Of a DNA stretch of 52,494 bases, positions 1 to 52,494 are shown in pieces (within the stretch, counting starts at the first letter, position 1; each line of letters starts with the position of its first letter). The notes below the pieces were generated by a model. It was not told where the DNA came from. It saw only the letters and a program-made list of their open reading frames with translations, and ran no database searches. Position numbers and translations under genes: made by a program. Source of the stretch: Patescibacteria group bacterium (GTDB lineage Bacteria > Patescibacteriota > Minisyncoccia > UBA6257 > 02-FULL-45-10c); NCBI GenBank assembly GCA_018896875.1, contig JAHILT010000017.1:1-52494 (forward strand), given 5' to 3'.

Positions 1-119
1 AAATTATTTTTTTGCGACTTATTCATTAATTTTATAGCATTTAAATATTTATATATTATCAGTCTTTGTTATGTGGGGGATTCATTTATTATTTTGATTA
101 TACCATTTTATAAATTTCC

Positions 120-989
120 CTACATTCTTTCCGCTAAACTCTTAAAACCAAGCTCTTCAAAATACTTTTTTAACTCCTCCTTATTAAAACCATCAAATTT
201 AGCGTCGTTTAAAGAAATTCCTAGGGGATAATCTCGTTTTATAGTAGCTAATTTTTTAGACAAAAATGCATTATCTTCTGATTGTACTAATTTTTCTTTC
301 AAAGTTTTACTAGGAATTAATTCAATATTTTCATAAATTCCTTCAATTGTCCTAAACTCTAAAATAAGCCCACTTGCTGTTTTGGAACCAACACCTCTTA
401 CTCCTGGAATATTATCAGAAGAATCACCCATTAAAGCCTTATAATCTACTAATTGCTCAGGAGAAAATCCATAGTCTTGTAAAAATAAAGACTCATTATA
501 AGTTATAGTTTTACTTACTCCTGTCCTCAACATTTCCACTACAACCTTATCTTTATCAATCAGCTGTAAATTATCTTTGTCTCCAGAAAATATAACTATT
601 TTCCCTTCAGCAAAATCGATATCTTGTTTAAATTTTTCAGCCAAAATACCGATAATGTCATCTGCTTCTAATCCAGCCTTCTCCACGACCTTAACTCCGA
701 ACCTATCAAAAACTTCATGAGATTTAATTATTTGCGAAATTAATTCATCTACCGCTGGTTTCCTATGAGCCTTATATTCTTTAAACATTTCCTTTCTAAA
801 GGTTGGCTCTGGGCGATCAAAAGCTGCCACTATATAAGCTGGATTATGATCACGCAAAATCTTAAGAAGCATTGTGCAAAGACCATAAACAGCATTAACA
901 GGCTCTCCCCTTAATGAAGTTAAAGTAGGCAAGGCATGAAAAGACCTATGAATTAAAGAATTTGCGTCTATTAAAAGAAATTTATTCAT
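120..989 (-). CDS. Stand-alone 5'-3' exonuclease (DNA polymerase I N-terminal domain type)
   Basis: Flap/5'-exonuclease of the kind fused to the N-terminus of DNA polymerase I, expected to remove RNA primers and 5' flaps. Seen: an N-terminal LLIDANSLIHRSF strand with the first metal-binding Asp, AAFDRPEPTFRKE with the basic helical arch (KEYKAHR), EADDIIG, FSGDKDNLQL, and a helix-3-turn-helix DNA-binding segment (MGDSSDNIPGVRGVGSKTA) near residue 190. At 289 residues it is the exonuclease module alone; no polymerase domain follows. Its ATG overlaps the tsaE stop by 4 bases, so the two are probably translationally coupled. Family assignment is firm; whether a separate polymerase exists elsewhere cannot be seen here. 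Confidence 0.92.
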   Translation of the reverse strand: MNKFLLIDANSLIHRSFHALPTLTSLRGEPVNAVYGLCTMLLKILRDHNPAYIVAAFDRPEPTFRKEMFKEYKAHRKPAVDELISQIIKSHEVFDRFGVKVVEKAGLEADDIIGILAEKFKQDIDFAEGKIVIFSGDKDNLQLIDKDKVVVEMLRTGVSKTITYNESLFLQDYGFSPEQLVDYKALMGDSSDNIPGVRGVGSKTASGLILEFRTIEGIYENIELIPSKTLKEKLVQSEDNAFLSKKLATIKRDYPLGISLNDAKFDGFNKEELKKYFEELGFKSLAERM

Positions 990-1438
990 AATATGTTTAT
1001 TATACGCTCTTTTTCATTTTCTCCATGTTTAAAATCAATCCAAACAGTATTTTTTGGCAAAATCTTTTTTATTTTTTCTGGCCATTCAATTAAAACAATA
1101 TTTCTAGATTTGCCAGCTAGCGGATTAATTATTTTTTTAAACCCTAAGTCTACAATTTCTTTTGATTTCTGAATTCTGTATAAATCAAAATGATATACAA
1201 AATAGTCTTTATCTTTAATCTTATATTTGCGATAAATCACGAATGTAGGACTAGGAATATGACTTTTTACACCAAGAGCCTTAATAAATCCTTGAACAAA
1301 AGCCGTCTTGCCAGACCCTAATTCTCCAGAAAGAGCAATCACAATAGTCTTTTGAGAACAAATTGTCTCTTTCAATACTACTTTCGAAAACTCTGTCGCT
1401 AATTTTTGAGTTTGAATTTTTGATTTAGATAAAAACAT
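986..1438 (-). CDS. tsaE: TsaE, tRNA threonylcarbamoyladenosine synthesis ATPase
   Basis: Small P-loop ATPase that works with TsaB/TsaD in making the universal t6A modification at position 37 of ANN-decoding tRNAs. Seen: Walker A GELGSGKTAFVQGF at about residues 38-51, then the family signature SPTFVIYRKY and YHFDLYRI, and IEWPEKI near residue 118. Length (150) is normal for the family. It ends in TGA, overlapping the exonuclease start (ATGA arrangement). The lamin-tail gene upstream ends 18 bases away and is probably in the same transcript. Confidence 0.95.
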   Translation of the reverse strand: MFLSKSKIQTQKLATEFSKVVLKETICSQKTIVIALSGELGSGKTAFVQGFIKALGVKSHIPSPTFVIYRKYKIKDKDYFVYHFDLYRIQKSKEIVDLGFKKIINPLAGKSRNIVLIEWPEKIKKILPKNTVWIDFKHGENEKERIINIL

Positions 1439-1456
1439 AATCAGAACAAATTATTA

Positions 1457-1939
1457 TTAAAATAAATTCTCGCCTCTTTTCTTTTCTAATTGCAGAATAA
1501 CATAAACCATTGTTAATCCTAAAATAAAAGCTATTAGAAAATCCGTAAAAAACACCATCTTTATAGGTCTTAATACTTCTTGATTTAAAACCCCAACACT
1601 TTCAAAATCCTTCCTATAAGTCTCTATTTTTTGATTCATTATAATTCTTCCTTCTTCGGCCTTCCCATTATAAATTAATTCATCAATTAATTTGCCTTCT
1701 GAATTAAAAAGAAAAATTTCTTCTCCATTGTTATTCAAAATAATCTTTGTTTTTGAATAAAATAAAATTATTTCTTCTTTTGACTTAATTTCACCACTTA
1801 AACTAAAAACTTTATCGGAAGTGTCTTTAATTTTCCATCCTGATAAATTAACAGTGTTGTCTGTATCATTTAAAATTTTAATATATTCGCCTTCTTTGTC
1901 CAATCCGACCGGATTGGGTAAAAATTCTTTAATTATCAT
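1457..1939 (-). CDS. Lamin-tail-domain protein with C-terminal membrane anchor
   Basis: Residues 1-95 read as a lamin tail (LTD) Ig-like fold: IIKEFLPNPVGLDKEGEYIK, then NLSGWKIKD, KEEIILFYS, and LIDELIYNGKAEEG. A single hydrophobic helix (FLIAFILGLTMVYVILQL, about 134-151) followed by KKR suggests a C-terminal anchor. There is no signal peptide, so either the tail is inserted post-translationally or the true start lies elsewhere. LTD domains in bacteria are usually on surface or nuclease-associated proteins; the role here is unknown. Its start overlaps the end of the DUF763 gene by 11 bases. Confidence 0.75.
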   Translation of the reverse strand: MIIKEFLPNPVGLDKEGEYIKILNDTDNTVNLSGWKIKDTSDKVFSLSGEIKSKEEIILFYSKTKIILNNNGEEIFLFNSEGKLIDELIYNGKAEEGRIIMNQKIETYRKDFESVGVLNQEVLRPIKMVFFTDFLIAFILGLTMVYVILQLEKKRGENLF

Positions 1940-3305
1940 TATTTAATTTTTTAATGATTTTATTTTTTTCTAAATTTCCAATTTTAGTTTTCTTAACAAA
2001 AGTTTTCATTTTTTCAATTGTAAAATCATAAGTAGAACAATCAACTGGATACGGTGTAGAATCTTTTCCTCCATGAGCAAAACTATAACGAGCTGGATCT
2101 TCATAAGACGGATTAGCGCCATAAATTACTTCTCCTACTAATGCCAAGGCGCGCATTGTTTTTGGTCCAACTCCTTGTAAAGAAAGTAAATTTTCATAAT
2201 TTTCCGGCTTAGCATCGCATGCTTTCCATAAAATTTTTTCCAAATATTTACTTTTGCTAAAATCTTCTTTAATAGCTGGATGTGTTTTAAATTCTGTATT
2301 TTCTAAATTAAGTAATGTTAACTGATTTTTATTAATTTTAAACTTAGCCATTTGGCTTAAACTAGAGCTATGTTTGCGAAGTAATTGAATATCTTTTATT
2401 AATGTTTTATAACCACCACCAACTAAATCTGTGCTTAACTTTCTAGTCTTATCGCTTTCTTTAGCAACTAAATTTAAAACTGTTTCAGAATTCTCTCCAC
2501 CAACCTGCGAAATTCCCGAATGTGGCTCACACACAAAGTCAAATTCCTTTGACTTTGTCGCAAATTTCGCTGACTTTAAGCTGACTTCACTGACAATATT
2601 ATGTCCGCATTGGTTGTTTTTAGTCTGCGTAGTCCGCATATAGTCTGCGTTAGTCTGTGCCTGGGAGGAATACCAATGATATCTCCTAGCTGTTTGATTT
2701 TCTAAATTCATTCCTTGTTGAACAACTGCCCATGAACCACTAGTTAAAAGTTTGTCATTGCGAGGAGTCTGCGACGTGGCAATCTCATCGAATCTAGATT
2801 GCTTCGCTTTACTCGCAATGACAGATGATTTATTTTTATTTCCAAGCGAGAAAAAGAAAGAATGATGATAAATAGAATAATTGTCTTGTACTAAAGAACT
2901 ATCCACCTTAGCACTCATTTTGGAATTATAAATTAAAGCATTAGTTCTTTTTTCATTAAGACCTAATCTGTTTCCCCAGTTGGTAATTTCACTAGGAACC
3001 TTTAATGAAGTCTTGCCTTTTCCTCCACAAATAAAAATTCCTAACTCACGCTCTCGTCCACGGATAGCTTCTTTAAGAGCAGCCGTGAGAATAGTCGTAA
3101 GCCCAGAAGCATTCCAATCAAAAGCCAAAACTGTTCCTAAGGATTGAAACCAAACAGGATCAGCAATTCTTTTCACAAACTCGTCCGGACCCTCTTCGGC
3201 AATAATCACTTCCATCATTTCCCTACCTAAAAACACCATCCTATCAAAAAGCCATTTAGGACATTTCCCATAGTCAAGCGTGAACGTCGCAATACCTCTG
3301 TGCAT
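1929..3305 (-). CDS. DUF763 family protein carrying two in-frame repeat insertions
   Basis: Conserved protein of unknown function found in archaea and a few bacteria. Seen: the N-terminal MHRGIATFTLDYGKCPKWLF and ICGGKGKTS, QGMNLENQTARRYHW, FVCEPHSGI, and a C-terminal LLSLQGVGPKTMRALALVGE helix-hairpin-helix-like stretch that suggests nucleic-acid binding. At 458 residues it is much longer than expected for the family. The excess is explained by two blocks with no family character: about residues 161-184 (a palindromic repeat) and about 215-257 (tandem and hairpin repeats), which separates ARRYHW from FVCEPH. The reading frame is open throughout, so the gene may still be functional. Family identity is from remembered motifs. 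Confidence 0.8.
   Translation of the reverse strand: MHRGIATFTLDYGKCPKWLFDRMVFLGREMMEVIIAEEGPDEFVKRIADPVWFQSLGTVLAFDWNASGLTTILTAALKEAIRGRERELGIFICGGKGKTSLKVPSEITNWGNRLGLNEKRTNALIYNSKMSAKVDSSLVQDNYSIYHHSFFFSLGNKNKSSVIASKAKQSRFDEIATSQTPRNDKLLTSGSWAVVQQGMNLENQTARRYHWYSSQAQTNADYMRTTQTKNNQCGHNIVSEVSLKSAKFATKSKEFDFVCEPHSGISQVGGENSETVLNLVAKESDKTRKLSTDLVGGGYKTLIKDIQLLRKHSSSLSQMAKFKINKNQLTLLNLENTEFKTHPAIKEDFSKSKYLEKILWKACDAKPENYENLLSLQGVGPKTMRALALVGEVIYGANPSYEDPARYSFAHGGKDSTPYPVDCSTYDFTIEKMKTFVKKTKIGNLEKNKIIKKLNNDN
2534..2660. repeat. Tandem and hairpin repeat insertion inside the DUF763 gene
   Basis: Two structures lie side by side. Bases 2534-2543 and 2548-2557 form a perfect 10-bp inverted repeat (CAAAGTCAAA, TTCC loop). 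Bases 2621-2660 are four approximate 10-base units (TAGTCTGCGT, AGTCCGCATA, TAGTCTGCGT, TAGTCTGTGC). Together they encode the non-conserved segment between ARRYHW and FVCEPH in the DUF763 product. Confidence 0.7.
2754..2822. repeat. 69-bp palindromic-ended repeat inserted in frame in the DUF763 gene
   Basis: The ends are perfect 11-bp inverted repeats, GTCATTGCGAG at 2754-2764 and CTCGCAATGAC at 2812-2822. The inside is GC-richer than the gene around it. The length is a multiple of three and both the entry and exit keep the gene open, giving an ASKAKQSRFDEIATSQTPRN-type peptide. From general knowledge, repeats with this 'cattgcgag..ctcgcaatg' design are dispersed in many bacterial genomes. 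Confidence 0.8.
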
Positions 3306-3347
3306 AAAAATATATTTTTATAGTTAATAAATTATAATCTAAAGTAA

Positions 3348-3444
3348 ACCCCCTCACCTATCAAAGTAAATACTTATTGCCATAAACCAGCTGTTAAATA
3401 AAAAGAATATTACAATTTACTTTATAAATAATAGGTGTGGGGGT
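3348..3444. repeat. Imperfect 97-bp inverted repeat between DUF763 and the acidic-peptide gene
   Basis: The left arm begins ACCCCCTCACCTAT and continues CAAAGTAAA. The right arm reads TTTACTTTATAAATAATAGG and ends TGTGGGGGT. The arms pair with small internal loops around a 45-base AT-rich centre. No ORF lies inside. It may be a MITE-like repeat or a structured RNA; I see no promoter or T-run to support the latter. Confidence 0.5.
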
Positions 3445-3470
3445 GAATGTTGCTATATCTCGTTGCATAA

Positions 3471-3503
3471 TAGTAGTTAGCCACTAGCGATTAGCGACTA
3501 GTA
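3471..3503. repeat. CTAGTGGCTAGT-family dispersed repeat, copy 1
   Basis: This stretch is built from short alternating units (TAGTTAGCCACTAGCGATTA, then GCGACTAGT). Similar stretches occur at 9891-9917, 15373-15423, 18551-18619, 41069-41091 and 41350-41384, all between genes. Confidence 0.65.
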
Positions 3504-3583
3504 AATCAATATACTAAAATTCTAACACCACTAAATAAAAATACGAGTTTTTTAGCTTATATTTGTTTTCAATTATACCCTAA

Positions 3584-3659
3584 AATATTCGCCTTAAGCG
3601 AATATTCATTCGGACGAACAATATATTCCCAACGCCTCAATTTATGAGGCGTTGGGAAT
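3584..3659. repeat. Two strong adjacent hairpins upstream of the acidic-peptide promoter
   Basis: Bases 3584-3592 and 3598-3606 pair perfectly (AATATTCGC, loop CTTAA). Bases 3625-3639 and 3645-3659 form a perfect 15-bp stem (ATTCCCAACGCCTCA) with a 5-base loop. Neither stem is followed by a T-run, so they are not obvious terminators. They stand between the DUF763 gene and the palindrome and promoter of the next gene. Confidence 0.65.
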
Positions 3660-3676
3660 TTACGTGTTTTATTTAA

Positions 3677-3690
3677 TCTCACGCGTGAGA
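3677..3690. promoter_or_regulatory. Remote copy of the TrpR-like regulator palindrome (core TCTCACGCGTGAGA)
   Basis: The core is a 14-bp perfect palindrome identical to the centre of the copies around the TrpR-like gene (45014-45743). The flanks are TTTAA and CCAAA, which would pair completely if the two A were G. It ends 33 bases upstream of the -35 box of the acidic-peptide promoter. Operator function is inferred from position and from the match. Confidence 0.6.
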
Positions 3691-3723
3691 CCAAAAGTTT
3701 AAAAAAATAGCTCGATAATTTTT

Positions 3724-3752
3724 TTGACAATTTTAATAATTAGTGCTAATAT
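3724..3752 (+). promoter_or_regulatory. Consensus promoter with extended -10 for the acidic peptide gene
   Basis: TTGACA at 3724-3729, a 17-base spacer, then TGCTAATAT with the -10 hexamer TAATAT at 3747-3752. The same box arrangement recurs at 5586-5614 and 9522-9550. Downstream, the leader from about 3760 to 3810 is nearly identical to that of the beta-barrel gene. Confidence 0.85.
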
Positions 3753-3814
3753 ATTAAATATTAAGGCTAAGAACCTTGAAAATTGAATAAAATCTAGAAA
3801 AAGGAGGTGAAAAG

Positions 3815-3946
3815 ATGAAAAACTTAGACATTACTTATTACAATGGTCTTGATGATGACGATGATGATGAAATGACCGAAGACCCATACGATGAAGATTC
3901 GGGTCCAGACAGCTCATCAACAACCGTCGGAAAAGACCCTGGATAA
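3815..3946 (+). CDS. 43-residue highly acidic small protein
   Basis: MKNLDITYYNGLDDDDDDEM is followed by 23 more acidic, Ser/Pro/Gly-rich residues ending GKDPG. There is no signal peptide, membrane segment or recognised domain. It has the best expression signals in the window: a consensus promoter with extended -10, a strong AAGGAGGTG ribosome binding site 5 bases before the ATG, and a strong terminator directly after the stop. That makes it a real gene despite its size. The promoter and leader match those of the beta-barrel gene 1.9 kb away, suggesting shared control. Its function is unknown; a short Asp-rich peptide could bind cations or act as a secreted or modified peptide, but nothing here shows this. 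Confidence 0.7.
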   Translation: MKNLDITYYNGLDDDDDDEMTEDPYDEDSGPDSSSTTVGKDPG

Positions 3947-3955
3947 TAAGATAAC

Positions 3956-4002
3956 AAAAAAAGCGGAGAAATATTAATTAAATTTTAATTCTCCGCTTTT
4001 TT
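3956..4002 (+). terminator. Rho-independent terminator of the acidic peptide gene
   Basis: AAAAAAGCGGAGAA pairs with TTCTCCGCTTTTTT around a 17-base AT loop, with A-run and T-run ends, so it could also serve the minus-strand M16 gene that ends at 4106. Confidence 0.85.
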
Positions 4003-4105
4003 ATTTACCTCATGACTTTTTAAAAAAAATTGTCATTATACCAACTTGTGCTACTGGTCGAAAACACATGAATTTATTTCTAATATTATAATATTATTAG
4101 CAAAA

Positions 4106-5332
4106 TTATTCTTTTGGCATTAAAACATTCAAATATAAATTATCTTCATTGAAATATTTATCAATTAGTAATTTAATTTTATCCAAACTTATCGCCTCTA
4201 TTCTCCGTCTAGCCTCTTCATATCCCATCGGCTTTCCTAAATAAACCATATCTTTTGAAGCCTTGATAACAGTGTTAAACGGACTCTCAAATGCAAAGGA
4301 TAAACTGCCGATAGCTCTCTGTTTGGTATGATTAAATCTATTCTTATTTTGTTTGGTTTTTTCTATAATATCTAGAACAATTTTCCTAATTTCATTATAA
4401 TCTTTAAAGCTTGTACTCATAGAAATAGAGAATAATCCTTGATCAATTCCGACATTATAAGAAGAATTAATAGAATAAACTAAATTCCTTTTTACTCGGA
4501 ATTCCTGGAATAATGGCGACGCCATTCCACTAGACAACATATCAGATAAAAAATATAAAGCTATTTTATCTTCTAAGGATGGAGGTTGAATAAAAAAACT
4601 CAATCTAATCTTCATCTGCTTAAAATCTTTTATATTAATAAATTCTTTTTGAATAGGTCTAGAAAATTCATTAGAAATTAAGGAATGCTCAACATTATTT
4701 GTATATTGAAAATGTTGATTAAAAATATTTACAACTTTATCGCAATCAATATTACCAACAACAAAAAAGACATAATTATTTACTCCATAAAATTTTTTAT
4801 GAAAATTAATTAAATCCACTACGCTTAGATTTTGAATACTTTCTTCTGTGCCTAAAACTGAATGAGCCATAGGATGATTGCCAAAAAGATTTTTATAAGA
4901 TAACCTCCAGAAATAACTATCTGGATTATCATTACTTTTGTTAATCTCCTCAAAAATAACCTTTTTTTCAGCAACTAAATCACTTTCTCTAAGTAAGGGT
5001 TTTTCAAGAATTTCATATAACCAATTAACTGATCTTTCTAATTCATAATCTGGAAGTTTATTCCAGAAAAATGTTCTATCCTTACTAGTAGAAGCATTTT
5101 TAAATCCACCAACCTCTTCAATATAGCTTGATAAAGAAAGTGGATTAGGAAAATTTTTAGTTCCTTTAAATGGCATATGCTCTAAGGCGTGAGCAATACC
5201 AAAATTTTTTTCTAATAATTCATCTCTGGAACCAACTCTAATTAACGCTCCACAAACAACTGATTTTAAACTATTCATGGGCATCATATAAAGAGATGCT
5301 CCGTTTTTCATTTTGGTTTCAATAAATTCCAT
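4106..5332 (-). CDS. M16 family zinc metallopeptidase (pitrilysin/insulinase-like)
   Basis: Zinc protease of the PqqL/mitochondrial-processing-peptidase-like family. Seen: the inverted zinc motif HALEH at residues 48-52 followed by MPFKGT, and the third ligand in VIFEEI near residue 128. A second, inactive M16 domain with MKIRLSFFIQPPS follows from about residue 225, and FRVKRNLVYSINSSYNVGID is the conserved R..R...Y element. At 408 residues it has the normal two-domain size. There is no signal peptide, so it is probably cytoplasmic. It stands alone between two plus-strand genes. Confidence 0.93.
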   Translation of the reverse strand: MEFIETKMKNGASLYMMPMNSLKSVVCGALIRVGSRDELLEKNFGIAHALEHMPFKGTKNFPNPLSLSSYIEEVGGFKNASTSKDRTFFWNKLPDYELERSVNWLYEILEKPLLRESDLVAEKKVIFEEINKSNDNPDSYFWRLSYKNLFGNHPMAHSVLGTEESIQNLSVVDLINFHKKFYGVNNYVFFVVGNIDCDKVVNIFNQHFQYTNNVEHSLISNEFSRPIQKEFINIKDFKQMKIRLSFFIQPPSLEDKIALYFLSDMLSSGMASPLFQEFRVKRNLVYSINSSYNVGIDQGLFSISMSTSFKDYNEIRKIVLDIIEKTKQNKNRFNHTKQRAIGSLSFAFESPFNTVIKASKDMVYLGKPMGYEEARRRIEAISLDKIKLLIDKYFNEDNLYLNVLMPKE

Positions 5333-5585
5333 AAAAAAATTATAACATAGATTTTGAAAAAAATTATCAAAAAAATAAATAACAAAAATTTAATATATTC
5401 CTAATAGCTCGCATATTGAGCCGTTAAAAATTTATGTATTTTGATGGTTTTCCTTTGGTTTTACGCGTGAGACCAGCGGAGTTTAAATATATTGACTTCG
5501 TATGAACGACCTCCGAGGTCGTTCATATATGTGCTTGCTCCTGTGTGGCGGAGCAACGAAATTAAAAAAATAGCTCAATACTTTT
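5333..5585. other. Intergenic region with damaged palindrome and inverted repeats
   Basis: Bases 5457-5474 (GGTTTTACGCGTGAGACC) are a copy of the GTCTCACGCGTGAGAC element with two C-to-T changes in the left arm. Bases 5501-5527 form a perfect 13-bp inverted repeat (TATGAACGACCTC) around a single C. Bases 5535-5556 contain a 6-bp stem (TTGCTC/GAGCAA). No coding region is seen. The layout (hairpins, palindrome, then promoter) mirrors 3584-3752. Confidence 0.6.
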
Positions 5586-5614
5586 TTGACAATTTAGATA
5601 ATTAATGCTAACAT
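5586..5614 (+). promoter_or_regulatory. Consensus promoter with extended -10 for the beta-barrel gene
   Basis: TTGACA at 5586-5591, 17-base spacer, TGCTAACAT with -10 at 5609-5614. From about 5563 to the ribosome binding site the sequence closely matches 3701-3810, including AATTGAATAAAATCT and a small AAGG..CTTT stem whose pairing is kept by a G-U change. Confidence 0.85.
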
Positions 5615-5671
5615 ATTAGGTATTAAGGTTGAGAACTTTAAAAATTGAATAAAATCTGAAAGGAGGAAATT

Positions 5672-6373
5672 ATGAAAAGAATATTTGGGGTTATCGCCGT
5701 GGCGATTATTTTCTGGTCAGTCTTTATTTTATTGGTTAATGCTCAAGAGGTTGTATCCACCGATACCAATAAGGTTGAAATTAAAAACCTTATTACGTCC
5801 ACGGATACTCTTGGAACAGAACAAATTGTCATTTCAAATCCAAAATTCAGTGTTTCGATAGGATTGGGAAATGGCTACAACATAAAAGAAAAGGACTTCG
5901 GAAAGCTTGGTTATGATAATAGCCCTGTTTCTTCAATTAGAGTTGGATATTCTCCTTGGAAATACATAGAGATAGAAGGAGAAAGTTCTAAGGCTAGCAG
6001 TTTTACAGATAATAGAGAAAACGCTAGCTGGATAGTTGAAAATAAATTCAGTATAACCACATTAACTCTGAACCTTAAAATTGGACTGCCGATAAGAATA
6101 GGAAAGGTATCTTTTGAACCTTATATTACTAAAGGAGTCGGCACAGCAAAATCAAAATATGTTCATAGGTTTAAGGGGTGGTACGAAAGAAATGATTCTT
6201 ATTCTTCCTCTAAGAAGTGTTCAAAAATAGGCGGGGGTATTGAAGTTAAGTTATATAAAGACCTCTTTCTATTTTATGAAATTACTCATTGGAAATGGAA
6301 GATAAACGTTGATGAAAAAGATTATTTATTCACTCATTCAGCAACTTTGATTGGGTTGAGTAAAAAATTCTAA
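5672..6373 (+). CDS. Secreted beta-barrel-like protein (outer-membrane-protein fold suspected)
   Basis: There is a typical signal peptide (MKRIFGVIAVAIIFWSVFIL, cleavage after VNA-Q). The rest is built of alternating strands with aromatic girdles: FSVSIGLGNGYN, SSIRVGYSPWKYIEIEGESS, KFSITTLTLNLKIGLPIRIG, VSFEPYITKGVGTA, GGGIEVKLYKDLFLFYEITH, and a final THSATLIGLSKKF ending in Phe, the usual C-terminal signature of OmpA/OmpW-like barrels. This fits an 8-strand barrel of about 200 residues. That is odd for a lineage thought to lack an outer membrane. It has a strong AAGGAGG site and a shared promoter and leader with the acidic peptide. A soluble lipocalin-like barrel is the alternative. Confidence 0.65.
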   Translation: MKRIFGVIAVAIIFWSVFILLVNAQEVVSTDTNKVEIKNLITSTDTLGTEQIVISNPKFSVSIGLGNGYNIKEKDFGKLGYDNSPVSSIRVGYSPWKYIEIEGESSKASSFTDNRENASWIVENKFSITTLTLNLKIGLPIRIGKVSFEPYITKGVGTAKSKYVHRFKGWYERNDSYSSSKKCSKIGGGIEVKLYKDLFLFYEITHWKWKINVDEKDYLFTHSATLIGLSKKF

Positions 6374-6380
6374 AACAACA

Positions 6381-6414
6381 AAAAACCCGCGTTTTTTCAA
6401 AAACGCGGGTTTTC
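6381..6414 (+). terminator. Rho-independent terminator, probably bidirectional
   Basis: AAAACCCGCGTTTTT and AAACGCGGGTTTT form a stem with a short loop, with A-run and T-run flanks. It lies between the convergent beta-barrel gene and the minus-strand 525-residue gene. Confidence 0.9.
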
Positions 6415-6430
6415 TATTTTAGAATTAAAT

Positions 6431-8008
6431 TTATTTACACTTATGATCCTCACACCCCTTCCATTTACATTCTCCACAAGGCCAATCATTACCACAAGCA
6501 TCAGTTATATCCCCACATTCCCAATTATTATTACTACATTTTTGATCAACCCAAGCTTGATTACAAGTAGATATATTAGGGACGCATATATTGCTAAGAC
6601 ACATAAAACCATCTGTATATGAACAAGAATAAGTACCTTGCGCTGATCGCTCGGGTTTATTCAAACAATTTTCGGCTGTTTGTGTAAATATACCGCATCG
6701 CGTTGCTGGGTCTGGTTTCCAGTCAGGAGTACAAATTCCCTCTATAATTTGAGTAGTGCCACAATTATCTGTCATAACTTGCTTACCATAAATCTGCGAA
6801 GCAGTAACTGTTTCTGGGGCAAACGGTTCCCATTCTCGAGAAACACAACTTACATCAATACTATTTTCAGTTATTTCAGTCCATTTTTCTTCACCATTTT
6901 CCATTTTTGTAATCGCAAAATTATATTTTCCTTTTTCTATATCAATTAAATTACATTGTTGAGGAAGAAGTTCACCATTTTCATCTCTACCATTTATCCA
7001 GCCTTCTTCTGAATCATAACTGTGAATAGTAAAACAATAAATCTTCTCTCCATCTTCTTTCATTAACATTAATTGAGCCCCAATTAAAGAATTAGAACTA
7101 TTAATTTTAGTTATTGAAATAAACCCATTATTTCCAGCCAATGATGGAGCACCTATGGTTAAATCTTCTGCTGTCGGAGGCATGATTCTAAATAAAGGAC
7201 TTTTTGAGCCAGAAAGCATAGTCATTTGACCATCAGGATTAGTAACTCTAATATCCCAATCGCCATATACTGTATCATCAAGAGGGCAAGCGCCTGTAAG
7301 GGTATGTCCATCATTACTAACAATAAAAGTATTTTCTCCATTTTGATTCTCGCAACGAATTTCTCTAATATCCACATCAGGATTATTATTTATCAAATCA
7401 ACTATTGCCTCTTGAATAAAGCCAGCCCCAGTTAGAGTGATAGGATAAAGATTTGTCGCCCCTTTTACAAAAGAATTATAATTTTCTCCTTCAAAACTTA
7501 TCCAACCAACACTTTCACTCCAAGCATAACCAGAAATACTGCCACTACTATGAACTCTTGCACCATATTTAATATCATCTTCAAGATCATCATTAAATAA
7601 ATGTATCCAACTATTATCAATTAAAATTTTCGCCCAACCAGTCAAAGGCATTGCGTTAGTAAATTGCTTATTCCAATCATTTATTCTAGCTTCACATTCA
7701 CCAAAAGGACAATTATCTAAATCAGATTGGTCAAAACTTATCCACCCCATTCTTTCGCTCCAAGCATAACCAGATAAAACACCATCATTATCAGCTACTA
7801 CTTTATAATTAGAAGCTTCGCAATGCTGACTATTCTCACAATTAAAACTAATCCAACCAATATTGTTGTTCCAACCATAGCCAACTAATTCATTGTCTAA
7901 AATCTCGCCTTCCTGACTTCTAGATATATTTGAATAAAAAACAAACGAATAGGAAATTAGTCCCAAGAAAATAATAAAAAATATTATTAAATGTATCCTT
8001 TTGGTCAT
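6431..8008 (-). CDS. Secreted protein with GYxW-GWISF repeats and Cys-rich C-terminus
   Basis: 525 residues with an N-terminal signal or anchor (IHLIIFFIIFLGLISYSFVF). Three copies of a repeat follow: GYGWNNNIGWISFNC, GYAWSERMGWISFDQ, GYAWSESVGWISFEG, spread over about residues 43-175. I associate this repeat with secreted proteins of Parcubacteria-type genomes. About residues 188-270 resemble a TIG/IPT-like Ig domain (LTGAGF..DWDIRVTNPDG). The last 120 residues are rich in Cys with spacing suggestive of disulfides. It is first of the three genes counting from the operon end, downstream of the 189- and 262-residue genes, and probably cotranscribed with them. Likely exposed on the surface; its ligand is unknown. 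Confidence 0.7.
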   Translation of the reverse strand: MTKRIHLIIFFIIFLGLISYSFVFYSNISRSQEGEILDNELVGYGWNNNIGWISFNCENSQHCEASNYKVVADNDGVLSGYAWSERMGWISFDQSDLDNCPFGECEARINDWNKQFTNAMPLTGWAKILIDNSWIHLFNDDLEDDIKYGARVHSSGSISGYAWSESVGWISFEGENYNSFVKGATNLYPITLTGAGFIQEAIVDLINNNPDVDIREIRCENQNGENTFIVSNDGHTLTGACPLDDTVYGDWDIRVTNPDGQMTMLSGSKSPLFRIMPPTAEDLTIGAPSLAGNNGFISITKINSSNSLIGAQLMLMKEDGEKIYCFTIHSYDSEEGWINGRDENGELLPQQCNLIDIEKGKYNFAITKMENGEEKWTEITENSIDVSCVSREWEPFAPETVTASQIYGKQVMTDNCGTTQIIEGICTPDWKPDPATRCGIFTQTAENCLNKPERSAQGTYSCSYTDGFMCLSNICVPNISTCNQAWVDQKCSNNNWECGDITDACGNDWPCGECKWKGCEDHKCK

Positions 8009-8016
8009 TTATTTAA

Positions 8017-8586
8017 TTAATTAAACGGATTTTCTCCTTCTGGCCAAACTTTTTTGGTAACCAAAATTTCTGAAGCAAGGAAAGACGGCTCAGCATAATT
8101 TTCTATAAGCAACGGCACTATTGATAATCTATCCTCAGAAGCCAAGTCATCAATAGTCAAAGATTCGCCAAGACTATTGATAATTTTTGTATCTTTCCCA
8201 ATTATAATATGTCTAATTTCAACAGGTGTTTGAGGAGGTAATTGATTTCCAAGTTTTTCAATAACTTCATTCCCAAACATTAAATAACCAATTACGGTAA
8301 TAGCATGATCTTCTTTATTTTTAGAAATAAAATATCCGTCAAAACTACTAAAATCTTCAGCCGTATAATTCCCAAAAATATTAATTCCCTCCACTACCTT
8401 AGAAGAAGACTCTGAGCTTGAAAGCGCTTTAACTGCCACTATTTTTTGTTCGCTTAAAGCGCTAGTTTTTTCTTCAGATAATTTTAATTTTTGCGAAATT
8501 GCTAAATAACAGAAAGTTAAAATAACCAACCAAACAGCCATAACGCTTACTGATAAAATAAATATTTTTGAATTTTTGTTTTCCAT
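8017..8586 (-). CDS. Membrane-anchored protein of unknown function
   Basis: 189 residues. One N-terminal helix (IFILSVSVMAVWLVILTFCY, about 9-28) with a short positively charged lead gives N-in topology with the rest outside. A Ser-rich linker (SSSESSSK) follows, then a domain with strands such as HAITVIGYLMFGN and PVEIRHIIIGKDTKIIN. No family is recognised. It lies 8 bases upstream of the GWISF-repeat gene and 20 bases downstream of the MopE-motif gene, so the three look like one operon for extracytoplasmic proteins. Confidence 0.6.
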   Translation of the reverse strand: MENKNSKIFILSVSVMAVWLVILTFCYLAISQKLKLSEEKTSALSEQKIVAVKALSSSESSSKVVEGINIFGNYTAEDFSSFDGYFISKNKEDHAITVIGYLMFGNEVIEKLGNQLPPQTPVEIRHIIIGKDTKIINSLGESLTIDDLASEDRLSIVPLLIENYAEPSFLASEILVTKKVWPEGENPFN

Positions 8587-8606
8587 TTTATTTTTTAATT
8601 TATTTA

Positions 8607-9395
8607 TTAATTACACCAAAAACGCCAATAACCTTTTGTATATATAGCAACATTGTCACTTCCACCATTATAACGAGGAAGAAATCTGCCATATTTTTTC
8701 TGAAGAGCAATGCTTTGTTCGGAATGACCACCACAACTATAATTACCCCCACTAGTTCCCATAACTAACGCGCTATCGTTACTATAATGATTTTCGTACA
8801 AACATAAATAATATTTTGATTTGTTATTATACATCGTGTACACAAGCTCTTCATTAGAGTGATAAACATTATCTTTACATTCATACCCCATATTTGTATG
8901 TACCTTTTCAATACATTTATATCCATATACATAGCCTTGAAAATTCACAAAATTTCCGCCCTTCGTGCACGCAGTTGGAGCATAAACATTTGAATAATGA
9001 TCTATCGTATATTCGTTTGTTCCGCTACAATCATAGTCTTTGCCGGAATCATATCGTGGCGCAGCGCCAGGATAAATATCTGCATTACCATCGTCACAAT
9101 CTCCTTCTCTAGCAGTATATCCATCATTATCTTTATCTACTAATTCAGTAATTGATTTAGAAACAGAAGTGCCCGACTCATTAGTATAATTAACAAGAAA
9201 ATCTTTAGCGCGAATATCACCGTCAATCACTAAACTTCCGTCTTCTCGTAATAAGCCAAAAATACCACTTACGTTACCAGAAGGAGGACTATCAGATGGC
9301 TCAACCCACGCATAAGAAATAACTCCCGCAGTTAATATGCCAACCAAACTCAAGAAGATGATAGTTGATAATTTTTTAAATTTTTCTATTTTCAT
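8607..9395 (-). CDS. Secreted protein with MopE-type putative metal-binding motif
   Basis: 262 residues with a signal peptide (LSTIIFLSLVGILTAGVISY, cut near YAW). Residues of about 85-125 hold the putative metal-binding pattern DKDNDGYTAREGDCDDGNAD, then IYPGAAP and DYDCSG. This Asp/Cys-rich pattern is seen in MopE-like copper proteins and in many secreted bacterial proteins. The C-terminal half has several Cys and Tyr/Asn-rich segments. It is probably the first gene of the 9395-to-6431 operon. The region upstream (9396-9521) is AT-rich with no clear minus-strand promoter. Confidence 0.7.
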   Translation of the reverse strand: MKIEKFKKLSTIIFLSLVGILTAGVISYAWVEPSDSPPSGNVSGIFGLLREDGSLVIDGDIRAKDFLVNYTNESGTSVSKSITELVDKDNDGYTAREGDCDDGNADIYPGAAPRYDSGKDYDCSGTNEYTIDHYSNVYAPTACTKGGNFVNFQGYVYGYKCIEKVHTNMGYECKDNVYHSNEELVYTMYNNKSKYYLCLYENHYSNDSALVMGTSGGNYSCGGHSEQSIALQKKYGRFLPRYNGGSDNVAIYTKGYWRFWCN

Positions 9396-9521
9396 ATATT
9401 ATTTTTAATTTTTAATATTATTATTTTTTTAATACTATACTTTATATAATATACTCTCTACATAATAAAACAAACGACTAATAATTAATAATTAATAATT
9501 ATATTTTGATTTTAAGAAGAG

Positions 9522-9550
9522 TTGACAAATATATTGTTTTATGCTAACAT
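9522..9550 (+). promoter_or_regulatory. Consensus promoter with extended -10 driving a structured RNA
   Basis: TTGACA at 9522-9527, 17-base spacer, TGCTAACAT with -10 at 9545-9550: identical in boxes and spacing to the promoter at 5586-5614. No start codon with a ribosome binding site follows; a structured RNA does. Confidence 0.85.
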
Positions 9551-9556
9551 ACTTAC

Positions 9557-9727
9557 ATAATAAAAGTGTATCAGTCTGTGGGCGGGAATTCGTTCTATAT
9601 GGACAGTTCGGCTTCGGCGGGGCTCATCCTATAAACAATTCTAATCTTTTTTAAAAAATTAATTTAAAAAAGCCCTACAAACCTTGTCGTTCATTCGACA
9701 TTGCCCACAGACTAATGCACTTTTTTT
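9557..9727 (+). ncRNA. Unassigned structured RNA, about 165 nt
   Basis: The ends pair over 18 positions with one mismatch: 9566-9583 (GTGTATCAGTCTGTGGGC) with 9703-9720 (GCCCACAGACTAATGCAC), followed at once by seven T. Inside are three hairpins: about 9601-9629 (GGA/TCC outer, GC-TTCG-GC tip), about 9646-9672 (CTTTTTTAAA/TTTAAAAAAG), and 9684-9699 (TGTCG/CGACA). The result is a closed multi-branch RNA with its own promoter and terminator. It lacks the marks of tmRNA, RNase P RNA or SRP RNA that I know. A divergent 6S-like RNA is possible but the branching argues against it. Confidence 0.7.
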
Positions 9728-9746
9728 ATTTTATATAATCAACCAG

Positions 9747-9783
9747 GAAATCCACCCTAACCCTCCTTTAAAAGGAGGGAACG
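9747..9783. repeat. Solo copy of the CCCTCCTTTAAAAGGAGGG repeat
   Basis: AAATCCACCCTAACCCTCC, then TTTAAAAGGAGGGAAC. Nearly identical to the repeat on the right of the DUF559 gene (39746-39784); related copies are at 32631-32659 and 39356-39392. Confidence 0.8.
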
Positions 9784-9800
9784 AGAAAAGGGATAAGGAC

Positions 9801-9851
9801 TGGATTCCCGCCGGAGTTTATCCTGAGCCTTGTCGAAGCGCGGGAATGACA
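9801..9851. repeat. Dispersed repeat 'GGATTCCCGC..GCGGGAATGAC'
   Basis: The outer arms GGATTCCCGC and GCGGGAATGAC are inverted; the inside reads like a second palindrome (GAGCCTTGTCGAAGC). A shorter relative sits in frame in the proline-rich secretion-locus gene near 27523-27551. Any ORF across this stretch is repeat read-through, not a gene. Confidence 0.65.
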
Positions 9852-9890
9852 GATTCTTTGGTTTGTAAATTATCCTAATTCTTCTCATTG

Positions 9891-9917
9891 CTAATCACTA
9901 GTGGCTAGTCGCTAATC
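9891..9917. repeat. CTAGTGGCTAGT-family dispersed repeat, copy 2
   Basis: CTAATCACTAGTGGCTAGTC then GCTAAT, between the repeat cluster and the end of pilB. Confidence 0.65.
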
Positions 9918-9918
9918 C

Positions 9919-11586
9919 CTACCCCAACTCTTCTAAGGGTCCAGTAATTTTTTCCAATTCTTCAAGACTTGTTATGCCATTTATAACTTTTAACATTCCA
10001 TCTTCTTGTATAGTCGTCATTCCTTCTTTTTTGGCAAAATCCCTAATCTGAAGTTCTCCTCCTCCTTTTATCAAAACTTCTTCAATATCTTTCGTAATTC
10101 TCAAAAGCTCATAGATACCCACCCTTCCTTTATATCCTGTCCCCCCACATTTTTCACAACCAATCGCTTTATAAATATTGAAATCTTTATAATTATTTTT
10201 ATCTACTCTATCGGGCAAATTAACAATAAATTTTTCAAGAAATTGTTTCATTTCATCCGCAATAACAACTTTTTCTTTACAATCAATACAAAGCCTCTTT
10301 ATTAATCTTTGGGCAATAATAAGATTAGTTGCTGGACCAATACTGGTATTTTTTATACCCAAATCCATCAAACGAGGAATAGCACCAGCGGCATTATTAG
10401 CATGGACGGTAGAAAAAACTAAATGACCAGTAAGAGCCGCTTGTATAGCTATCCCCGATGTTTCTTTATCTCTAATTTCACCTATTAAAATAATATCTGG
10501 GTCTTGTCTCATCATAGATCTTAAGCCATTCGCAAAAGTATAGTCAGCGCCAGGATTAATTTGAGTTTGTTCTATTCCCTCTAAATGATATTCAATAGGA
10601 TCTTCAATGGTAATAATTTTACTTTCTGGAGAATTTTTATGTTTCAAAAAAGCATAAAGTGTTGTTGTTTTACCCGACCCCGTAGGACCTGTATTTAAAA
10701 TCATGCCGTTTGGTCTTTTCAATTCAGTTTTTATTACATTTAAATCATCTTGACGGAAACCTAAGTCTTGCAAAGAAAGATTAATAGCAGAAGAATCTAA
10801 AACCCTCATTACTATAACCTCTCCAAATTCTGAAGGCGCTATAGCTATACGAAGTTCAATTTTTTTTGAACCGCAATCAACAGTAATACGTCCGTCTTGA
10901 GCCTTATCTCCAACATTAATTTTTAAATTAGCTAAAAGTTTTATTCTAGATATTAATCTACGATATATATCACTACCTAAATCTGACATCACATCACGCA
11001 AATCGCCATCAACACGATAACGAAGCCTTGTATTTTTTTCTTCTGGCTCAAAGTGAATATCAGAAGCTCTATTGGCTAAAGCTCCCGCAAAAATTATTTC
11101 CAAAATATCCCCTGTTGGATGATTTCTAAAATCAAAATTTAAAATTTCTTGTTTAATAGCTTCTAAATTTATTAGTTTTTTTTCAAGAGATATTATTCTT
11201 TCTTCATTAATATTAATACTACCAGTCAAAGAAGCAGTTTTCTTACTTACGTATTTATAGAAATCCCACGCCCTATTAAGACTAGCTATGGAAACTATAA
11301 ATGTTTTCACCTCATATCCTTTTGATTTTAATTTTTCTATTTGCTCTTTAGTTTTTGGATTAGACAAATCAAAAACAACTAAAACTACATTATTTCTTTT
11401 TGTTTCAATGGCAGCGATTTGAGCTTCTCTCGCTTCATCTTCAGACACTAAAGACAACGCATCTGTTTCTATTGGTAAAAGTGCTAAGTCTAAATAAGGA
11501 ACATTTAATTTCTCGGCTTTTCTTTTCGCATCACGCTCTTCAGCTTCTTTTCTAATTTTTACTAAAATAGCATCTTGATTTAACAT
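9919..11586 (-). CDS. pilB: Type IV pilus assembly ATPase PilB (GspE/PulE family)
   Basis: Hexameric ATPase that powers pilin polymerisation at the inner face of the membrane. Seen: an N-terminal MshEN-like region (VPYLDLALLPIE), RASDIHFEPEE, Walker A GPTGSGKTTTLYAF, the Asp box (ITIEDPIEYHLEGIEQTQIN), Walker B PDIILIGEIRD, the His box (GHLVFSTVHANNA), and a zinc site made of CIDC and CEKCGGTGYKGRVGIYELL. The length (555) is full for the family. No pilC, pilD or pilin gene lies next to it here; the gene stands alone after the repeat cluster. Confidence 0.95.
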   Translation of the reverse strand: MLNQDAILVKIRKEAEERDAKRKAEKLNVPYLDLALLPIETDALSLVSEDEAREAQIAAIETKRNNVVLVVFDLSNPKTKEQIEKLKSKGYEVKTFIVSIASLNRAWDFYKYVSKKTASLTGSININEERIISLEKKLINLEAIKQEILNFDFRNHPTGDILEIIFAGALANRASDIHFEPEEKNTRLRYRVDGDLRDVMSDLGSDIYRRLISRIKLLANLKINVGDKAQDGRITVDCGSKKIELRIAIAPSEFGEVIVMRVLDSSAINLSLQDLGFRQDDLNVIKTELKRPNGMILNTGPTGSGKTTTLYAFLKHKNSPESKIITIEDPIEYHLEGIEQTQINPGADYTFANGLRSMMRQDPDIILIGEIRDKETSGIAIQAALTGHLVFSTVHANNAAGAIPRLMDLGIKNTSIGPATNLIIAQRLIKRLCIDCKEKVVIADEMKQFLEKFIVNLPDRVDKNNYKDFNIYKAIGCEKCGGTGYKGRVGIYELLRITKDIEEVLIKGGGELQIRDFAKKEGMTTIQEDGMLKVINGITSLEELEKITGPLEELG

Positions 11587-11816
11587 GTTTCAAGTTTAAA
11601 ATGAAAATATCAAAATGTAAAATGTAAATAAAAGCGAATATAAGCTAATATTTATAACCTATGAAAAAAAACAGAGTCGCCTCGCGAAGTTAACTATATA
11701 AATTAATACCAAATTACATAATACTAAGTTATAATAATAATTAATAATAATTAAAAATTTTATAATTTTACATTGTCATTTTCCATTTTGATTTTTACAT
11801 TTTACATTATATTGAT
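11587..11816. other. AT-rich intergenic region between pilB and yebC with inverted AT repeats
   Basis: AAAATGTAAAATGTAAA near 11613-11628 has an inverted counterpart TTTACATTTTACATT near 11796-11810. The divergent genes pilB and yebC must have their promoters here, but no box pair is convincing. The yebC ATG follows the second repeat directly and has no Shine-Dalgarno sequence. Confidence 0.5.
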
Positions 11817-12392
11817 ATGTCGGGACATAATAAATGGAGTCAAATAAAACATAAAAAAGGAGCTACCGATGCCAAAAAATCTAAGCTTTTCTCTAAGCTT
11901 TTGCATGCTATTTCTATTGCTGCCAAAACCGAACCTAATCCACAATTTAATCCTCGCTTAAGAACAGCTGTTGAGACAGCTAAGGAAAAACTTGTCTCTC
12001 TAGAAAATATAGAAAACGCAATTAATAAAGCCTCTGAACAAAAAAATCTTGAAGAAATGACTATTGAGGCTTATGGACCGGAAGGTGTCGCTATTATTAT
12101 TAAAGCTATTACAGACAACACTAATCGCACTATTTCTGAGATAAAGAAAATTTTAACTGATTATGAAGCAAAATTAGCTAACCCAGGTAGTGTGCTTTGG
12201 GGCTTTTCCGCCGAAGGCCTGCCCGCCTGCCCGGCCAGGGACCAGGGCGGATCCGCCTCTGGCGGAGATACAACTTGGAAATCTAAATTCCCACAAAATA
12301 TTTCTTCTGAATCAAAAAATAAAATAGAACAATTAATTACAGAATTAGAAAATTACGAAGATACTCAAAATGTTTTCACAAATATTAATTAA
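11817..12392 (+). CDS. yebC: Short YebC/PmpR-family protein with a repeat insertion
   Basis: YebC proteins are DNA-binding regulators, and some relieve ribosome stalling. Seen: MSGHNKWSQIKHKKGATDAK, FSKLLHAISIAAK, NPRLRTAVETAK, YGPEGVAIIIKAITDNTNRT and LANPGSVLWGF, then a C-terminal ENYEDTQNVFTNIN. A normal YebC is about 240 residues. Here most of the central domain between the GSVLWGF strand and the last helix is absent; short forms of this kind fit CPR genomes, as far as I recall. At the junction, about residues 131-151 (SAEGLPACPARDQGGSASGG) come from a GC-rich repeat shared with dnaN. The frame is open, so the protein is probably made. Confidence 0.88.
   Translation: MSGHNKWSQIKHKKGATDAKKSKLFSKLLHAISIAAKTEPNPQFNPRLRTAVETAKEKLVSLENIENAINKASEQKNLEEMTIEAYGPEGVAIIIKAITDNTNRTISEIKKILTDYEAKLANPGSVLWGFSAEGLPACPARDQGGSASGGDTTWKSKFPQNISSESKNKIEQLITELENYEDTQNVFTNIN
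12208..12268. repeat. GC-rich palindromic repeat in yebC, shared with dnaN
   Basis: AAGGCCT at 12214-12220 and GCCCGGCCAGGG then GGGCGGATC at 12229-12253 match the dnaN element (15908-15932, opposite strand) except for two short internal duplications. A second palindrome, CCGCCTCTGGCGG, follows. GC content is far above that of the gene around it. Confidence 0.8.
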
Positions 12393-12546
12393 CTAATAGT
12401 TAAGTGCTAACTTTTTTTGGATGACGCCTCTAATACTGTCGTTATTACCATTACCTCATCTTTTGTTAATAATCAACAAATCTAGTCTTGACACTTCTGT
12501 TTTTTTTTATATAATTTTCTTGAATTGAAATTAAATAATATTAAAT
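12393..12546. other. Intergenic region downstream of yebC
   Basis: AT-rich. A TTGACA-like box (TCTTGACACTTC near 12486) is followed about 17 bases later by TATATAAT, a plausible promoter for the small acidic gene and the penicillin-binding protein. No other feature is seen. Confidence 0.45.
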
Positions 12547-12798
12547 ATGAAAAAGAAAATTAATAAAATAAAATCGGGATTAAAAAAAGACGAAAATAAA
12601 AAAACCAAACAATGGTTTAATGACGATAAAGAATGGGATAAAGACGAACCAGATGAAGTATTGGGAAAAAATGAACCTATTAATAATGATGATAATAATA
12701 AAAAAGATGATAGTTGGATAGATGAAGAAATTGAATGCTATGATAAAGAAGATAGCATTGATGATTTCTTAGAATATGAAGATAGGGATAATTATTAA
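12547..12798 (+). CDS. Small Asp/Glu/Lys-rich protein upstream of the penicillin-binding protein
   Basis: 83 residues, about half of them charged: a basic N-terminus (MKKKINKIKSGLKKDENKK) and then an acidic, Asn-rich tail (DDNNKKDDSWIDEEIECYDK). It is probably disordered, with no membrane segment and no recognised domain. It lies 11 bases before the likely ATG of the class A penicillin-binding protein on the same strand and probably shares its transcript. A role in cell-wall synthesis would be a guess from position only. Confidence 0.55.
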   Translation: MKKKINKIKSGLKKDENKKTKQWFNDDKEWDKDEPDEVLGKNEPINNDDNNKKDDSWIDEEIECYDKEDSIDDFLEYEDRDNY

Positions 12799-12809
12799 TA
12801 ATCTGTATA

Positions 12810-15360
12810 ATGGCTCAAGCATTAAAATCTAAAAAAAATAAAAAATAATTTTTCTAAAATTAGTATAAGTATTATTTTGGTAGTTCTTACAATGATTGCT
12901 TCTTTTTTGTTACTTTATATTTCTATTACTAAAAACCTTCCTAATCCAAATCAATTTGAAAATAGAAAAATAATTGAATCAACAAAAATATACGACCGAA
13001 CAGGAGAAGTCCTTCTTTATGAAATACATGGCGATCAAAAAAGGACAATAATTCCTTTTGAAGAAATCCCTCTTTATGTTAAACAAGCGACCATAGCCAT
13101 TGAAGACCAAGATTTTTATAAACACCCAGCTTTTGATTTTAAATCAATTATAAGAGCTTTTATTTCTAATATTTTAGATCGCCAAATCTCTCAAGGAGGA
13201 TCTACCATTACTCAACAATTAGCCAAAAATACTTTTTTAACTCCTGAAAAAACAATAATCAGAAAAATAAAAGAATTAATTATTGCTTCACAATTAGAAA
13301 AAAAATATAGTAAAGACGAAATTTTAAATTTATATCTTAATCAAATTCCTTTTGGAGGAAACACTTATGGCATTGAAGCAGCTAGTAAAATTTTTTTCAA
13401 TAAAAAAACCAAAGAATTAACTTTAGCTGAATCTGCTTTATTAGTTAGTCTTCCTCAGGCTCCTACTTATTATTCTCCTTGGGGAGATAATATTGAAAAA
13501 TTATTTACTAGAAAAGATTATGTTTTAGAACAACTCTATAAATTAGAAAATATAACTAAAGAGCAAATGATTTCAGCTAAAGAGGAAACTATAGAATTTA
13601 TTTCTCAATCTAAAAAAGGAATTAAGGCTCCTCATTTTGTATTAACAGTTCAAAATTATCTAAACAATAAATACGGCGAAAGTTTTATAAAAACAGCGGG
13701 GCTTAGAGTAATAACTACTTTAAATTGGGATATGCAAGAATTAGCAGAAGAAGTTGTTAAAAAAGGAGCTGAAAACAATAGAAATCTCTACCAAGGTTAT
13801 AATTCGGCTTTAGTAGCACAAGATGCTACTAATGGGCAAATATTAGCCCTAGTGGGGTCTAAAGATTATTTTGGAGCGTCTGAGCCAGAAGGATGTGAAC
13901 CAGGCAAAAATTGTAATTTTGAGCCGAATTTTAACGTAGCAACACAAGGATTAAGACAGCCAGGTTCAACTATGAAACCATTTGTCTATGCTACTGCTTT
14001 TCAAAAAGGATATACTCCCAACACAATGGTTTTTGATGTTCCTACCGAATTTGCTTCTAATAACCCAAATTGTCCATTGGAAGTTGATTATGAAAACGAT
14101 AATGAAGAATGTTTTCATCCGCAAAATTTTGAGGATGATTTTAAGGGTCCTTTGGATTTAAGAAATTCTTTAGCCCAATCAATTAACATAACTTCTGTAA
14201 AAACTCTTTATCTTGCGGGATTAAATTCAGTATTGAAAACAGTGGCTGATTTTGGAATAACAACTCTTACAGAAAAAAATCGTTATGGACTATCTTTGGT
14301 ATTAGGAGGAGGAGAAGTTAAATTAATTGATTTAGTTGGTGCTTATTCAGTCTTTGCTCAAGAAGGAATAAAACATCAACAAATTACAATCCTTAAAATA
14401 ACTGATTCTAAGGATAAAATATTAGAAGAATTTTCCGCCTTGGACGAACAAGTTAAAAACGAAAATAATTCCCGAGTAATGGATTCTAAATACACTATTT
14501 TTATAAACGATATCTTAACTGACATAGAAGCAAGATCTGCTCTTTTCTCTAGTAGTCTTCCTCTTACAATATTCAAAGGACACGAAGTTGCTATGAAGAC
14601 AGGAACAACCAATGATTATCGTGATGCTTGGACTATTGGGTATTCTCCAAATTTCGTAGTAGGTGTTTGGGCTGGTAATAATAATAACGAACCAATGCAA
14701 AAACACGGTAGTAGCCTTTTAGCAGCAGTCCCTATTTGGAGCGAATTTATGAGAGGAGCATTAGAAGATATAAGTCCAAAGACTTTTTCTAAACCAGAGC
14801 CTATTCTTACTAAAAAACCTGTATTAAATGGCGATCACGTTATGAATATTAAAATCAACGGAGAAATTTATCCGCAAATGCATAACATACTTTTCTATAC
14901 AGATAAAAATAATCCTCAAGGAGATTATCCAGAGAATCCTCAAAAAGATTCACAATTTGAAAACTGGGAAGAACCAGTATTAAAATGGGCAAGAGAAAAT
15001 ATTCCTGGTTTTAACGATGAATATAATAAACCAGTACCAATAAGCTTTTTAAATCAATCTGATGATTATTTTAGTGGACAAAATGCAAAAATAGAATGGA
15101 ATAGTCCTAAAAACGGAGATTTTATAAAAACAAATAATATTTCAGTAAATGCTGAAATAAATGCTGATTTTGAAATCAATAAAATTGAGTTATATTTCAA
15201 CAACAATCTTATATCGTCATTACAACAAACAATGGGGAAAAAATATACACTTACTCATCAATTTATTCCACAATTAATTGAATCTCAAAACATAATGACA
15301 ATTAAAATTTATGATCCTGTAGAAAACTTTATAGAAAAATCAATTATATTATTCAAATAA
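12810..15360 (+). CDS. Class A penicillin-binding protein (PBP1A-type transglycosylase/transpeptidase), N-terminal frameshift
   Basis: Makes and cross-links peptidoglycan at the outer face of the membrane. The open frame runs from TTG at 12877 (827 residues). The start is more likely ATG at 12810: MAQALKSKK continues, after loss of one A from an 8-A run near 12831-12838, into a KNNFSKISISIILVVLTMIA lead and membrane helix. As written, that ATG frame stops at 12848. Seen: glycosyltransferase motifs EDQDFYKHPAFD and GGSTITQQLAKNTF; transpeptidase GSTMKPF (active Ser), SINITS and MKTGTTNDYRDAW; and a C-terminal Ig-like domain (NISVNAEINADFEINKIELY). All catalytic motifs are present. Confidence 0.9.
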
Positions 15361-15372
15361 TGAAATAGCAAA

Positions 15373-15423
15373 TAGTCACTAGTAGTTAGTATAAAAACGC
15401 TAATCACTAGTCGCTAACTAACT
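15373..15423. repeat. CTAGTGGCTAGT-family dispersed repeat, copy 3
   Basis: AGTCACTAGTAGTTAGT then CGCTAATCACTAGTCGCTAA, between the convergent penicillin-binding protein and dnaN genes; it covers the dnaN stop codon. Confidence 0.65.
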
Positions 15424-16575
15424 ATTTTTAATTGGCATTAAGATATGAAAATAAGAAAAATCTTTTTGTGATTTAATAATAAATGGACGTTGATCTCCAT
15501 TTAGTCCTAAAAATATTTCTTCTGATTCAAAATTTTTAAGACCTTCTAATAAAAATTTCCAATTAAAAACAATTTCAAATTCATCTCCTTTTGTTTTAAT
15601 TGGGATTAAATAATGATTTTCACCAACAACCTGAGCAGAAGAAAACACTTCCATAACTTTCTTTCCTTTTTTATTTTTTAATTTAATATCATTATCCTTA
15701 CCACTTAAATTACTAACCAATTTAATAGCATTCATAAAGCCCTCTCTTTCAAGAATGCATTCTGTTTTAAAATCCTTAGGAACAATTTGTTCATAATCAG
15801 GATAATTCCCATCAATAAGCCTGGAAATAACTTCAAGATTATCTGTTTTAAATAGAACTTGATTAGAATCAAAATATATATTCATTTCTTCTTTTCCGTC
15901 GGAAACAGATCCGCCCTGGCCGGGCAGGCCTTTATTGGAAAATATTCTAGAAACTTCTTGTATTGTTTTTAGTGGAATAATAGCTTTAAAACCTTTGGAA
16001 AAATTAGATTTAAAATCTTTATCAAATAAAGTTTTTTCAGCTAATCTAAAACTATCAGTAGCAACTAATTTTAAACTAGAAATCTGAAAATCAAATAAAA
16101 TACCGCTTAATTCTGGTCTTATTTCAGAAATTTGAGCACAATTTAATACTTTTAAAATAGCATCATTGAAAGTATTACAATCAATTTTAAGATATTGCTC
16201 TGAATTATCAATTTTTGGAATTATAGGAAATTCTTCTTCTGTTGAACTTTGTATAATAGCTTCATAATTATCAGTCTTCAAAATTAATTTAGTATTTTTA
16301 TCTTCAGATTCTAAATCAACTTTATCACTATCTAGATTATTAATAATTCCATTTAGAATAGAGAAAGGCGTTGTTATTGATCCTTTTTCTATTATTTTCC
16401 CAGAAATAGTTTTAGTTATAGCTAATTCTAAATTAGTAGTTGTTACTTTTATTTTATTATCAAATATTTTTATAAGAACATTTTTAAGAATTGGTAAATT
16501 ATTATTTTCAGAAACCGCTTTGATAACAGCACTCAAACCTTCTTTTAATCTATCTTTTAAAATAATTATCTTCAT
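15418..16575 (-). CDS. dnaN: DNA polymerase III beta sliding clamp
   Basis: Ring-shaped clamp that tethers DNA polymerase to the template. Seen: KIIILKDRLKEGLSAVIKAV at the start, NLPILKNVLIKI, SSTEEEFPIIP, RPELSGILFDF, LVATDSFRLAEK, LISRLIDGNYPDYEQIVP, and the C-terminal YFHILMPIKNS (canonical -YxLMPMR-like end). At 385 residues it is slightly long. The excess lies near residues 213-227 (KGLPGQGGSVSDGK), encoded by a GC-rich repeat also found in yebC. The spot corresponds to a surface loop before the strand MNIYFD, which may explain why it is tolerated. It lies 230 bases downstream of dnaA on the same strand. Confidence 0.96.
   Translation of the reverse strand: MKIIILKDRLKEGLSAVIKAVSENNNLPILKNVLIKIFDNKIKVTTTNLELAITKTISGKIIEKGSITTPFSILNGIINNLDSDKVDLESEDKNTKLILKTDNYEAIIQSSTEEEFPIIPKIDNSEQYLKIDCNTFNDAILKVLNCAQISEIRPELSGILFDFQISSLKLVATDSFRLAEKTLFDKDFKSNFSKGFKAIIPLKTIQEVSRIFSNKGLPGQGGSVSDGKEEMNIYFDSNQVLFKTDNLEVISRLIDGNYPDYEQIVPKDFKTECILEREGFMNAIKLVSNLSGKDNDIKLKNKKGKKVMEVFSSAQVVGENHYLIPIKTKGDEFEIVFNWKFLLEGLKNFESEEIFLGLNGDQRPFIIKSQKDFSYFHILMPIKNS
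15908..15932. repeat. GC-rich repeat inserted in frame in dnaN
   Basis: GATCCGCCCTGGCCGGGCAG then GCCTT; on the opposite strand it matches yebC 12214-12253 apart from short duplications there. It encodes GLPGQGGS in the clamp. Confidence 0.8.
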
Positions 16576-16805
16576 ATATATAATATAATAATAGAACTAG
16601 TAGTTGTTATAGTATTTGATATCTTTGTTAATAAATACTTTTTAAGCCTATTTTCCCTCTCATTAATCTATTCACACTAGTTGTTAATTTAAGTTAAAAA
16701 CCTTGTTAAAAACTATTTTCTAATTATTATTGCTTTGTTTTCTACCTTTTTGATAACAGTTTTTTGGTAATTTATTAATAAGTTTTTAACAGACCTATCA
16801 ACAAT
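16576..16805. other. dnaA-dnaN intergenic region, AT-rich, possible part of the origin
   Basis: 230 bases with no ORF. There are repeated GTTAAAAAC/GTTTTTAAC words (near 16690-16715 and 16782-16790) and TTGTTAA words. I find no exact TTATCCACA DnaA box. It could hold the dnaN promoter or part of the origin; neither is shown. Confidence 0.4.
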
Positions 16806-18176
16806 TTATTCTTTGTTAATTATTTCTTTTATAGCTAATACTTTTTGATTTAAATTTTGGTTTTTACTTATTTCTTCAGATATTTTATTATAAGCGTAAA
16901 TTGCAGTTGTATGATCTCTTTTTCCTAGTTTTTCACCTATGGATGGATAAGACATGCCTAAAATATCTCGCAAAAGATACATAGCAATTTGTCTAGGTTC
17001 GGCTACGCTGTTTTTTCTACAACGCCCAGTAATATCATTAGTATTAATATGGAAATAATCAATTACGGCCCTAATTACCTGAGAATCACTGACGTTTTTA
17101 GTTGGCTGTTGGATTGTTTTATTAATAATATCTTCAACTTCTTTAGCGCTAAGTTCTGTATTTTTAGTATTTTGAATAAATAGAATCTTATTTAAAACAC
17201 CCTCTAATTCTCTTAGATTTTTTTGAACCTTAGAAGCAATTATATCAATTATATTATCAGACAAATTTAAATTTTTATCTTGAAGTTTGGTTTTTAAAAT
17301 AGCTGTTCTTAATTCGTAGTCTGGATATCCAATATCTACTATCATACCTCCCTCAAATCGTGATCTTAATCTTTCTTCTAGTGTTGGAATAAATCTTGGT
17401 GGTCTGTCAGAAGAAATAATAATTTGTTTATTATTTTCATATAGAGCATTAAATGTATGGAAAAATTCTTCTTCGGTTTTTTCTTTGCCACCAATAAATT
17501 GAATATCATCAATAATTAAAACATCAACAAAACGGTATCGTTCTTTAATGTCTTCCATTCGTTTGTTTCTAATCCCCCAAATTACTTCACTAGTAAATTT
17601 TTCTGAAGAAACATATTTTACTTTTACCTTATCATCATATTCTTTTTTTATTTCACTTCCTAATGCTTGAATAAGATGTGTTTTTCCAAGACCTACTCCT
17701 CCATAAACAAAAAGAGGATTATATTTTTTACCAACATCTTTTATAACAGCTGAAGCGGCAGCATGAGCCAATTCATTAGACGAACCAACAATAAAAGAAT
17801 CAAGAGTGTATCGTGGATTTAAATTAGTCTCTGGGTCAACTCGTAATTCTGCAAATGATTGTTGGAATTTTATATCAGGCTCAATTACTTTTTTCTGTTT
17901 ATTCTTAATATTTTGATTATTAGAAGAGTTTTTGTTCTCTACAATATATTCTATTTTTTTTGTTGAACTATCAAGGTTTCTTAAAACAGAAAGAATAATT
18001 TTATTATATTTATTCTCCACCCACTCTTTAGCAAAGTTATTAGGGAAACTTACGAAAACAACACCATCTTCTTTGTGAGTTAGTTGGCTATTTTTTAGCC
18101 ATGTAAGAAAATTAGGGCGAGATATTTGTAACTCTACTTCACTAAGTGTTGATTGCCAAAGGTGTTCTAAATTCAT
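16806..18176 (-). CDS. dnaA: Chromosomal replication initiator DnaA
   Basis: AAA+ ATPase that binds and opens the origin. All four domains are visible: domain I (LWQSTLSEVELQISRPNFLT), a short linker rich in Asn/Lys (about residues 90-115), domain III with Walker A GGVGLGKTHLIQA, Walker B VLIIDDIQFIGGKEKTEEEF and sensor/arginine-finger region SRFEGGMIVDI, and domain IV with the DNA-binding signature GRCRKNSVAEPRQIAMYLLR and GKRDHTTAIYAY. The length (456) is typical. Its 3' neighbour is dnaN, and rpmH lies divergently upstream, the classical origin-region order. Confidence 0.97.
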   Translation of the reverse strand: MNLEHLWQSTLSEVELQISRPNFLTWLKNSQLTHKEDGVVFVSFPNNFAKEWVENKYNKIILSVLRNLDSSTKKIEYIVENKNSSNNQNIKNKQKKVIEPDIKFQQSFAELRVDPETNLNPRYTLDSFIVGSSNELAHAAASAVIKDVGKKYNPLFVYGGVGLGKTHLIQALGSEIKKEYDDKVKVKYVSSEKFTSEVIWGIRNKRMEDIKERYRFVDVLIIDDIQFIGGKEKTEEEFFHTFNALYENNKQIIISSDRPPRFIPTLEERLRSRFEGGMIVDIGYPDYELRTAILKTKLQDKNLNLSDNIIDIIASKVQKNLRELEGVLNKILFIQNTKNTELSAKEVEDIINKTIQQPTKNVSDSQVIRAVIDYFHINTNDITGRCRKNSVAEPRQIAMYLLRDILGMSYPSIGEKLGKRDHTTAIYAYNKISEEISKNQNLNQKVLAIKEIINKE

Positions 18177-18410
18177 TTTTAAAACTTCTTAATTAATTTA
18201 ATTCTATTACTGTGCTGGAAATAGTCAAACAGTAAAAATATAACAATATGTTAGCTTTTTGTGGAGAACTTATTTAACACTGACGTCATATGGATTATTT
18301 ACCACTTGGTTTAATTACATTGTAAGGCTTCTTGTGATGGTTTTCAATAAGAATTCTAAAATTATTAAGACATCTTGTTTTTAGTATTTAAATTTGTTAA
18401 TCTTTTTTGT
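18177..18410. other. dnaA-rpmH intergenic region, candidate origin of replication
   Basis: By gene order this is the most likely oriC: dnaA leaves to the left, rpmH-rnpA-yidC-jag to the right. The 234 bases are AT-rich, with TTTTTGTGGAGAACTTATTT near 18255 and no perfect 9-mer DnaA box. Loose box relatives such as TTATTTACC and TTTTGTGGA are present, but the match is too weak to count. Promoters for dnaA and rpmH must also lie here. Confidence 0.45.
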
Positions 18411-18545
18411 ATGTCAATAACCTATCAACCAGCAAAAAAGAAAAGAGCCAGAACTCACGGCTTTTTAAAACGCTCTAGAACTCCTGGCGGCAGACGCGTG
18501 ATTGCTAATAGAAGAGCAAAAGGAAGAAAAAAGCTCACTGTATAA
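18411..18545 (+). CDS. rpmH: 50S ribosomal protein L34
   Basis: 44 residues, [20 protein letters not shown] followed by [20 protein letters not shown]. This is the complete L34 signature. It is the first gene of the conserved rpmH-rnpA-yidC-jag cluster beside dnaA. The start is ATG; no Shine-Dalgarno is obvious. Confidence 0.97.
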
Positions 18546-18550
18546 AATAG

Positions 18551-18619
18551 TGGGCTAGCGACTAGTAGTTAGTGGTTAGTATTTTTTCAAATTTCTAGTG
18601 GCTAGTGGCTAGTTACTAA
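18551..18619. repeat. CTAGTGGCTAGT-family dispersed repeat, copy 4 (longest)
   Basis: GGCTAGCGACTAGTAGTTAG, TGGTTAGT, then after a T-run CTAGTGGCTAGTGGCTAGTT and ACTAAA. It separates rpmH from rnpA. Confidence 0.7.
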
Positions 18620-18633
18620 ATTTCTATTCTTTT

Positions 18634-18999
18634 ATGCTTGCAAAGAAATATCGTTTGCCAATTCAATCTGTTTTACGTAAAAACGGCCATAGTTTTAAAA
18701 GTCGTTATTTTTTGTTTAAAGTTTTTTCCCGCCCAATAGAGCTGGACACCACCCAAAAAACAGATTTTAATCGTTTTGGCGTTATAATCAGCAAAAAAGT
18801 TTCTAAGAAAGCTACGGATAGGAATCAATTGAAAAGAATTGTTTTTGATTTTGTTAAGAAATTTATTTTTTCGCAAAGTAAAAATAAAATTGGTAAATTT
18901 GATATTTTAATTATTCTTTCTCCGGGTGTGGCTAAATTAAAAAAAATAGATATAATAAAAGAACTCAACGAATCTTTATCTAAGTGTTTAAAAATTTAA
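18634..18999 (+). CDS. rnpA: Ribonuclease P protein component
   Basis: Protein subunit that helps the RNase P RNA cut pre-tRNA 5' leaders. Seen: YRLPIQSVLRKNGHSFKSRY at the start, FGVIISKKVSKKATDRNQLKR (the RNR-type basic motif) and IVFDFVKKF, with a C-terminal DILIILSPGVAKL. 121 residues is normal. The ATG at 18634 follows the dispersed repeat. yidC begins 25 bases after its stop. Confidence 0.95.
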   Translation: MLAKKYRLPIQSVLRKNGHSFKSRYFLFKVFSRPIELDTTQKTDFNRFGVIISKKVSKKATDRNQLKRIVFDFVKKFIFSQSKNKIGKFDILIILSPGVAKLKKIDIIKELNESLSKCLKI

Positions 19000-19024
19000 A
19001 ATTTAAAATTTAAAATTATTTGTT

Positions 19025-19726
19025 ATGTTTCATACTTATTTATATCTTCCTCTTTTAAATAGTTTAATATTTTTATATGAAAATATTTCTTTTGGAAGCT
19101 TTGGACTAGCCATTATTTTACTCACACTTCTTATTAGATTTATATTATTTCCTCTTTTTTATAAAAGTGCCAAAAGTCAGCTGGTGATGCAAAAGCTTCA
19201 ACCGGTCATACAAAAAATTCAAAAAGACAATAAGGACAATAAAGAAAAACAAGCGCAGGAACTATTAAGTCTCTATAGAAAAAACAACGTTAATCCTTTT
19301 ATTAGTATTTTAATGGTTTTTGTGCAACTTCCTATTCTAATCGCTCTTTATCGTCTTTTTATGTCTGATTTCTCTGCTTTGCCGATAGCAGAGCTATATA
19401 GCTTCGTAAGTCAACCAGAACATATAAATACTATGTTTTTAGGGTTGATAGATCTTAAAAGTCGCAGTATGCTTATGGTTGGATTAGCGGCAGCTGCTCA
19501 ATACTTTCAAGGAAAGCTAACTTTGCCAAAAACAAATAAAAAGAACAAGGACTTGTCTACTATAGAAAGAATGACTAAGCAGATGGTGTTCTTTGGTCCT
19601 ATGTTTACAGTTTTAATTTTATGGCAACTACCCTCAGCGTTAGGATTATATTGGTTAATAACTTCTGTTTTTTCTATAATCCAACAGATTTATATAAATA
19701 AGAAAATTAAAGTAGCAGTTAATTAA
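19025..19726 (+). CDS. yidC: Membrane protein insertase YidC/Oxa1 family
   Basis: Inserts proteins into the cytoplasmic membrane. This is the short, Gram-positive-like form (233 residues) without the large periplasmic domain. Seen: first helix and the conserved LAIILLTLLIRFILFPLF with the catalytic-groove Arg, KLQPVIQKIQKDNKDNKEK cytoplasmic hairpin, NPFISILMVFVQLPILIALY, and a final FTVLILWQLPSALGLYWLIT with VFSIIQQ. It lies between rnpA and jag as usual. It has no lipoprotein Cys at the N-terminus. Confidence 0.95.
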   Translation: MFHTYLYLPLLNSLIFLYENISFGSFGLAIILLTLLIRFILFPLFYKSAKSQLVMQKLQPVIQKIQKDNKDNKEKQAQELLSLYRKNNVNPFISILMVFVQLPILIALYRLFMSDFSALPIAELYSFVSQPEHINTMFLGLIDLKSRSMLMVGLAAAAQYFQGKLTLPKTNKKNKDLSTIERMTKQMVFFGPMFTVLILWQLPSALGLYWLITSVFSIIQQIYINKKIKVAVN

Positions 19727-19746
19727 TTGAATTTTTACTATCTGAT

Positions 19747-20190
19747 ATGAGTAATATAGAAAATGTTAAAAATAAAATAGAAGAATTTTTGCAAATAGGC
19801 GGATTTAAAGATTTTTCTATAACAGCTGATACCGAAGGAAAAAGAATATCAATATTTATCCATGATTTAGATATTAGAAATATGTTGCCCGAACTTATTT
19901 CTGATTTTGAAAGAATCGGAAAACTTATTTTAAAAAGACTAGATGTTTTTTCAGAAGAAAATTTAATTTTAGATATAAATAATTATAGAAGAGAAAGAGA
20001 GGATTTGATTTCTGGACTGGCTAAGGCTGCAGCTAGGAAAGTTTTATTAAATAAAGAAGAAGTTAAATTACCAGCTATGAATGCTTACGAAAGAAGAATT
20101 ATTCATGTAGAGTTAGCTACAAGACCTGATATTAAAACAGAAAGCTATGGAGAAGGACGTGATAGATATATTATTGTAAAGCCAATATAA
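19747..20190 (+). CDS. jag: Jag/KhpB RNA-binding protein (KH + R3H domains)
   Basis: 147 residues. Residues 1-80 form a KH-II domain of the SpoIIIJ-associated type (ISIFIHDLDIRNMLPELISD). Residues 83-147 form an R3H domain with DINNYRREREDLISGLAKAA, LPAMNAYERRIIHVELA and ESYGEGRDRYIIVKP; the R-x3-H core is RRIIH. The N-terminal Jag-N domain of larger homologues is absent, which is common in short forms. In Firmicutes it binds RNA with KhpA and affects cell elongation. Confidence 0.92.
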   Translation: MSNIENVKNKIEEFLQIGGFKDFSITADTEGKRISIFIHDLDIRNMLPELISDFERIGKLILKRLDVFSEENLILDINNYRREREDLISGLAKAAARKVLLNKEEVKLPAMNAYERRIIHVELATRPDIKTESYGEGRDRYIIVKPI

Positions 20191-20198
20191 TACTAAGA

Positions 20199-20257
20199 CA
20201 ATTTCCAATACCCAATTACCAATTTCTAAATTAAGAATCAGAAATTAGAAATTTTAC
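20199..20257. repeat. AT-rich 'aatttctaattt' repeat between convergent genes
   Basis: ACAATTTCCAATACCCAATT is followed by AATTTCTAA and its inverted form TTAGAAATT. Related AT-rich words occur at 39805-39830 and 45881-45900 and in the rsmA insertions. No T-run terminator is evident. Confidence 0.45.
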
Positions 20258-21418
20258 TCACTCAAGCTTGAGCGAGTAAAGTTTATTATCATAACGGTTT
20301 ATAAAAAGAAGGGAGTCATCTTTAATTTTCAAATTATAAATATCTAAAGCTACCTCGCTTCCATCAAAAATTTTAGAAATAGTTTCTTCGGAACGATCTA
20401 TCATAAAAATATCGTCAATGAAATACTCAGCTTTTTTATAGTAATCATCAGGCAGAGTGATGCCGTCTCTAATATTTTTTGGCACTCCACAATAAATTTT
20501 TTGGGATTCTATAAGACATTTTTCGGGCATACTTAAAAAAGTAAAATTAGCAGTGGTGTTTCCAAAATTATCAATCAAACTTAGTTTTGGTTTTCTTTCA
20601 AATACACCCATTTTAATACCCGAATCTCCGTTTTTATCCCAATTAATATTTAGTCCGTATTCTCCGTCAATTAAGGTTTTTAATGTTTTTTGTTCTAAGT
20701 TAAAAGAGTAAGCATATCCTCTTGATTCAATTGATGAATCTCCATAAAATAATAATTCGGAATCTTTTATCCAATTCAATCTTAATCCAACTTGACTCAT
20801 TTCTTGTATTTTAGAAGTTTCTTGGCTAGTTAAATCTAGTATATTAAGATTATTTTGGTCTGTATAAGCAATTTTTTTAGAGTCAGGAGAAAAAGAAGCG
20901 GAGATAGTGTCAATCGGAAGAGGCGTCCAATTAGTAGAACTAGCAGAAAAAATACTTAAAGTTGGCATTTGAGGGTAATTAAATTCTGCGACCGCAAAAG
21001 ATCCGTCATTAGAAGCCTTTATATTGTGTAGATTGTTTAATGTTTGCGAAATTACTAATTGTCTAGTGCCATCATTATTTATTCTGACTATTTGTCCATT
21101 TAAATTAGCAAAATAAAGACTATTTTCTTCAGGGTTGGACCAATACTCAAAAACAGGAGAATTTACCAAAATAGAAAGTTTTTGAGCTACAATCTGGGGT
21201 TCCTGACTAATTATATCTGTACCGTCTTCTTCTATAGGTTCAACAAAATCATCATCGTCAATATCAATTATGCTAGTAATTGGTGGTTTTCCATAGTCAA
21301 TAATATTTTTTATTCCCCCTTTACTATCAAGCCATTGCCAAAAATAATAACCTCCTGCGATTAAGAGAATAATAATCAATACAATAGCCATTATTTTCAC
21401 AAATTTTTGATAGTTCAT
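20258..21418 (-). CDS. Membrane-anchored beta-propeller protein (TolB/WD40-like)
   Basis: 386 residues: an N-terminal anchor (IMAIVLIIILLIAGGYYFW, about 9-27), an acidic linker (IDIDDDDFVEPIEEDG), then repeated blades with strand patterns SLYFANLNGQIVRIN, FSPDSKKIAYTDQNNLNILD and LFYGDSS. This suggests a six- or seven-bladed propeller outside the cell. It is the last gene of the type IV secretion-like operon, 6 bases after the pilin-like gene, so it may be an accessory of that machine. Its ligand is unknown. Confidence 0.7.
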   Translation of the reverse strand: MNYQKFVKIMAIVLIIILLIAGGYYFWQWLDSKGGIKNIIDYGKPPITSIIDIDDDDFVEPIEEDGTDIISQEPQIVAQKLSILVNSPVFEYWSNPEENSLYFANLNGQIVRINNDGTRQLVISQTLNNLHNIKASNDGSFAVAEFNYPQMPTLSIFSASSTNWTPLPIDTISASFSPDSKKIAYTDQNNLNILDLTSQETSKIQEMSQVGLRLNWIKDSELLFYGDSSIESRGYAYSFNLEQKTLKTLIDGEYGLNINWDKNGDSGIKMGVFERKPKLSLIDNFGNTTANFTFLSMPEKCLIESQKIYCGVPKNIRDGITLPDDYYKKAEYFIDDIFMIDRSEETISKIFDGSEVALDIYNLKIKDDSLLFINRYDNKLYSLKLE

Positions 21419-21424
21419 ATTGAA

Positions 21425-22495
21425 TTATTTTTTAATACATTTTCTGTCTTTTGATAATTCGTATCCTTCGGCACATTCATCGCATTCCATACCTTCTCCG
21501 GTTCCGTAGGTTTTTTTACTTTCGTCTCCTCCTATAGTTACAGATGCGCCGAAACTTCCTCCTGCGCTTGACCACTTAATACAACCTTCAGGTGCTTTAA
21601 GATTAGCTTTGGTATTATTTTGTTCTTCGTCAATATATCTTCCGGTTGGTGCAAGCGTGTCTAAATTAATCACTTCCATTGACGGATTAGCCAGATTAAC
21701 TAAATTAGGATTAATTGTGTAGAGTATTAAATAAGCGCCCATTAATAAGGCTAATCCTAATATAGCTTGCAACATTTGATCTTTAGCGTCGTCTTTGCTG
21801 GCAAAATTTCCAGCTGAAAGTGTATAACGTACAGCTCCGAGGATAAGGAATAATAAAGCTGTTAACCCAGCAATCATTAATCCGAATTGATACAACCTAG
21901 CAATATAACCTGCTGGAGTGTCGGATTTAGGACATTCTCCCAAGCTAGGATTACAAGGAATTTCGACTCTCATTTCATATGGGACTATAGGAGCGGATAA
22001 ATTTGAAAGGTCGGTTGTTGCTTCTAGGTCTTTTGCTCTTACAATTTTTGTTGGTGGGACAATACATCCTAATATTTGATTTGGATTTTTAGGGTCATAA
22101 TATTTCATTTTTGGAAGGTCACAGACAAATTGTCCATCTACAATCTTTCCCCCCTTTTCCAAACAAACCGTAGGCTTAGATGCGTCTCCTAAAGAAAATC
22201 CATATTGTGCTTTGATTACTGTCTGCCACCAAGCATTATCCACTACAAAAGTTTGATAACTACCCGTAGGACATTCAAGCGCTACTATTTTCTCTCCTTC
22301 TTTTGTGTCCCTATCTTCTTGTATTTTTTCTGGTATGTTTTTTGGTATTGTCTTATCATCGGTAGGTAAACCTATTTCTGACGGGAGATTTTGGTCTATC
22401 GCGTCTTGAGCAAAACTCGTTTGAATCAACCCAAAAAACAAACAAAAAATCACTAGTATTAATATAGGATATTTGATTGTTTTTTTATTTTTCAT
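21425..22495 (-). CDS. VirB2/TrbC-like membrane protein of the type IV secretion-like locus
   Basis: 356 residues with a signal peptide (ILILVIFCLFFGLIQTSFAQ). A large extracellular part (about 30-190) is followed by two closely spaced helices (FGLMIAGLTALLFLILGAVR and QAILGLALLMGAYLILYTI) separated by a charged loop (SKDDAKDQM), the arrangement of VirB2/TrbC pilins. The C-terminal 100 residues are Gly/Cys-rich. It is far larger than a classical VirB2 (about 120), as seen for CPR secretion loci. Assignment rests on the two-helix core and position, so it is tentative. Confidence 0.6.
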   Translation of the reverse strand: MKNKKTIKYPILILVIFCLFFGLIQTSFAQDAIDQNLPSEIGLPTDDKTIPKNIPEKIQEDRDTKEGEKIVALECPTGSYQTFVVDNAWWQTVIKAQYGFSLGDASKPTVCLEKGGKIVDGQFVCDLPKMKYYDPKNPNQILGCIVPPTKIVRAKDLEATTDLSNLSAPIVPYEMRVEIPCNPSLGECPKSDTPAGYIARLYQFGLMIAGLTALLFLILGAVRYTLSAGNFASKDDAKDQMLQAILGLALLMGAYLILYTINPNLVNLANPSMEVINLDTLAPTGRYIDEEQNNTKANLKAPEGCIKWSSAGGSFGASVTIGGDESKKTYGTGEGMECDECAEGYELSKDRKCIKK

Positions 22496-22516
22496 TTTAT
22501 TTTTTATTCGTATATA

Positions 22517-23269
22517 TTACCTTATATCCAAACTAATATAATCTTTGGCGAATTGTAATTGGTCGGCTAAATTTTGAACAAAAACCCTAATACTTATACT
22601 AGAACCTTCTTTTACTCCACCTTTTGTATCCATAGCAAGATTTAAAATATCTGATTTATCTGCTTCTCCAATAACATCTAAGCCATTTACGGTCCAATTT
22701 ATTTTTAATTCTCCGAGATTAGATATACCAAAAAAATAAGGCAACACCTGAAAAGTGTTTTCTCCGATATTAATTGTTTTATTTTGATAAGGAGTATTAA
22801 TAACTACTTCGGGACTAGAAGATGGAATAGTAATTATAGCTCCTAAATCAGTATTTTTGTATTTAGAATCTTTATAATTAGGAATTGATATTTCAACAAA
22901 TTGATCTATATTTCTAACAGCCGTAAATTTTATATTTTTTAAACCAATGCCTGATTTTAAGAAATTATCGTTTACATACCATTCTATTTCTTGATTAGAA
23001 ACATCTATAAATTTACCATTATCTAAAACATCAAAACTGATTTCTATATCAGAATTTTTACTAACCAAAATTTTTCCTTTGTAATCAGCTGGCACATAAT
23101 TGATTGCTTTCCAAGAAATTAAAAAATCAAAATCTGGGTTGGTTGGCATAGAAAAATCAGGCAATGCAATCTGTGCTTTAGTTTTAACAGATGGTCCCAT
23201 AATCAAACCAATCAATGAAAGACAAACAAAAAGCAATGAATATTTTTTTATGAAGTTGAATATTTTCAT
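22517..23269 (-). CDS. Secreted Ig-like protein of the type IV secretion-like locus
   Basis: 250 residues with a signal peptide (YSLLFVCLSLIGLIMGPSV, cut near TKA-Q). The mature part looks like two beta-sandwich domains: ILVSKNSDIEISFDVLDNGK with IEWYVNDNFLKSG, and NKTINIGENTFQVLPYFFG with LKINWTVNGLDV. No family is recognised. Conserved position between the 130-residue membrane protein and the VirB2-like gene suggests a structural or adhesive part of the machine. Confidence 0.55.
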   Translation of the reverse strand: MKIFNFIKKYSLLFVCLSLIGLIMGPSVKTKAQIALPDFSMPTNPDFDFLISWKAINYVPADYKGKILVSKNSDIEISFDVLDNGKFIDVSNQEIEWYVNDNFLKSGIGLKNIKFTAVRNIDQFVEISIPNYKDSKYKNTDLGAIITIPSSSPEVVINTPYQNKTINIGENTFQVLPYFFGISNLGELKINWTVNGLDVIGEADKSDILNLAMDTKGGVKEGSSISIRVFVQNLADQLQFAKDYISLDIR

Positions 23270-23287
23270 TTATCTTTTAATTATAAC

Positions 23288-23680
23288 TTATTTTTTACTA
23301 ACAGGCTTAGTTATTTTTCTTGCTTTTTTAATTTTTTCAACAACTTTTCCTATTTTAGTTCCCCCTGAACGATCAAGGAATATTATAGTAAACCAAAGGA
23401 ATGTGGACGGGACCAACGAGCCTATGTATGGAATTACTTTTATTCCGTTGACTGCTAAATTAGTAAGCCATACCTCGGGACCCATTTTTTTTATGACAAC
23501 AAAATAAAATTGACTTATAGACGTTCTTGTAAGATCCATTATTCCGAAGTCGTCTAGGGCGAAAAAAAACAAAATAAGATCAATTGCATCGGAGATTAAG
23601 TAAAACGGAGTGATAAAAACTATTTCAGTTATTGAAATTTTTGGCTCGGAAATTTCTATTGTTTGTTTTTGATCAATCAT
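23288..23680 (-). CDS. Small membrane protein of the type IV secretion-like locus
   Basis: 130 residues with two or three hydrophobic stretches (ITEIVFITPFYLISDAIDLI, LFFFALDD, LVPSTFLWFTIIFLD) and a basic C-terminus (KVVEKIKKARKITK). Its start overlaps the VirB4 stop by 4 bases (ATGA), so it is translationally coupled to the ATPase. It is too short for VirB3/VirB8 to be argued. Function unknown. Confidence 0.55.
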   Translation of the reverse strand: MIDQKQTIEISEPKISITEIVFITPFYLISDAIDLILFFFALDDFGIMDLTRTSISQFYFVVIKKMGPEVWLTNLAVNGIKVIPYIGSLVPSTFLWFTIIFLDRSGGTKIGKVVEKIKKARKITKPVSKK

Positions 23681-25401
23681 ACATTACTCTCTCGTTGTTT
23701 TAAAATTTGCTCTGGTTTGGTTGTTATTATTTTGTCTTCTAAATATGAAGCGATAACTTTTATAGCTACATGATTTAGTCCGGCAAAGAATAATCCTTCT
23801 CCTATCGCTGCGTCAAGAAGTAAGCTTTTTTCGCCCTCAGTTAAATTAAATGATTTAGTAACCATATCTATTGTTGCGGGAGATTGTTTCAATAAGAGTT
23901 GGAGAGAAGAATTAGTTACAATTGGTCGTCCATAAGGCGATTTCAAAAAGTCTTCTACGTCCTGGGTAATAGTAGTTAATCCTAAATAATATTTTCTGCA
24001 TCTTTTTGCTAAACCAAAAAGGAATGATGATCCGTCATCGTATTTCATTAATATCCATGCCTCATCTATTATTAATATTCTTTTTTTTAATTCTGCGCGG
24101 ACAAGATCCCATATAAAATTCAAAATAATATACATTGCTATTGGTCTAAGCTCTTCTTCTAAGTCGCGGATAGAGAATACGATTAAACGATTTTTAACGT
24201 CTATATTTGTCCGTTGATTAGTGAATCCAGCATAACTGCCACTAGTGTATTTATACAATCTTTGCGCCAGAATTTTTCCTCCTTCCATATTTTCCAATAT
24301 TTTTTGCAAATCTTCTAAGAGAGGAGGAGTAGATTTAGAAAAATCTTTGCCAGTAGCGATGTCGTGGGACGCATATGTTTCAGTAATTGATCTGTCTAAA
24401 ATAGAATCTTCTTCTGGCGTTAATTTTCCCATCATAAGTTTTAATAAGCCAGCCAAGTTAACTATATGAGATCTTAATGTATCATCAGGATCTTCGTCTT
24501 TAGGAACAACTGGAAGATCAAAAGGGTTGATATGATTTTCTGATGCTAAAGAAACTTTAAAATAACTACCACCAACAGAAGATGCTAATGCTTCATATTC
24601 ATTTTCTGGATCTATAATTAAAACATCTACTCCCATCATCAATAATCTTAAGGCTTCTAATTTTACGGCATATGATTTACCACTACCAGCCTTAGCGAAA
24701 ACAACCATATTAGCGTTTTCTAAAGAGAAACGATCAAAAATAATTAATGTATTATTACTTTGATTTATACCGTAAAGTATTCCTTCTTCGGAAGTTAAAT
24801 CTGCTGAAGTGAATGGAAAAAATGAAGAAAGAGGTCCTGAATTAAGAGGCGCGTGAACAGCAAGTTTATCTTCCCCTAAAGGAATTGAAGAATTAAATCC
24901 TTCTATTTGCTGGAATAAAGAAGGTTTTACATAAACTAGTCTACTTTCTAAAAGATTTACTATTTTATTTTCTAATTTATTTAGATTTTCTAGATTATCC
25001 GCGTAAATGGTTATATAAACACCAACATTGAAAAGTCGTTCTGTCGCTTGTTGAAGAGAATCCCTTAGGCTTTCAACATCTTGAAAGGCGGTTTCTAAAA
25101 GAGGATCTCGCACGACTCCCTTGCCTTGTTTTTCGTATATTTGTGATTCAACTTGAGCAGCTTTTTTTCTTAATTTTTTTAAAGCTAGATTAGTTTCAAC
25201 AGGATGAACAAAAATAGAAACATCAATTAAATCAGGCATATTAATGACAGAAGAAAACCAACCAGTAGAAAGATAACGAGGATAAGAAAAAATAAATAGT
25301 GTTTTGACTAATTTGTCTCCAAGTTTCAAAAAATTAGAATTAACTTCTAACGCCGCAGGAGCGATTAAATCTATGATGTTTTTATTGTCGTTATTTTCCA
25401 T
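23677..25401 (-). CDS. VirB4-like type IV secretion ATPase (C-terminal part of a split VirB4/TraC)
   Basis: AAA+/HerA-FtsK-like ATPase that powers type IV secretion or pilus assembly. Seen: Walker A FAKAGSGKSYAVKLEALRL, then GVDVLIIDPENEYEAL, Walker B RILIIDEAWILM, and TITQDVEDFLKSPYGRPIVT with QLLLKQSP, all typical of VirB4. 574 residues is shorter than classical VirB4 (about 800). The missing N-terminal part appears to be the separate 217-residue gene immediately upstream. No VirD4 coupling protein is seen in the window. Confidence 0.92.
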   Translation of the reverse strand: MENNDNKNIIDLIAPAALEVNSNFLKLGDKLVKTLFIFSYPRYLSTGWFSSVINMPDLIDVSIFVHPVETNLALKKLRKKAAQVESQIYEKQGKGVVRDPLLETAFQDVESLRDSLQQATERLFNVGVYITIYADNLENLNKLENKIVNLLESRLVYVKPSLFQQIEGFNSSIPLGEDKLAVHAPLNSGPLSSFFPFTSADLTSEEGILYGINQSNNTLIIFDRFSLENANMVVFAKAGSGKSYAVKLEALRLLMMGVDVLIIDPENEYEALASSVGGSYFKVSLASENHINPFDLPVVPKDEDPDDTLRSHIVNLAGLLKLMMGKLTPEEDSILDRSITETYASHDIATGKDFSKSTPPLLEDLQKILENMEGGKILAQRLYKYTSGSYAGFTNQRTNIDVKNRLIVFSIRDLEEELRPIAMYIILNFIWDLVRAELKKRILIIDEAWILMKYDDGSSFLFGLAKRCRKYYLGLTTITQDVEDFLKSPYGRPIVTNSSLQLLLKQSPATIDMVTKSFNLTEGEKSLLLDAAIGEGLFFAGLNHVAIKVIASYLEDKIITTKPEQILKQRESNV

Positions 25402-25425
25402 AATTAGTTTTTAATTTAACTTTAT

Positions 25426-26079
25426 TTAGCTCTTCTTTTCTATAGTGCTTGGATTATAAAGATTACGGAACAAATCAGAAAGCTCCTCGTCATTCAAAGG
25501 AATAGTTCTAAGCCCAACCTGATTGAGCCCGTCTATTACTTCGTTAATTCTTAAATCTAATTGTTCTAAATATTCTTCTTCTGTTTTCTTTTTGGATTCT
25601 ATTTCTGGTTTTTTAGTTCCAAACAAACCAAGCACCGCTTTTTTTAGTCCAGAGCCCGCCTTAGAAATAGATACAGGATCGAATGGTACTACAACAAAAA
25701 AATTTTTTGACATAATAGCATTTTGAGCCACGAACGCTTTTATAAATTCTCTATATTCAAAAATTTGATTTTTTAAAAGCTCATTAGTTTCTTGGCTTTC
25801 GCGTTTTTCTACTTTATCAAGATAGTTTTTGATATTTAATTTTCTAGAATGTATAAAAAATTGGAGTGTGAAATCTGATGAATTTAAAAATCGTTGAAAA
25901 GCGTACGTAATCATTTCTTGCTCTTCATTAGATTTTAAATCAAAATTTATCCCTGAAACTATTAAAATTTTTCTATAAGAGCCATTTTTCAATTTAATTA
26001 CTCCATTGTTAATAGACTCAATGTTTATAAATTGTTGAGTTGATAAAGATGCTGGCGATGATTGTGGTGTATTAGGCAT
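25426..26079 (-). CDS. TraC/VirB4 N-terminal-like protein
   Basis: 217 residues beginning with a Ser/Pro lead, then FINIESINNGVIKLKNGSYR and KILIVSGINFDLKSNEEQEM. This resembles the N-terminal domain of TraC/VirB4 proteins (YR..L.V.GINF). A long helical segment follows (about 90-130), ending with NEVIDGLNQVGLRTIPLNDE, LSDLFRNLYNP, the link that in fused VirB4 leads to the ATPase. It lies 24 bases before the ATPase gene, so the pair looks like a gene split that is kept together. Confidence 0.75.
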   Translation of the reverse strand: MPNTPQSSPASLSTQQFINIESINNGVIKLKNGSYRKILIVSGINFDLKSNEEQEMITYAFQRFLNSSDFTLQFFIHSRKLNIKNYLDKVEKRESQETNELLKNQIFEYREFIKAFVAQNAIMSKNFFVVVPFDPVSISKAGSGLKKAVLGLFGTKKPEIESKKKTEEEYLEQLDLRINEVIDGLNQVGLRTIPLNDEELSDLFRNLYNPSTIEKKS

Positions 26080-26137
26080 AAAGTAATTATAAAATATTAA
26101 ATAGAAAAGTTCTAATTAGATTAATTTTATTAGTTGA

Positions 26138-26650
26138 TTATTTATAATCAATTCTTCTAGCTATTTCTTTTTCTCCTGTGATTTTTCTGAAAACTTCATA
26201 TTGTTCTTGATGAGATTTGGATTGGTTGAAAATAGCTGGATGTGTGGTTTTTTCGCGTTTTGGGATAGGCGTTTTTGAGGTAAGAAGACGTTGCCAGATG
26301 TCTCCTAATGGTTTTTTAGACTCAGTGGATTTTTCAATTTCTTTGCCCTTTTGAATTTCAGATGATTTGATTTTTGTTTTTTTCCAAAGGTAAAATTTTG
26401 GTTGCCAAAAATAATTAATACTAGACGCAACTATTTTGGGCAATGGTATTCCATTGATTTTGGCTATAGCCAAAGAAATTGTTATTGTATTTATTGGTAT
26501 CGTTAAAAATACCCAAAGCCAGAGATTTAGGAAAAAGAATAAGAAAAATGTTAAACCTGCACCCATAGCAATATATACAAATTGCTTCAAGGTAAATGGT
26601 CCTATAATTTTATCTTCTGTTTCTATGAATTGAGGAACTTGAAATTGCAT
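26138..26650 (-). CDS. PrgI family protein (VirB3-like)
   Basis: Small membrane component found next to VirB4 in Gram-positive-type conjugation loci. Seen: MQFQVPQFIETEDKIIGPFT, LKQFVYIAMGAGLTFFLFFF and LWLWVFLTIPINTITISLA (two helices), then IPLPKIVASSINYFWQPKFY, LWKK. That is the full PrgI pattern, followed by a basic cytoplasmic tail of about 70 residues. It lies between the proline-rich protein and the TraC N-terminal-like protein. Confidence 0.88.
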   Translation of the reverse strand: MQFQVPQFIETEDKIIGPFTLKQFVYIAMGAGLTFFLFFFLNLWLWVFLTIPINTITISLAIAKINGIPLPKIVASSINYFWQPKFYLWKKTKIKSSEIQKGKEIEKSTESKKPLGDIWQRLLTSKTPIPKREKTTHPAIFNQSKSHQEQYEVFRKITGEKEIARRIDYK

Positions 26651-26660
26651 AAATTGTAAA

Positions 26661-28010
26661 TTAATCAGTTGATTTAGATCTTAGGTCAACAGTATTTCCA
26701 GACACTTTTGTAAAGGTGGTCAAATTAATAACATCCCCCTTCTTTGATTCTTGTTTTTTTGGAATCCCAGCATTATTAAGATTGGTTTTGTGTCCTATAT
26801 AATGAACTATTTTTTCGGGCTCTTTTTGGGATAAATTAGTCTTGTTTTCTATAAGCTCGGAAATGGGTTTTTGCCAAATAGCTTGATCTGACCCTCCTTC
26901 GCAAGGCTTCGGGCGGGCAAGCGAAGTAGTTGGTTTTTTAATATTTATTTTTTCTTGCTGGCTTGTTTTGAGTAATGGTTGAATGGATTGAGGAGGGGTT
27001 GGTAATGTTATTTTTTTTGGTTGAGGTGTAGGTTTGTTAATTGGAGATATAGGAATATTGGGTTTAGGAGTGATTGTAATTGGTTTTTGTTCAATTTTTG
27101 GTTTTGGTGATGAGGTCGTCATAAAACTTTTAATTTTATCGAAAATATTTGGCACAGTTTGATTGTTTTTCGCTTCTTTCTTGTCGCTAGTTATTTGCTT
27201 GTTTTCAGAGTTATTAATCGTTAGCGGCATCCCAAATTTAGCACTTTTTGGTAATTCTGTTTCTAAATGGACTGACACTGGTTTTGGAGGAGAGGTCTTT
27301 TTAATGAAAGAAGGGTCTACTTTTAAATTTAGAGAGGAGTCTTTTCTGAAGGTATTATCAGAGGGTTTAGACGTTGTAGTTTTCAGAAATTGGTCTTTGG
27401 TTTGAATAATAAATGGAGCAGGGGCGTTTTCTTGCTGCGAATAATTTACTGCTTCGCCTTTTTGGGTGGCTTCTTTCTCTATTTGCCCCGTGAAATTGCG
27501 ATTCTGCCGCACTATTTCACTGGGATCATTCCCGCGGCGAGAATCTAGGCCATCCTTTTTATCGTTGGTTATAGAGACTGGTTCTGGCTTAATAATAATA
27601 GGTTCTTCGCCTACAGGAGAATCAAGTTTATCAGACTTCTGCGTTTTTTCTTGCTCTTCTAAAGATGGAGGATTGTAGTTTTTCTCTAAATCAGTCTTCA
27701 AGGGATTCAAAAGTTTTTGTTTAAGTTCTATTTCGATAAAATTAGCTTTTTGAAGATCAATATCAAAAAAAGTATGCAACTCAGAGGCGACTTCTTCTGG
27801 TTTTAAATAGCCTAAAAAAACTTCCATTACAAGCAAATTGACTTTTTTTATTTGTTCTTCGTCTAGTTTGTAATCTTGTGCAATAGAAAGTACGAGCTTA
27901 GCGTTTTTATCAGCCAAAAGCTCTTTTTTAAGATTATTAGGAAGCTTCTCAAATCTTTTTTGCACTTCTAGTTTATCAGCTTCATATTTATTTTGATCGT
28001 TATTTGGCAT
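26661..28010 (-). CDS. Pro/Lys/Thr-rich disordered protein of the secretion locus, with in-frame repeats
   Basis: 449 residues. About 1-105 are helical (KRFEKLPNNLKKELLADKNA; DEEQIKKVNLLVMEVFLGYL) and may be a small folded domain. The rest is Pro/Lys/Ser-rich and low in complexity (ITITPKPNIPISPINKPTPQ). Two stretches come from dispersed repeats: GLDSRRGNDPSEIVRQNRNF near 27487-27551, and ARPKPCEGGSDQ near 26892-26924. There is no signal peptide, so it is cytoplasmic. A disordered linker that tolerates insertions is a fair reading; its specific role is unknown. Confidence 0.6.
   Translation of the reverse strand: MPNNDQNKYEADKLEVQKRFEKLPNNLKKELLADKNAKLVLSIAQDYKLDEEQIKKVNLLVMEVFLGYLKPEEVASELHTFFDIDLQKANFIEIELKQKLLNPLKTDLEKNYNPPSLEEQEKTQKSDKLDSPVGEEPIIIKPEPVSITNDKKDGLDSRRGNDPSEIVRQNRNFTGQIEKEATQKGEAVNYSQQENAPAPFIIQTKDQFLKTTTSKPSDNTFRKDSSLNLKVDPSFIKKTSPPKPVSVHLETELPKSAKFGMPLTINNSENKQITSDKKEAKNNQTVPNIFDKIKSFMTTSSPKPKIEQKPITITPKPNIPISPINKPTPQPKKITLPTPPQSIQPLLKTSQQEKINIKKPTTSLARPKPCEGGSDQAIWQKPISELIENKTNLSQKEPEKIVHYIGHKTNLNNAGIPKKQESKKGDVINLTTFTKVSGNTVDLRSKSTD
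26892..26924. repeat. GC-rich dispersed repeat in the proline-rich gene
   Basis: CCCTCCTTCGCAAGGCTTCG then GGCGGGCAAGCGA. The GC content contrasts with the neighbourhood, and it reads in frame as ARPKPCEGGS. From general knowledge this 'ACEGGS' type is a common intragenic repeat. Confidence 0.6.
27487..27551. repeat. Composite palindromic repeat in the proline-rich gene
   Basis: GTGAAAT at about 27490 and ATTTCAC at about 27514 are inverted. This is followed by GGATCATTCCCGCGGCGAGA and ATCTAGGCC, a short form of the 9801-9851 repeat. The frame stays open. Confidence 0.55.
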
Positions 28011-28057
28011 TTAGAGATTACTTAATTTCGAAATTTAATGTAAATTTATTTTTGTTT

Positions 28058-29623
28058 TTATTCAGATTTTTCTGGCTTTGACTCTTCCGCTTTTTTTTCA
28101 ACTTTTTCTAATCTTTCTTTAAGCTCTTCTACTTCTTCGTTCGGACCTTGTTTCTCTTTTTCTATATTTTCGCTAACTCCTTTTATTTTACCCTTTGTTC
28201 TTTCGGCGTCTGTCTCAAGAGATTTTATTTTATTTTGATCAGGATTATTTGCTGTTTTTTCTTTAAAGATAGCTGAATTTATTGTTTCTAGGTTTTTATT
28301 AAGATCTCCTAGTCCCTTTGTCATTAAATCGATATTTTTTATTGTTCTTTCTTCCTTCTTTTTCTTTTTTTCTTCTTTTTTTATTCCAATGTCAACTCTT
28401 CTAGCTTTATAGCCTTTTACTCCTACTAGCATTTCATCCATACCCGCGCCTACTATGCTTTTAATACTAGATGTTCCTCCTGTTTCATATACTTTTTTAG
28501 CTCCTTCTCCAATTACCTTCGCTTCTTTTCTATATGTTTGATATTTTTGGTTTAATTTTTGCAACCAAGGACGTTTGCTTTCGGTTATTCCTTCTCCTGC
28601 TTTACCAGCGACATATTTGCCAGTCCTAAGTGCTCCGCTACCAAGTTTTAGAGGCAATGTTTTTCCGAGAAAATTTACTGCTCCCCTAGCTGATGCTAAT
28701 CCTCCTTTTGCTCCCGCAATAGACATAAATTCAGCCGCCATTAATCCTCCTAGAAGAAGCGCGACCATCATAATCATTGATCCTGCATCACTAGCTATAT
28801 TACTCATTGCTCCGGCACCACCATCAATCGCGGCGCTTTTAAGTCCTAATGGTTCGTATAAATCCGCGGATTTTAACGCTAAATAAATAAAAAATGCGGC
28901 AGCTGGACCGAAAAATGTTTGTTTTAAAAATGCACTTACCCACTTGCTCCATAATCCGCTACCAAATGTCCACATTAGTATCGCCCCCGGCATTAAAACA
29001 AGCAAAATGCCTATTGTGATGTATCGTCTAAGATACATTATAGCTAAGGTAAACATCGTAATAGCTGAAACAGCCGTCATTATATTTATAAATATTAAAT
29101 TATTTACAAATGCCACTGTTCCTCCCCCAAAGGTTTTTAGACTTTCTGAAAATTCTGCTACGGGCGGCTTAAGGAAACTTCCAGGAGAAAGACTTCCAGC
29201 TATGGCTTGAGAAATACCCCCGCTTCCTGTCGTAGTGTAAGCGCTATGAAGAAAAAAGTTCATAAAAATACCAGCAATATCAAGAGCCATTCCAGCTATT
29301 AAAATACTGAAGTTTATGAGAAGGGCGGCGATAATCAATTTTGGCAAAGTTTTTTTTGCTTGAAAACTTTCATTTCTTAGTATTGTGCCGAAAGCAATAA
29401 TTATTATTAACAAAACAAAACCAAGATTAGCTATATCTCTGGTAATTTCCCAGCCGATTTCAACGACTGGATTATCAATAATTTTAGAATTCAAAACTAA
29501 AACCCAATTTAGCATTAATCCAGCCAAAAAAAGCAATTTAGAAAAACAGTATCCTATCAAATAAAGGACTACACTGACTGTCCACGTTGCGACTTGAATA
29601 GCGCTATTAGCAATTATACCCAT
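28058..29623 (-). CDS. Polytopic TrbL/VirB6-like membrane protein
   Basis: 521 residues. About seven or eight hydrophobic helices lie within residues 1-310 (for example LGFVLLIIIIAFGTILRN, LIIAALLINFSILIAGMALD, ITIGILLVLMPGAILMWTFG, MIMMVALLLGGLMAAEFMSI). A long charged cytoplasmic tail rich in Glu/Lys follows (coiled-coil, about 420-521). This is the build of TrbL/VirB6 channel proteins of type IV secretion. It lies 24 bases after the 535-residue gene and is followed by the proline-rich gene in the same direction. Confidence 0.78.
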   Translation of the reverse strand: MGIIANSAIQVATWTVSVVLYLIGYCFSKLLFLAGLMLNWVLVLNSKIIDNPVVEIGWEITRDIANLGFVLLIIIIAFGTILRNESFQAKKTLPKLIIAALLINFSILIAGMALDIAGIFMNFFLHSAYTTTGSGGISQAIAGSLSPGSFLKPPVAEFSESLKTFGGGTVAFVNNLIFINIMTAVSAITMFTLAIMYLRRYITIGILLVLMPGAILMWTFGSGLWSKWVSAFLKQTFFGPAAAFFIYLALKSADLYEPLGLKSAAIDGGAGAMSNIASDAGSMIMMVALLLGGLMAAEFMSIAGAKGGLASARGAVNFLGKTLPLKLGSGALRTGKYVAGKAGEGITESKRPWLQKLNQKYQTYRKEAKVIGEGAKKVYETGGTSSIKSIVGAGMDEMLVGVKGYKARRVDIGIKKEEKKKKKEERTIKNIDLMTKGLGDLNKNLETINSAIFKEKTANNPDQNKIKSLETDAERTKGKIKGVSENIEKEKQGPNEEVEELKERLEKVEKKAEESKPEKSE

Positions 29624-29647
29624 TTAATGCAAATTTTTAATTTGTTT

Positions 29648-31255
29648 TTAGTCATTTGTTTCTTCGTCTGTTGGGCAAGAAAGTTCTCCAGAATTTAAAA
29701 GCTCAAATACATCTTTATAGCCACCAAGCGTGGAATCAAGCAATAAAAGTTCGTCAGAATAGTTTTGAACATCCGTTAATCCTACTTGCGCTTCGTTAAG
29801 CGCTTCGTTGGCGGATTCTAAATCTAATACGCCACTAGATTCCAAATGACTATAATTCATAAACATTGTTTCTTGGTTGTCTTCATCTAAATTATCAAAA
29901 CTTGCTTTTACACTCTCTAAATCTAAGATATTATCATCCAAGCTTATTACAGTAGGCGCTAAGTCGTTATTAATGACATCGCTGATTGTTTCTAATTTAT
30001 CTCCGAGATTCCCTGGATTCAGAGCCGTTGATTGTTCAGGGGTGAGTCCACTATCGGCGCTACATCCTTCAAGAGTCGCTAGCTCATTATATAATACACT
30101 CAAAATACCAATAGATTGATTAATGATATTAACTGTGTTGGTTTTTACAGTTAATACTGAATTAATAGTATCCAAATACATAGCCTTAGTATTATCTAGA
30201 GTGATTTGATTAATTAGGCTAAATCTATCTTTCTGCCATTTAGTCCACCCAAGTGCGTTGTCAGGAATATCTTCTTCTGATGTTCCTAACCATCCCACAA
30301 GTCCGTCATTTGCTAATACGCCTAATCTAAATAACGCGGCGTCGGCAAGCGCACCGAGATAAAGAGCCATGTCGTTAGAGGTCAAAACAGCATCAGTTTT
30401 ACGTTCCACCGCTTTTGTTGTTGCTCCGGCCAAAACTTGTCCTGGGGTAAGCACCTCGCAAACAGGTTTTCCTGTTTCTGGGTCTGGTTTGCAAACAGTT
30501 TGAGATTTAAATCCTAAATTAACAGTAGCTTCTAAATTTTTTTGTTCTAAAATTGATTTAGTTCCTCTTTCTAATTCGTCTCGCATCGCCAAAGAAGATC
30601 CGAAAAAATTATTTTGCGGTTCCCATAAAGCGTTATAAGTAACCCATTTTCCTATATTTTTTTTATCAAAATTTTCAATAGCGTCTTCTACATTATCAAC
30701 AACTTCGCTCAAGGTACATTCAATTTCTTTGGAAAATTTTTGTGGCTCCGAACCAAAGCCAATGGCCATATTCACTTGAAACGGAGTACAAAACGCAGGC
30801 ATAGATTCTTGAATAACTGTTCCCGCCCAATCATCAGCCGCTTTTTCTAGAAAACCGCCAAAATCGGTGATAAACGGAGGACTGCCACCCTTTCCTCCAG
30901 TTTTAATCCATTCAATGGTTTGATCCATTATTCTATCTAATATCATTTTTTTAAGTTTTTGCCCAGCTGTTTCTATAAGAGCTTTTTTTATGGCTATCCA
31001 AAGATCTTTGTACCATTTAGCTTGATCTTGAATCTTTTTGCCTTTATCATCAACGAGTAATCCTGATGGTGTTACTGCTAGTGCTCCTGTGCCAGTTAAC
31101 ATACTAGGATCTAAATAATCAACAATAGATCCTCCTTCTATGTCTAAAATTCCAGCCATAACCCTTTCTGTTTTCAAAGAAAAAACAGACGGATTAAATA
31201 TTAATCCACATAAGATACTTCCTATTATAATTTTTTTGTAAAAGTTTATGTTCAT
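29648..31255 (-). CDS. Secreted protein of the type IV secretion-like locus
   Basis: 535 residues with an N-terminal signal (KIIIGSILCGLIFNPSVFSL). The mature part is largely alpha-helical, with a central Cys pair region (TVCKPDPETGKPVCEVLTPG) and helices such as KKALIETAGQKLKKMILDRI. No family is recognised. By position (first gene after the four-helix cassette and directly before the TrbL-like gene) it belongs to the secretion machine and could fill a VirB5/VirB8-like external role. This is inference from context only. Confidence 0.55.
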   Translation of the reverse strand: MNINFYKKIIIGSILCGLIFNPSVFSLKTERVMAGILDIEGGSIVDYLDPSMLTGTGALAVTPSGLLVDDKGKKIQDQAKWYKDLWIAIKKALIETAGQKLKKMILDRIMDQTIEWIKTGGKGGSPPFITDFGGFLEKAADDWAGTVIQESMPAFCTPFQVNMAIGFGSEPQKFSKEIECTLSEVVDNVEDAIENFDKKNIGKWVTYNALWEPQNNFFGSSLAMRDELERGTKSILEQKNLEATVNLGFKSQTVCKPDPETGKPVCEVLTPGQVLAGATTKAVERKTDAVLTSNDMALYLGALADAALFRLGVLANDGLVGWLGTSEEDIPDNALGWTKWQKDRFSLINQITLDNTKAMYLDTINSVLTVKTNTVNIINQSIGILSVLYNELATLEGCSADSGLTPEQSTALNPGNLGDKLETISDVINNDLAPTVISLDDNILDLESVKASFDNLDEDNQETMFMNYSHLESSGVLDLESANEALNEAQVGLTDVQNYSDELLLLDSTLGGYKDVFELLNSGELSCPTDEETND

Positions 31256-31336
31256 CTGTTTATTTTTATTTCATTATTTGGCATAAGATAATCATAACAA
31301 ATTACTAAATTAATTTTAAATAAGTTACGAGAATAT

Positions 31337-31366
31337 AGATTTAAGATTTAAGATTTAGGATTTAGG
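31337..31366. repeat. Left inverted repeat of the four-helix-bundle gene
   Basis: AGATTTAAGATTTAAGATTT then AGGATTTAGG. It covers the stop codon and last codons (FLNPKS). Its inverted partner is at 31748-31775. Confidence 0.7.
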
Positions 31367-31746
31367 AATGATTTAGATTTAGAAATGAGTCCTTGTAATA
31401 ATTTGTGCGTACAATTAGCTTGTTCGGCTATTTGTTGTAAATCAGTTTGTTTTAAATATCCGATGTCTTTAGCGATTAATAATTGATTTTTTAATTCAAT
31501 TAAAGATCCTTGAGAAATATAATAAAATTGTATTTTTTCTTTATAACCCTGCCTTCCAAACCCCTCGGCGATATTACTAGTGATTGAAATAGCTGCTCGA
31601 CGCATTTGATTGGTTAATGAATATAATTCATCTTTTGGGAATTTTTTGGTTAATTTATATATCATTATTATTAATTTATGTCCTTCTTGCCATACCTTTA
31701 AGTCGGTAAACGATTTTATTTTAGTTTTTCTTTGTTCGAAATCCAT
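31348..31746 (-). CDS. Four-helix bundle protein (23S rRNA intervening-sequence family)
   Basis: 132 residues of the family named for ORFs in 23S rRNA intervening sequences. Seen: FTDLKVWQEGHKLIIMIYKL, FPKDELYSLTNQMRRAAISI, TSNIAEGFGR, and FYYISQGSLIELKNQLLIAK. It sits inside the secretion locus between two genes on the same strand and is flanked by inverted AT-rich repeats that touch both ends of the ORF. This suggests a mobile single-gene cassette. The biochemical function of the family is not established. Confidence 0.92.
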   Translation of the reverse strand: MDFEQRKTKIKSFTDLKVWQEGHKLIIMIYKLTKKFPKDELYSLTNQMRRAAISITSNIAEGFGRQGYKEKIQFYYISQGSLIELKNQLLIAKDIGYLKQTDLQQIAEQANCTHKLLQGLISKSKSFLNPKS

Positions 31747-31747
31747 A

Positions 31748-31775
31748 TTCTTAAATCTTAAATCATAAATCTTTT
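31748..31775. repeat. Right inverted repeat of the four-helix-bundle gene
   Basis: ATTCTTAAATCTTAAATCAT then AAATCTTT, the reverse complement of the repeat at 31337-31366 apart from one added AT. It begins one base upstream of the start codon. Confidence 0.7.
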
Positions 31776-31780
31776 ATCAT

Positions 31781-32539
31781 CTAATCTAGATGAGTTTCTA
31801 TAAAATCTTTTATTTCTATACTAAGTATAACAAATTCTTCATTTGTTTTTAACAGCTCGTTAGCAGCAAGTATAGCTGATACGGGATCTTCTCCAGCATT
31901 AGCGCCTTTTTCAAATATATTTTTTTTAATACTTAATAATTCAATTTCTTTTTTATGAATATTTAAGGCTAGTCTAGGTATTGTGATGTTGTATAAAGCA
32001 TCTATTGCATACTTGTACGCTTCTTTGATTTTTACAAAATCATAAATATCTAAGCTTTCCGGATTACTCATCATAGAAGCGGGCATTTTTTTACTAGCAG
32101 TGATTAAAATATTATTGAAAGAATTAAAATATTCTAGAAGAGCTTCTTTGTTATTATCTTCGGAAATTTTTAAAGAAGAATTGTCTATTTTGGGTCTAAG
32201 GCTTGCTGGATTAAAGTTTTTTTGGGCTTCTACAATTAAATCTTCAACCATTTTTTCCGGCGCTGGAGCGTTAATCATAGTTTCTCCGTCAATATTCTTG
32301 AGCCCTTCTAAATTTTTTTCAGCAATACCAGCGCTAATTTTTTCGGTCAAAGCATCGGTTAAATTTTTATTATTACTTGTTCCTATAAGTTCAATTTCTA
32401 CAGGATTATTCTCAATAACATTTTCAGTATTGCTTATTTTTGCTGGAGCTGGTGAATTAGAATTAGAGACAATTAAATAAGCTCCAGTCAGTCCGAGCCC
32501 TAAAATTAGAGTAGTTATTATGATTTTAAACACACTCAT
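31781..32539 (-). CDS. Membrane-anchored helical protein, probably first gene of the secretion locus
   Basis: 252 residues. An N-terminal anchor (IIITTLILGLGLTGAYLIV, about 6-24) is followed by a Pro/Asn-rich linker and a mostly helical extracytoplasmic domain (KIKEAYKYAIDALYNITIPR; AILAANELLKTNEEFVILSI). No family is recognised. It precedes the 535-residue gene, with only the four-helix cassette between them. That may mean the cassette split an operon. Confidence 0.5.
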   Translation of the reverse strand: MSVFKIIITTLILGLGLTGAYLIVSNSNSPAPAKISNTENVIENNPVEIELIGTSNNKNLTDALTEKISAGIAEKNLEGLKNIDGETMINAPAPEKMVEDLIVEAQKNFNPASLRPKIDNSSLKISEDNNKEALLEYFNSFNNILITASKKMPASMMSNPESLDIYDFVKIKEAYKYAIDALYNITIPRLALNIHKKEIELLSIKKNIFEKGANAGEDPVSAILAANELLKTNEEFVILSIEIKDFIETHLD

Positions 32540-32630
32540 TACTTATTATTATACAATAAACAATCAAGGATTTAAAATTAAAAATTAGGATATTCTGCCA
32601 TTTTTTCCCTGAAGTCAAATCGTCATTCTT

Positions 32631-32659
32631 ATTCCCTCCTAAAGGAGGGGGATAATTTT
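32631..32659. repeat. Solo copy of the CCTCCTAAAGGAGG repeat at the rsmA 3' end
   Basis: ATTCCCTCCTAAAGGAGGGG then GATAATTTT. The stretch ATTCTTATTCCCTCCT matches the reverse complement of the right DUF559 repeat exactly. It supplies the last residues (IIPLL) and the stop of rsmA. Confidence 0.7.
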
Positions 32660-33439
32660 GGCCAATTCTAGAATATTATTTATAGTCAAATTCTGTGGTC
32701 TACAATTTTCTGGAATATTAAGAGATCTTAATATATTAATTAAATCTTCTTTTGAAAATTCTGTGCCATTTTTTAAATTATTAAGAAGCGTTTTTCTTGG
32801 TTGTTTAAAAATAATATGAATAAGTTTATAATAGTTTTTTGTTTCTAATTCATTAGTAGCTAATGTTTTAGTGACTAGTTTTATAATCGCAGAGTCTACT
32901 TTCGGCGCAGGACTAAAATCTTCGGATTTAAGTTTAAAAATTATTTCTGGATTAGCCCAAAATTGTGTAGCAGCGGACAAAAGATTTGTTTTGTTATGTT
33001 GGGCACAAATTCTTTCTGCAACTTCTTTTTGAATCATCAATACCGTTAAACTTGGCTTGTTTTTTAATTCGCTTAATATTCTTAACAATTTCCCAGTAAT
33101 ATAATAAGGAATATTGCCTACAATCTTGTAATTAGAATTAGGAATAATGAATTGTGAATTATGAATGAGATTGGGCAATATTCTCAATATATCTCCTTGA
33201 ATAATCTTAATATTTTTGTCTAACGTAAACTTTTGTTGAAGAAGTTGGGCGAGTCGAGCATCTTTTTCAATCGCAATTATTCTTAATTCGTGATTCTTAT
33301 TTCTTAATTCATTAGTTAGTTCTCCATGTCCTGAACCAATTTCAATAATAGTTTCGTTTGGCTTGATATCTAAAGTCGCAATAATTTTAGTAATTGCTGA
33401 TTTATTTTTAAGAAAATGTTGTCCAAGACGTTTGTTCAT
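32639..33439 (-). CDS. rsmA: 16S rRNA (A1518/A1519) dimethyltransferase RsmA/KsgA
   Basis: Dimethylates two adenosines in the 3' hairpin of 16S rRNA with S-adenosylmethionine. Seen: LGQHFLKNKSAITKII, motif I ETIIEIGSGHGELT, IAIEKDARLA, IIQGDIL, catalytic NIPYYITGKLL, MIQKEVAERICA and VDSAIIKL. The length (266) is normal. Two short non-conserved blocks, residues 44-54 (ELRNKNHELRI) and 92-105 (IHNSQFIIPNSNYK), look like AT-rich repeat insertions lying in surface loops next to motifs. The C-terminus comes from a dispersed repeat. Confidence 0.95.
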   Translation of the reverse strand: MNKRLGQHFLKNKSAITKIIATLDIKPNETIIEIGSGHGELTNELRNKNHELRIIAIEKDARLAQLLQQKFTLDKNIKIIQGDILRILPNLIHNSQFIIPNSNYKIVGNIPYYITGKLLRILSELKNKPSLTVLMIQKEVAERICAQHNKTNLLSAATQFWANPEIIFKLKSEDFSPAPKVDSAIIKLVTKTLATNELETKNYYKLIHIIFKQPRKTLLNNLKNGTEFSKEDLINILRSLNIPENCRPQNLTINNILELAKIIPLL

Positions 33440-33473
33440 AAATATAGGTTGTAATTTTAATTTAAATTATTAA

Positions 33474-35267
33474 TTATTCTATATACATATATTCATCATC
33501 CCAATCTGATTGTATTTTGCCATAGCTTGTAATTTTTGAAAAATCAATTAACTCCTTTGGTATTTCCCCTAGAAATCTTGAAGGAATATTGTAAAAACTA
33601 ATAAATAATTTTTTTTTGGCGCGAGTCATTGCCACGTACATAAGCCTTCTTTCTTCTTCTATCTCTTCTGGATAAAAAATAGATTGTTCGTGCGGTAAAA
33701 GTTTTTCATTACAACCAACTATAAAAACATTATCAAACTCCAATCCCTTAGAAGCATGGATAGTCATTAATTTTACAGCTTTTGTTAAAAGTTTTGGTTT
33801 ACCGTCAGAAGCCGACATTAAGCTTACTTTTTCTAAAAATTCATAAGGATCTTTATGCTGAGAAGCAAAATTAATTAATTCTTTTATATTCTCCATTCTT
33901 TCGGATGGATTTTTAAAGCTTTTGGTTAGGTAATTTGTATAATCTATTTTTTTAAAAAAATAATTTATAATTTGAACCAAAGTTAATTCTTTGGCTAATT
34001 TTGGAAGTTCTTGAATTATTATTTTACTTTTAATTTTTCCAAAACTTTTATTAATTCTTTCAATACTGGCGTCATCTTTTGGATTAAAAGCGTAGCGTAA
34101 TCCAGCAATTAAGTCTTTAATTTCTTTTCGGGCATAAAATTTAAGTCCACCGTAAATTTCATAAGGTATTTTATTTTGAATAAGTGTCTGTTCTAGCGCT
34201 CGAGATTGCGCGTTGGTTCTGTATAAGACAGCAACTTCTCCAATTTTTTCTTTATTGCGAATAAGTTTTACTATATTTGCGCATATTCCCCGTGCCTCTT
34301 CTTCGGAATTTTGATAAGTAGTTATTTTTATAAGATCGCCTTCTTTATTATTGGTCCATAATTTTTTTGGCTTTTGTAGTTTATTGTATGCGATAAGATT
34401 AGAAGACGCCGAAACGATAACTGAAGTTGAGCGGTAGTTTTGTTCTAATTTTATTATTTTTGCCCTTGGCCAATCTTTTTCAAAATTTAAAAAATTTCTA
34501 AAGTCTGACCCCCTGAATTTATATATACTTTGCGCATCATCTCCAATAGCGAAAACATTTTGATATTTTCCAGCGAGCAGTTTTATTAATTGATATTGAG
34601 CAGTGTTAATATCTTGATATTCATCTATTAATATATATTCATATTGATCTTGATATTTATTTAAAACGCCCGATTTTTCTTTAAAAATTTTAACGACTTT
34701 AGTGATAAGATCATCAAAATCAAAAGAATTACTTTTTTGTAAATTATTTTCATATTCTTTATAAATTTCTAATGACTTGATTTCATAATTGTCTTTTGGG
34801 CTTAAATTGTCTACATCTATTAATTTACTTTTAATTGAAGATATTTTTTTCAAAATAACTAAAGGATTAAATTTTTCCTTAGAAAGATTTTTATTTTTAA
34901 GAATTTTTTTAATTAAACTCAAAGAATCTTTATCGTCAAAAATGGTGAAATTTTTTTCGCGCTTGAAATAGGTGATTTCAGTTTTTAATATTTTTGCTCC
35001 GAAAGAATGAAAAGTACCGACAAACAACTTATTTTCAAGGGTTTGTGATTCGTATGAATCAAAAACCCGCCTTCGCATTTCATTAGCTGCTTTGTTCGTA
35101 AAAGTTATGGCAATTATTTTTTCTGGAGACACGTCTGACTTTAATAATCGTATCAATCTATTTACTAATGTTTTGGTTTTGCCAGATCCGGCACCAGCCA
35201 CGATTAATAATGGACCATTTTTATGTTTTGTAGCTTCTTGTTGTTTTTCATTGAGTCCGTTTTCCAT
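33474..35267 (-). CDS. UvrD/PcrA/Rep-type superfamily 1 DNA helicase
   Basis: 3'-5' helicase for repair or replication restart. Seen: MENGLNEKQQEATKHKNGPL, Walker A VAGAGSGKTKTLVNRL, ITFTNKAANEMRRR, FVGTFHSFGAKIL, Walker B ILIDEYQDINTAQ, AIGDDAQSIYKFRGSDFRNF, LEQNYRST, AVLYRTNAQSRALEQTL, MTIHASKGLEFDNVFIVG and YVAMTRAKKKLFIS. I place the start at the ATG at 35267 (MENGLNEKQQ). The frame is open to an ATG at 35312, but that ATG lies in the inverted repeat of the GIY-YIG cassette. About 597 residues is short for PcrA (about 720), lacking the variable C-terminal tail. Confidence 0.93.
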   Translation of the reverse strand: MENGLNEKQQEATKHKNGPLLIVAGAGSGKTKTLVNRLIRLLKSDVSPEKIIAITFTNKAANEMRRRVFDSYESQTLENKLFVGTFHSFGAKILKTEITYFKREKNFTIFDDKDSLSLIKKILKNKNLSKEKFNPLVILKKISSIKSKLIDVDNLSPKDNYEIKSLEIYKEYENNLQKSNSFDFDDLITKVVKIFKEKSGVLNKYQDQYEYILIDEYQDINTAQYQLIKLLAGKYQNVFAIGDDAQSIYKFRGSDFRNFLNFEKDWPRAKIIKLEQNYRSTSVIVSASSNLIAYNKLQKPKKLWTNNKEGDLIKITTYQNSEEEARGICANIVKLIRNKEKIGEVAVLYRTNAQSRALEQTLIQNKIPYEIYGGLKFYARKEIKDLIAGLRYAFNPKDDASIERINKSFGKIKSKIIIQELPKLAKELTLVQIINYFFKKIDYTNYLTKSFKNPSERMENIKELINFASQHKDPYEFLEKVSLMSASDGKPKLLTKAVKLMTIHASKGLEFDNVFIVGCNEKLLPHEQSIFYPEEIEEERRLMYVAMTRAKKKLFISFYNIPSRFLGEIPKELIDFSKITSYGKIQSDWDDEYMYIE

Positions 35268-35301
35268 GTATGATATTATAACCGTATTAAAACTAAATTG
35301 A

Positions 35302-35321
35302 ATCCCACACATAACTTACAC
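35302..35321. repeat. Left 20-bp terminal inverted repeat of the GIY-YIG cassette
   Basis: ATCCCACACATAACTTACAC, the perfect reverse complement of 35579-35598. The helicase frame extends into it. Confidence 0.9.
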
Positions 35322-35326
35322 TGATT

Positions 35327-35584
35327 ATGTATTGCGTTTATTTATTACAATCGTTAAAAAACAAAAGTTTATATGTGGGTTGTACATCTGATTTAAAAAA
35401 AAGATTATTAATACATAATCAAGGAAAGTCATATCATACTAAAAAATATATGCCATGGAAATTAATATATTGTGAAGCTTATATCTCAAAAAAAGATGCT
35501 TATAGTCGCGAGCAATCGTTAAAGTTATGCGCTCAAGGATTACGTCGCCTTAAAGAAAGGCTTAATAATTCGTTGGTTGTGTAA
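35327..35584 (+). CDS. Small GIY-YIG domain endonuclease-like protein
   Basis: 85 residues, the single GIY-YIG nuclease fold of the UvrC/YhbQ type: MYCVYLLQSLKNKSLYVGCT, SDLKKRLLIHNQGKSYHTKK, and YCEAYISKKDAYSREQSLK with the catalytic Arg and Glu. The first motif is CVYLLQS..LYVGCT instead of GIY..YIG. The ORF starts 6 bases inside the left 20-bp inverted repeat and its stop lies in the right one, so the cassette is almost only this gene. It separates the divergent helicase and M23 peptidase genes. Confidence 0.93.
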   Translation: MYCVYLLQSLKNKSLYVGCTSDLKKRLLIHNQGKSYHTKKYMPWKLIYCEAYISKKDAYSREQSLKLCAQGLRRLKERLNNSLVV

Positions 35585-35598
35585 GTTATGTGTGGGAT
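35579..35598. repeat. Right 20-bp terminal inverted repeat of the GIY-YIG cassette
   Basis: GTGTAAGTTATGTGTGGGAT. It contains the GIY-YIG stop (TAA) and the first possible ATG of the M23 gene (35588). Confidence 0.9.
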
Positions 35599-36628
35599 GA
35601 AAAATTTTTTATATTGGTTGCAAGAGCATAGAATGACCGTAATCCCGGTTATTTTAGTCATTGTTATTTCAATTTTTAACATAAAGCTTCTTGCTTACTT
35701 AGAAAGACCATGGGGTGTTTTTAGCGCTAATGATTTTGCTTTTGCTGAGAGTCCTTATGAGAATAAAGAAAGTTTTAATGAATTAGATAGCGCTACAAAT
35801 AGTTTAGCATCAACATATAGTATTGATTATTTTAATACAGAAGAACAAATTAATTTTATTGTGATAGATAGCGGCTATCTTCTTAATAAAAATAATCCTT
35901 TAAGCGATATTTTGCCGTCACGAGATGGACTCCTTATATATAAAGTACAAAAAGGAGATAATCTAGCGAAAATTGCGACTAATTTTGGCATTTCTTTAAA
36001 TACTATTTTGTGGGCCAACAGAGATCTCAATTCTAATCTTCTTAAGATTGGGCAAGAAGTAGTAATATTGCCAGTATCAGGAGTTCTACATAATATACTG
36101 TTAGGAGATACGATAGAGTCTATATCCGAAAAATATTCAGTAAGTGTTAATAAAATTGTCGCGTATAATATTGGTTTGTCTCCGTCTAAATTAGAGTCAA
36201 GACAAACTATTATAGTTCCTTACGCCAAGCCATTACAAAGCTCGTCTATGGCTCAAAAATTACCTAATTATCCTGGCTATTTTGCTATCCCAACAACTGG
36301 ATGGAATTGGGGAATACTTCATAATTATAATGCGGTAGATATTGCCAATGCTTGTGGCACTTCTGTTTATGCCTCAGCTGAAGGCCTAGTGATTGAAGAG
36401 CTTCCTTCTGGTTGGAACGGAGGGTTTGGAAGATATATTTTAATTGAGCATCCAAATAATACTAAAACTAGATATGCGCATATGCAAAAAAATACAGTTT
36501 CTGTTGGTGATTATGTTTTACAAGGAGATTTGGTTGGTTATATAGGAAATACTGGACTCACTCATGGCCCTACTGGTTGTCATCTTCATTTTGAAATAAT
36601 TGGGGCTAAGAACCCCTTCGCTAAATAG
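35588..36628 (+). CDS. M23 family peptidase with two LysM domains
   Basis: Cell-wall endopeptidase of the NlpD/EnvC/DipM type. Residues of about 16-35 are an anchor (MTVIPVILVIVISIFNIKLL). LysM 1 reads YKVQKGDNLAKIATNFGISL and LKIGQEVVILP; LysM 2 reads LGDTIESISEKYSVSVNKIV. The M23 domain starts near residue 245 with HNYNAVDIANACG (first zinc ligands H and D), then RYAHMQ and HLHFEIIG (HxH). All zinc ligands are present, so it should be active. The start could be ATG 35588 (MCGMKN) or ATG 35597 (MKNFLYW). The first lies in the inverted repeat, so I prefer the second. Confidence 0.93.
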   Translation: MCGMKNFLYWLQEHRMTVIPVILVIVISIFNIKLLAYLERPWGVFSANDFAFAESPYENKESFNELDSATNSLASTYSIDYFNTEEQINFIVIDSGYLLNKNNPLSDILPSRDGLLIYKVQKGDNLAKIATNFGISLNTILWANRDLNSNLLKIGQEVVILPVSGVLHNILLGDTIESISEKYSVSVNKIVAYNIGLSPSKLESRQTIIVPYAKPLQSSSMAQKLPNYPGYFAIPTTGWNWGILHNYNAVDIANACGTSVYASAEGLVIEELPSGWNGGFGRYILIEHPNNTKTRYAHMQKNTVSVGDYVLQGDLVGYIGNTGLTHGPTGCHLHFEIIGAKNPFAK

Positions 36629-36653
36629 TTTATTGACGTGATTTTTAAAATAA

Positions 36654-36683
36654 ACCCCCACACTTATATATAAGTGTGGGGGT
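36654..36683 (-). terminator. Terminator-type hairpin between M23 and the 218-residue gene
   Basis: CCCCCACACTTA pairs with TAAGTGTGGGGG around TATA. A T-rich run (TTTATTTTAAAAAT) follows only in the minus direction, so it probably ends the minus-strand gene. Confidence 0.75.
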
Positions 36684-36700
36684 GGGTTGGAAGGAAAACA

Positions 36701-37357
36701 TTAGGCGTTGTTATCTAATACCTCATTTACAACGTCTCCTAATGTGAATCCTTTTTCGGGCATCTTTTTCCCTAGGCGAGCAATAACTTTTTCAAAAAGA
36801 GCTTCAATAATTTCTGCTTGCTTTTTTTGAAGTCCGTTCCCTTTCTTTAGTTTTGCTATCAGATGTTGGACGCCGAGTATTCCTTCGTCGTCTGTAACAG
36901 GAAGTCCTAGTCCGTAAGGAGATATAATATGTATAGGTCCAGGAAGTTCTTCTCTGTTTTTGTATCCAAGAAGTTTCCATCCATAAACATATTCATCTGC
37001 GCTTTCTTTAAGGCTACGTCCTAGCCCTAAGAAGCCCCTTATCTCTTCACCAAGATAATAGAATATCTGTGGTCCTGCTTTGTATCTGATGTAAGCAAGT
37101 TGGACAGACTGAGCCCATTCACGCCGATATTTACTAGGAATTTCTTTGAGCGCGTCAACAAATTGTTTGCGCTTTTCTTCGGCTTGTTTACCTAGCTCTT
37201 TTTCTGTCGGCTGTTTTTTGGCTTTTGCCCATTTGAAAGCTCTGTGCGCTTTCATAGCATTAATAGCTAATATAATAAGTTTTTTGAACTTATCAAGGAT
37301 AGCTATTTTTTCAAGTATCACTCGTTCTGCTCGCATTTCTTCAATTTTCTTATTCAT
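36701..37357 (-). CDS. Conserved-looking hypothetical protein, cytoplasmic
   Basis: 218 residues from ATG 37357, chosen because a clear GGAGGG site lies just upstream; the frame stays open 29 codons further but that part covers the promoter. It is helical and basic at the N-terminus (MNKKIEEMRAERVILEKIAI), followed by YRREWAQSVQLAYIRYKAGP, YYLGEEIRGFLGLGRSLKES and GPIHIISPYGLGLPVTDDEG. No family is recognised. It is monocistronic, with its own promoter (37416-37444) and terminator, which suggests independent regulation. Confidence 0.6.
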   Translation of the reverse strand: MNKKIEEMRAERVILEKIAILDKFKKLIILAINAMKAHRAFKWAKAKKQPTEKELGKQAEEKRKQFVDALKEIPSKYRREWAQSVQLAYIRYKAGPQIFYYLGEEIRGFLGLGRSLKESADEYVYGWKLLGYKNREELPGPIHIISPYGLGLPVTDDEGILGVQHLIAKLKKGNGLQKKQAEIIEALFEKVIARLGKKMPEKGFTLGDVVNEVLDNNA

Positions 37358-37415
37358 TTGTCTACCCTCCAATATTAAGTTTTTTTGAAGTTTTAACTTC
37401 AGTGTTCTGTTGAAT

Positions 37416-37444
37416 AATATGTCATAAAATATTATAAAAGTCAA
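37416..37444 (-). promoter_or_regulatory. Promoter with extended -10 for the 218-residue gene
   Basis: On the minus strand TTGACT (37444-37439), 17-base spacer, TGACATATT with -10 CATATT (37421-37416). Same architecture as the strong plus-strand promoters. Confidence 0.65.
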
Positions 37445-37519
37445 TAAGAGGATAAAATTAGATTGACTGTGTTAGTTATTTTATATTAAACTAATGATAA
37501 TTAATTAATTTTTATTATT

Positions 37520-37780
37520 ATGATAGAAGAAAAAGATTTACTTAAATTAAAAACAGACTTAGAAAAACGTCAAAAAGAATTGGAAGAAAAAATTGAAAAA
37601 TTAAGCAAGCCTGTTGAGTTCGGAGATGATACTGAAGGAAGTTCTTCTGATGAGGAGTCTGATGAAACAGAAGAATTTGGCAATAATCTTGCTGTGGCTG
37701 AAATTCTTAAAAAGGAATTAGTGGATATTAAGAGCGCGTTGGAAAGAATTGAGAAAGGAGAATATGGCGAACATCTCTAA
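37520..37780 (+). CDS. DksA/TraR-like coiled-coil protein lacking the zinc finger
   Basis: 86 residues. A coiled coil (DLLKLKTDLEKRQKELEEKI), an acidic loop (GDDTEGSSSDEESDETEEFG), a second helix (NNLAVAEILKKELVDIKSAL) and ERIEKGEYG match the N-terminal half of TraR/DksA proteins. In the family, EKGEYG is followed at once by the C4 zinc finger (Cys-x2-Cys). Here it is followed by EHL and a stop, and the comM start lies inside the last codons. Either a truncated gene or a finger-less variant; the acidic tip between the helices that contacts RNA polymerase is present in form. Confidence 0.75.
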   Translation: MIEEKDLLKLKTDLEKRQKELEEKIEKLSKPVEFGDDTEGSSSDEESDETEEFGNNLAVAEILKKELVDIKSALERIEKGEYGEHL

Positions 37781-39302
37781 AGTTTTTTCTGCATCTATTG
37801 AAGGTGTAGAGGCAAGCTTGATAGAAGTGGAGACCGATATTAATATCGGTCTTCGTAATTTTAGTATAGTAGGACTGGCTGATAAGTCTCTTTCTGAAGC
37901 TAAGGAGCGTGTTGATTCGGCTATTAAAAATAGTGGAATTAAGCCTCCTTCAAAAGAAAATAAAAAAATTATTGTTAATCTTGCTCCGGCTGATATTAAA
38001 AAAACTGGCTCACAATATGATTTGTCTATAACTGTTGGCTATTTACTTGCAAGTGAGCAAATAAAAAAATTTGAATCAAAAAATAAAATATTTGTTGGTG
38101 AATTAGCATTGGACGGATCCTTGCGAAGCGTTCGTGGCATTTTGAATATTGTGCGTATGTCCAAAGAAAAAGGATTTCAAGAAATATTTATGCCCACAAG
38201 CAATGCGGTTGAAGCAGCAATAATCGATGGAATTAAAGTGTTTGGATTTAATAATTTAAATGAAATAATTGCCCATTTAGAAGGTAGAGATATTAAAAAT
38301 TGCCAACCTAAAACATTAATTGAGCCAATTACTTTTTCTGAATATCAGACAGTAGATATATCTGATATCAAAGGGCAAGAAAATGCTAAGCGAGCCTTAA
38401 CAATAACTGCTGCTGGAGGACATAATATTTTAATGCAAGGCAGTCCTGGTGCGGGAAAAACGATGCTTGCTCAAGCATTAATTTCTATTCTTCCTCCTCC
38501 CTCTCTTCAAGAAATTATTGAGATAACGCAAATATATAGTGCTGCGGTTCTTTTAGGCAAAAAATCTTTTATTAATTGGAGACCTTTTCGATCTCCTCAT
38601 CAGACTGCTTCTCCAGCCTCAATTATAGGAGGAGGACAGAATCCTCGTCCAGGAGAAATTAGTTTAGCACACAGAGGAATTCTTTTTTTAGATGAATTAC
38701 CAGAATTTAGGCGTGATATTTTAGAAGCATTAAGACAGCCAATAGAAAGTGGTAAAGCGTTTATTTCTCGCGCTAAAAACAATCTAGTTTTTCCAGCTAA
38801 ATTTGTTTTAGTTGCTGCAATGAATCCTTGTCCTTGTGGATATTATGGAGATACCGAAAAAGAATGTCGTTGTAGTGCTTTTGAAGTTTTTAGATACCAA
38901 AAGAAAATTTCAGGCCCTCTTTTAGATAGAATTGATTTACAATTGGATGTGCCGAGAGTGAAATTAGATGAATTAAAAAAGAAAAATAGTAATAATAAAT
39001 TAACAGATGAGATAAGAAGCAAAATAATTAAAGCTCGTGAAATTCAAAAAGAGCGGTTCAAAGATTTTGGGATTTTAACTAATTCGGAAATGAGCTCTAA
39101 GCTTTGCGAAGAAATGATTAAATTAGATAACGAAGCTGATAATTTCCTAAAAAATATCTTTGAAAAATCTTTAGTCTCTGCTAGAGGTTATTATAGGATT
39201 TTAAAAACTGCTCGCACTATTGCAGATTTAGAAGAATCCAAAGATGTTAATGTTTCGCATTTAGCCGAAGCTTTTCAATATCGTTTAAAAGAAAAAAAAT
39301 AG
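37764..39302 (+). CDS. comM: YifB/ComM family magnesium-chelatase-like AAA+ ATPase
   Basis: ComM is a helicase that promotes branch migration of single-stranded DNA in natural transformation. Seen: an N-terminal subdomain (VEASLIEVETDINIGLRNFS; IVGLADKSLSEAKERVDSAI), KGQENAKRALTITAAGGHNI, Walker A QGSPGAGKTMLAQAL, FRSPHQTASPASIIGGG, GEISLAHRGILFLDELPEF (Walker B) and NPCPCGYYGD with the Cys cluster. I place the start at ATG 37764 (MANISKVFSA), preceded by AAAGGAG inside the DksA-like gene, not at 37749. Together with pilB and the secretion locus it fits a DNA-uptake capacity. Confidence 0.95.
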   Translation: MANISKVFSASIEGVEASLIEVETDINIGLRNFSIVGLADKSLSEAKERVDSAIKNSGIKPPSKENKKIIVNLAPADIKKTGSQYDLSITVGYLLASEQIKKFESKNKIFVGELALDGSLRSVRGILNIVRMSKEKGFQEIFMPTSNAVEAAIIDGIKVFGFNNLNEIIAHLEGRDIKNCQPKTLIEPITFSEYQTVDISDIKGQENAKRALTITAAGGHNILMQGSPGAGKTMLAQALISILPPPSLQEIIEITQIYSAAVLLGKKSFINWRPFRSPHQTASPASIIGGGQNPRPGEISLAHRGILFLDELPEFRRDILEALRQPIESGKAFISRAKNNLVFPAKFVLVAAMNPCPCGYYGDTEKECRCSAFEVFRYQKKISGPLLDRIDLQLDVPRVKLDELKKKNSNNKLTDEIRSKIIKAREIQKERFKDFGILTNSEMSSKLCEEMIKLDNEADNFLKNIFEKSLVSARGYYRILKTARTIADLEESKDVNVSHLAEAFQYRLKEKK

Positions 39303-39355
39303 TTTTTATTTTTTCAATTTCCAATTTACGAATATACAAACAATGTGTGACTTAG

Positions 39356-39392
39356 TTCCCCTCCTTTAGGAGGGGTTAGGGGAGATTTAAAA
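39356..39392. repeat. Left inverted repeat of the DUF559 cassette
   Basis: TTCCCCTCCTTTAGGAGGGG then TTAGGGGAGATTTAAAA. It aligns with the reverse complement of the repeat at 39746-39784 over about 34 bases with few mismatches. Confidence 0.8.
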
Positions 39393-39394
39393 TA

Positions 39395-39745
39395 ATGCAT
39401 CTTTCATATAATAAAAATCTTAAAAAATTAAGTCGTCAGTTGCGTGCTAATTTTACTGACGCTGAAAAATTACTTTGGTCAAAAATAAGAAAAAAACAAA
39501 TAAAAAATTATCAATTTTTTAGACAAAAGCCAATTGGAAATTATATAGTTGATTTTTATTGCGATAAAGCAAGGTTAGTAATTGAAATTGATGGTGGGCA
39601 ACATTATGAAGATAAAAATATGAGAGATGATAAAATTAGAGAAGTTTTTTTAGAAAAATAAGGATTAAAAATAATGAGATTTACAAATTTAGATGTTTTG
39701 AAAAATACATACAATGTAGTAGAAAAAATTTACAATGAAATTTAA
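39395..39745 (+). pseudogene. DUF559 endonuclease-like gene broken by one in-frame stop
   Basis: The 88-residue open part reads LSYNKNLKKLSRQLRANFTD, AEKLLWSKIRKKQIKNYQFF, RQKPIGNYIVDFYCDKARLV, IEIDGGQHYED: a DUF559 (Vsr-like PD-(D/E)xK) protein with its catalytic E-x-D-G-x-Q-H core. TAA at 39659-39661 interrupts it. The same frame then continues GLKIMRFTNLDVLKNTYNVV, EKIYNEI to a second TAA at 39743-39745, which is exactly the family's C-terminal strand and helix. One substitution (for example TTA to TAA) would explain the break. It is flanked by inverted copies of a dispersed repeat. Confidence 0.88.
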
Positions 39746-39784
39746 AATCCACCCTAGCCCTCCTTTAAAAGGAGGGAATAAGAA
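39746..39784. repeat. Right inverted repeat of the DUF559 cassette
   Basis: AATCCACCCTAGCCCTCC then TTTAAAAGGAGGGAATAAGAA. It nearly matches the solo copy at 9747-9783 and the inverted copy at 39356-39392. Confidence 0.8.
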
Positions 39785-39829
39785 TAGATAAAATTTTTCT
39801 AAAATTAATTAGAAATTAGAAATTTTCTG

Positions 39830-41059
39830 TTATTCAGTATTTCCTTCAGGATTCATGTCTTCTGTTTTTTCTGGAGAATCTGCTATCCCTCCTTCTTGGA
39901 CTTCTTCTGGTCTAGATTGAGATCTTACATCTATTTTCCATCCAGTAAGTTTGGCAGCTAAACGAACATTTTGTCCTCCTTTTCCAATCGCTAAACTTAA
40001 TTGATCTTCAGGAACGAATGCCTTAGCTTCCCTACGTTCTAAAACTTCAACAGAATTTATTTTGGCAGGAGAAAGAGAATTAGCGATAAATTCTTCTGGA
40101 CTATCAGACCATTCAATAATATCAATTTTTTCTTGTCCTAATTCATTACTTACCGACATTACTCTAGTTCCGCGTTGTCCTACGCAAGAACCAACAGGAT
40201 CAATTCCTTCGGCGTTAGAAACAACAGCTATTTTAGTACGGTTCCCTGGCTCTCTGGCTATAGCTTTTATTTCAACTGTTCCGTCGCTAACCTCTGGAAC
40301 TTCTATTTGAAATAATTTTTTTATAAATTCAGGATGAGACCTAGAAAGTATTATACCTGGAATTCTTGATTCTTCTTGAACTGCCAATAAATAAAATCTC
40401 ATTCTATTCCCTGGTTTGTAATGTTCTCCAGGGATAGTTTCGTTGGAAAACATTATCCCGACAGCTCTTCCAAGATCCACAAAAGTATTTCCTCGTTCAA
40501 ATCTTTGAATAACGCCACTTATAATTTCTCCTACTTTGTCTTGGTATTCTTTAATTATAGATCCCCTTTCTGCTTCTCTTAATTTTTGAAGTACAACTTG
40601 TTTAGCAGTTTGAGCAGCTATTCTTCCAAAGTCATCATGAATTTCTAATGGAAATTCTAATTCTTCTTCTAGTTTTATTTTTTTGTTTATTTTCTTAGCA
40701 TCTTCAATAAGAATATGACGATCTGGATTATAGCGAGGAATCTTTTCTTCGTCATCATCTATGGTCTCTTTTGAAGGCAAAATTTCTTTTTTCTTAGACT
40801 CATGGTCGGAATCACTCAACTCAAATTCTTCTATAATCTTTACAGTATTTTCGTCTTCTACAGTTTTAATTTGCCAAAATTTTAACGTACCTGTTTTTAA
40901 ATCAAATTTGCATTTTATAATTTCGCTTCTTTTGCCAAATTCTTTTTTGTAAGCCGCGGCAATAGAACTTTCAATTGCAGTTAAAATTTGTTCAGAATCA
41001 AGTCCTTTTTCTTCTGCTATTTGATCAACAGCTTTTTTAATTTCTTTTAAGTTAAACAT
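39830..41059 (-). CDS. nusA: Transcription termination/antitermination factor NusA
   Basis: Binds RNA polymerase and nascent RNA. Seen: the N-terminal domain (FNLKEIKKAVDQIAEEKGLD, AIESSIAAAYKKEFG) with a charged insertion (about 85-115), an S1 domain (VGEIISGVIQRFERGNTFVD, LGRAVGIMF), KH1 (GNRTKIAVVSNAEGIDPVGS, CVGQRGTRVMSVSNELG) and KH2 (LSLAIGKGGQNVRLAAKLTG). An acidic tail follows KH2; there are no C-terminal acidic repeats of the proteobacterial type. 409 residues fits. Its neighbours are not the usual rimP or infB. Confidence 0.96.
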   Translation of the reverse strand: MFNLKEIKKAVDQIAEEKGLDSEQILTAIESSIAAAYKKEFGKRSEIIKCKFDLKTGTLKFWQIKTVEDENTVKIIEEFELSDSDHESKKKEILPSKETIDDDEEKIPRYNPDRHILIEDAKKINKKIKLEEELEFPLEIHDDFGRIAAQTAKQVVLQKLREAERGSIIKEYQDKVGEIISGVIQRFERGNTFVDLGRAVGIMFSNETIPGEHYKPGNRMRFYLLAVQEESRIPGIILSRSHPEFIKKLFQIEVPEVSDGTVEIKAIAREPGNRTKIAVVSNAEGIDPVGSCVGQRGTRVMSVSNELGQEKIDIIEWSDSPEEFIANSLSPAKINSVEVLERREAKAFVPEDQLSLAIGKGGQNVRLAAKLTGWKIDVRSQSRPEEVQEGGIADSPEKTEDMNPEGNTE

Positions 41060-41389
41060 AGTAACAGTAATTAGCCACTAGCCACTAGTTATTGCGAGTG
41101 GAGTGCGGCATTTTTATAATTTAATAACTCGACTTAGCTAATTGTATTTAATATTTTTTTTACGACTTTATTAGTTATACACTAATTTTGAAATGACTCC
41201 GCATTGCGGAGCCATTTCAATCATTAACGTCATTATACGAATAGACTCACTAATTGTCAAATTTTTTCTAACCCACTCCTCAATCCTCCCTCTTCTGGAA
41301 GGGGGAGGAAGGTGGGGGGTTATTTTCTTTCTCCTTTCCTTTCTTCTTGCTAATACCTAGTGGCTAGTACCTAATCCCTAGTGTCTATT
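41060..41389. other. Repeat-rich intergenic region between nusA and the 1125-residue gene
   Basis: Holds two CTAGTGGCTAGT-family copies (41069-41091 and 41350-41384), a 15-bp hairpin at 41189-41219 (TGAAATGACTCCGCA with one G-T pair), and a palindromic repeat at 41270-41321 (AACCCACTCCTC to GGTGGGGGGTT). No coding region is seen. The 41189 hairpin may be part of the nusA leader; there is no adjacent T-run in the minus direction. Confidence 0.6.
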
Positions 41390-44300
41390 TCATTCTTCTA
41401 CTATCACTTCAGCTTCAAATGATTTAGAAACACTTGAATTATTACAAGTAAGAATATATGTAGTGGTTTGATCTGGAGAAACTCGTATTGAACCATAAGT
41501 ATTAATTTCTTCGTTAACGCCTGGTTCCAAAGAACACCATTCCGCATATTCACATTTCCAGGAAAGTTCAGAATCAGTAATAAAGGCAGATTGTTTATCA
41601 ATAGTTGGAGGCAAGGCAGTGAAAGAACAAGTAGGAGCTTCAACAACTCTTAATGCAATTGATTTTATTGTTGTTCCTAATTCTCCAACACAAGTTAAAG
41701 TATAATTGAAATTCTTTTTTACAGAGCTAACAAATCTTTGAATTCCTTCAAGCTCTTTTTCTCCACCCCAAGATCCCGATGCTTCGCAAGAATCAGCGTT
41801 AGCAACGCTCCATATTAGATTGTATTCAGCTGGCGCTCCTATAATTTGTTCCGAGGCATCATTTCCATCTATTTTAAAGTTAATAATTGGGGCTGTATCT
41901 GGAGGAGGAGGTCCTTCAACAGTTATATCTACATAAGATATATTGGAAAATTTCTTATCGTTTTGCAGTAATCTAAAAATACCGTATCTATAAGTTCCAG
42001 GTTCATTATTAAATGTAAAGTTTCCCAAACGAACATTGCATTCTTTGGCGTTTTCTGGACTTTTAACCATTCCTTTAAATTCTGCGGGATTTCTTGCTAA
42101 GTCTATATTGTATAAACAATAACCACTATTAGTTAAAAGAGAACTCCATCCTTCTGTAGCATCTCTACTAGTTTTTCCGTCATTGTTTATGTCTTGATTG
42201 ACTTTCACATAAAGATCAGTTGGTTCGCCGCGAGCCACAGTAATATCTTGAGAATAAGTTATTTGGTCCGTGCTAATAGAAGCCTCAGCGACAGGCATTT
42301 GCTCTTCTGATAATTTATCTTTTCTTCCTAATAAATTATCAATCAATCCGCTTCTACTATCTCCTCCTGTTCCTCCTACAACATTTACAACAACCGTATC
42401 AGATCCTGATCCAGGGCAGTAAAGAGAATAAGTATACTTGCCATTTTTCTTTAAAGTTATATCTTCGGAACCAGCTTTAAGTTTAACCTTAAGCCAAGAG
42501 CCAGTGGCTAAACAATATTTGTCTAAATTCCAAGAGAGCGTAAATTTAGACTGGCTTTCAATCGTAATAGGCCCATCAACGCCATTGACTTTAAGATCTA
42601 TAGTGTCTTTTTCTGGTAAAACCTCTTGTTCTCTAAATGGTTTAGGAGGTGGCGGAGGGGGCTCAGGTTCTTCCCATTCAGGAAGTTCAATACTGGCGCT
42701 TTTAATTTCTATTCTTACAGTTTTTGTTTTAGACGCGCCATTAAAACCTATCGCTGTTAAGGTATATGTAGTGCTTATGGCAGGGCGAACATTTGCGGTT
42801 CCGCTTAGCGAATTGCCGACATTATGATCAATAGAAACTTTTTCAGCATCAGCAACTTCCCACGTTAAAGTAGCGAATTCGTCTTTTTCAATTTCTGTTT
42901 TGTCTGTGCTGAATTCAACTTCTGGAAGTGGCATATCTTCAACATTTCCTACTAAAATGTTGAGTTTTCGCATAGCTTCTTCAGGCCCACCTTCGCTTTC
43001 TGGAAATTCACTATTATTCACTCTAAGCACGAAAGTGTATGTTCCTGTCCTAAGGGAGCTAGTGTTTATTTTTAACGGATTGTCTCTGTTGTTTTTAATA
43101 TCCGAAGAGCTTAATAACTTTTCATCTCCAATTCCTTTTTTGAGATAAACAGATATATCAAGGGGGCCGCTATATTTATTATATTCAACTTTAACGTCCC
43201 ATTCTAATTCAAAAGTTTTTCCAATAGGTATCTGCCATTCAGTAGTTGAATCTACAGGCATAGGTATTAAATCTTTATTGTCTTCTACAATTTCAAAATC
43301 ATTTATTTCAGGATTTGGAAGAACGTCTCTAAGATCTTTCACTGAAATTTTAATTGGTTCGAAAGTTGCTTCTTCAAGCCCGTTGTCGCTTGCAGGAAAT
43401 TCATCATTATTTACTTTAATTGTGAAAGTGTATATTCCTGTTTCAAAAGAACTAGTATCTATTAGTAATGGTTCGTTTTCATTATTTTTGATTTTTGAAG
43501 AAGCTACAAACTTGCTTTTTTCAATTCCTGTTTGGCTAAAAATATCTATTGAAAGAGGACTGCCGTTTTCGTCTCCATATTCGTCATTTTCAACATCCCA
43601 TTTTAATTCAAAAGTTTTTCCCTTAATTATTTGCCATTTAGACTTTGAATTAGGTATCGCGCTGATATCTGTCAAGTCTTCATTTCCTTCTGTAATAATT
43701 TTAAAGTCTTTTATTTCTGGATCTGGAGGAATGTCCCCGACGAATACTTTTATTTCTTTTTCTTCTTTACCGCGTTCAGGAGAATTTTTTCCATCTAGTA
43801 CTCCATAGCATGAAAACGTGTATATATATATTCCTCTCTTGACATTTTCAAAAGGAAAATCGTCTGATTTCGGAGTAATTTCTCCTGTTCTTACGTTAAT
43901 TCCAACTTCGCCAACTTCTATTTTTCTTTCAAACGAATTAGATGGGCTGGTTGCATTGTCTCCTGATAAATCACAACGCGCGGATGGATTAGAAAGACCC
44001 CACTTTAATATAAGTTTATTATAGGCGTCAATTTCAAATCTATCATTTTCAGAATTTAGCGTTGCATTTGTTGATAAAGACATTGAATTTTCATCAGATC
44101 TGAGTCCACACCCGTCAAATTTCAATGGCGGATAATTGCTTGGATAAAAAGTGCCGTAGACATCACGTGGTGGTGTGTGATAATTAATGTAACACCAAAT
44201 TGTTATAGAATTAGCGCTTTTTGATGTATTTATTTCTCCAGGCAAACAGGATCTTATAATTTCCGTTTTTATTTTGTCGTAAATTCGGGGTATTGAAAAA

Positions 44301-44767
44301 TAGACTGGAAGATTGACAGCTTTTATTTGATGGTGTGTGGTACCAAAACTTTCATAATCATTTTTCTTGCATTCAGCAGGACTATGCGCTGCGCCAGGAT
44401 TGCGCAATAAAGATGCCAAATAGTTTCCATCAGCTATTGTGCTCCAGTTGGGTATTGTGCTATCAATTGCCTTCCATAATTCTTCAAGATTAGAAGCAAG
44501 AGCATAGGGTATTTTTATAGTGTCTAAACTTAGTCTTATTTGTGTAATTTTGTTCCAGTTAGGAAAATCCGATTGATTAAAAATACAATACTTATTTTCT
44601 TCTAAATCATTAAGTTGCGCGAAACTTCCGTTTTCTTTAAAGGCAGCACAATGTATTATATTACCATCTTCATCTATTGCATTTTCGTAGCCTGCAAGGC
44701 TATCTTGGGCAAATAAAAAAACAAATCCAAAAGTTATCAATAATAAAAATTTAATTTTGTTATTCAT
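41390..44767 (-). CDS. Very large secreted multi-domain Ig-like protein
   Basis: 1125 residues with a signal peptide (FLLLITFGFVFLFAQDSLAG). The N-terminal 250 residues are unique, with several Cys. Then two tandem copies of a domain of about 130 residues: copy 1 has KGKTFELKWDVENDEYG, LLIDTSSFETGIYTFTIKVN; copy 2 has IGKTFELEWDVKVEYNK, LKINTSSLRTGTYTFVLRVN. Then come PKD/Ig-like domains (FATLTWEVADAEKVSIDHNV; GNSLSGTANVRPAISTTYTL), a Pro-rich linker (EEPEPPPPPPKPF), and two further Ig-like domains, the last (CEYAEWCSLEP) with Cys. It has the repeat layout of an adhesin or surface stalk. It lies downstream of the TrpR-like gene, with three palindromes in its upstream region. Confidence 0.7.
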   Translation of the reverse strand: MNNKIKFLLLITFGFVFLFAQDSLAGYENAIDEDGNIIHCAAFKENGSFAQLNDLEENKYCIFNQSDFPNWNKITQIRLSLDTIKIPYALASNLEELWKAIDSTIPNWSTIADGNYLASLLRNPGAAHSPAECKKNDYESFGTTHHQIKAVNLPVYFSIPRIYDKIKTEIIRSCLPGEINTSKSANSITIWCYINYHTPPRDVYGTFYPSNYPPLKFDGCGLRSDENSMSLSTNATLNSENDRFEIDAYNKLILKWGLSNPSARCDLSGDNATSPSNSFERKIEVGEVGINVRTGEITPKSDDFPFENVKRGIYIYTFSCYGVLDGKNSPERGKEEKEIKVFVGDIPPDPEIKDFKIITEGNEDLTDISAIPNSKSKWQIIKGKTFELKWDVENDEYGDENGSPLSIDIFSQTGIEKSKFVASSKIKNNENEPLLIDTSSFETGIYTFTIKVNNDEFPASDNGLEEATFEPIKISVKDLRDVLPNPEINDFEIVEDNKDLIPMPVDSTTEWQIPIGKTFELEWDVKVEYNKYSGPLDISVYLKKGIGDEKLLSSSDIKNNRDNPLKINTSSLRTGTYTFVLRVNNSEFPESEGGPEEAMRKLNILVGNVEDMPLPEVEFSTDKTEIEKDEFATLTWEVADAEKVSIDHNVGNSLSGTANVRPAISTTYTLTAIGFNGASKTKTVRIEIKSASIELPEWEEPEPPPPPPKPFREQEVLPEKDTIDLKVNGVDGPITIESQSKFTLSWNLDKYCLATGSWLKVKLKAGSEDITLKKNGKYTYSLYCPGSGSDTVVVNVVGGTGGDSRSGLIDNLLGRKDKLSEEQMPVAEASISTDQITYSQDITVARGEPTDLYVKVNQDINNDGKTSRDATEGWSSLLTNSGYCLYNIDLARNPAEFKGMVKSPENAKECNVRLGNFTFNNEPGTYRYGIFRLLQNDKKFSNISYVDITVEGPPPPDTAPIINFKIDGNDASEQIIGAPAEYNLIWSVANADSCEASGSWGGEKELEGIQRFVSSVKKNFNYTLTCVGELGTTIKSIALRVVEAPTCSFTALPPTIDKQSAFITDSELSWKCEYAEWCSLEPGVNEEINTYGSIRVSPDQTTTYILTCNNSSVSKSFEAEVIVEE

Positions 44768-45013
44768 TTTTTAAAAATTTAATTCGGAAACAAATTATTT
44801 TTTTATCTTTAAAGTAATATCCGAATTTTTATTATTTAATGTATTTATAGATTATCATTTTTTTGAATGTGATACCAACCATAAAAATATAAATTTCTAA
44901 AGAAGGCTTATCTTTTCTCTTTTTCTCTTTTCCTCAATTCTTCTTTCTCTATTTTTGTTTTTCTATTCTTATTTTTGCATTTATATCTATATATATAAAT
45001 TTAGATAATCATT

Positions 45014-45041
45014 TCCATAGTCTCACGCGTGAGACTATGGA
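45014..45041. promoter_or_regulatory. Palindrome A of the GTCTCACGCGTGAGAC family
   Basis: A perfect 28-bp palindrome: outer arm TCCATA, core GTCTCACGCGTGAGAC, outer arm TATGGA. CTTTTTT follows on the plus strand. Confidence 0.8.
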
Positions 45042-45093
45042 CTTTTTTAAAAATCACCCATTTTTTAATTATTTTACTTTTTAAGTAATTATA

Positions 45094-45123
45094 TTCTTTA
45101 GTCTCACGCGTGAGACTAAAGAA
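45094..45123. promoter_or_regulatory. Palindrome B of the GTCTCACGCGTGAGAC family
   Basis: A perfect 30-bp palindrome: outer arms TTCTTTA and TAAAGAA around the same core. The outer arms differ from palindrome A. Confidence 0.8.
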
Positions 45124-45221
45124 CCTTTAAGGTTTTTAACTGTCTACTTTATTGTTTTTTTAATTACCTTTTTATCAAGTTTTCGATTATCCAGTTTTTA
45201 CTTTTTACTAAGTAGCTATCC

Positions 45222-45257
45222 TATCCCCATGGTCTCACGTGTGAGACCATGGGGATA
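45222..45257. promoter_or_regulatory. Palindrome C of the GTCTCACGCGTGAGAC family
   Basis: Two 17-base arms pair perfectly (TATCCCCATG + GTCTCAC) around a central GT where other copies have GC. It ends 16 bases from the TrpR-like stop codon. Confidence 0.8.
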
Positions 45258-45272
45258 ATGTAAATTCTAAAG

Positions 45273-45659
45273 CTATAAAATATTTAAAATATTTTCTGCG
45301 CCTTTATATTTTCGCTGATAAACTCTTATTTTTTTATGTTTTGTTAGAGTTGAATATTTTCTTTTTCTGTTGGGATTTTTACTATATCTTCTACCTTCTA
45401 AGATATCTTTTGTCTTACTTATTGTATTCGCCGAAACATTTAGAATTTTTTTAATATCACAATATTTTTTATTTTGATTTAATAGTTTCATTGTCGCTAT
45501 TCTTCGAAAAATAATACATTTTTCATAATCAGTTAAAAACTTATCAAAGAACTTATTTAAACTATCAATAGAATTAATATTTTTGAATTCTCTTAATAAT
45601 TCATTAATAATTTCTTTCTCAATAAACTTATCTAGTTTTTTATTAATTGAAGACTTCAT
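45273..45659 (-). CDS. TrpR-like (YerC/YecD family) DNA-binding regulator
   Basis: 128 residues from ATG 45659 (MKSSINKKLDKFIEKEIINE). The core FLTDYEKCIIFRRIATMKLL and KYCDIKKILNVSANTISKTK is the TrpR/YerC helix-turn-helix pattern (L.T..E......R....LL......I...L.VS..TIS). A basic tail follows (KNPNRKRKYSTLTKHKKIRV). The frame is open to GTG 45725, but that part runs through a perfect palindrome and the promoter, so the shorter start is right. Palindromes of one family lie on both sides, one overlapping its promoter, which suggests autoregulation. The ligand, if any, is unknown; tryptophan-contacting residues cannot be judged by eye. Confidence 0.8.
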   Translation of the reverse strand: MKSSINKKLDKFIEKEIINELLREFKNINSIDSLNKFFDKFLTDYEKCIIFRRIATMKLLNQNKKYCDIKKILNVSANTISKTKDILEGRRYSKNPNRKRKYSTLTKHKKIRVYQRKYKGAENILNIL

Positions 45660-45693
45660 ATTAAATTGATTGCTATTTTTTATATCAATAATA

Positions 45694-45702
45694 ATTATAT
45701 CA
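45694..45702 (-). promoter_or_regulatory. Extended -10 element of the TrpR-like gene
   Basis: On the minus strand TGATATAAT, with a perfect TATAAT hexamer 35 bases before the ATG. There is no good -35 box; the place where it should be (near 45717-45722) is inside palindrome D. Confidence 0.7.
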
Positions 45703-45709
45703 CAATAAA

Positions 45710-45743
45710 CCTTACTTAGTCTCACGCGTGAGACTAAGTAAGG
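45710..45743. promoter_or_regulatory. Palindrome D, likely operator of the TrpR-like gene
   Basis: A perfect 34-bp palindrome: outer arms CCTTACTTA and TAAGTAAGG around the core GTCTCACGCGTGAGAC. It covers the -35 region of the TrpR-like promoter, so a bound repressor would block transcription. Operator function is inferred. Confidence 0.75.
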
Positions 45744-45894
45744 CGTTCAATGACTAAATTTTTAATAACTGATTATTATTTCATTTCTCTCTGCTTGTCT
45801 GTGTGCGTGGTCGAGAATCTAGTTTTTCTGTTTATCGTTAGAAAATTAGTAATTTATCGTTTAGGGTTTGTTTGGGCCAATTAGAAATTATTAA

Positions 45895-46108
45895 TTAGAA
45901 ACCCCGCACCAGAAACTTCGCCGGGCAGTGAGAATTCAATTGCCCCCGCTTAGCGGGGGCAGTAATTGAAATAAATCACTATCTGGAAATAAAAATAGTT
46001 AAGTAATATAAAAAAGTTATATAATTATTGATTGAATTTCTACTGACCCGGTTCGTTTCGGTGCGGGACTAGTCCAGCACTGAGCCCTGCTCTAGTGCTG
46101 GGTTGTTT
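45895..46108 (+). ncRNA. Candidate structured RNA with long irregular stem
   Basis: The two ends pair over some 30 positions with internal loops: 45903-45910 (CCCGCACC) with 46060-46067, 45912-45916 (GAAAC) with 46055-46059, 45921-45925 (CCGGG) with 46047-46051, AGT with ACT, and 45934-45940 (ATTCAAT) with 46031-46037. Inside is a GC hairpin at 45941-45960 (GCCCCCGC/GCGGGGGC). A terminator-like stem (46074-46101, CCAGCACT/AGTGCTGG) with TTGTTTT follows on the plus strand. No clear promoter is seen upstream. A long bulged rod recalls 6S RNA, but no conserved bases were recognised. Confidence 0.5.
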
Positions 46109-46112
46109 TAGT

Positions 46113-46547
46113 CTATATATTCTCATAATGTCTTATTTCGGAATTTTTGAATAGTTCTTTAAGATTAAGATCTTTGGGATTTTGAAGGTAAATTTCTATA
46201 GCAATTAAATCTATTTGCCATCCTTTTTCTTCATCTATTAATTCTGGATGAGAATTTGCATAAAGAAGCACAGTTCGTTTTACTTTTTTAAATTTAGCTG
46301 GATTAAGATTGTTTTCTGGTGAAAAACAATCTGTGAAACATTTTTCGTTTTGTTTCACAGAAGTGTGAAACATTTTTAATGCTTTAACTTCCACAAATAC
46401 TAGAGTTTTATCCTTTTTTCTACATATAACATCTATCTCTCCCCATGGATATCGAACATTTCTTTCAATTATCTTATATTTTTTATCCACTAAGTACTGG
46501 CAAGCGATATCTTCTCCTATTTGACCTATTCTAATATGGTTTGGCAT
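46113..46547 (-). CDS. yraN: YraN family (UPF0102) endonuclease-like protein with repeat insertion
   Basis: Seen: RIGQIGEDIACQYLVDKKYK, IIERNVRYPWGEIDVICRKK, DKTLVFVEVKALK. This is the PD-(D/E)xK-like core of YraN (E..A...L, GEID, FVEVK). The family is usually about 120 residues; this one has 144. The surplus, residues 59-75 (MFHTSVKQNEKCFTDCF), is encoded by DNA carrying three TGTTTCAC/GTGAAACA half-sites. The product ends normally with WQIDLIAIEI. Function in the family is not firmly known. Confidence 0.9.
   Translation of the reverse strand: MPNHIRIGQIGEDIACQYLVDKKYKIIERNVRYPWGEIDVICRKKDKTLVFVEVKALKMFHTSVKQNEKCFTDCFSPENNLNPAKFKKVKRTVLLYANSHPELIDEEKGWQIDLIAIEIYLQNPKDLNLKELFKNSEIRHYENI
46330..46376. 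repeat. TGTTTCAC half-site repeats inserted in frame in yraN
   Basis: Half-sites at 46333-46340 (GTGAAACA), 46351-46358 (TGTTTCAC) and 46365-46372 (GTGAAACA). The last two form a 9-bp-arm inverted repeat with a 4-base centre; the first two form a 10-bp-arm one with a 10-base centre. Confidence 0.75.
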
Positions 46548-47050
46548 AATTTTTTAATTTTAAATAATTATTTTACAAATAAGTTTAACATAAATTTATA
46601 GTGTGAGACATGTTTAATGTTTCACGAATTACATTAATTACATTTTACGTATAAGACTATACACAATGTTTGTCGTGAAACATATCGATATGTTTTTTGT
46701 ATGTTTTAAGTTATTTATGGGCAACATGGATTGTTTCACGAATTACATTAGATACATTTTATATATGAATTATTTATAATGTTTGTCGTGAAACATATTC
46801 GTGCGTCTATATAATAGAATAATACAATTTTTCCATGAATTAGATTATTAATAATTGAGTATAACTTGATGTTTCACGTTTTACATAATAATTATTTTAA
46901 GCATAAACTTGTAACCGATGTTTCACAAATTGTTTCACATTCGGCAATTTGTTTGTTATTAGCTTGCCGAATTAATTAAAAAGCGTGGAACATTTTTGTT
47001 CCACGCTTTTTAAGGGTTAGTTGATTAGAAAAGGTTAGGGGTAGTCTAGA
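46548..47050. repeat. Cluster of TGTTTCACG half-sites (half of a parS-like palindrome)
   Basis: Two direct-repeat units of about 65 bases (46618-46682 and 46732-46795). Each begins TGTTTCACGAATTACATT and ends GTTTGTCGTGAAACA, so each is itself inverted at its ends. Further half-sites are at 46870-46878 (TGTTTCACG), 46919-46926 and 46931-46938 (TGTTTCAC). TGTTTCAC is exactly one half of the widely known 16-bp parS sequence bound by ParB. There is no ORF in these 500 bases. A terminator closes the region on the right. Confidence 0.75.
46978..47011 (-). terminator. Rho-independent terminator of the 92-residue gene
   Basis: AAAAAGCGTGGAACA and TGTTCCACGCTTTTT, 4-base loop; symmetrical, so it works in both directions. 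Confidence 0.88.
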
Positions 47051-47329
47051 TTAATTTTCTTCTTTCTCTATTTCTGATCTGATATATTCCATGGCTTCTT
47101 GTTCATTTTCTTTATATAATTCTATCAATTCGTTTTGTCGGTTTACAAACAAATCTCTAAATTTAGAAGCATATTTTTTTATCCAATCCTTTCTTATATC
47201 TTCTAATGATAATGATTTGTCCTGGTTTGCCATTAGGGAATGATATTCAATAACGCTTCTTTCAATTATTATAGCGTGTTCTTCCGGAGATAATTCTTTT
47301 TTTGGTTTTTTAAATTCTGGCGTTTTCAT
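47051..47329 (-). CDS. Small charged hypothetical protein
   Basis: 92 residues, helical and charged: MKTPEFKKPKKELSPEEHAI, then DIRKDWIKKYASKFRDLFVN and NELIELYKENEQEAMEYIRS. No signal peptide, no known domain. It has its own terminator and lies next to the tRNA-Val gene on the same strand. Confidence 0.55.
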   Translation of the reverse strand: MKTPEFKKPKKELSPEEHAIIIERSVIEYHSLMANQDKSLSLEDIRKDWIKKYASKFRDLFVNRQNELIELYKENEQEAMEYIRSEIEKEEN

Positions 47330-47383
47330 TTTTTTATTGTTTGCTATTAATTATAACTCTTCTTTTATTATTAGTTGTTTGTT

Positions 47384-47458
47384 TGGTGCGCGCTGAGGGA
47401 ATCGAACCCCCGACCTACTCGGTGTAAACGAGTCGCTCTGCCACTAAGCTAAGCGCGC
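47384..47458 (-). tRNA. tRNA-Val (anticodon UAC), CCA encoded
   Basis: On the minus strand the acceptor GCGCGCT pairs with AGCGCGC; the D arm is GCTTAGTGGCAGAGC; the anticodon arm ACTCG-TTTACAC-CGAGT gives anticodon UAC; the T arm is GGGGG-TTCGATT-CCCTC. Discriminator A is followed by CCA in the DNA. Confidence 0.95.
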
Positions 47459-47505
47459 TAAAAATTTACTTTATAATAGCAATATTATTTTTTAATATCA
47501 ATATA

Positions 47506-47537
47506 AAAATCCCACACTCATTTTTGAGTGTGGGATT
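47506..47537 (-). terminator. Terminator overlapping the end of the 147-residue gene
   Basis: AAATCCCACACTCA and TGAGTGTGGGATTT form a 14-bp stem with a short loop and A/T runs at its ends; the stop codon TGA (47520-47518) lies in the stem. Confidence 0.85.
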
Positions 47538-47961
47538 TAATTTTGCGAAGACACCATCCTTTTCTTGCTTTGAATATTATCCAAATTTCTGCATTGGAAA
47601 AATAAATTTGGAGAATTTTAATATCTTTATCCACAATAGAATATCCGTTAACCGAAGGATTGCTAATCGCCCATTTTCTATTTTTTGTGAGAAGGGCAGT
47701 GTATTCAATAAAAGTTTTTCTATTATGAGAAACAGAATAGCGCCAATTAATTATTAAGGGATTTTTTTGCTTGAAAAAGGTAGTTGTTATACAAAGTCCT
47801 AATCCAATCTTTTTGTTTTTAATCTCTCTATAGAACTTTATCTTGGTAACTGGTAGTAAAAAAGCTCCAATATAATCATATTTAATCTTTTTCCTGGCTT
47901 CCAATTCTATCCATTTGTTTTTGTCATTAAAATCCGGTATTTGATTGTATTCTATTTTCAT
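47518..47961 (-). CDS. Hypothetical protein with strong ribosome binding site
   Basis: 147 residues, basic and beta-rich: DYIGAFLLPVTKIKFYREIK, KKIGLGLCITTTFFKQKNPL, IEYTALLTKNRKWAISNPSV, AEIWIIFKARKGWCLRKIK. No membrane helix or signal, no family recognised. The start is supported by AGAGGAGGTATCC 6 bases before the ATG. Monocistronic, with a terminator built into its 3' end. Confidence 0.6.
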   Translation of the reverse strand: MKIEYNQIPDFNDKNKWIELEARKKIKYDYIGAFLLPVTKIKFYREIKNKKIGLGLCITTTFFKQKNPLIINWRYSVSHNRKTFIEYTALLTKNRKWAISNPSVNGYSIVDKDIKILQIYFSNAEIWIIFKARKGWCLRKIKSHTQK

Positions 47962-48063
47962 TTTTGGATACCTCCTCTTATTTTATTTTCAAATAACACT
48001 AATTTCATATTAGTCTTATAAATGGACTGTGTCTAGACAAGATTAGTAAATTGTTGGGAATCA

Positions 48064-48334
48064 GGACTCTATTTTCATAATAATCTCTAACGCGATACTT
48101 GTAAATTTCATTTAGAACAAGGAGCGAGGAAGGAAATCGCAGTTTTACTGCCTTTCCGACAAGCGACGATGTTATGAATAAAATTTACAGTATCCCGAAG
48201 GGTTGCGGTCTAAGATTGAAAATTTCTGCGTTATGCTTCCTCGTTGTGGTATAAACCACCAAACTCGTCAGCAAGCCTTGAAATTTTCAACTTATCCTAG
48301 CAACGCGTTGAGAGCTATTATGAAAATAGAGTCC
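48064..48334. repeat. 271-bp element with imperfect terminal inverted repeats, copy 1
   Basis: The ends are GGACTCTATTTTCATAATA (48064-48082) and its reverse complement (48316-48334), identical over 19 bases and similar for about 12 more. Inside are nested inverted pairs: GATACTTGTAAATTTCATT near 48094 with ATGAATAAAATTTACAGTAT near 48174, and GATTGAAAATTTC near 48213 with GAAATTTTCAACT near 48280. There is no ORF. It has the size and form of a MITE; a second, inverted and incomplete copy is at 52421-52494. Confidence 0.75.
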
Positions 48335-48372
48335 ATATGTGAGTAAGTTGTGGAGATAATTAATTAATAGAT

Positions 48373-48401
48373 TTGACTTTTTGAAAATTAAGTTGTAATA
48401 T
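48373..48401 (+). promoter_or_regulatory. Promoter of the Nudix-like gene
   Basis: TTGACT at 48373-48378, 17-base spacer, -10 TAATAT at 48396-48401. Confidence 0.75.
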
Positions 48402-48452
48402 ATAGAGAATTGTTCATAAGTTCATTGAAAATTTTGCGTAAGGAGAGTGTTT

Positions 48453-49109
48453 ATGGGAATAGATAAAAATCCTGGACACGGCCTTCCTGGAGGAGGCGGT
48501 GGCCTTATAAATGGTATTTCTACCTCTGTTAAAGTATTAATTTTTTCTGAAAGAGGACTTTTAATAGTAAGCGAGAAGGTTTTTGAAAAGAATAGTAAAT
48601 CTGAAAGATATAAAGAATCAATGAGCTACGAAGAAGCAGTTGGTCGGATTACAAAAAGAGCAAGTTCCAATAAAATTGAGTCAAAGATACTGGGGAATTT
48701 TTTTTATAAATTCAATGCCAGTATTAAAAATTGTAAAATCTTATTGACTGCTATAAGAGAGACAGTTGAAGAAACTGGATTATTAATCAATCCACGGATA
48801 TTAAAATTTTTTCCTGTTGACAGGAGAAACAAACACCAATCAATAATTTGTCTAGGAGAAATAGTTGCGGGAAAAATGAAAAAGGAATCCGAAGAAACTT
48901 TTAATTCTTGGATACCATTAGAAGACCTACCTTATGCATCAAATGATCTTCGAGCTGAAAATTTTCCATTGGCTGCGTCAATGTATGCTAGCCATAAGAA
49001 AAAATTTTTGCGCGATGGATTAGAAATTCTTTTAAAAGAAAATTATAAGTTTCCTTTTCCAGAGGAAGAGGTAATAAATTTTCTTAAAGAAAAAACCCCC
49101 TCGTTATGA
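48453..49109 (+). CDS. Divergent Nudix-like hydrolase with Gly-rich N-terminus
   Basis: 218 residues from ATG 48453, chosen for the AAGGAG site upstream; GTG 48447 is possible but less likely. The N-terminus MGIDKNPGHGLPGGGGGLIN is Gly-rich. A Nudix-type core follows: KVLIFSERGLLIVSEKVFEK (first strands), then AIRETVEETGLLINPRILKF (REt.EETG of the Nudix box), and FNSWIPLEDLPY. The usual GG..E of the first half of the box is replaced by a long stretch without Gly (about 65-100), so activity is doubtful. The stop lies in the terminator. Confidence 0.65.
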   Translation: MGIDKNPGHGLPGGGGGLINGISTSVKVLIFSERGLLIVSEKVFEKNSKSERYKESMSYEEAVGRITKRASSNKIESKILGNFFYKFNASIKNCKILLTAIRETVEETGLLINPRILKFFPVDRRNKHQSIICLGEIVAGKMKKESEETFNSWIPLEDLPYASNDLRAENFPLAASMYASHKKKFLRDGLEILLKENYKFPFPEEEVINFLKEKTPSL

Positions 49110-49119
49110 GGGGGTTTTT
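49089..49119 (+). terminator. Rho-independent terminator of the Nudix-like gene
   Basis: AAAAACCCCCTC and GAGGGGGTTTTT around a short loop; stop codon TGA is in the loop. Confidence 0.9.
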
Positions 49120-49127
49120 ATATTGAG

Positions 49128-49200
49128 TGGGTCAGGAAGGAATCGAACCTTCGATCGCCGAGGTATAAGCTCGGTGCTTTAGCCGCTAAGCTACTGACCC
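49128..49200 (-). tRNA. tRNA-Ile (anticodon UAU)
   Basis: On the minus strand the acceptor GGGTCAG pairs with CTGACCC; the D arm is GCTTAGCGGCTAAAGC; the anticodon arm CCGAG-CTTATAC-CTCGG gives UAU, which reads AUA; the T arm is GAAGG-TTCGATT-CCTTC. Discriminator A; CCA is not encoded, unlike the tRNA-Val 1.7 kb away. A genome with its own UAU tRNA does not need lysidine-modified CAU tRNA for AUA codons. Confidence 0.95.
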
Positions 49201-49209
49201 AAATATTTA

Positions 49210-51048
49210 TTAAACTTCAATGGGTTTTATCTTATAGTCTTTTAGCAATTTATAAAAGTCTTCTTGTTCTAATGTTTCTTTTTCTATTAGTGTTTTAGCT
49301 ATTTTTTCTAATATTTTTTGGTGCAATTTAAGTATCCTCTGTGAGGCTTTATAGGCACGGTTTATAAGACTTCTTACTTCTTTGTCTATTTCTACTGCTA
49401 CTTCTTCAGAATAATTTTTTGTAGTAGATATTTCTCTTCCTAAAAACACAAGCTCTTGAGATTCTCCAAAAGTCATTGGTCCTAGTTTTTCGCTCATTCC
49501 GAATTGTGTGACAAGAGCCCTTGCTAATTTAGTGGCTTCTCTTAAATCATTAGATGCTCCCGTGCTTACTTCTCCAAAAATACTCTTTTCAGCCGCATAT
49601 CCTCCCATTAAGGTAGCTAAATCACTTAAGAATTGACTTTTAGTTTTAAGATGAGTTTCTTCTATTGGAAGCTTCATTGTGTAGCCTCCAGCACGGCCAC
49701 GACTAATAATTGAAATTTTATGAACAGGATCTGATCCTTTGATGCTAGCTGTTACTAAGGCGTGTCCAGCTTCATGATAAGCAGTTATTTCCTTCTCTTT
49801 TAATGAAATAACTCGACCCCTACGTTCTGGTCCAAGTAAAACTTTTTCAACTGATTCAAATAAATCGTCTTGTGAAATTGTTTTTCTGTTATTTCTAGCG
49901 GCTAAAATAGCAGCCTCATTCATAAGGTTGGCTAAATCTGCTCCAGAGAAACCAGGTGTTCTTACGGCTACCTTACGTAGATTAACATTCTTCTCAATGA
50001 TTTTATCAGCACCATGAATTTGTAGGATAGCTTCACGATCATTAATGTCGGGGAGATCTAGAACTACCTGCCTATCAAATCTACCCGGTCTTAATAAAGC
50101 ACGATCTAAAACATCTGGTCTGTTAGTTGCAGCAATAACTATAATTCTTGCTTCTTTTTCAAAACCATCCATTTCTACTAAAATTTGATTTAATGTTTGC
50201 TCTCTTTCATCGTGACCTCCCCCTATTCCTGTTCCTCTTTCTCGTCCGACTGCGTCTATCTCGTCTATAAATAAAATTGAAGGAGCAGATTTTTTAGCCG
50301 TATCAAAGATATTTCTTATTCTAGATGCTCCCACTCCAACAAACATTTCCACAAATTCAGATGCTGATATATAAAAGAAGGGTACACCACTTTCTCCAGC
50401 TACTGCGCGTGCCAATAATGTTTTTCCTGTACCAGGTGATCCCATCAACAATACTCCACGAGGAATTTTCGCTCCTATCGCTAAATATTTTTTAGGATTT
50501 TTCAAAAAATCAACAATCTCTACTAATTCTTGCTTCGCCTCTTTGAGCCCAGCCACATCTTTAAAAGTAACGCGATTTTTTAATGAATTAAAAAGTTTGA
50601 GATTGGATTTTCCGAAAGATAGAGCCTGATTAACTCCGCCCTTAGCTTGCTTAAGAATAAACAAAAAAATGGCGATAATTATAATTAATGGCAACAATGT
50701 CGGGATTATTATGCCCATCCAAAATTTAAATCCAGACCTATCTTTGATTTCTATATCTACGTTATCTAGGATACTAGATTCTATTCCGTAGTTTTTTAAA
50801 GTTTGACTAAGTCCTGCTTCTGCTTCTTTTTTAGCTATCGCTTTTTTATCATCTTTAAGATCAATAGAAAGATCGTCCCCCCGAACAGTTATTTTGGTTA
50901 TTTCTCCGCTGTTTATTTTTGATACTATTTGGTTGATAGATAATGTTTCGGCTTTCTCTGTATTTTCAAATAACAATGAAAAAACAAGCATAAAAACAAA
51001 CATTGTAATAATTGCCCAAAAAATATTTTTATAAATTAGTTTTTGCAT
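49210..51048 (-). CDS. ftsH: ATP-dependent zinc metalloprotease FtsH
   Basis: Membrane-bound AAA+ protease for quality control of membrane proteins. Seen: first helix ([19 protein letters not shown]), an extracytoplasmic domain, second helix ([20 protein letters not shown]), [20 protein letters not shown], Walker [17 protein letters not shown], pore loop [17 protein letters not shown], Walker [21 protein letters not shown], the SRH with RPGRFDRQV, and zinc site [12 protein letters not shown] place the start at ATG 51048 ([10 protein letters not shown]); an upstream ATG at 51087 adds 13 hydrophobic residues. The length of about 612 is normal. Confidence 0.96.
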
Positions 51049-51238
51049 AGCTATGATACTAATTAGATATACTAATATATGAAGCAACGAATTTATTAAC
51101 GAATTGTTTAATCATGCGAATATATTGCAAATTTAATTCGTAGCCATTCGTCAATTTATTCGTTATTTCGTATATTTAATATCACGTTATTTCTTAACCC
51201 TAGTAAATGCTCTTTGAGCAATTTTGCTTCCAGCAAAA

Positions 51239-52336
51239 TTATTTAACAGGGCGAAGTTTCAAAATAATTCTTTTTTCTTCTGGTTTTACTGAGTCAATTC
51301 GGAAAACATAACTCTTTTCTAATTCTAACCTATTTTTCATTTCTTCAACATTGCCATTAAATTCTGAAATGTGGATAATTCCTTGTATTTCTGGATCAAG
51401 TGCTACGAAAGCTCCAAAAGGATTAAATTTAGTAATAGTGCCATTAATTTCTTGGTCGGCTTTGTATTTTTCTTTCACTTTGTCCCATGGATTTGGCTGA
51501 AGGGACTTTAAGGATAGATTGACACGTCCGTCTTTAATTTCAACTATTTTAACTTTAACATTATCATCTATTTTTACGATTTCTTTTGGATTTTCAATTA
51601 ATTTATGACTAAGTTCAGAAATATGAACAAGTCCTTCAATTTGTGGGTTATCGGTAAAACGAATAAACGCTCCAAAACTAGCTACCCCAGAAATAATTCC
51701 GTCAATAATATCACCTACATTGTATTTAGAAAGCGAGTCGTTTATATCTTGTCTGCTGATTTCTTTTTCAGAAACAATAAGTTTATTGTTTCTTGGGTTA
51801 AGATCAATTACTTTGACAGCAAGCTCTTGTTCTACAAATTTTTTCAATTCTTCTAATATTTTTTCTTTAGAACCATTATTTACGCGTGGATAATGTTCTG
51901 TGGAAAGTTGTGAAACAGGTAGAAACGCTTTTATTCCTTCTATTTCGGCGATAAGTCCTCCAGAGTTAGCCGCGATTATTTTTATTTTTATCTCTTCTCC
52001 TTTCTCTTCAAATTCTTTGAGTTTTTGCCATATCTTTTGTCGTCCAGCTTCTGAAAGTGAGAGCTCTACGTAGCCATCCTCATTTTCTATTAAAACAACT
52101 TTTGCAGAAACAGGGTCGTTTTCTTTTAAATTTTTAAAGATTTCTTTAGCATTAAATATCTCTTGACGGTAAATTATTCCTGTGCCGAATTTTCCTAAAT
52201 CAAAAAAAGCCGCTTTAGGCGTTCTTTTAAGAAGTCTGGCTTCAACCACTTCTCCTTCTTTAAGTCCGAAAATTAAATTCGGAGAATTTTTAAGAAGACA
52301 ATCAATAATTGTGTCCGCTTTTTTAATATCTGTCAT
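51239..52336 (-). CDS. rpsA: 30S ribosomal protein S1
   Basis: 365 residues with four S1 (OB-fold) repeats: GEVVEARLLKRTPKAAFFDL; KIKIIAANSGGLIAEIEGIK with AFLPVSQL; VGDIIDGIISGVASFGAFIR with LVHISELS; and ADQEINGTITKFNPFGAFVA with GIIHISEFN. Six repeats are usual in proteobacteria; four is common in Gram-positive and CPR proteins. Repeats 3 and 4 are the most canonical. S1 helps load mRNAs, which fits the scarcity of Shine-Dalgarno sequences in this window. Confidence 0.93.
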   Translation of the reverse strand: MTDIKKADTIIDCLLKNSPNLIFGLKEGEVVEARLLKRTPKAAFFDLGKFGTGIIYRQEIFNAKEIFKNLKENDPVSAKVVLIENEDGYVELSLSEAGRQKIWQKLKEFEEKGEEIKIKIIAANSGGLIAEIEGIKAFLPVSQLSTEHYPRVNNGSKEKILEELKKFVEQELAVKVIDLNPRNNKLIVSEKEISRQDINDSLSKYNVGDIIDGIISGVASFGAFIRFTDNPQIEGLVHISELSHKLIENPKEIVKIDDNVKVKIVEIKDGRVNLSLKSLQPNPWDKVKEKYKADQEINGTITKFNPFGAFVALDPEIQGIIHISEFNGNVEEMKNRLELEKSYVFRIDSVKPEEKRIILKLRPVK

Positions 52337-52494
52337 ATTTATTTTTTTAGAATTTAATGCTTAATTTATATTAATAGTAAGTCTACAGTTAATAAAATCA
52401 GCGTTTTAATTATAATATAAGAATCTATATTTGTGATAATTCCTAAACGCGTTACTAGAATAAGTTGAAAATTCCAAGGCTTGCTGACGAGCTA
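52337..52494. repeat. rpsA upstream region with partial copy 2 of the 271-bp element
   Basis: From 52421 to the window end the sequence matches the reverse complement of the right part of the 48064-48334 element. For example CGCGTTACTAGAATAAGTTG (52448-52467) matches CGCGTTGCTAGGATAAGTTG, and GGCTTGCTGACGAG is identical. It is cut by the window edge. The part from 52337 to 52420 is AT-rich with no clear feature. Confidence 0.7.

Follow-up and report, generated by a model that had tools for sequence, protein, structure and literature searches.

The closest described systems

Insertion sequences and MITEs share with the GIY-YIG unit described here terminal inverted repeats (TIRs), short target duplications, a single gene, a multi-copy distribution, gene-less derivatives and empty sites. 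They differ from it in that its sole gene encodes an 85-aa GIY-YIG nuclease, in its size of ~300 bp and in its registration on start codons, where the element supplies the A of ATG. Free-standing GIY-YIG homing endonuclease genes resemble the unit in their nuclease domain, catalytic residues and insertion into conserved genes including rRNA, but the unit is distinguished by its TIRs, 4-5 bp duplications, non-homologous sites and MITEs, and by the absence of an intron or intein. CPR rRNA genes carry intron-less GIY-YIG-coding insertions, reported in a paper that covers rRNA sites only and whose main text does not contain the term "inverted repeat" (PMC11270868). These insertions are probably the rRNA subset of the GIY-YIG elements (compare locus L101).

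In Coxiella, the intervening sequences of the 23S rRNA hold an S23 ORF between inverted repeats, and heptamer repeats (GACAGAT) lie just upstream of the S23 start (PMC4990558). These heptamers resemble the heptad arms of the CPR S23 units, which differ from the Coxiella sequences in lying mostly between operon genes and not in rRNA, and in that heptads make both arms. Heptamers of the TAACTGA type, 7-nt direct repeats just upstream of start codons, have been described with their spread unexplained and S23 unmentioned (PMC4679880). Finally, the REP/RAYT system presents, like the DUF559 unit, a nuclease gene flanked on both sides by GC hairpins in inverted orientation, together with solo hairpins genome-wide; the DUF559 unit carries DUF559 (Vsr-like) in place of the Y1 HUH transposase.

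Three repeat-bounded units in one window

The window, that is, the whole stretch of 52,494 nt analysed (Patescibacteria group bacterium, GCA_018896875.1, contig JAHILT010000017.1, positions 1-52,494, forward strand), contains three one-gene units, S23 (four-helix-bundle, 23S_rRNA_IVP), GIY-YIG and DUF559, with inverted repeats around each (Table 1). The initial annotation had proposed that each is one gene with its own inverted repeats, and this was confirmed for all three by shuffle tests (0/200 for S23, 0/200 for GIY-YIG and 1/200 for DUF559). As it had also stated, no recognisable transposase lies inside the units, and their supposed spread in CPR genomes was borne out, the pattern reaching far beyond the window.

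Relatives were surveyed by searches and fetched stretches, with flanks of 100 nt and a cut-off of p<=0.01. Significant flanking repeats were found for 61/69 S23 genes, 31/75 GIY-YIG genes and 5/5 DUF559 genes, versus 2/161 other ORFs from the same loci. A lack of repeats in most members, named beforehand as contrary evidence, was seen for GIY-YIG when the whole Pfam family is counted, but not in the clade of the window copy, nor in S23 or DUF559. Chance repeats in AT-rich DNA are ruled out by the shuffles and the 161 control ORFs, and one repeat common to the three units is ruled out by their unrelated arms. Moreover, six relatives keep the gene order without GIY-YIG, S23 and DUF559, and these three empty sites support, by comparison of gene order, the mobility of all three units.

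The repeats are true TIRs in GIY-YIG, degenerate 7-nt (heptad) arrays in S23 and REP-like GC hairpins in DUF559. A common mobilisation route for the three, as initially suggested, is unsupported because the repeats differ in kind and clear target duplications are restricted to the GIY-YIG units. The repeat-only leftovers that had been predicted do exist, as GIY-YIG MITEs and DUF559 solo hairpins.

Table 1. Features of the three units and related hairpins (positions in the window)
Feature	Position	Strand	Remarks
Solo hairpin, DUF559 repeat family	9761..9779	.	repeat-family match
S23 arm overlapping stop	31337..31367	-	degenerate heptad repeat GATTTAA/GATTTAG
S23 / 23S_rRNA_IVP four-helix-bundle protein, 132 aa	31348..31746	-	PF05635 7e-39; TIGR02436
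S23 arm upstream of ORF	31742..31772	-	degenerate heptad repeat
Solo hairpin, DUF559 repeat family	32634..32649	.	repeat-family match
Possible leader ORF	35298..35324	+	TTG AAT CCC ACA CAT AAC TTA CAC TGA
Target duplication TGAA, left copy	35299..35302	+	TSD TGAA/TGAA
Left TIR, GIY-YIG element	35303..35321	+	TCCCACACATAACTTACAC; exact match to right arm
GIY-YIG nuclease ORF, 85 aa	35327..35584	+	PF01541, 6.6e-16
Right TIR, GIY-YIG element	35579..35597	+	GTGTAAGTTATGTGTGGGA; overlaps GIY-YIG stop
Host gene, LysM + M23 peptidase, hit at start codon	35597..36628	+	start agrees with orthologues
Target duplication TGAA, right copy	35598..35601	+	with element base 35597 gives start ATGAA
DUF559 left hairpin core	39359..39374	+	CCCTCCTTTAGGAGGG then GTTAGGGGAGATTT
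DUF559 (Vsr-like nuclease) frame	39395..39745	+	broken by in-frame TAA 39659-39661
DUF559 right hairpin core	39758..39776	+	CCACCCTAG + CCCTCCTTTAAAAGGAGGG

The GIY-YIG element and its probable mobilisation

The GIY-YIG unit is characterized by a length of ~300 bp, outer CCC, a 4-5 bp target duplication and gene-less derivatives (MITEs), and its TIRs, 14-25 bp long across the elements, are common to copies at unrelated sites. In the window, the arms pair perfectly over 20 nt (35302-35321 / 35579-35598) if 35302/35598 are counted, and the same arms are present in C18, C45 and other genomes. The last base of the right TIR (A, 35597) doubles as the first base of the host start codon, and the catalytic residues Y5, Y16, R26, H30 and E62 are conserved. 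Inside the elements only the GIY-YIG gene was found, and no known transposase (DDE, HUH, S/Y recombinase). The initial annotation had not noted the main features, namely exact insertion at start codons, regeneration of the ATG and a family of MITEs.

The TIR family of the window showed an exact junction with an ATG start codon in 37/40 distinct elements and an identical 4-bp duplication (TGAA or TGGA) in 32/40. In its own genome, all 23 TIR matches fall in elements at start codons, in a search unbiased towards ATG. Exact 13-mer TIR arms number 70, in 11/21 genomes, and the reversed-pattern control gave 0. In the broader GIY-YIG set, a duplication of at least 4 bp was found in 27/51 copies versus 14% of mismatched pairs. 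Further relatives, among them named CPR lineages and Omnitrophota, show the same build in 18/24 and about 20/23 cases. Three copies in two genomes (L006, L008, L062) present no duplication.

The host genes receiving elements of this family are unrelated and have only TGRA in common at the junction; lepB, trpS, ssb, clpP, gatB, pgk and smpB are among those struck, with identities assigned by N-terminal sequence. Depending on the genome, one start codon may be empty, MITE-occupied or GIY-YIG-occupied. In G000, a GIY-YIG element occupies the lepB start, and G003 has a MITE there; the start of the gene at L054 carries a MITE in G013, an element of another family in G012 and nothing in G000. The locus L031, considered as an 846-nt element, consists instead of two MITEs at two start codons. 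In other GIY-YIG families the element ends in G, turning ATG into GTG, and in other clades the targets are -35 boxes, tRNA 5' ends, RNase P RNA and 23S rRNA.

These comparisons of sequences establish the TIRs, the duplications, the start-codon registration, the empty sites, the MITEs and the agreement between TIR type and nuclease clade. The best explanation, to which we give a probability of roughly 0.6, is that the unit is a minimal self-mobilising element with the nuclease as its mobilising enzyme, start-codon targeting and a translational relay. A nuclease of ~85 aa between its TIRs would insert the element with a target duplication of 4-5 bp, and in the family of the window the target would be TG(A/G)A within start codons. 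Since the element ends in A, this base and the duplicated TGAA restore ATGAA, and the host gene retains its own start. MITEs, as ends-only derivatives, would move by the same route, and any landmark hit (start codon, -35 box, tRNA 5' end) would be rebuilt through the duplication. New copies are presumably still arising.

Concerning the relay, the left target copy retains the host start in several start-codon copies, and the frame from it enters the nuclease ORF or stops just before; likewise, in several of them the stop of the nuclease ORF falls on, or just upstream of, the rebuilt host start. In the window, the possible leader ORF begins in the left target copy, has its stop 2 nt upstream of the GIY-YIG ATG and may be translationally coupled to the nuclease ORF. 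The left copy would thus lead ribosomes to the nuclease ORF, whose end would return them to the host gene, so that the insertion would act as a translational relay borrowing the host initiation signal, and expression would be restored in this way. The geometry is not universal, as some left copies lack a coupled ORF and MITEs lack any.

As for the choice of target, it is possible, if somewhat less probable than not, that insertion is untargeted, with a loose TGAA/TTGA preference, and that the survivors are those regenerating a start codon, a -35 box or an RNA 5' end. This reading is compatible with the nuclease as the enzyme. It would fit the several types of functional landmark that are occupied with the function rebuilt downstream, and some non-start insertions do occur (TIR hairpins L188, L189, L209, L214, L215 and L220 in other genomes). 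However, 26/26 elements in G000 and G002 sit at starts, although of those TGRA sites of the window that lie in noncoding DNA or on a start codon only 12% are starts (~88% are non-start), and sites between convergent genes ought to be equally harmless.

Regarding the enzyme, the elements could be passive and MITE-like, with their movement driven in trans by a conventional transposase encoded at another genomic location and the GIY-YIG gene as a passenger. TIRs with a 4-5 bp duplication are the usual mark of DDE transposition, nuclease-free MITEs exist, and several MITE-bearing genomes (G003, G005, G006, G013, G038, G074, G088, G101) have no nuclease of the close clade of the window copy. Nevertheless, this is unlikely: the own genome yielded no longer element bounded by these ends, and every element of gene-holding length carries this nuclease gene. 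In addition, TIR type tracks the nuclease tree across genera and phyla (10 changes versus a shuffled mean of 31.6; 0/200 shuffles as low). The catalytic residues are invariant across all 51 element copies, save one gap, and the dN/dS among copies, 0.08-0.17, demonstrates strong purifying selection at the sequence level. These features argue for the nuclease itself as the mobilising enzyme.

Classical homing, in which cleavage by the nuclease at a single conserved site leads to its gene being copied via homologous repair, would agree with the homing family to which GIY-YIG nucleases belong and with the copies in rRNA, RNase P RNA and tRNA genes. It is improbable, as the copies lie at non-homologous loci with only 4-5 bp in common, present TIRs and duplications, are not within an intron or intein, and were not found inserted into a homologous ORF-less allele at the same site. 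The group I intron at L101 is an insertion separate from the GIY-YIG element. Non-mobile cis-regulatory RNA modules forming a regulon at gene starts would account for the placement exactly at start codons and for the strong RNA stem of the TIRs (z -3.85), but are hardly tenable given the target duplications, the orthologous sites that are empty or hold other occupants at the same codon, the coding gene in some copies, the unrelated host functions and the absence of Rfam matches. The possibility that a group I intron or another RNA family surrounds the units was likewise rejected, with no Rfam match at 12 element loci except a tRNA.

There is about an even chance that the self-mobilising GIY-YIG element represents a new class, with a GIY-YIG transposase, its own CCC-ended TIRs, landmark-rebuilding insertion and host-driven relay expression. 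GIY-YIG enzymes are not known to act as transposases, and no prokaryotic GIY-YIG transposon with TIRs was found among the titles and abstract openings that searches of the open-access literature gave. If true, the GIY-YIG nuclease class would join the known transposition enzymes, and the target choice would let the element do almost no damage even where bacterial genomes are at their most compact, because essential genes that are struck (lepB, trpS, ssb, etc.) would regain their start codon. It would also offer an explanation for the GIY-YIG insertions, unlike homing in appearance, that are found in rRNA genes of CPR bacteria (PMC11270868). An enzyme of ~85 aa inserting DNA at ATGAA would be of practical interest.

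The S23 and DUF559 units

The other two units have the appearance of distinct elements, each with one gene bounded by repeats and an outline like that of the GIY-YIG element, and their sequences suggest that both are mobile. The S23 unit appears allied to rRNA intervening sequences. Its arms in the window are 31 nt long and 84% complementary, and this copy lies between protein genes, outside the 23S rRNA helix. In 61/69 cases a same-strand ORF starts <=250 nt from S23, and the target duplication is weak (33% versus 15% in the control). The heptad units are a candidate source of the TAACTGA-type start-codon heptamers and could offer an explanation for these 7-nt repeats (PMC4679880).

The DUF559 unit appears allied to REP-type elements. 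The window copy is a pseudogene, with an ORF (39395-39661) that ends at an in-frame TAA and a frame that continues to 39745. The ORF matched only the PF04480 profile, without a Y1 HUH transposase, and no report of DUF559 with inverted repeats was found in the open-access literature searched. Its REP-like GC hairpins number 29 in the genome, most of them solo.

Three repeat-bounded units and their distribution

The initial annotation described the GIY-YIG (PF01541), S23 (PF05635/TIGR02436) and DUF559 (PF04480) genes as short ORFs, each bounded by its own inverted repeat, and all three units were recovered as such; an in-frame TAA makes the DUF559 copy of the window a pseudogene.

Repeat arms and target duplication of the units in the window
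Feature	Position	Description
GIY-YIG unit arms	35302-35321 / 35579-35598	perfect, 20-nt
TGAA target duplication of GIY-YIG element	35299-35302 and 35598-35601	
S23 unit arms		31-nt, complementarity 84%
DUF559 unit		gene between two GC hairpins

The source genome carries three S23, six GIY-YIG and one DUF559 genes, and among 151 draft genomes (this one and 150 relatives) the families occur in 105, 145 and 19, respectively. Significant flanking inverted repeats were found around 61/69 S23 genes, 31/75 GIY-YIG genes and all five full DUF559 members tested (5/5; hairpins or other inverted repeats), and around 2/161 control ORFs drawn from the same loci. Empty sites were also found: the order up535-p252-ksgA-uvrD-M23-dksA-comM-nusA is present in six relatives, partially in some, and the three genes are absent from the equivalent locus in 6/6. 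The uvrD/M23 gap of one of them (G006) holds a short MITE, a gene-less derivative of the GIY-YIG element, reversed and off the start codon. In the same neighbourhood, ksgA contains repeat-like in-frame stretches at 33130-33330 (LIHNSQFIIPNSN), and some relatives' uvrD and ksgA align with 30-80 extra columns (loci L184, L186, L187), which suggests in-frame repeat insertions.

The S23 arms are degenerate 7-nt repeats whose sequence varies between copies while complementarity is kept. Identity is 0.43 at lag 7 versus 0.26-0.33 at other lags, and 7 is the best lag in 77/138 flanks. These units lie in operons (median distance to the next same-strand ORF start, 38 nt), and a target duplication sought around them was not established. 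The Coxiella 23S intervening sequence similarly has tandem GACAGAT heptamers directly 5' of the S23 start (PMC4990558), which points to a single wider family. The DUF559 unit is organised like REP/RAYT, but its nuclease is Vsr-like; the source genome has 29 hairpins of this kind, of two asymmetric types and mostly solo.

The GIY-YIG element at start codons

Three copies in the source genome (C2, in the window, C18 and C45) have the ends TCCCACACATAACTTACAC...GTGTAAGTTATGTGTGGGA in common. Their surroundings differ, and each adjoins the ATG of a downstream gene. Searching for the terminal inverted repeats (TIRs) with no ATG bias revealed a MITE family whose ends are TCCCACACATAACAAAGAC; every member lies at a start codon, and the reversed-pattern control gave zero matches. 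MITEs measure about 100-270 nt, mostly near 130, the longest including compound copies. The same TIR ends occur in 11/21 relatives' genomes searched, where the smallest form consists of the ends only (27 nt, L056).

The host ORF begins exactly at the junction in 37/40 distinct elements with these ends, some of whose loci came from an ATG-biased pattern; in the unbiased searches alone (source genome and G002), 26/26 lie at starts. Identical 4-bp flanks surround 32/40 (TGAA in 30, TGGA in 2). In the window, start codons make up only 18/147 noncoding-or-start TGRA sites. Start codons may be the chosen target or may only be tolerated.

Because the element leaves behind a further in-frame ATG upstream of the host start (35588-35599, ATG TGT GGG ATG), the host protein gains a doubtful MCG extension when ORFs are called mechanically. 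Elsewhere in the source genome (L031, C74), a ychF-like gene and a 3-methyladenine glycosylase-like gene each have a MITE at the start, the two MITEs lying 0.6 kb apart. Throughout, host genes are named from their N-terminal sequences. These TIR letters also occur ahead of T-runs (L189, L209, L214; G005, G038), where they look like terminators and not like start-codon insertions. The perfect palindrome ACCCCCACACTTATATATAAGTGTGGGGGT directly after the M23 gene (36654-36683) is also terminator-like, and its letters resemble CCC-ended TIRs.

Elements of other clades

Where the TIRs differ, GIY-YIG elements are still built in this way: nearly all have outer CCC and measure about 280-330 bp. Named hosts include Omnitrophota and Nomura-, Buchanan-, Falkow-, Moran-, Staskawicz-, Nealson- and Yanofskybacteria. 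Start-codon targets are ATGAA, ATGAC, ATGAT and TATG, and the host start is turned into GTG in L327, L333 and L341. The TTGA of -35 boxes (TTGAC[A/T]) is also targeted: 5/8 such insertions are followed by a correctly spaced -10 with at most one mismatch, versus about 10% of background sites, a count that excludes L277 (its match is another TTGAC) and in which L336 and L337 are near-copies. Further targets are tRNA 5' ends (L302, L350, L355, L360) and RNase P RNA (L097, L278), both read from sequence with no Rfam call for the latter, and, by Rfam, 23S rRNA (L101), a gene that carries a separate group I intron besides the repeat-bounded insertion.

TIR type tracks the nuclease tree (10 changes versus 31.6 in shuffles; 0/200 as low). 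This tree, of few columns and many open forks, has two large clades; genuine elements fall in one, the other being mostly repeat-free.

In the source genome, another GIY-YIG gene (L222, about 2400-2990; C24) lies amid tRNA-Ser 5' fragments in tandem; every fragment has the hairpin CCCTGCCTGCCGATAGGTAGGG in its D-loop region, and an intact tRNA-Ser comes next. In Nitrospirota (L344), two directly repeated tRNA 3' halves surround a GIY-YIG gene, apparently a different tRNA-targeting arrangement.

Proposed mechanism

TIRs, duplications, registration with starts, empty sites and MITEs are established at the sequence level. The catalytic residues are invariant among element copies, with dN/dS of 0.08-0.17 among copies. 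The nuclease would cut its own element ends and the target site, and host repair would fill the 4-nt stagger, giving the target duplication. SLX1, a branch-cutting nuclease, is among the nearest solved relatives; this kinship might suit an enzyme whose substrates are TIR cruciforms or hairpins.

Translation could be relayed from the host start to the nuclease ORF and on to the rebuilt host start. In several copies a short ORF from the left host start ends no more than about 10 nt from the nuclease ATG, and in L281, L327 and L330 this start reads straight into the nuclease ORF. In these three, as in L084, L094 and L266, the nuclease stop and the rebuilt start overlap in ATGA/GTGA (offset -1); in others the stop lies 7-35 nt before that start. 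The arrangement is absent from MITEs, so their host genes must initiate some other way.
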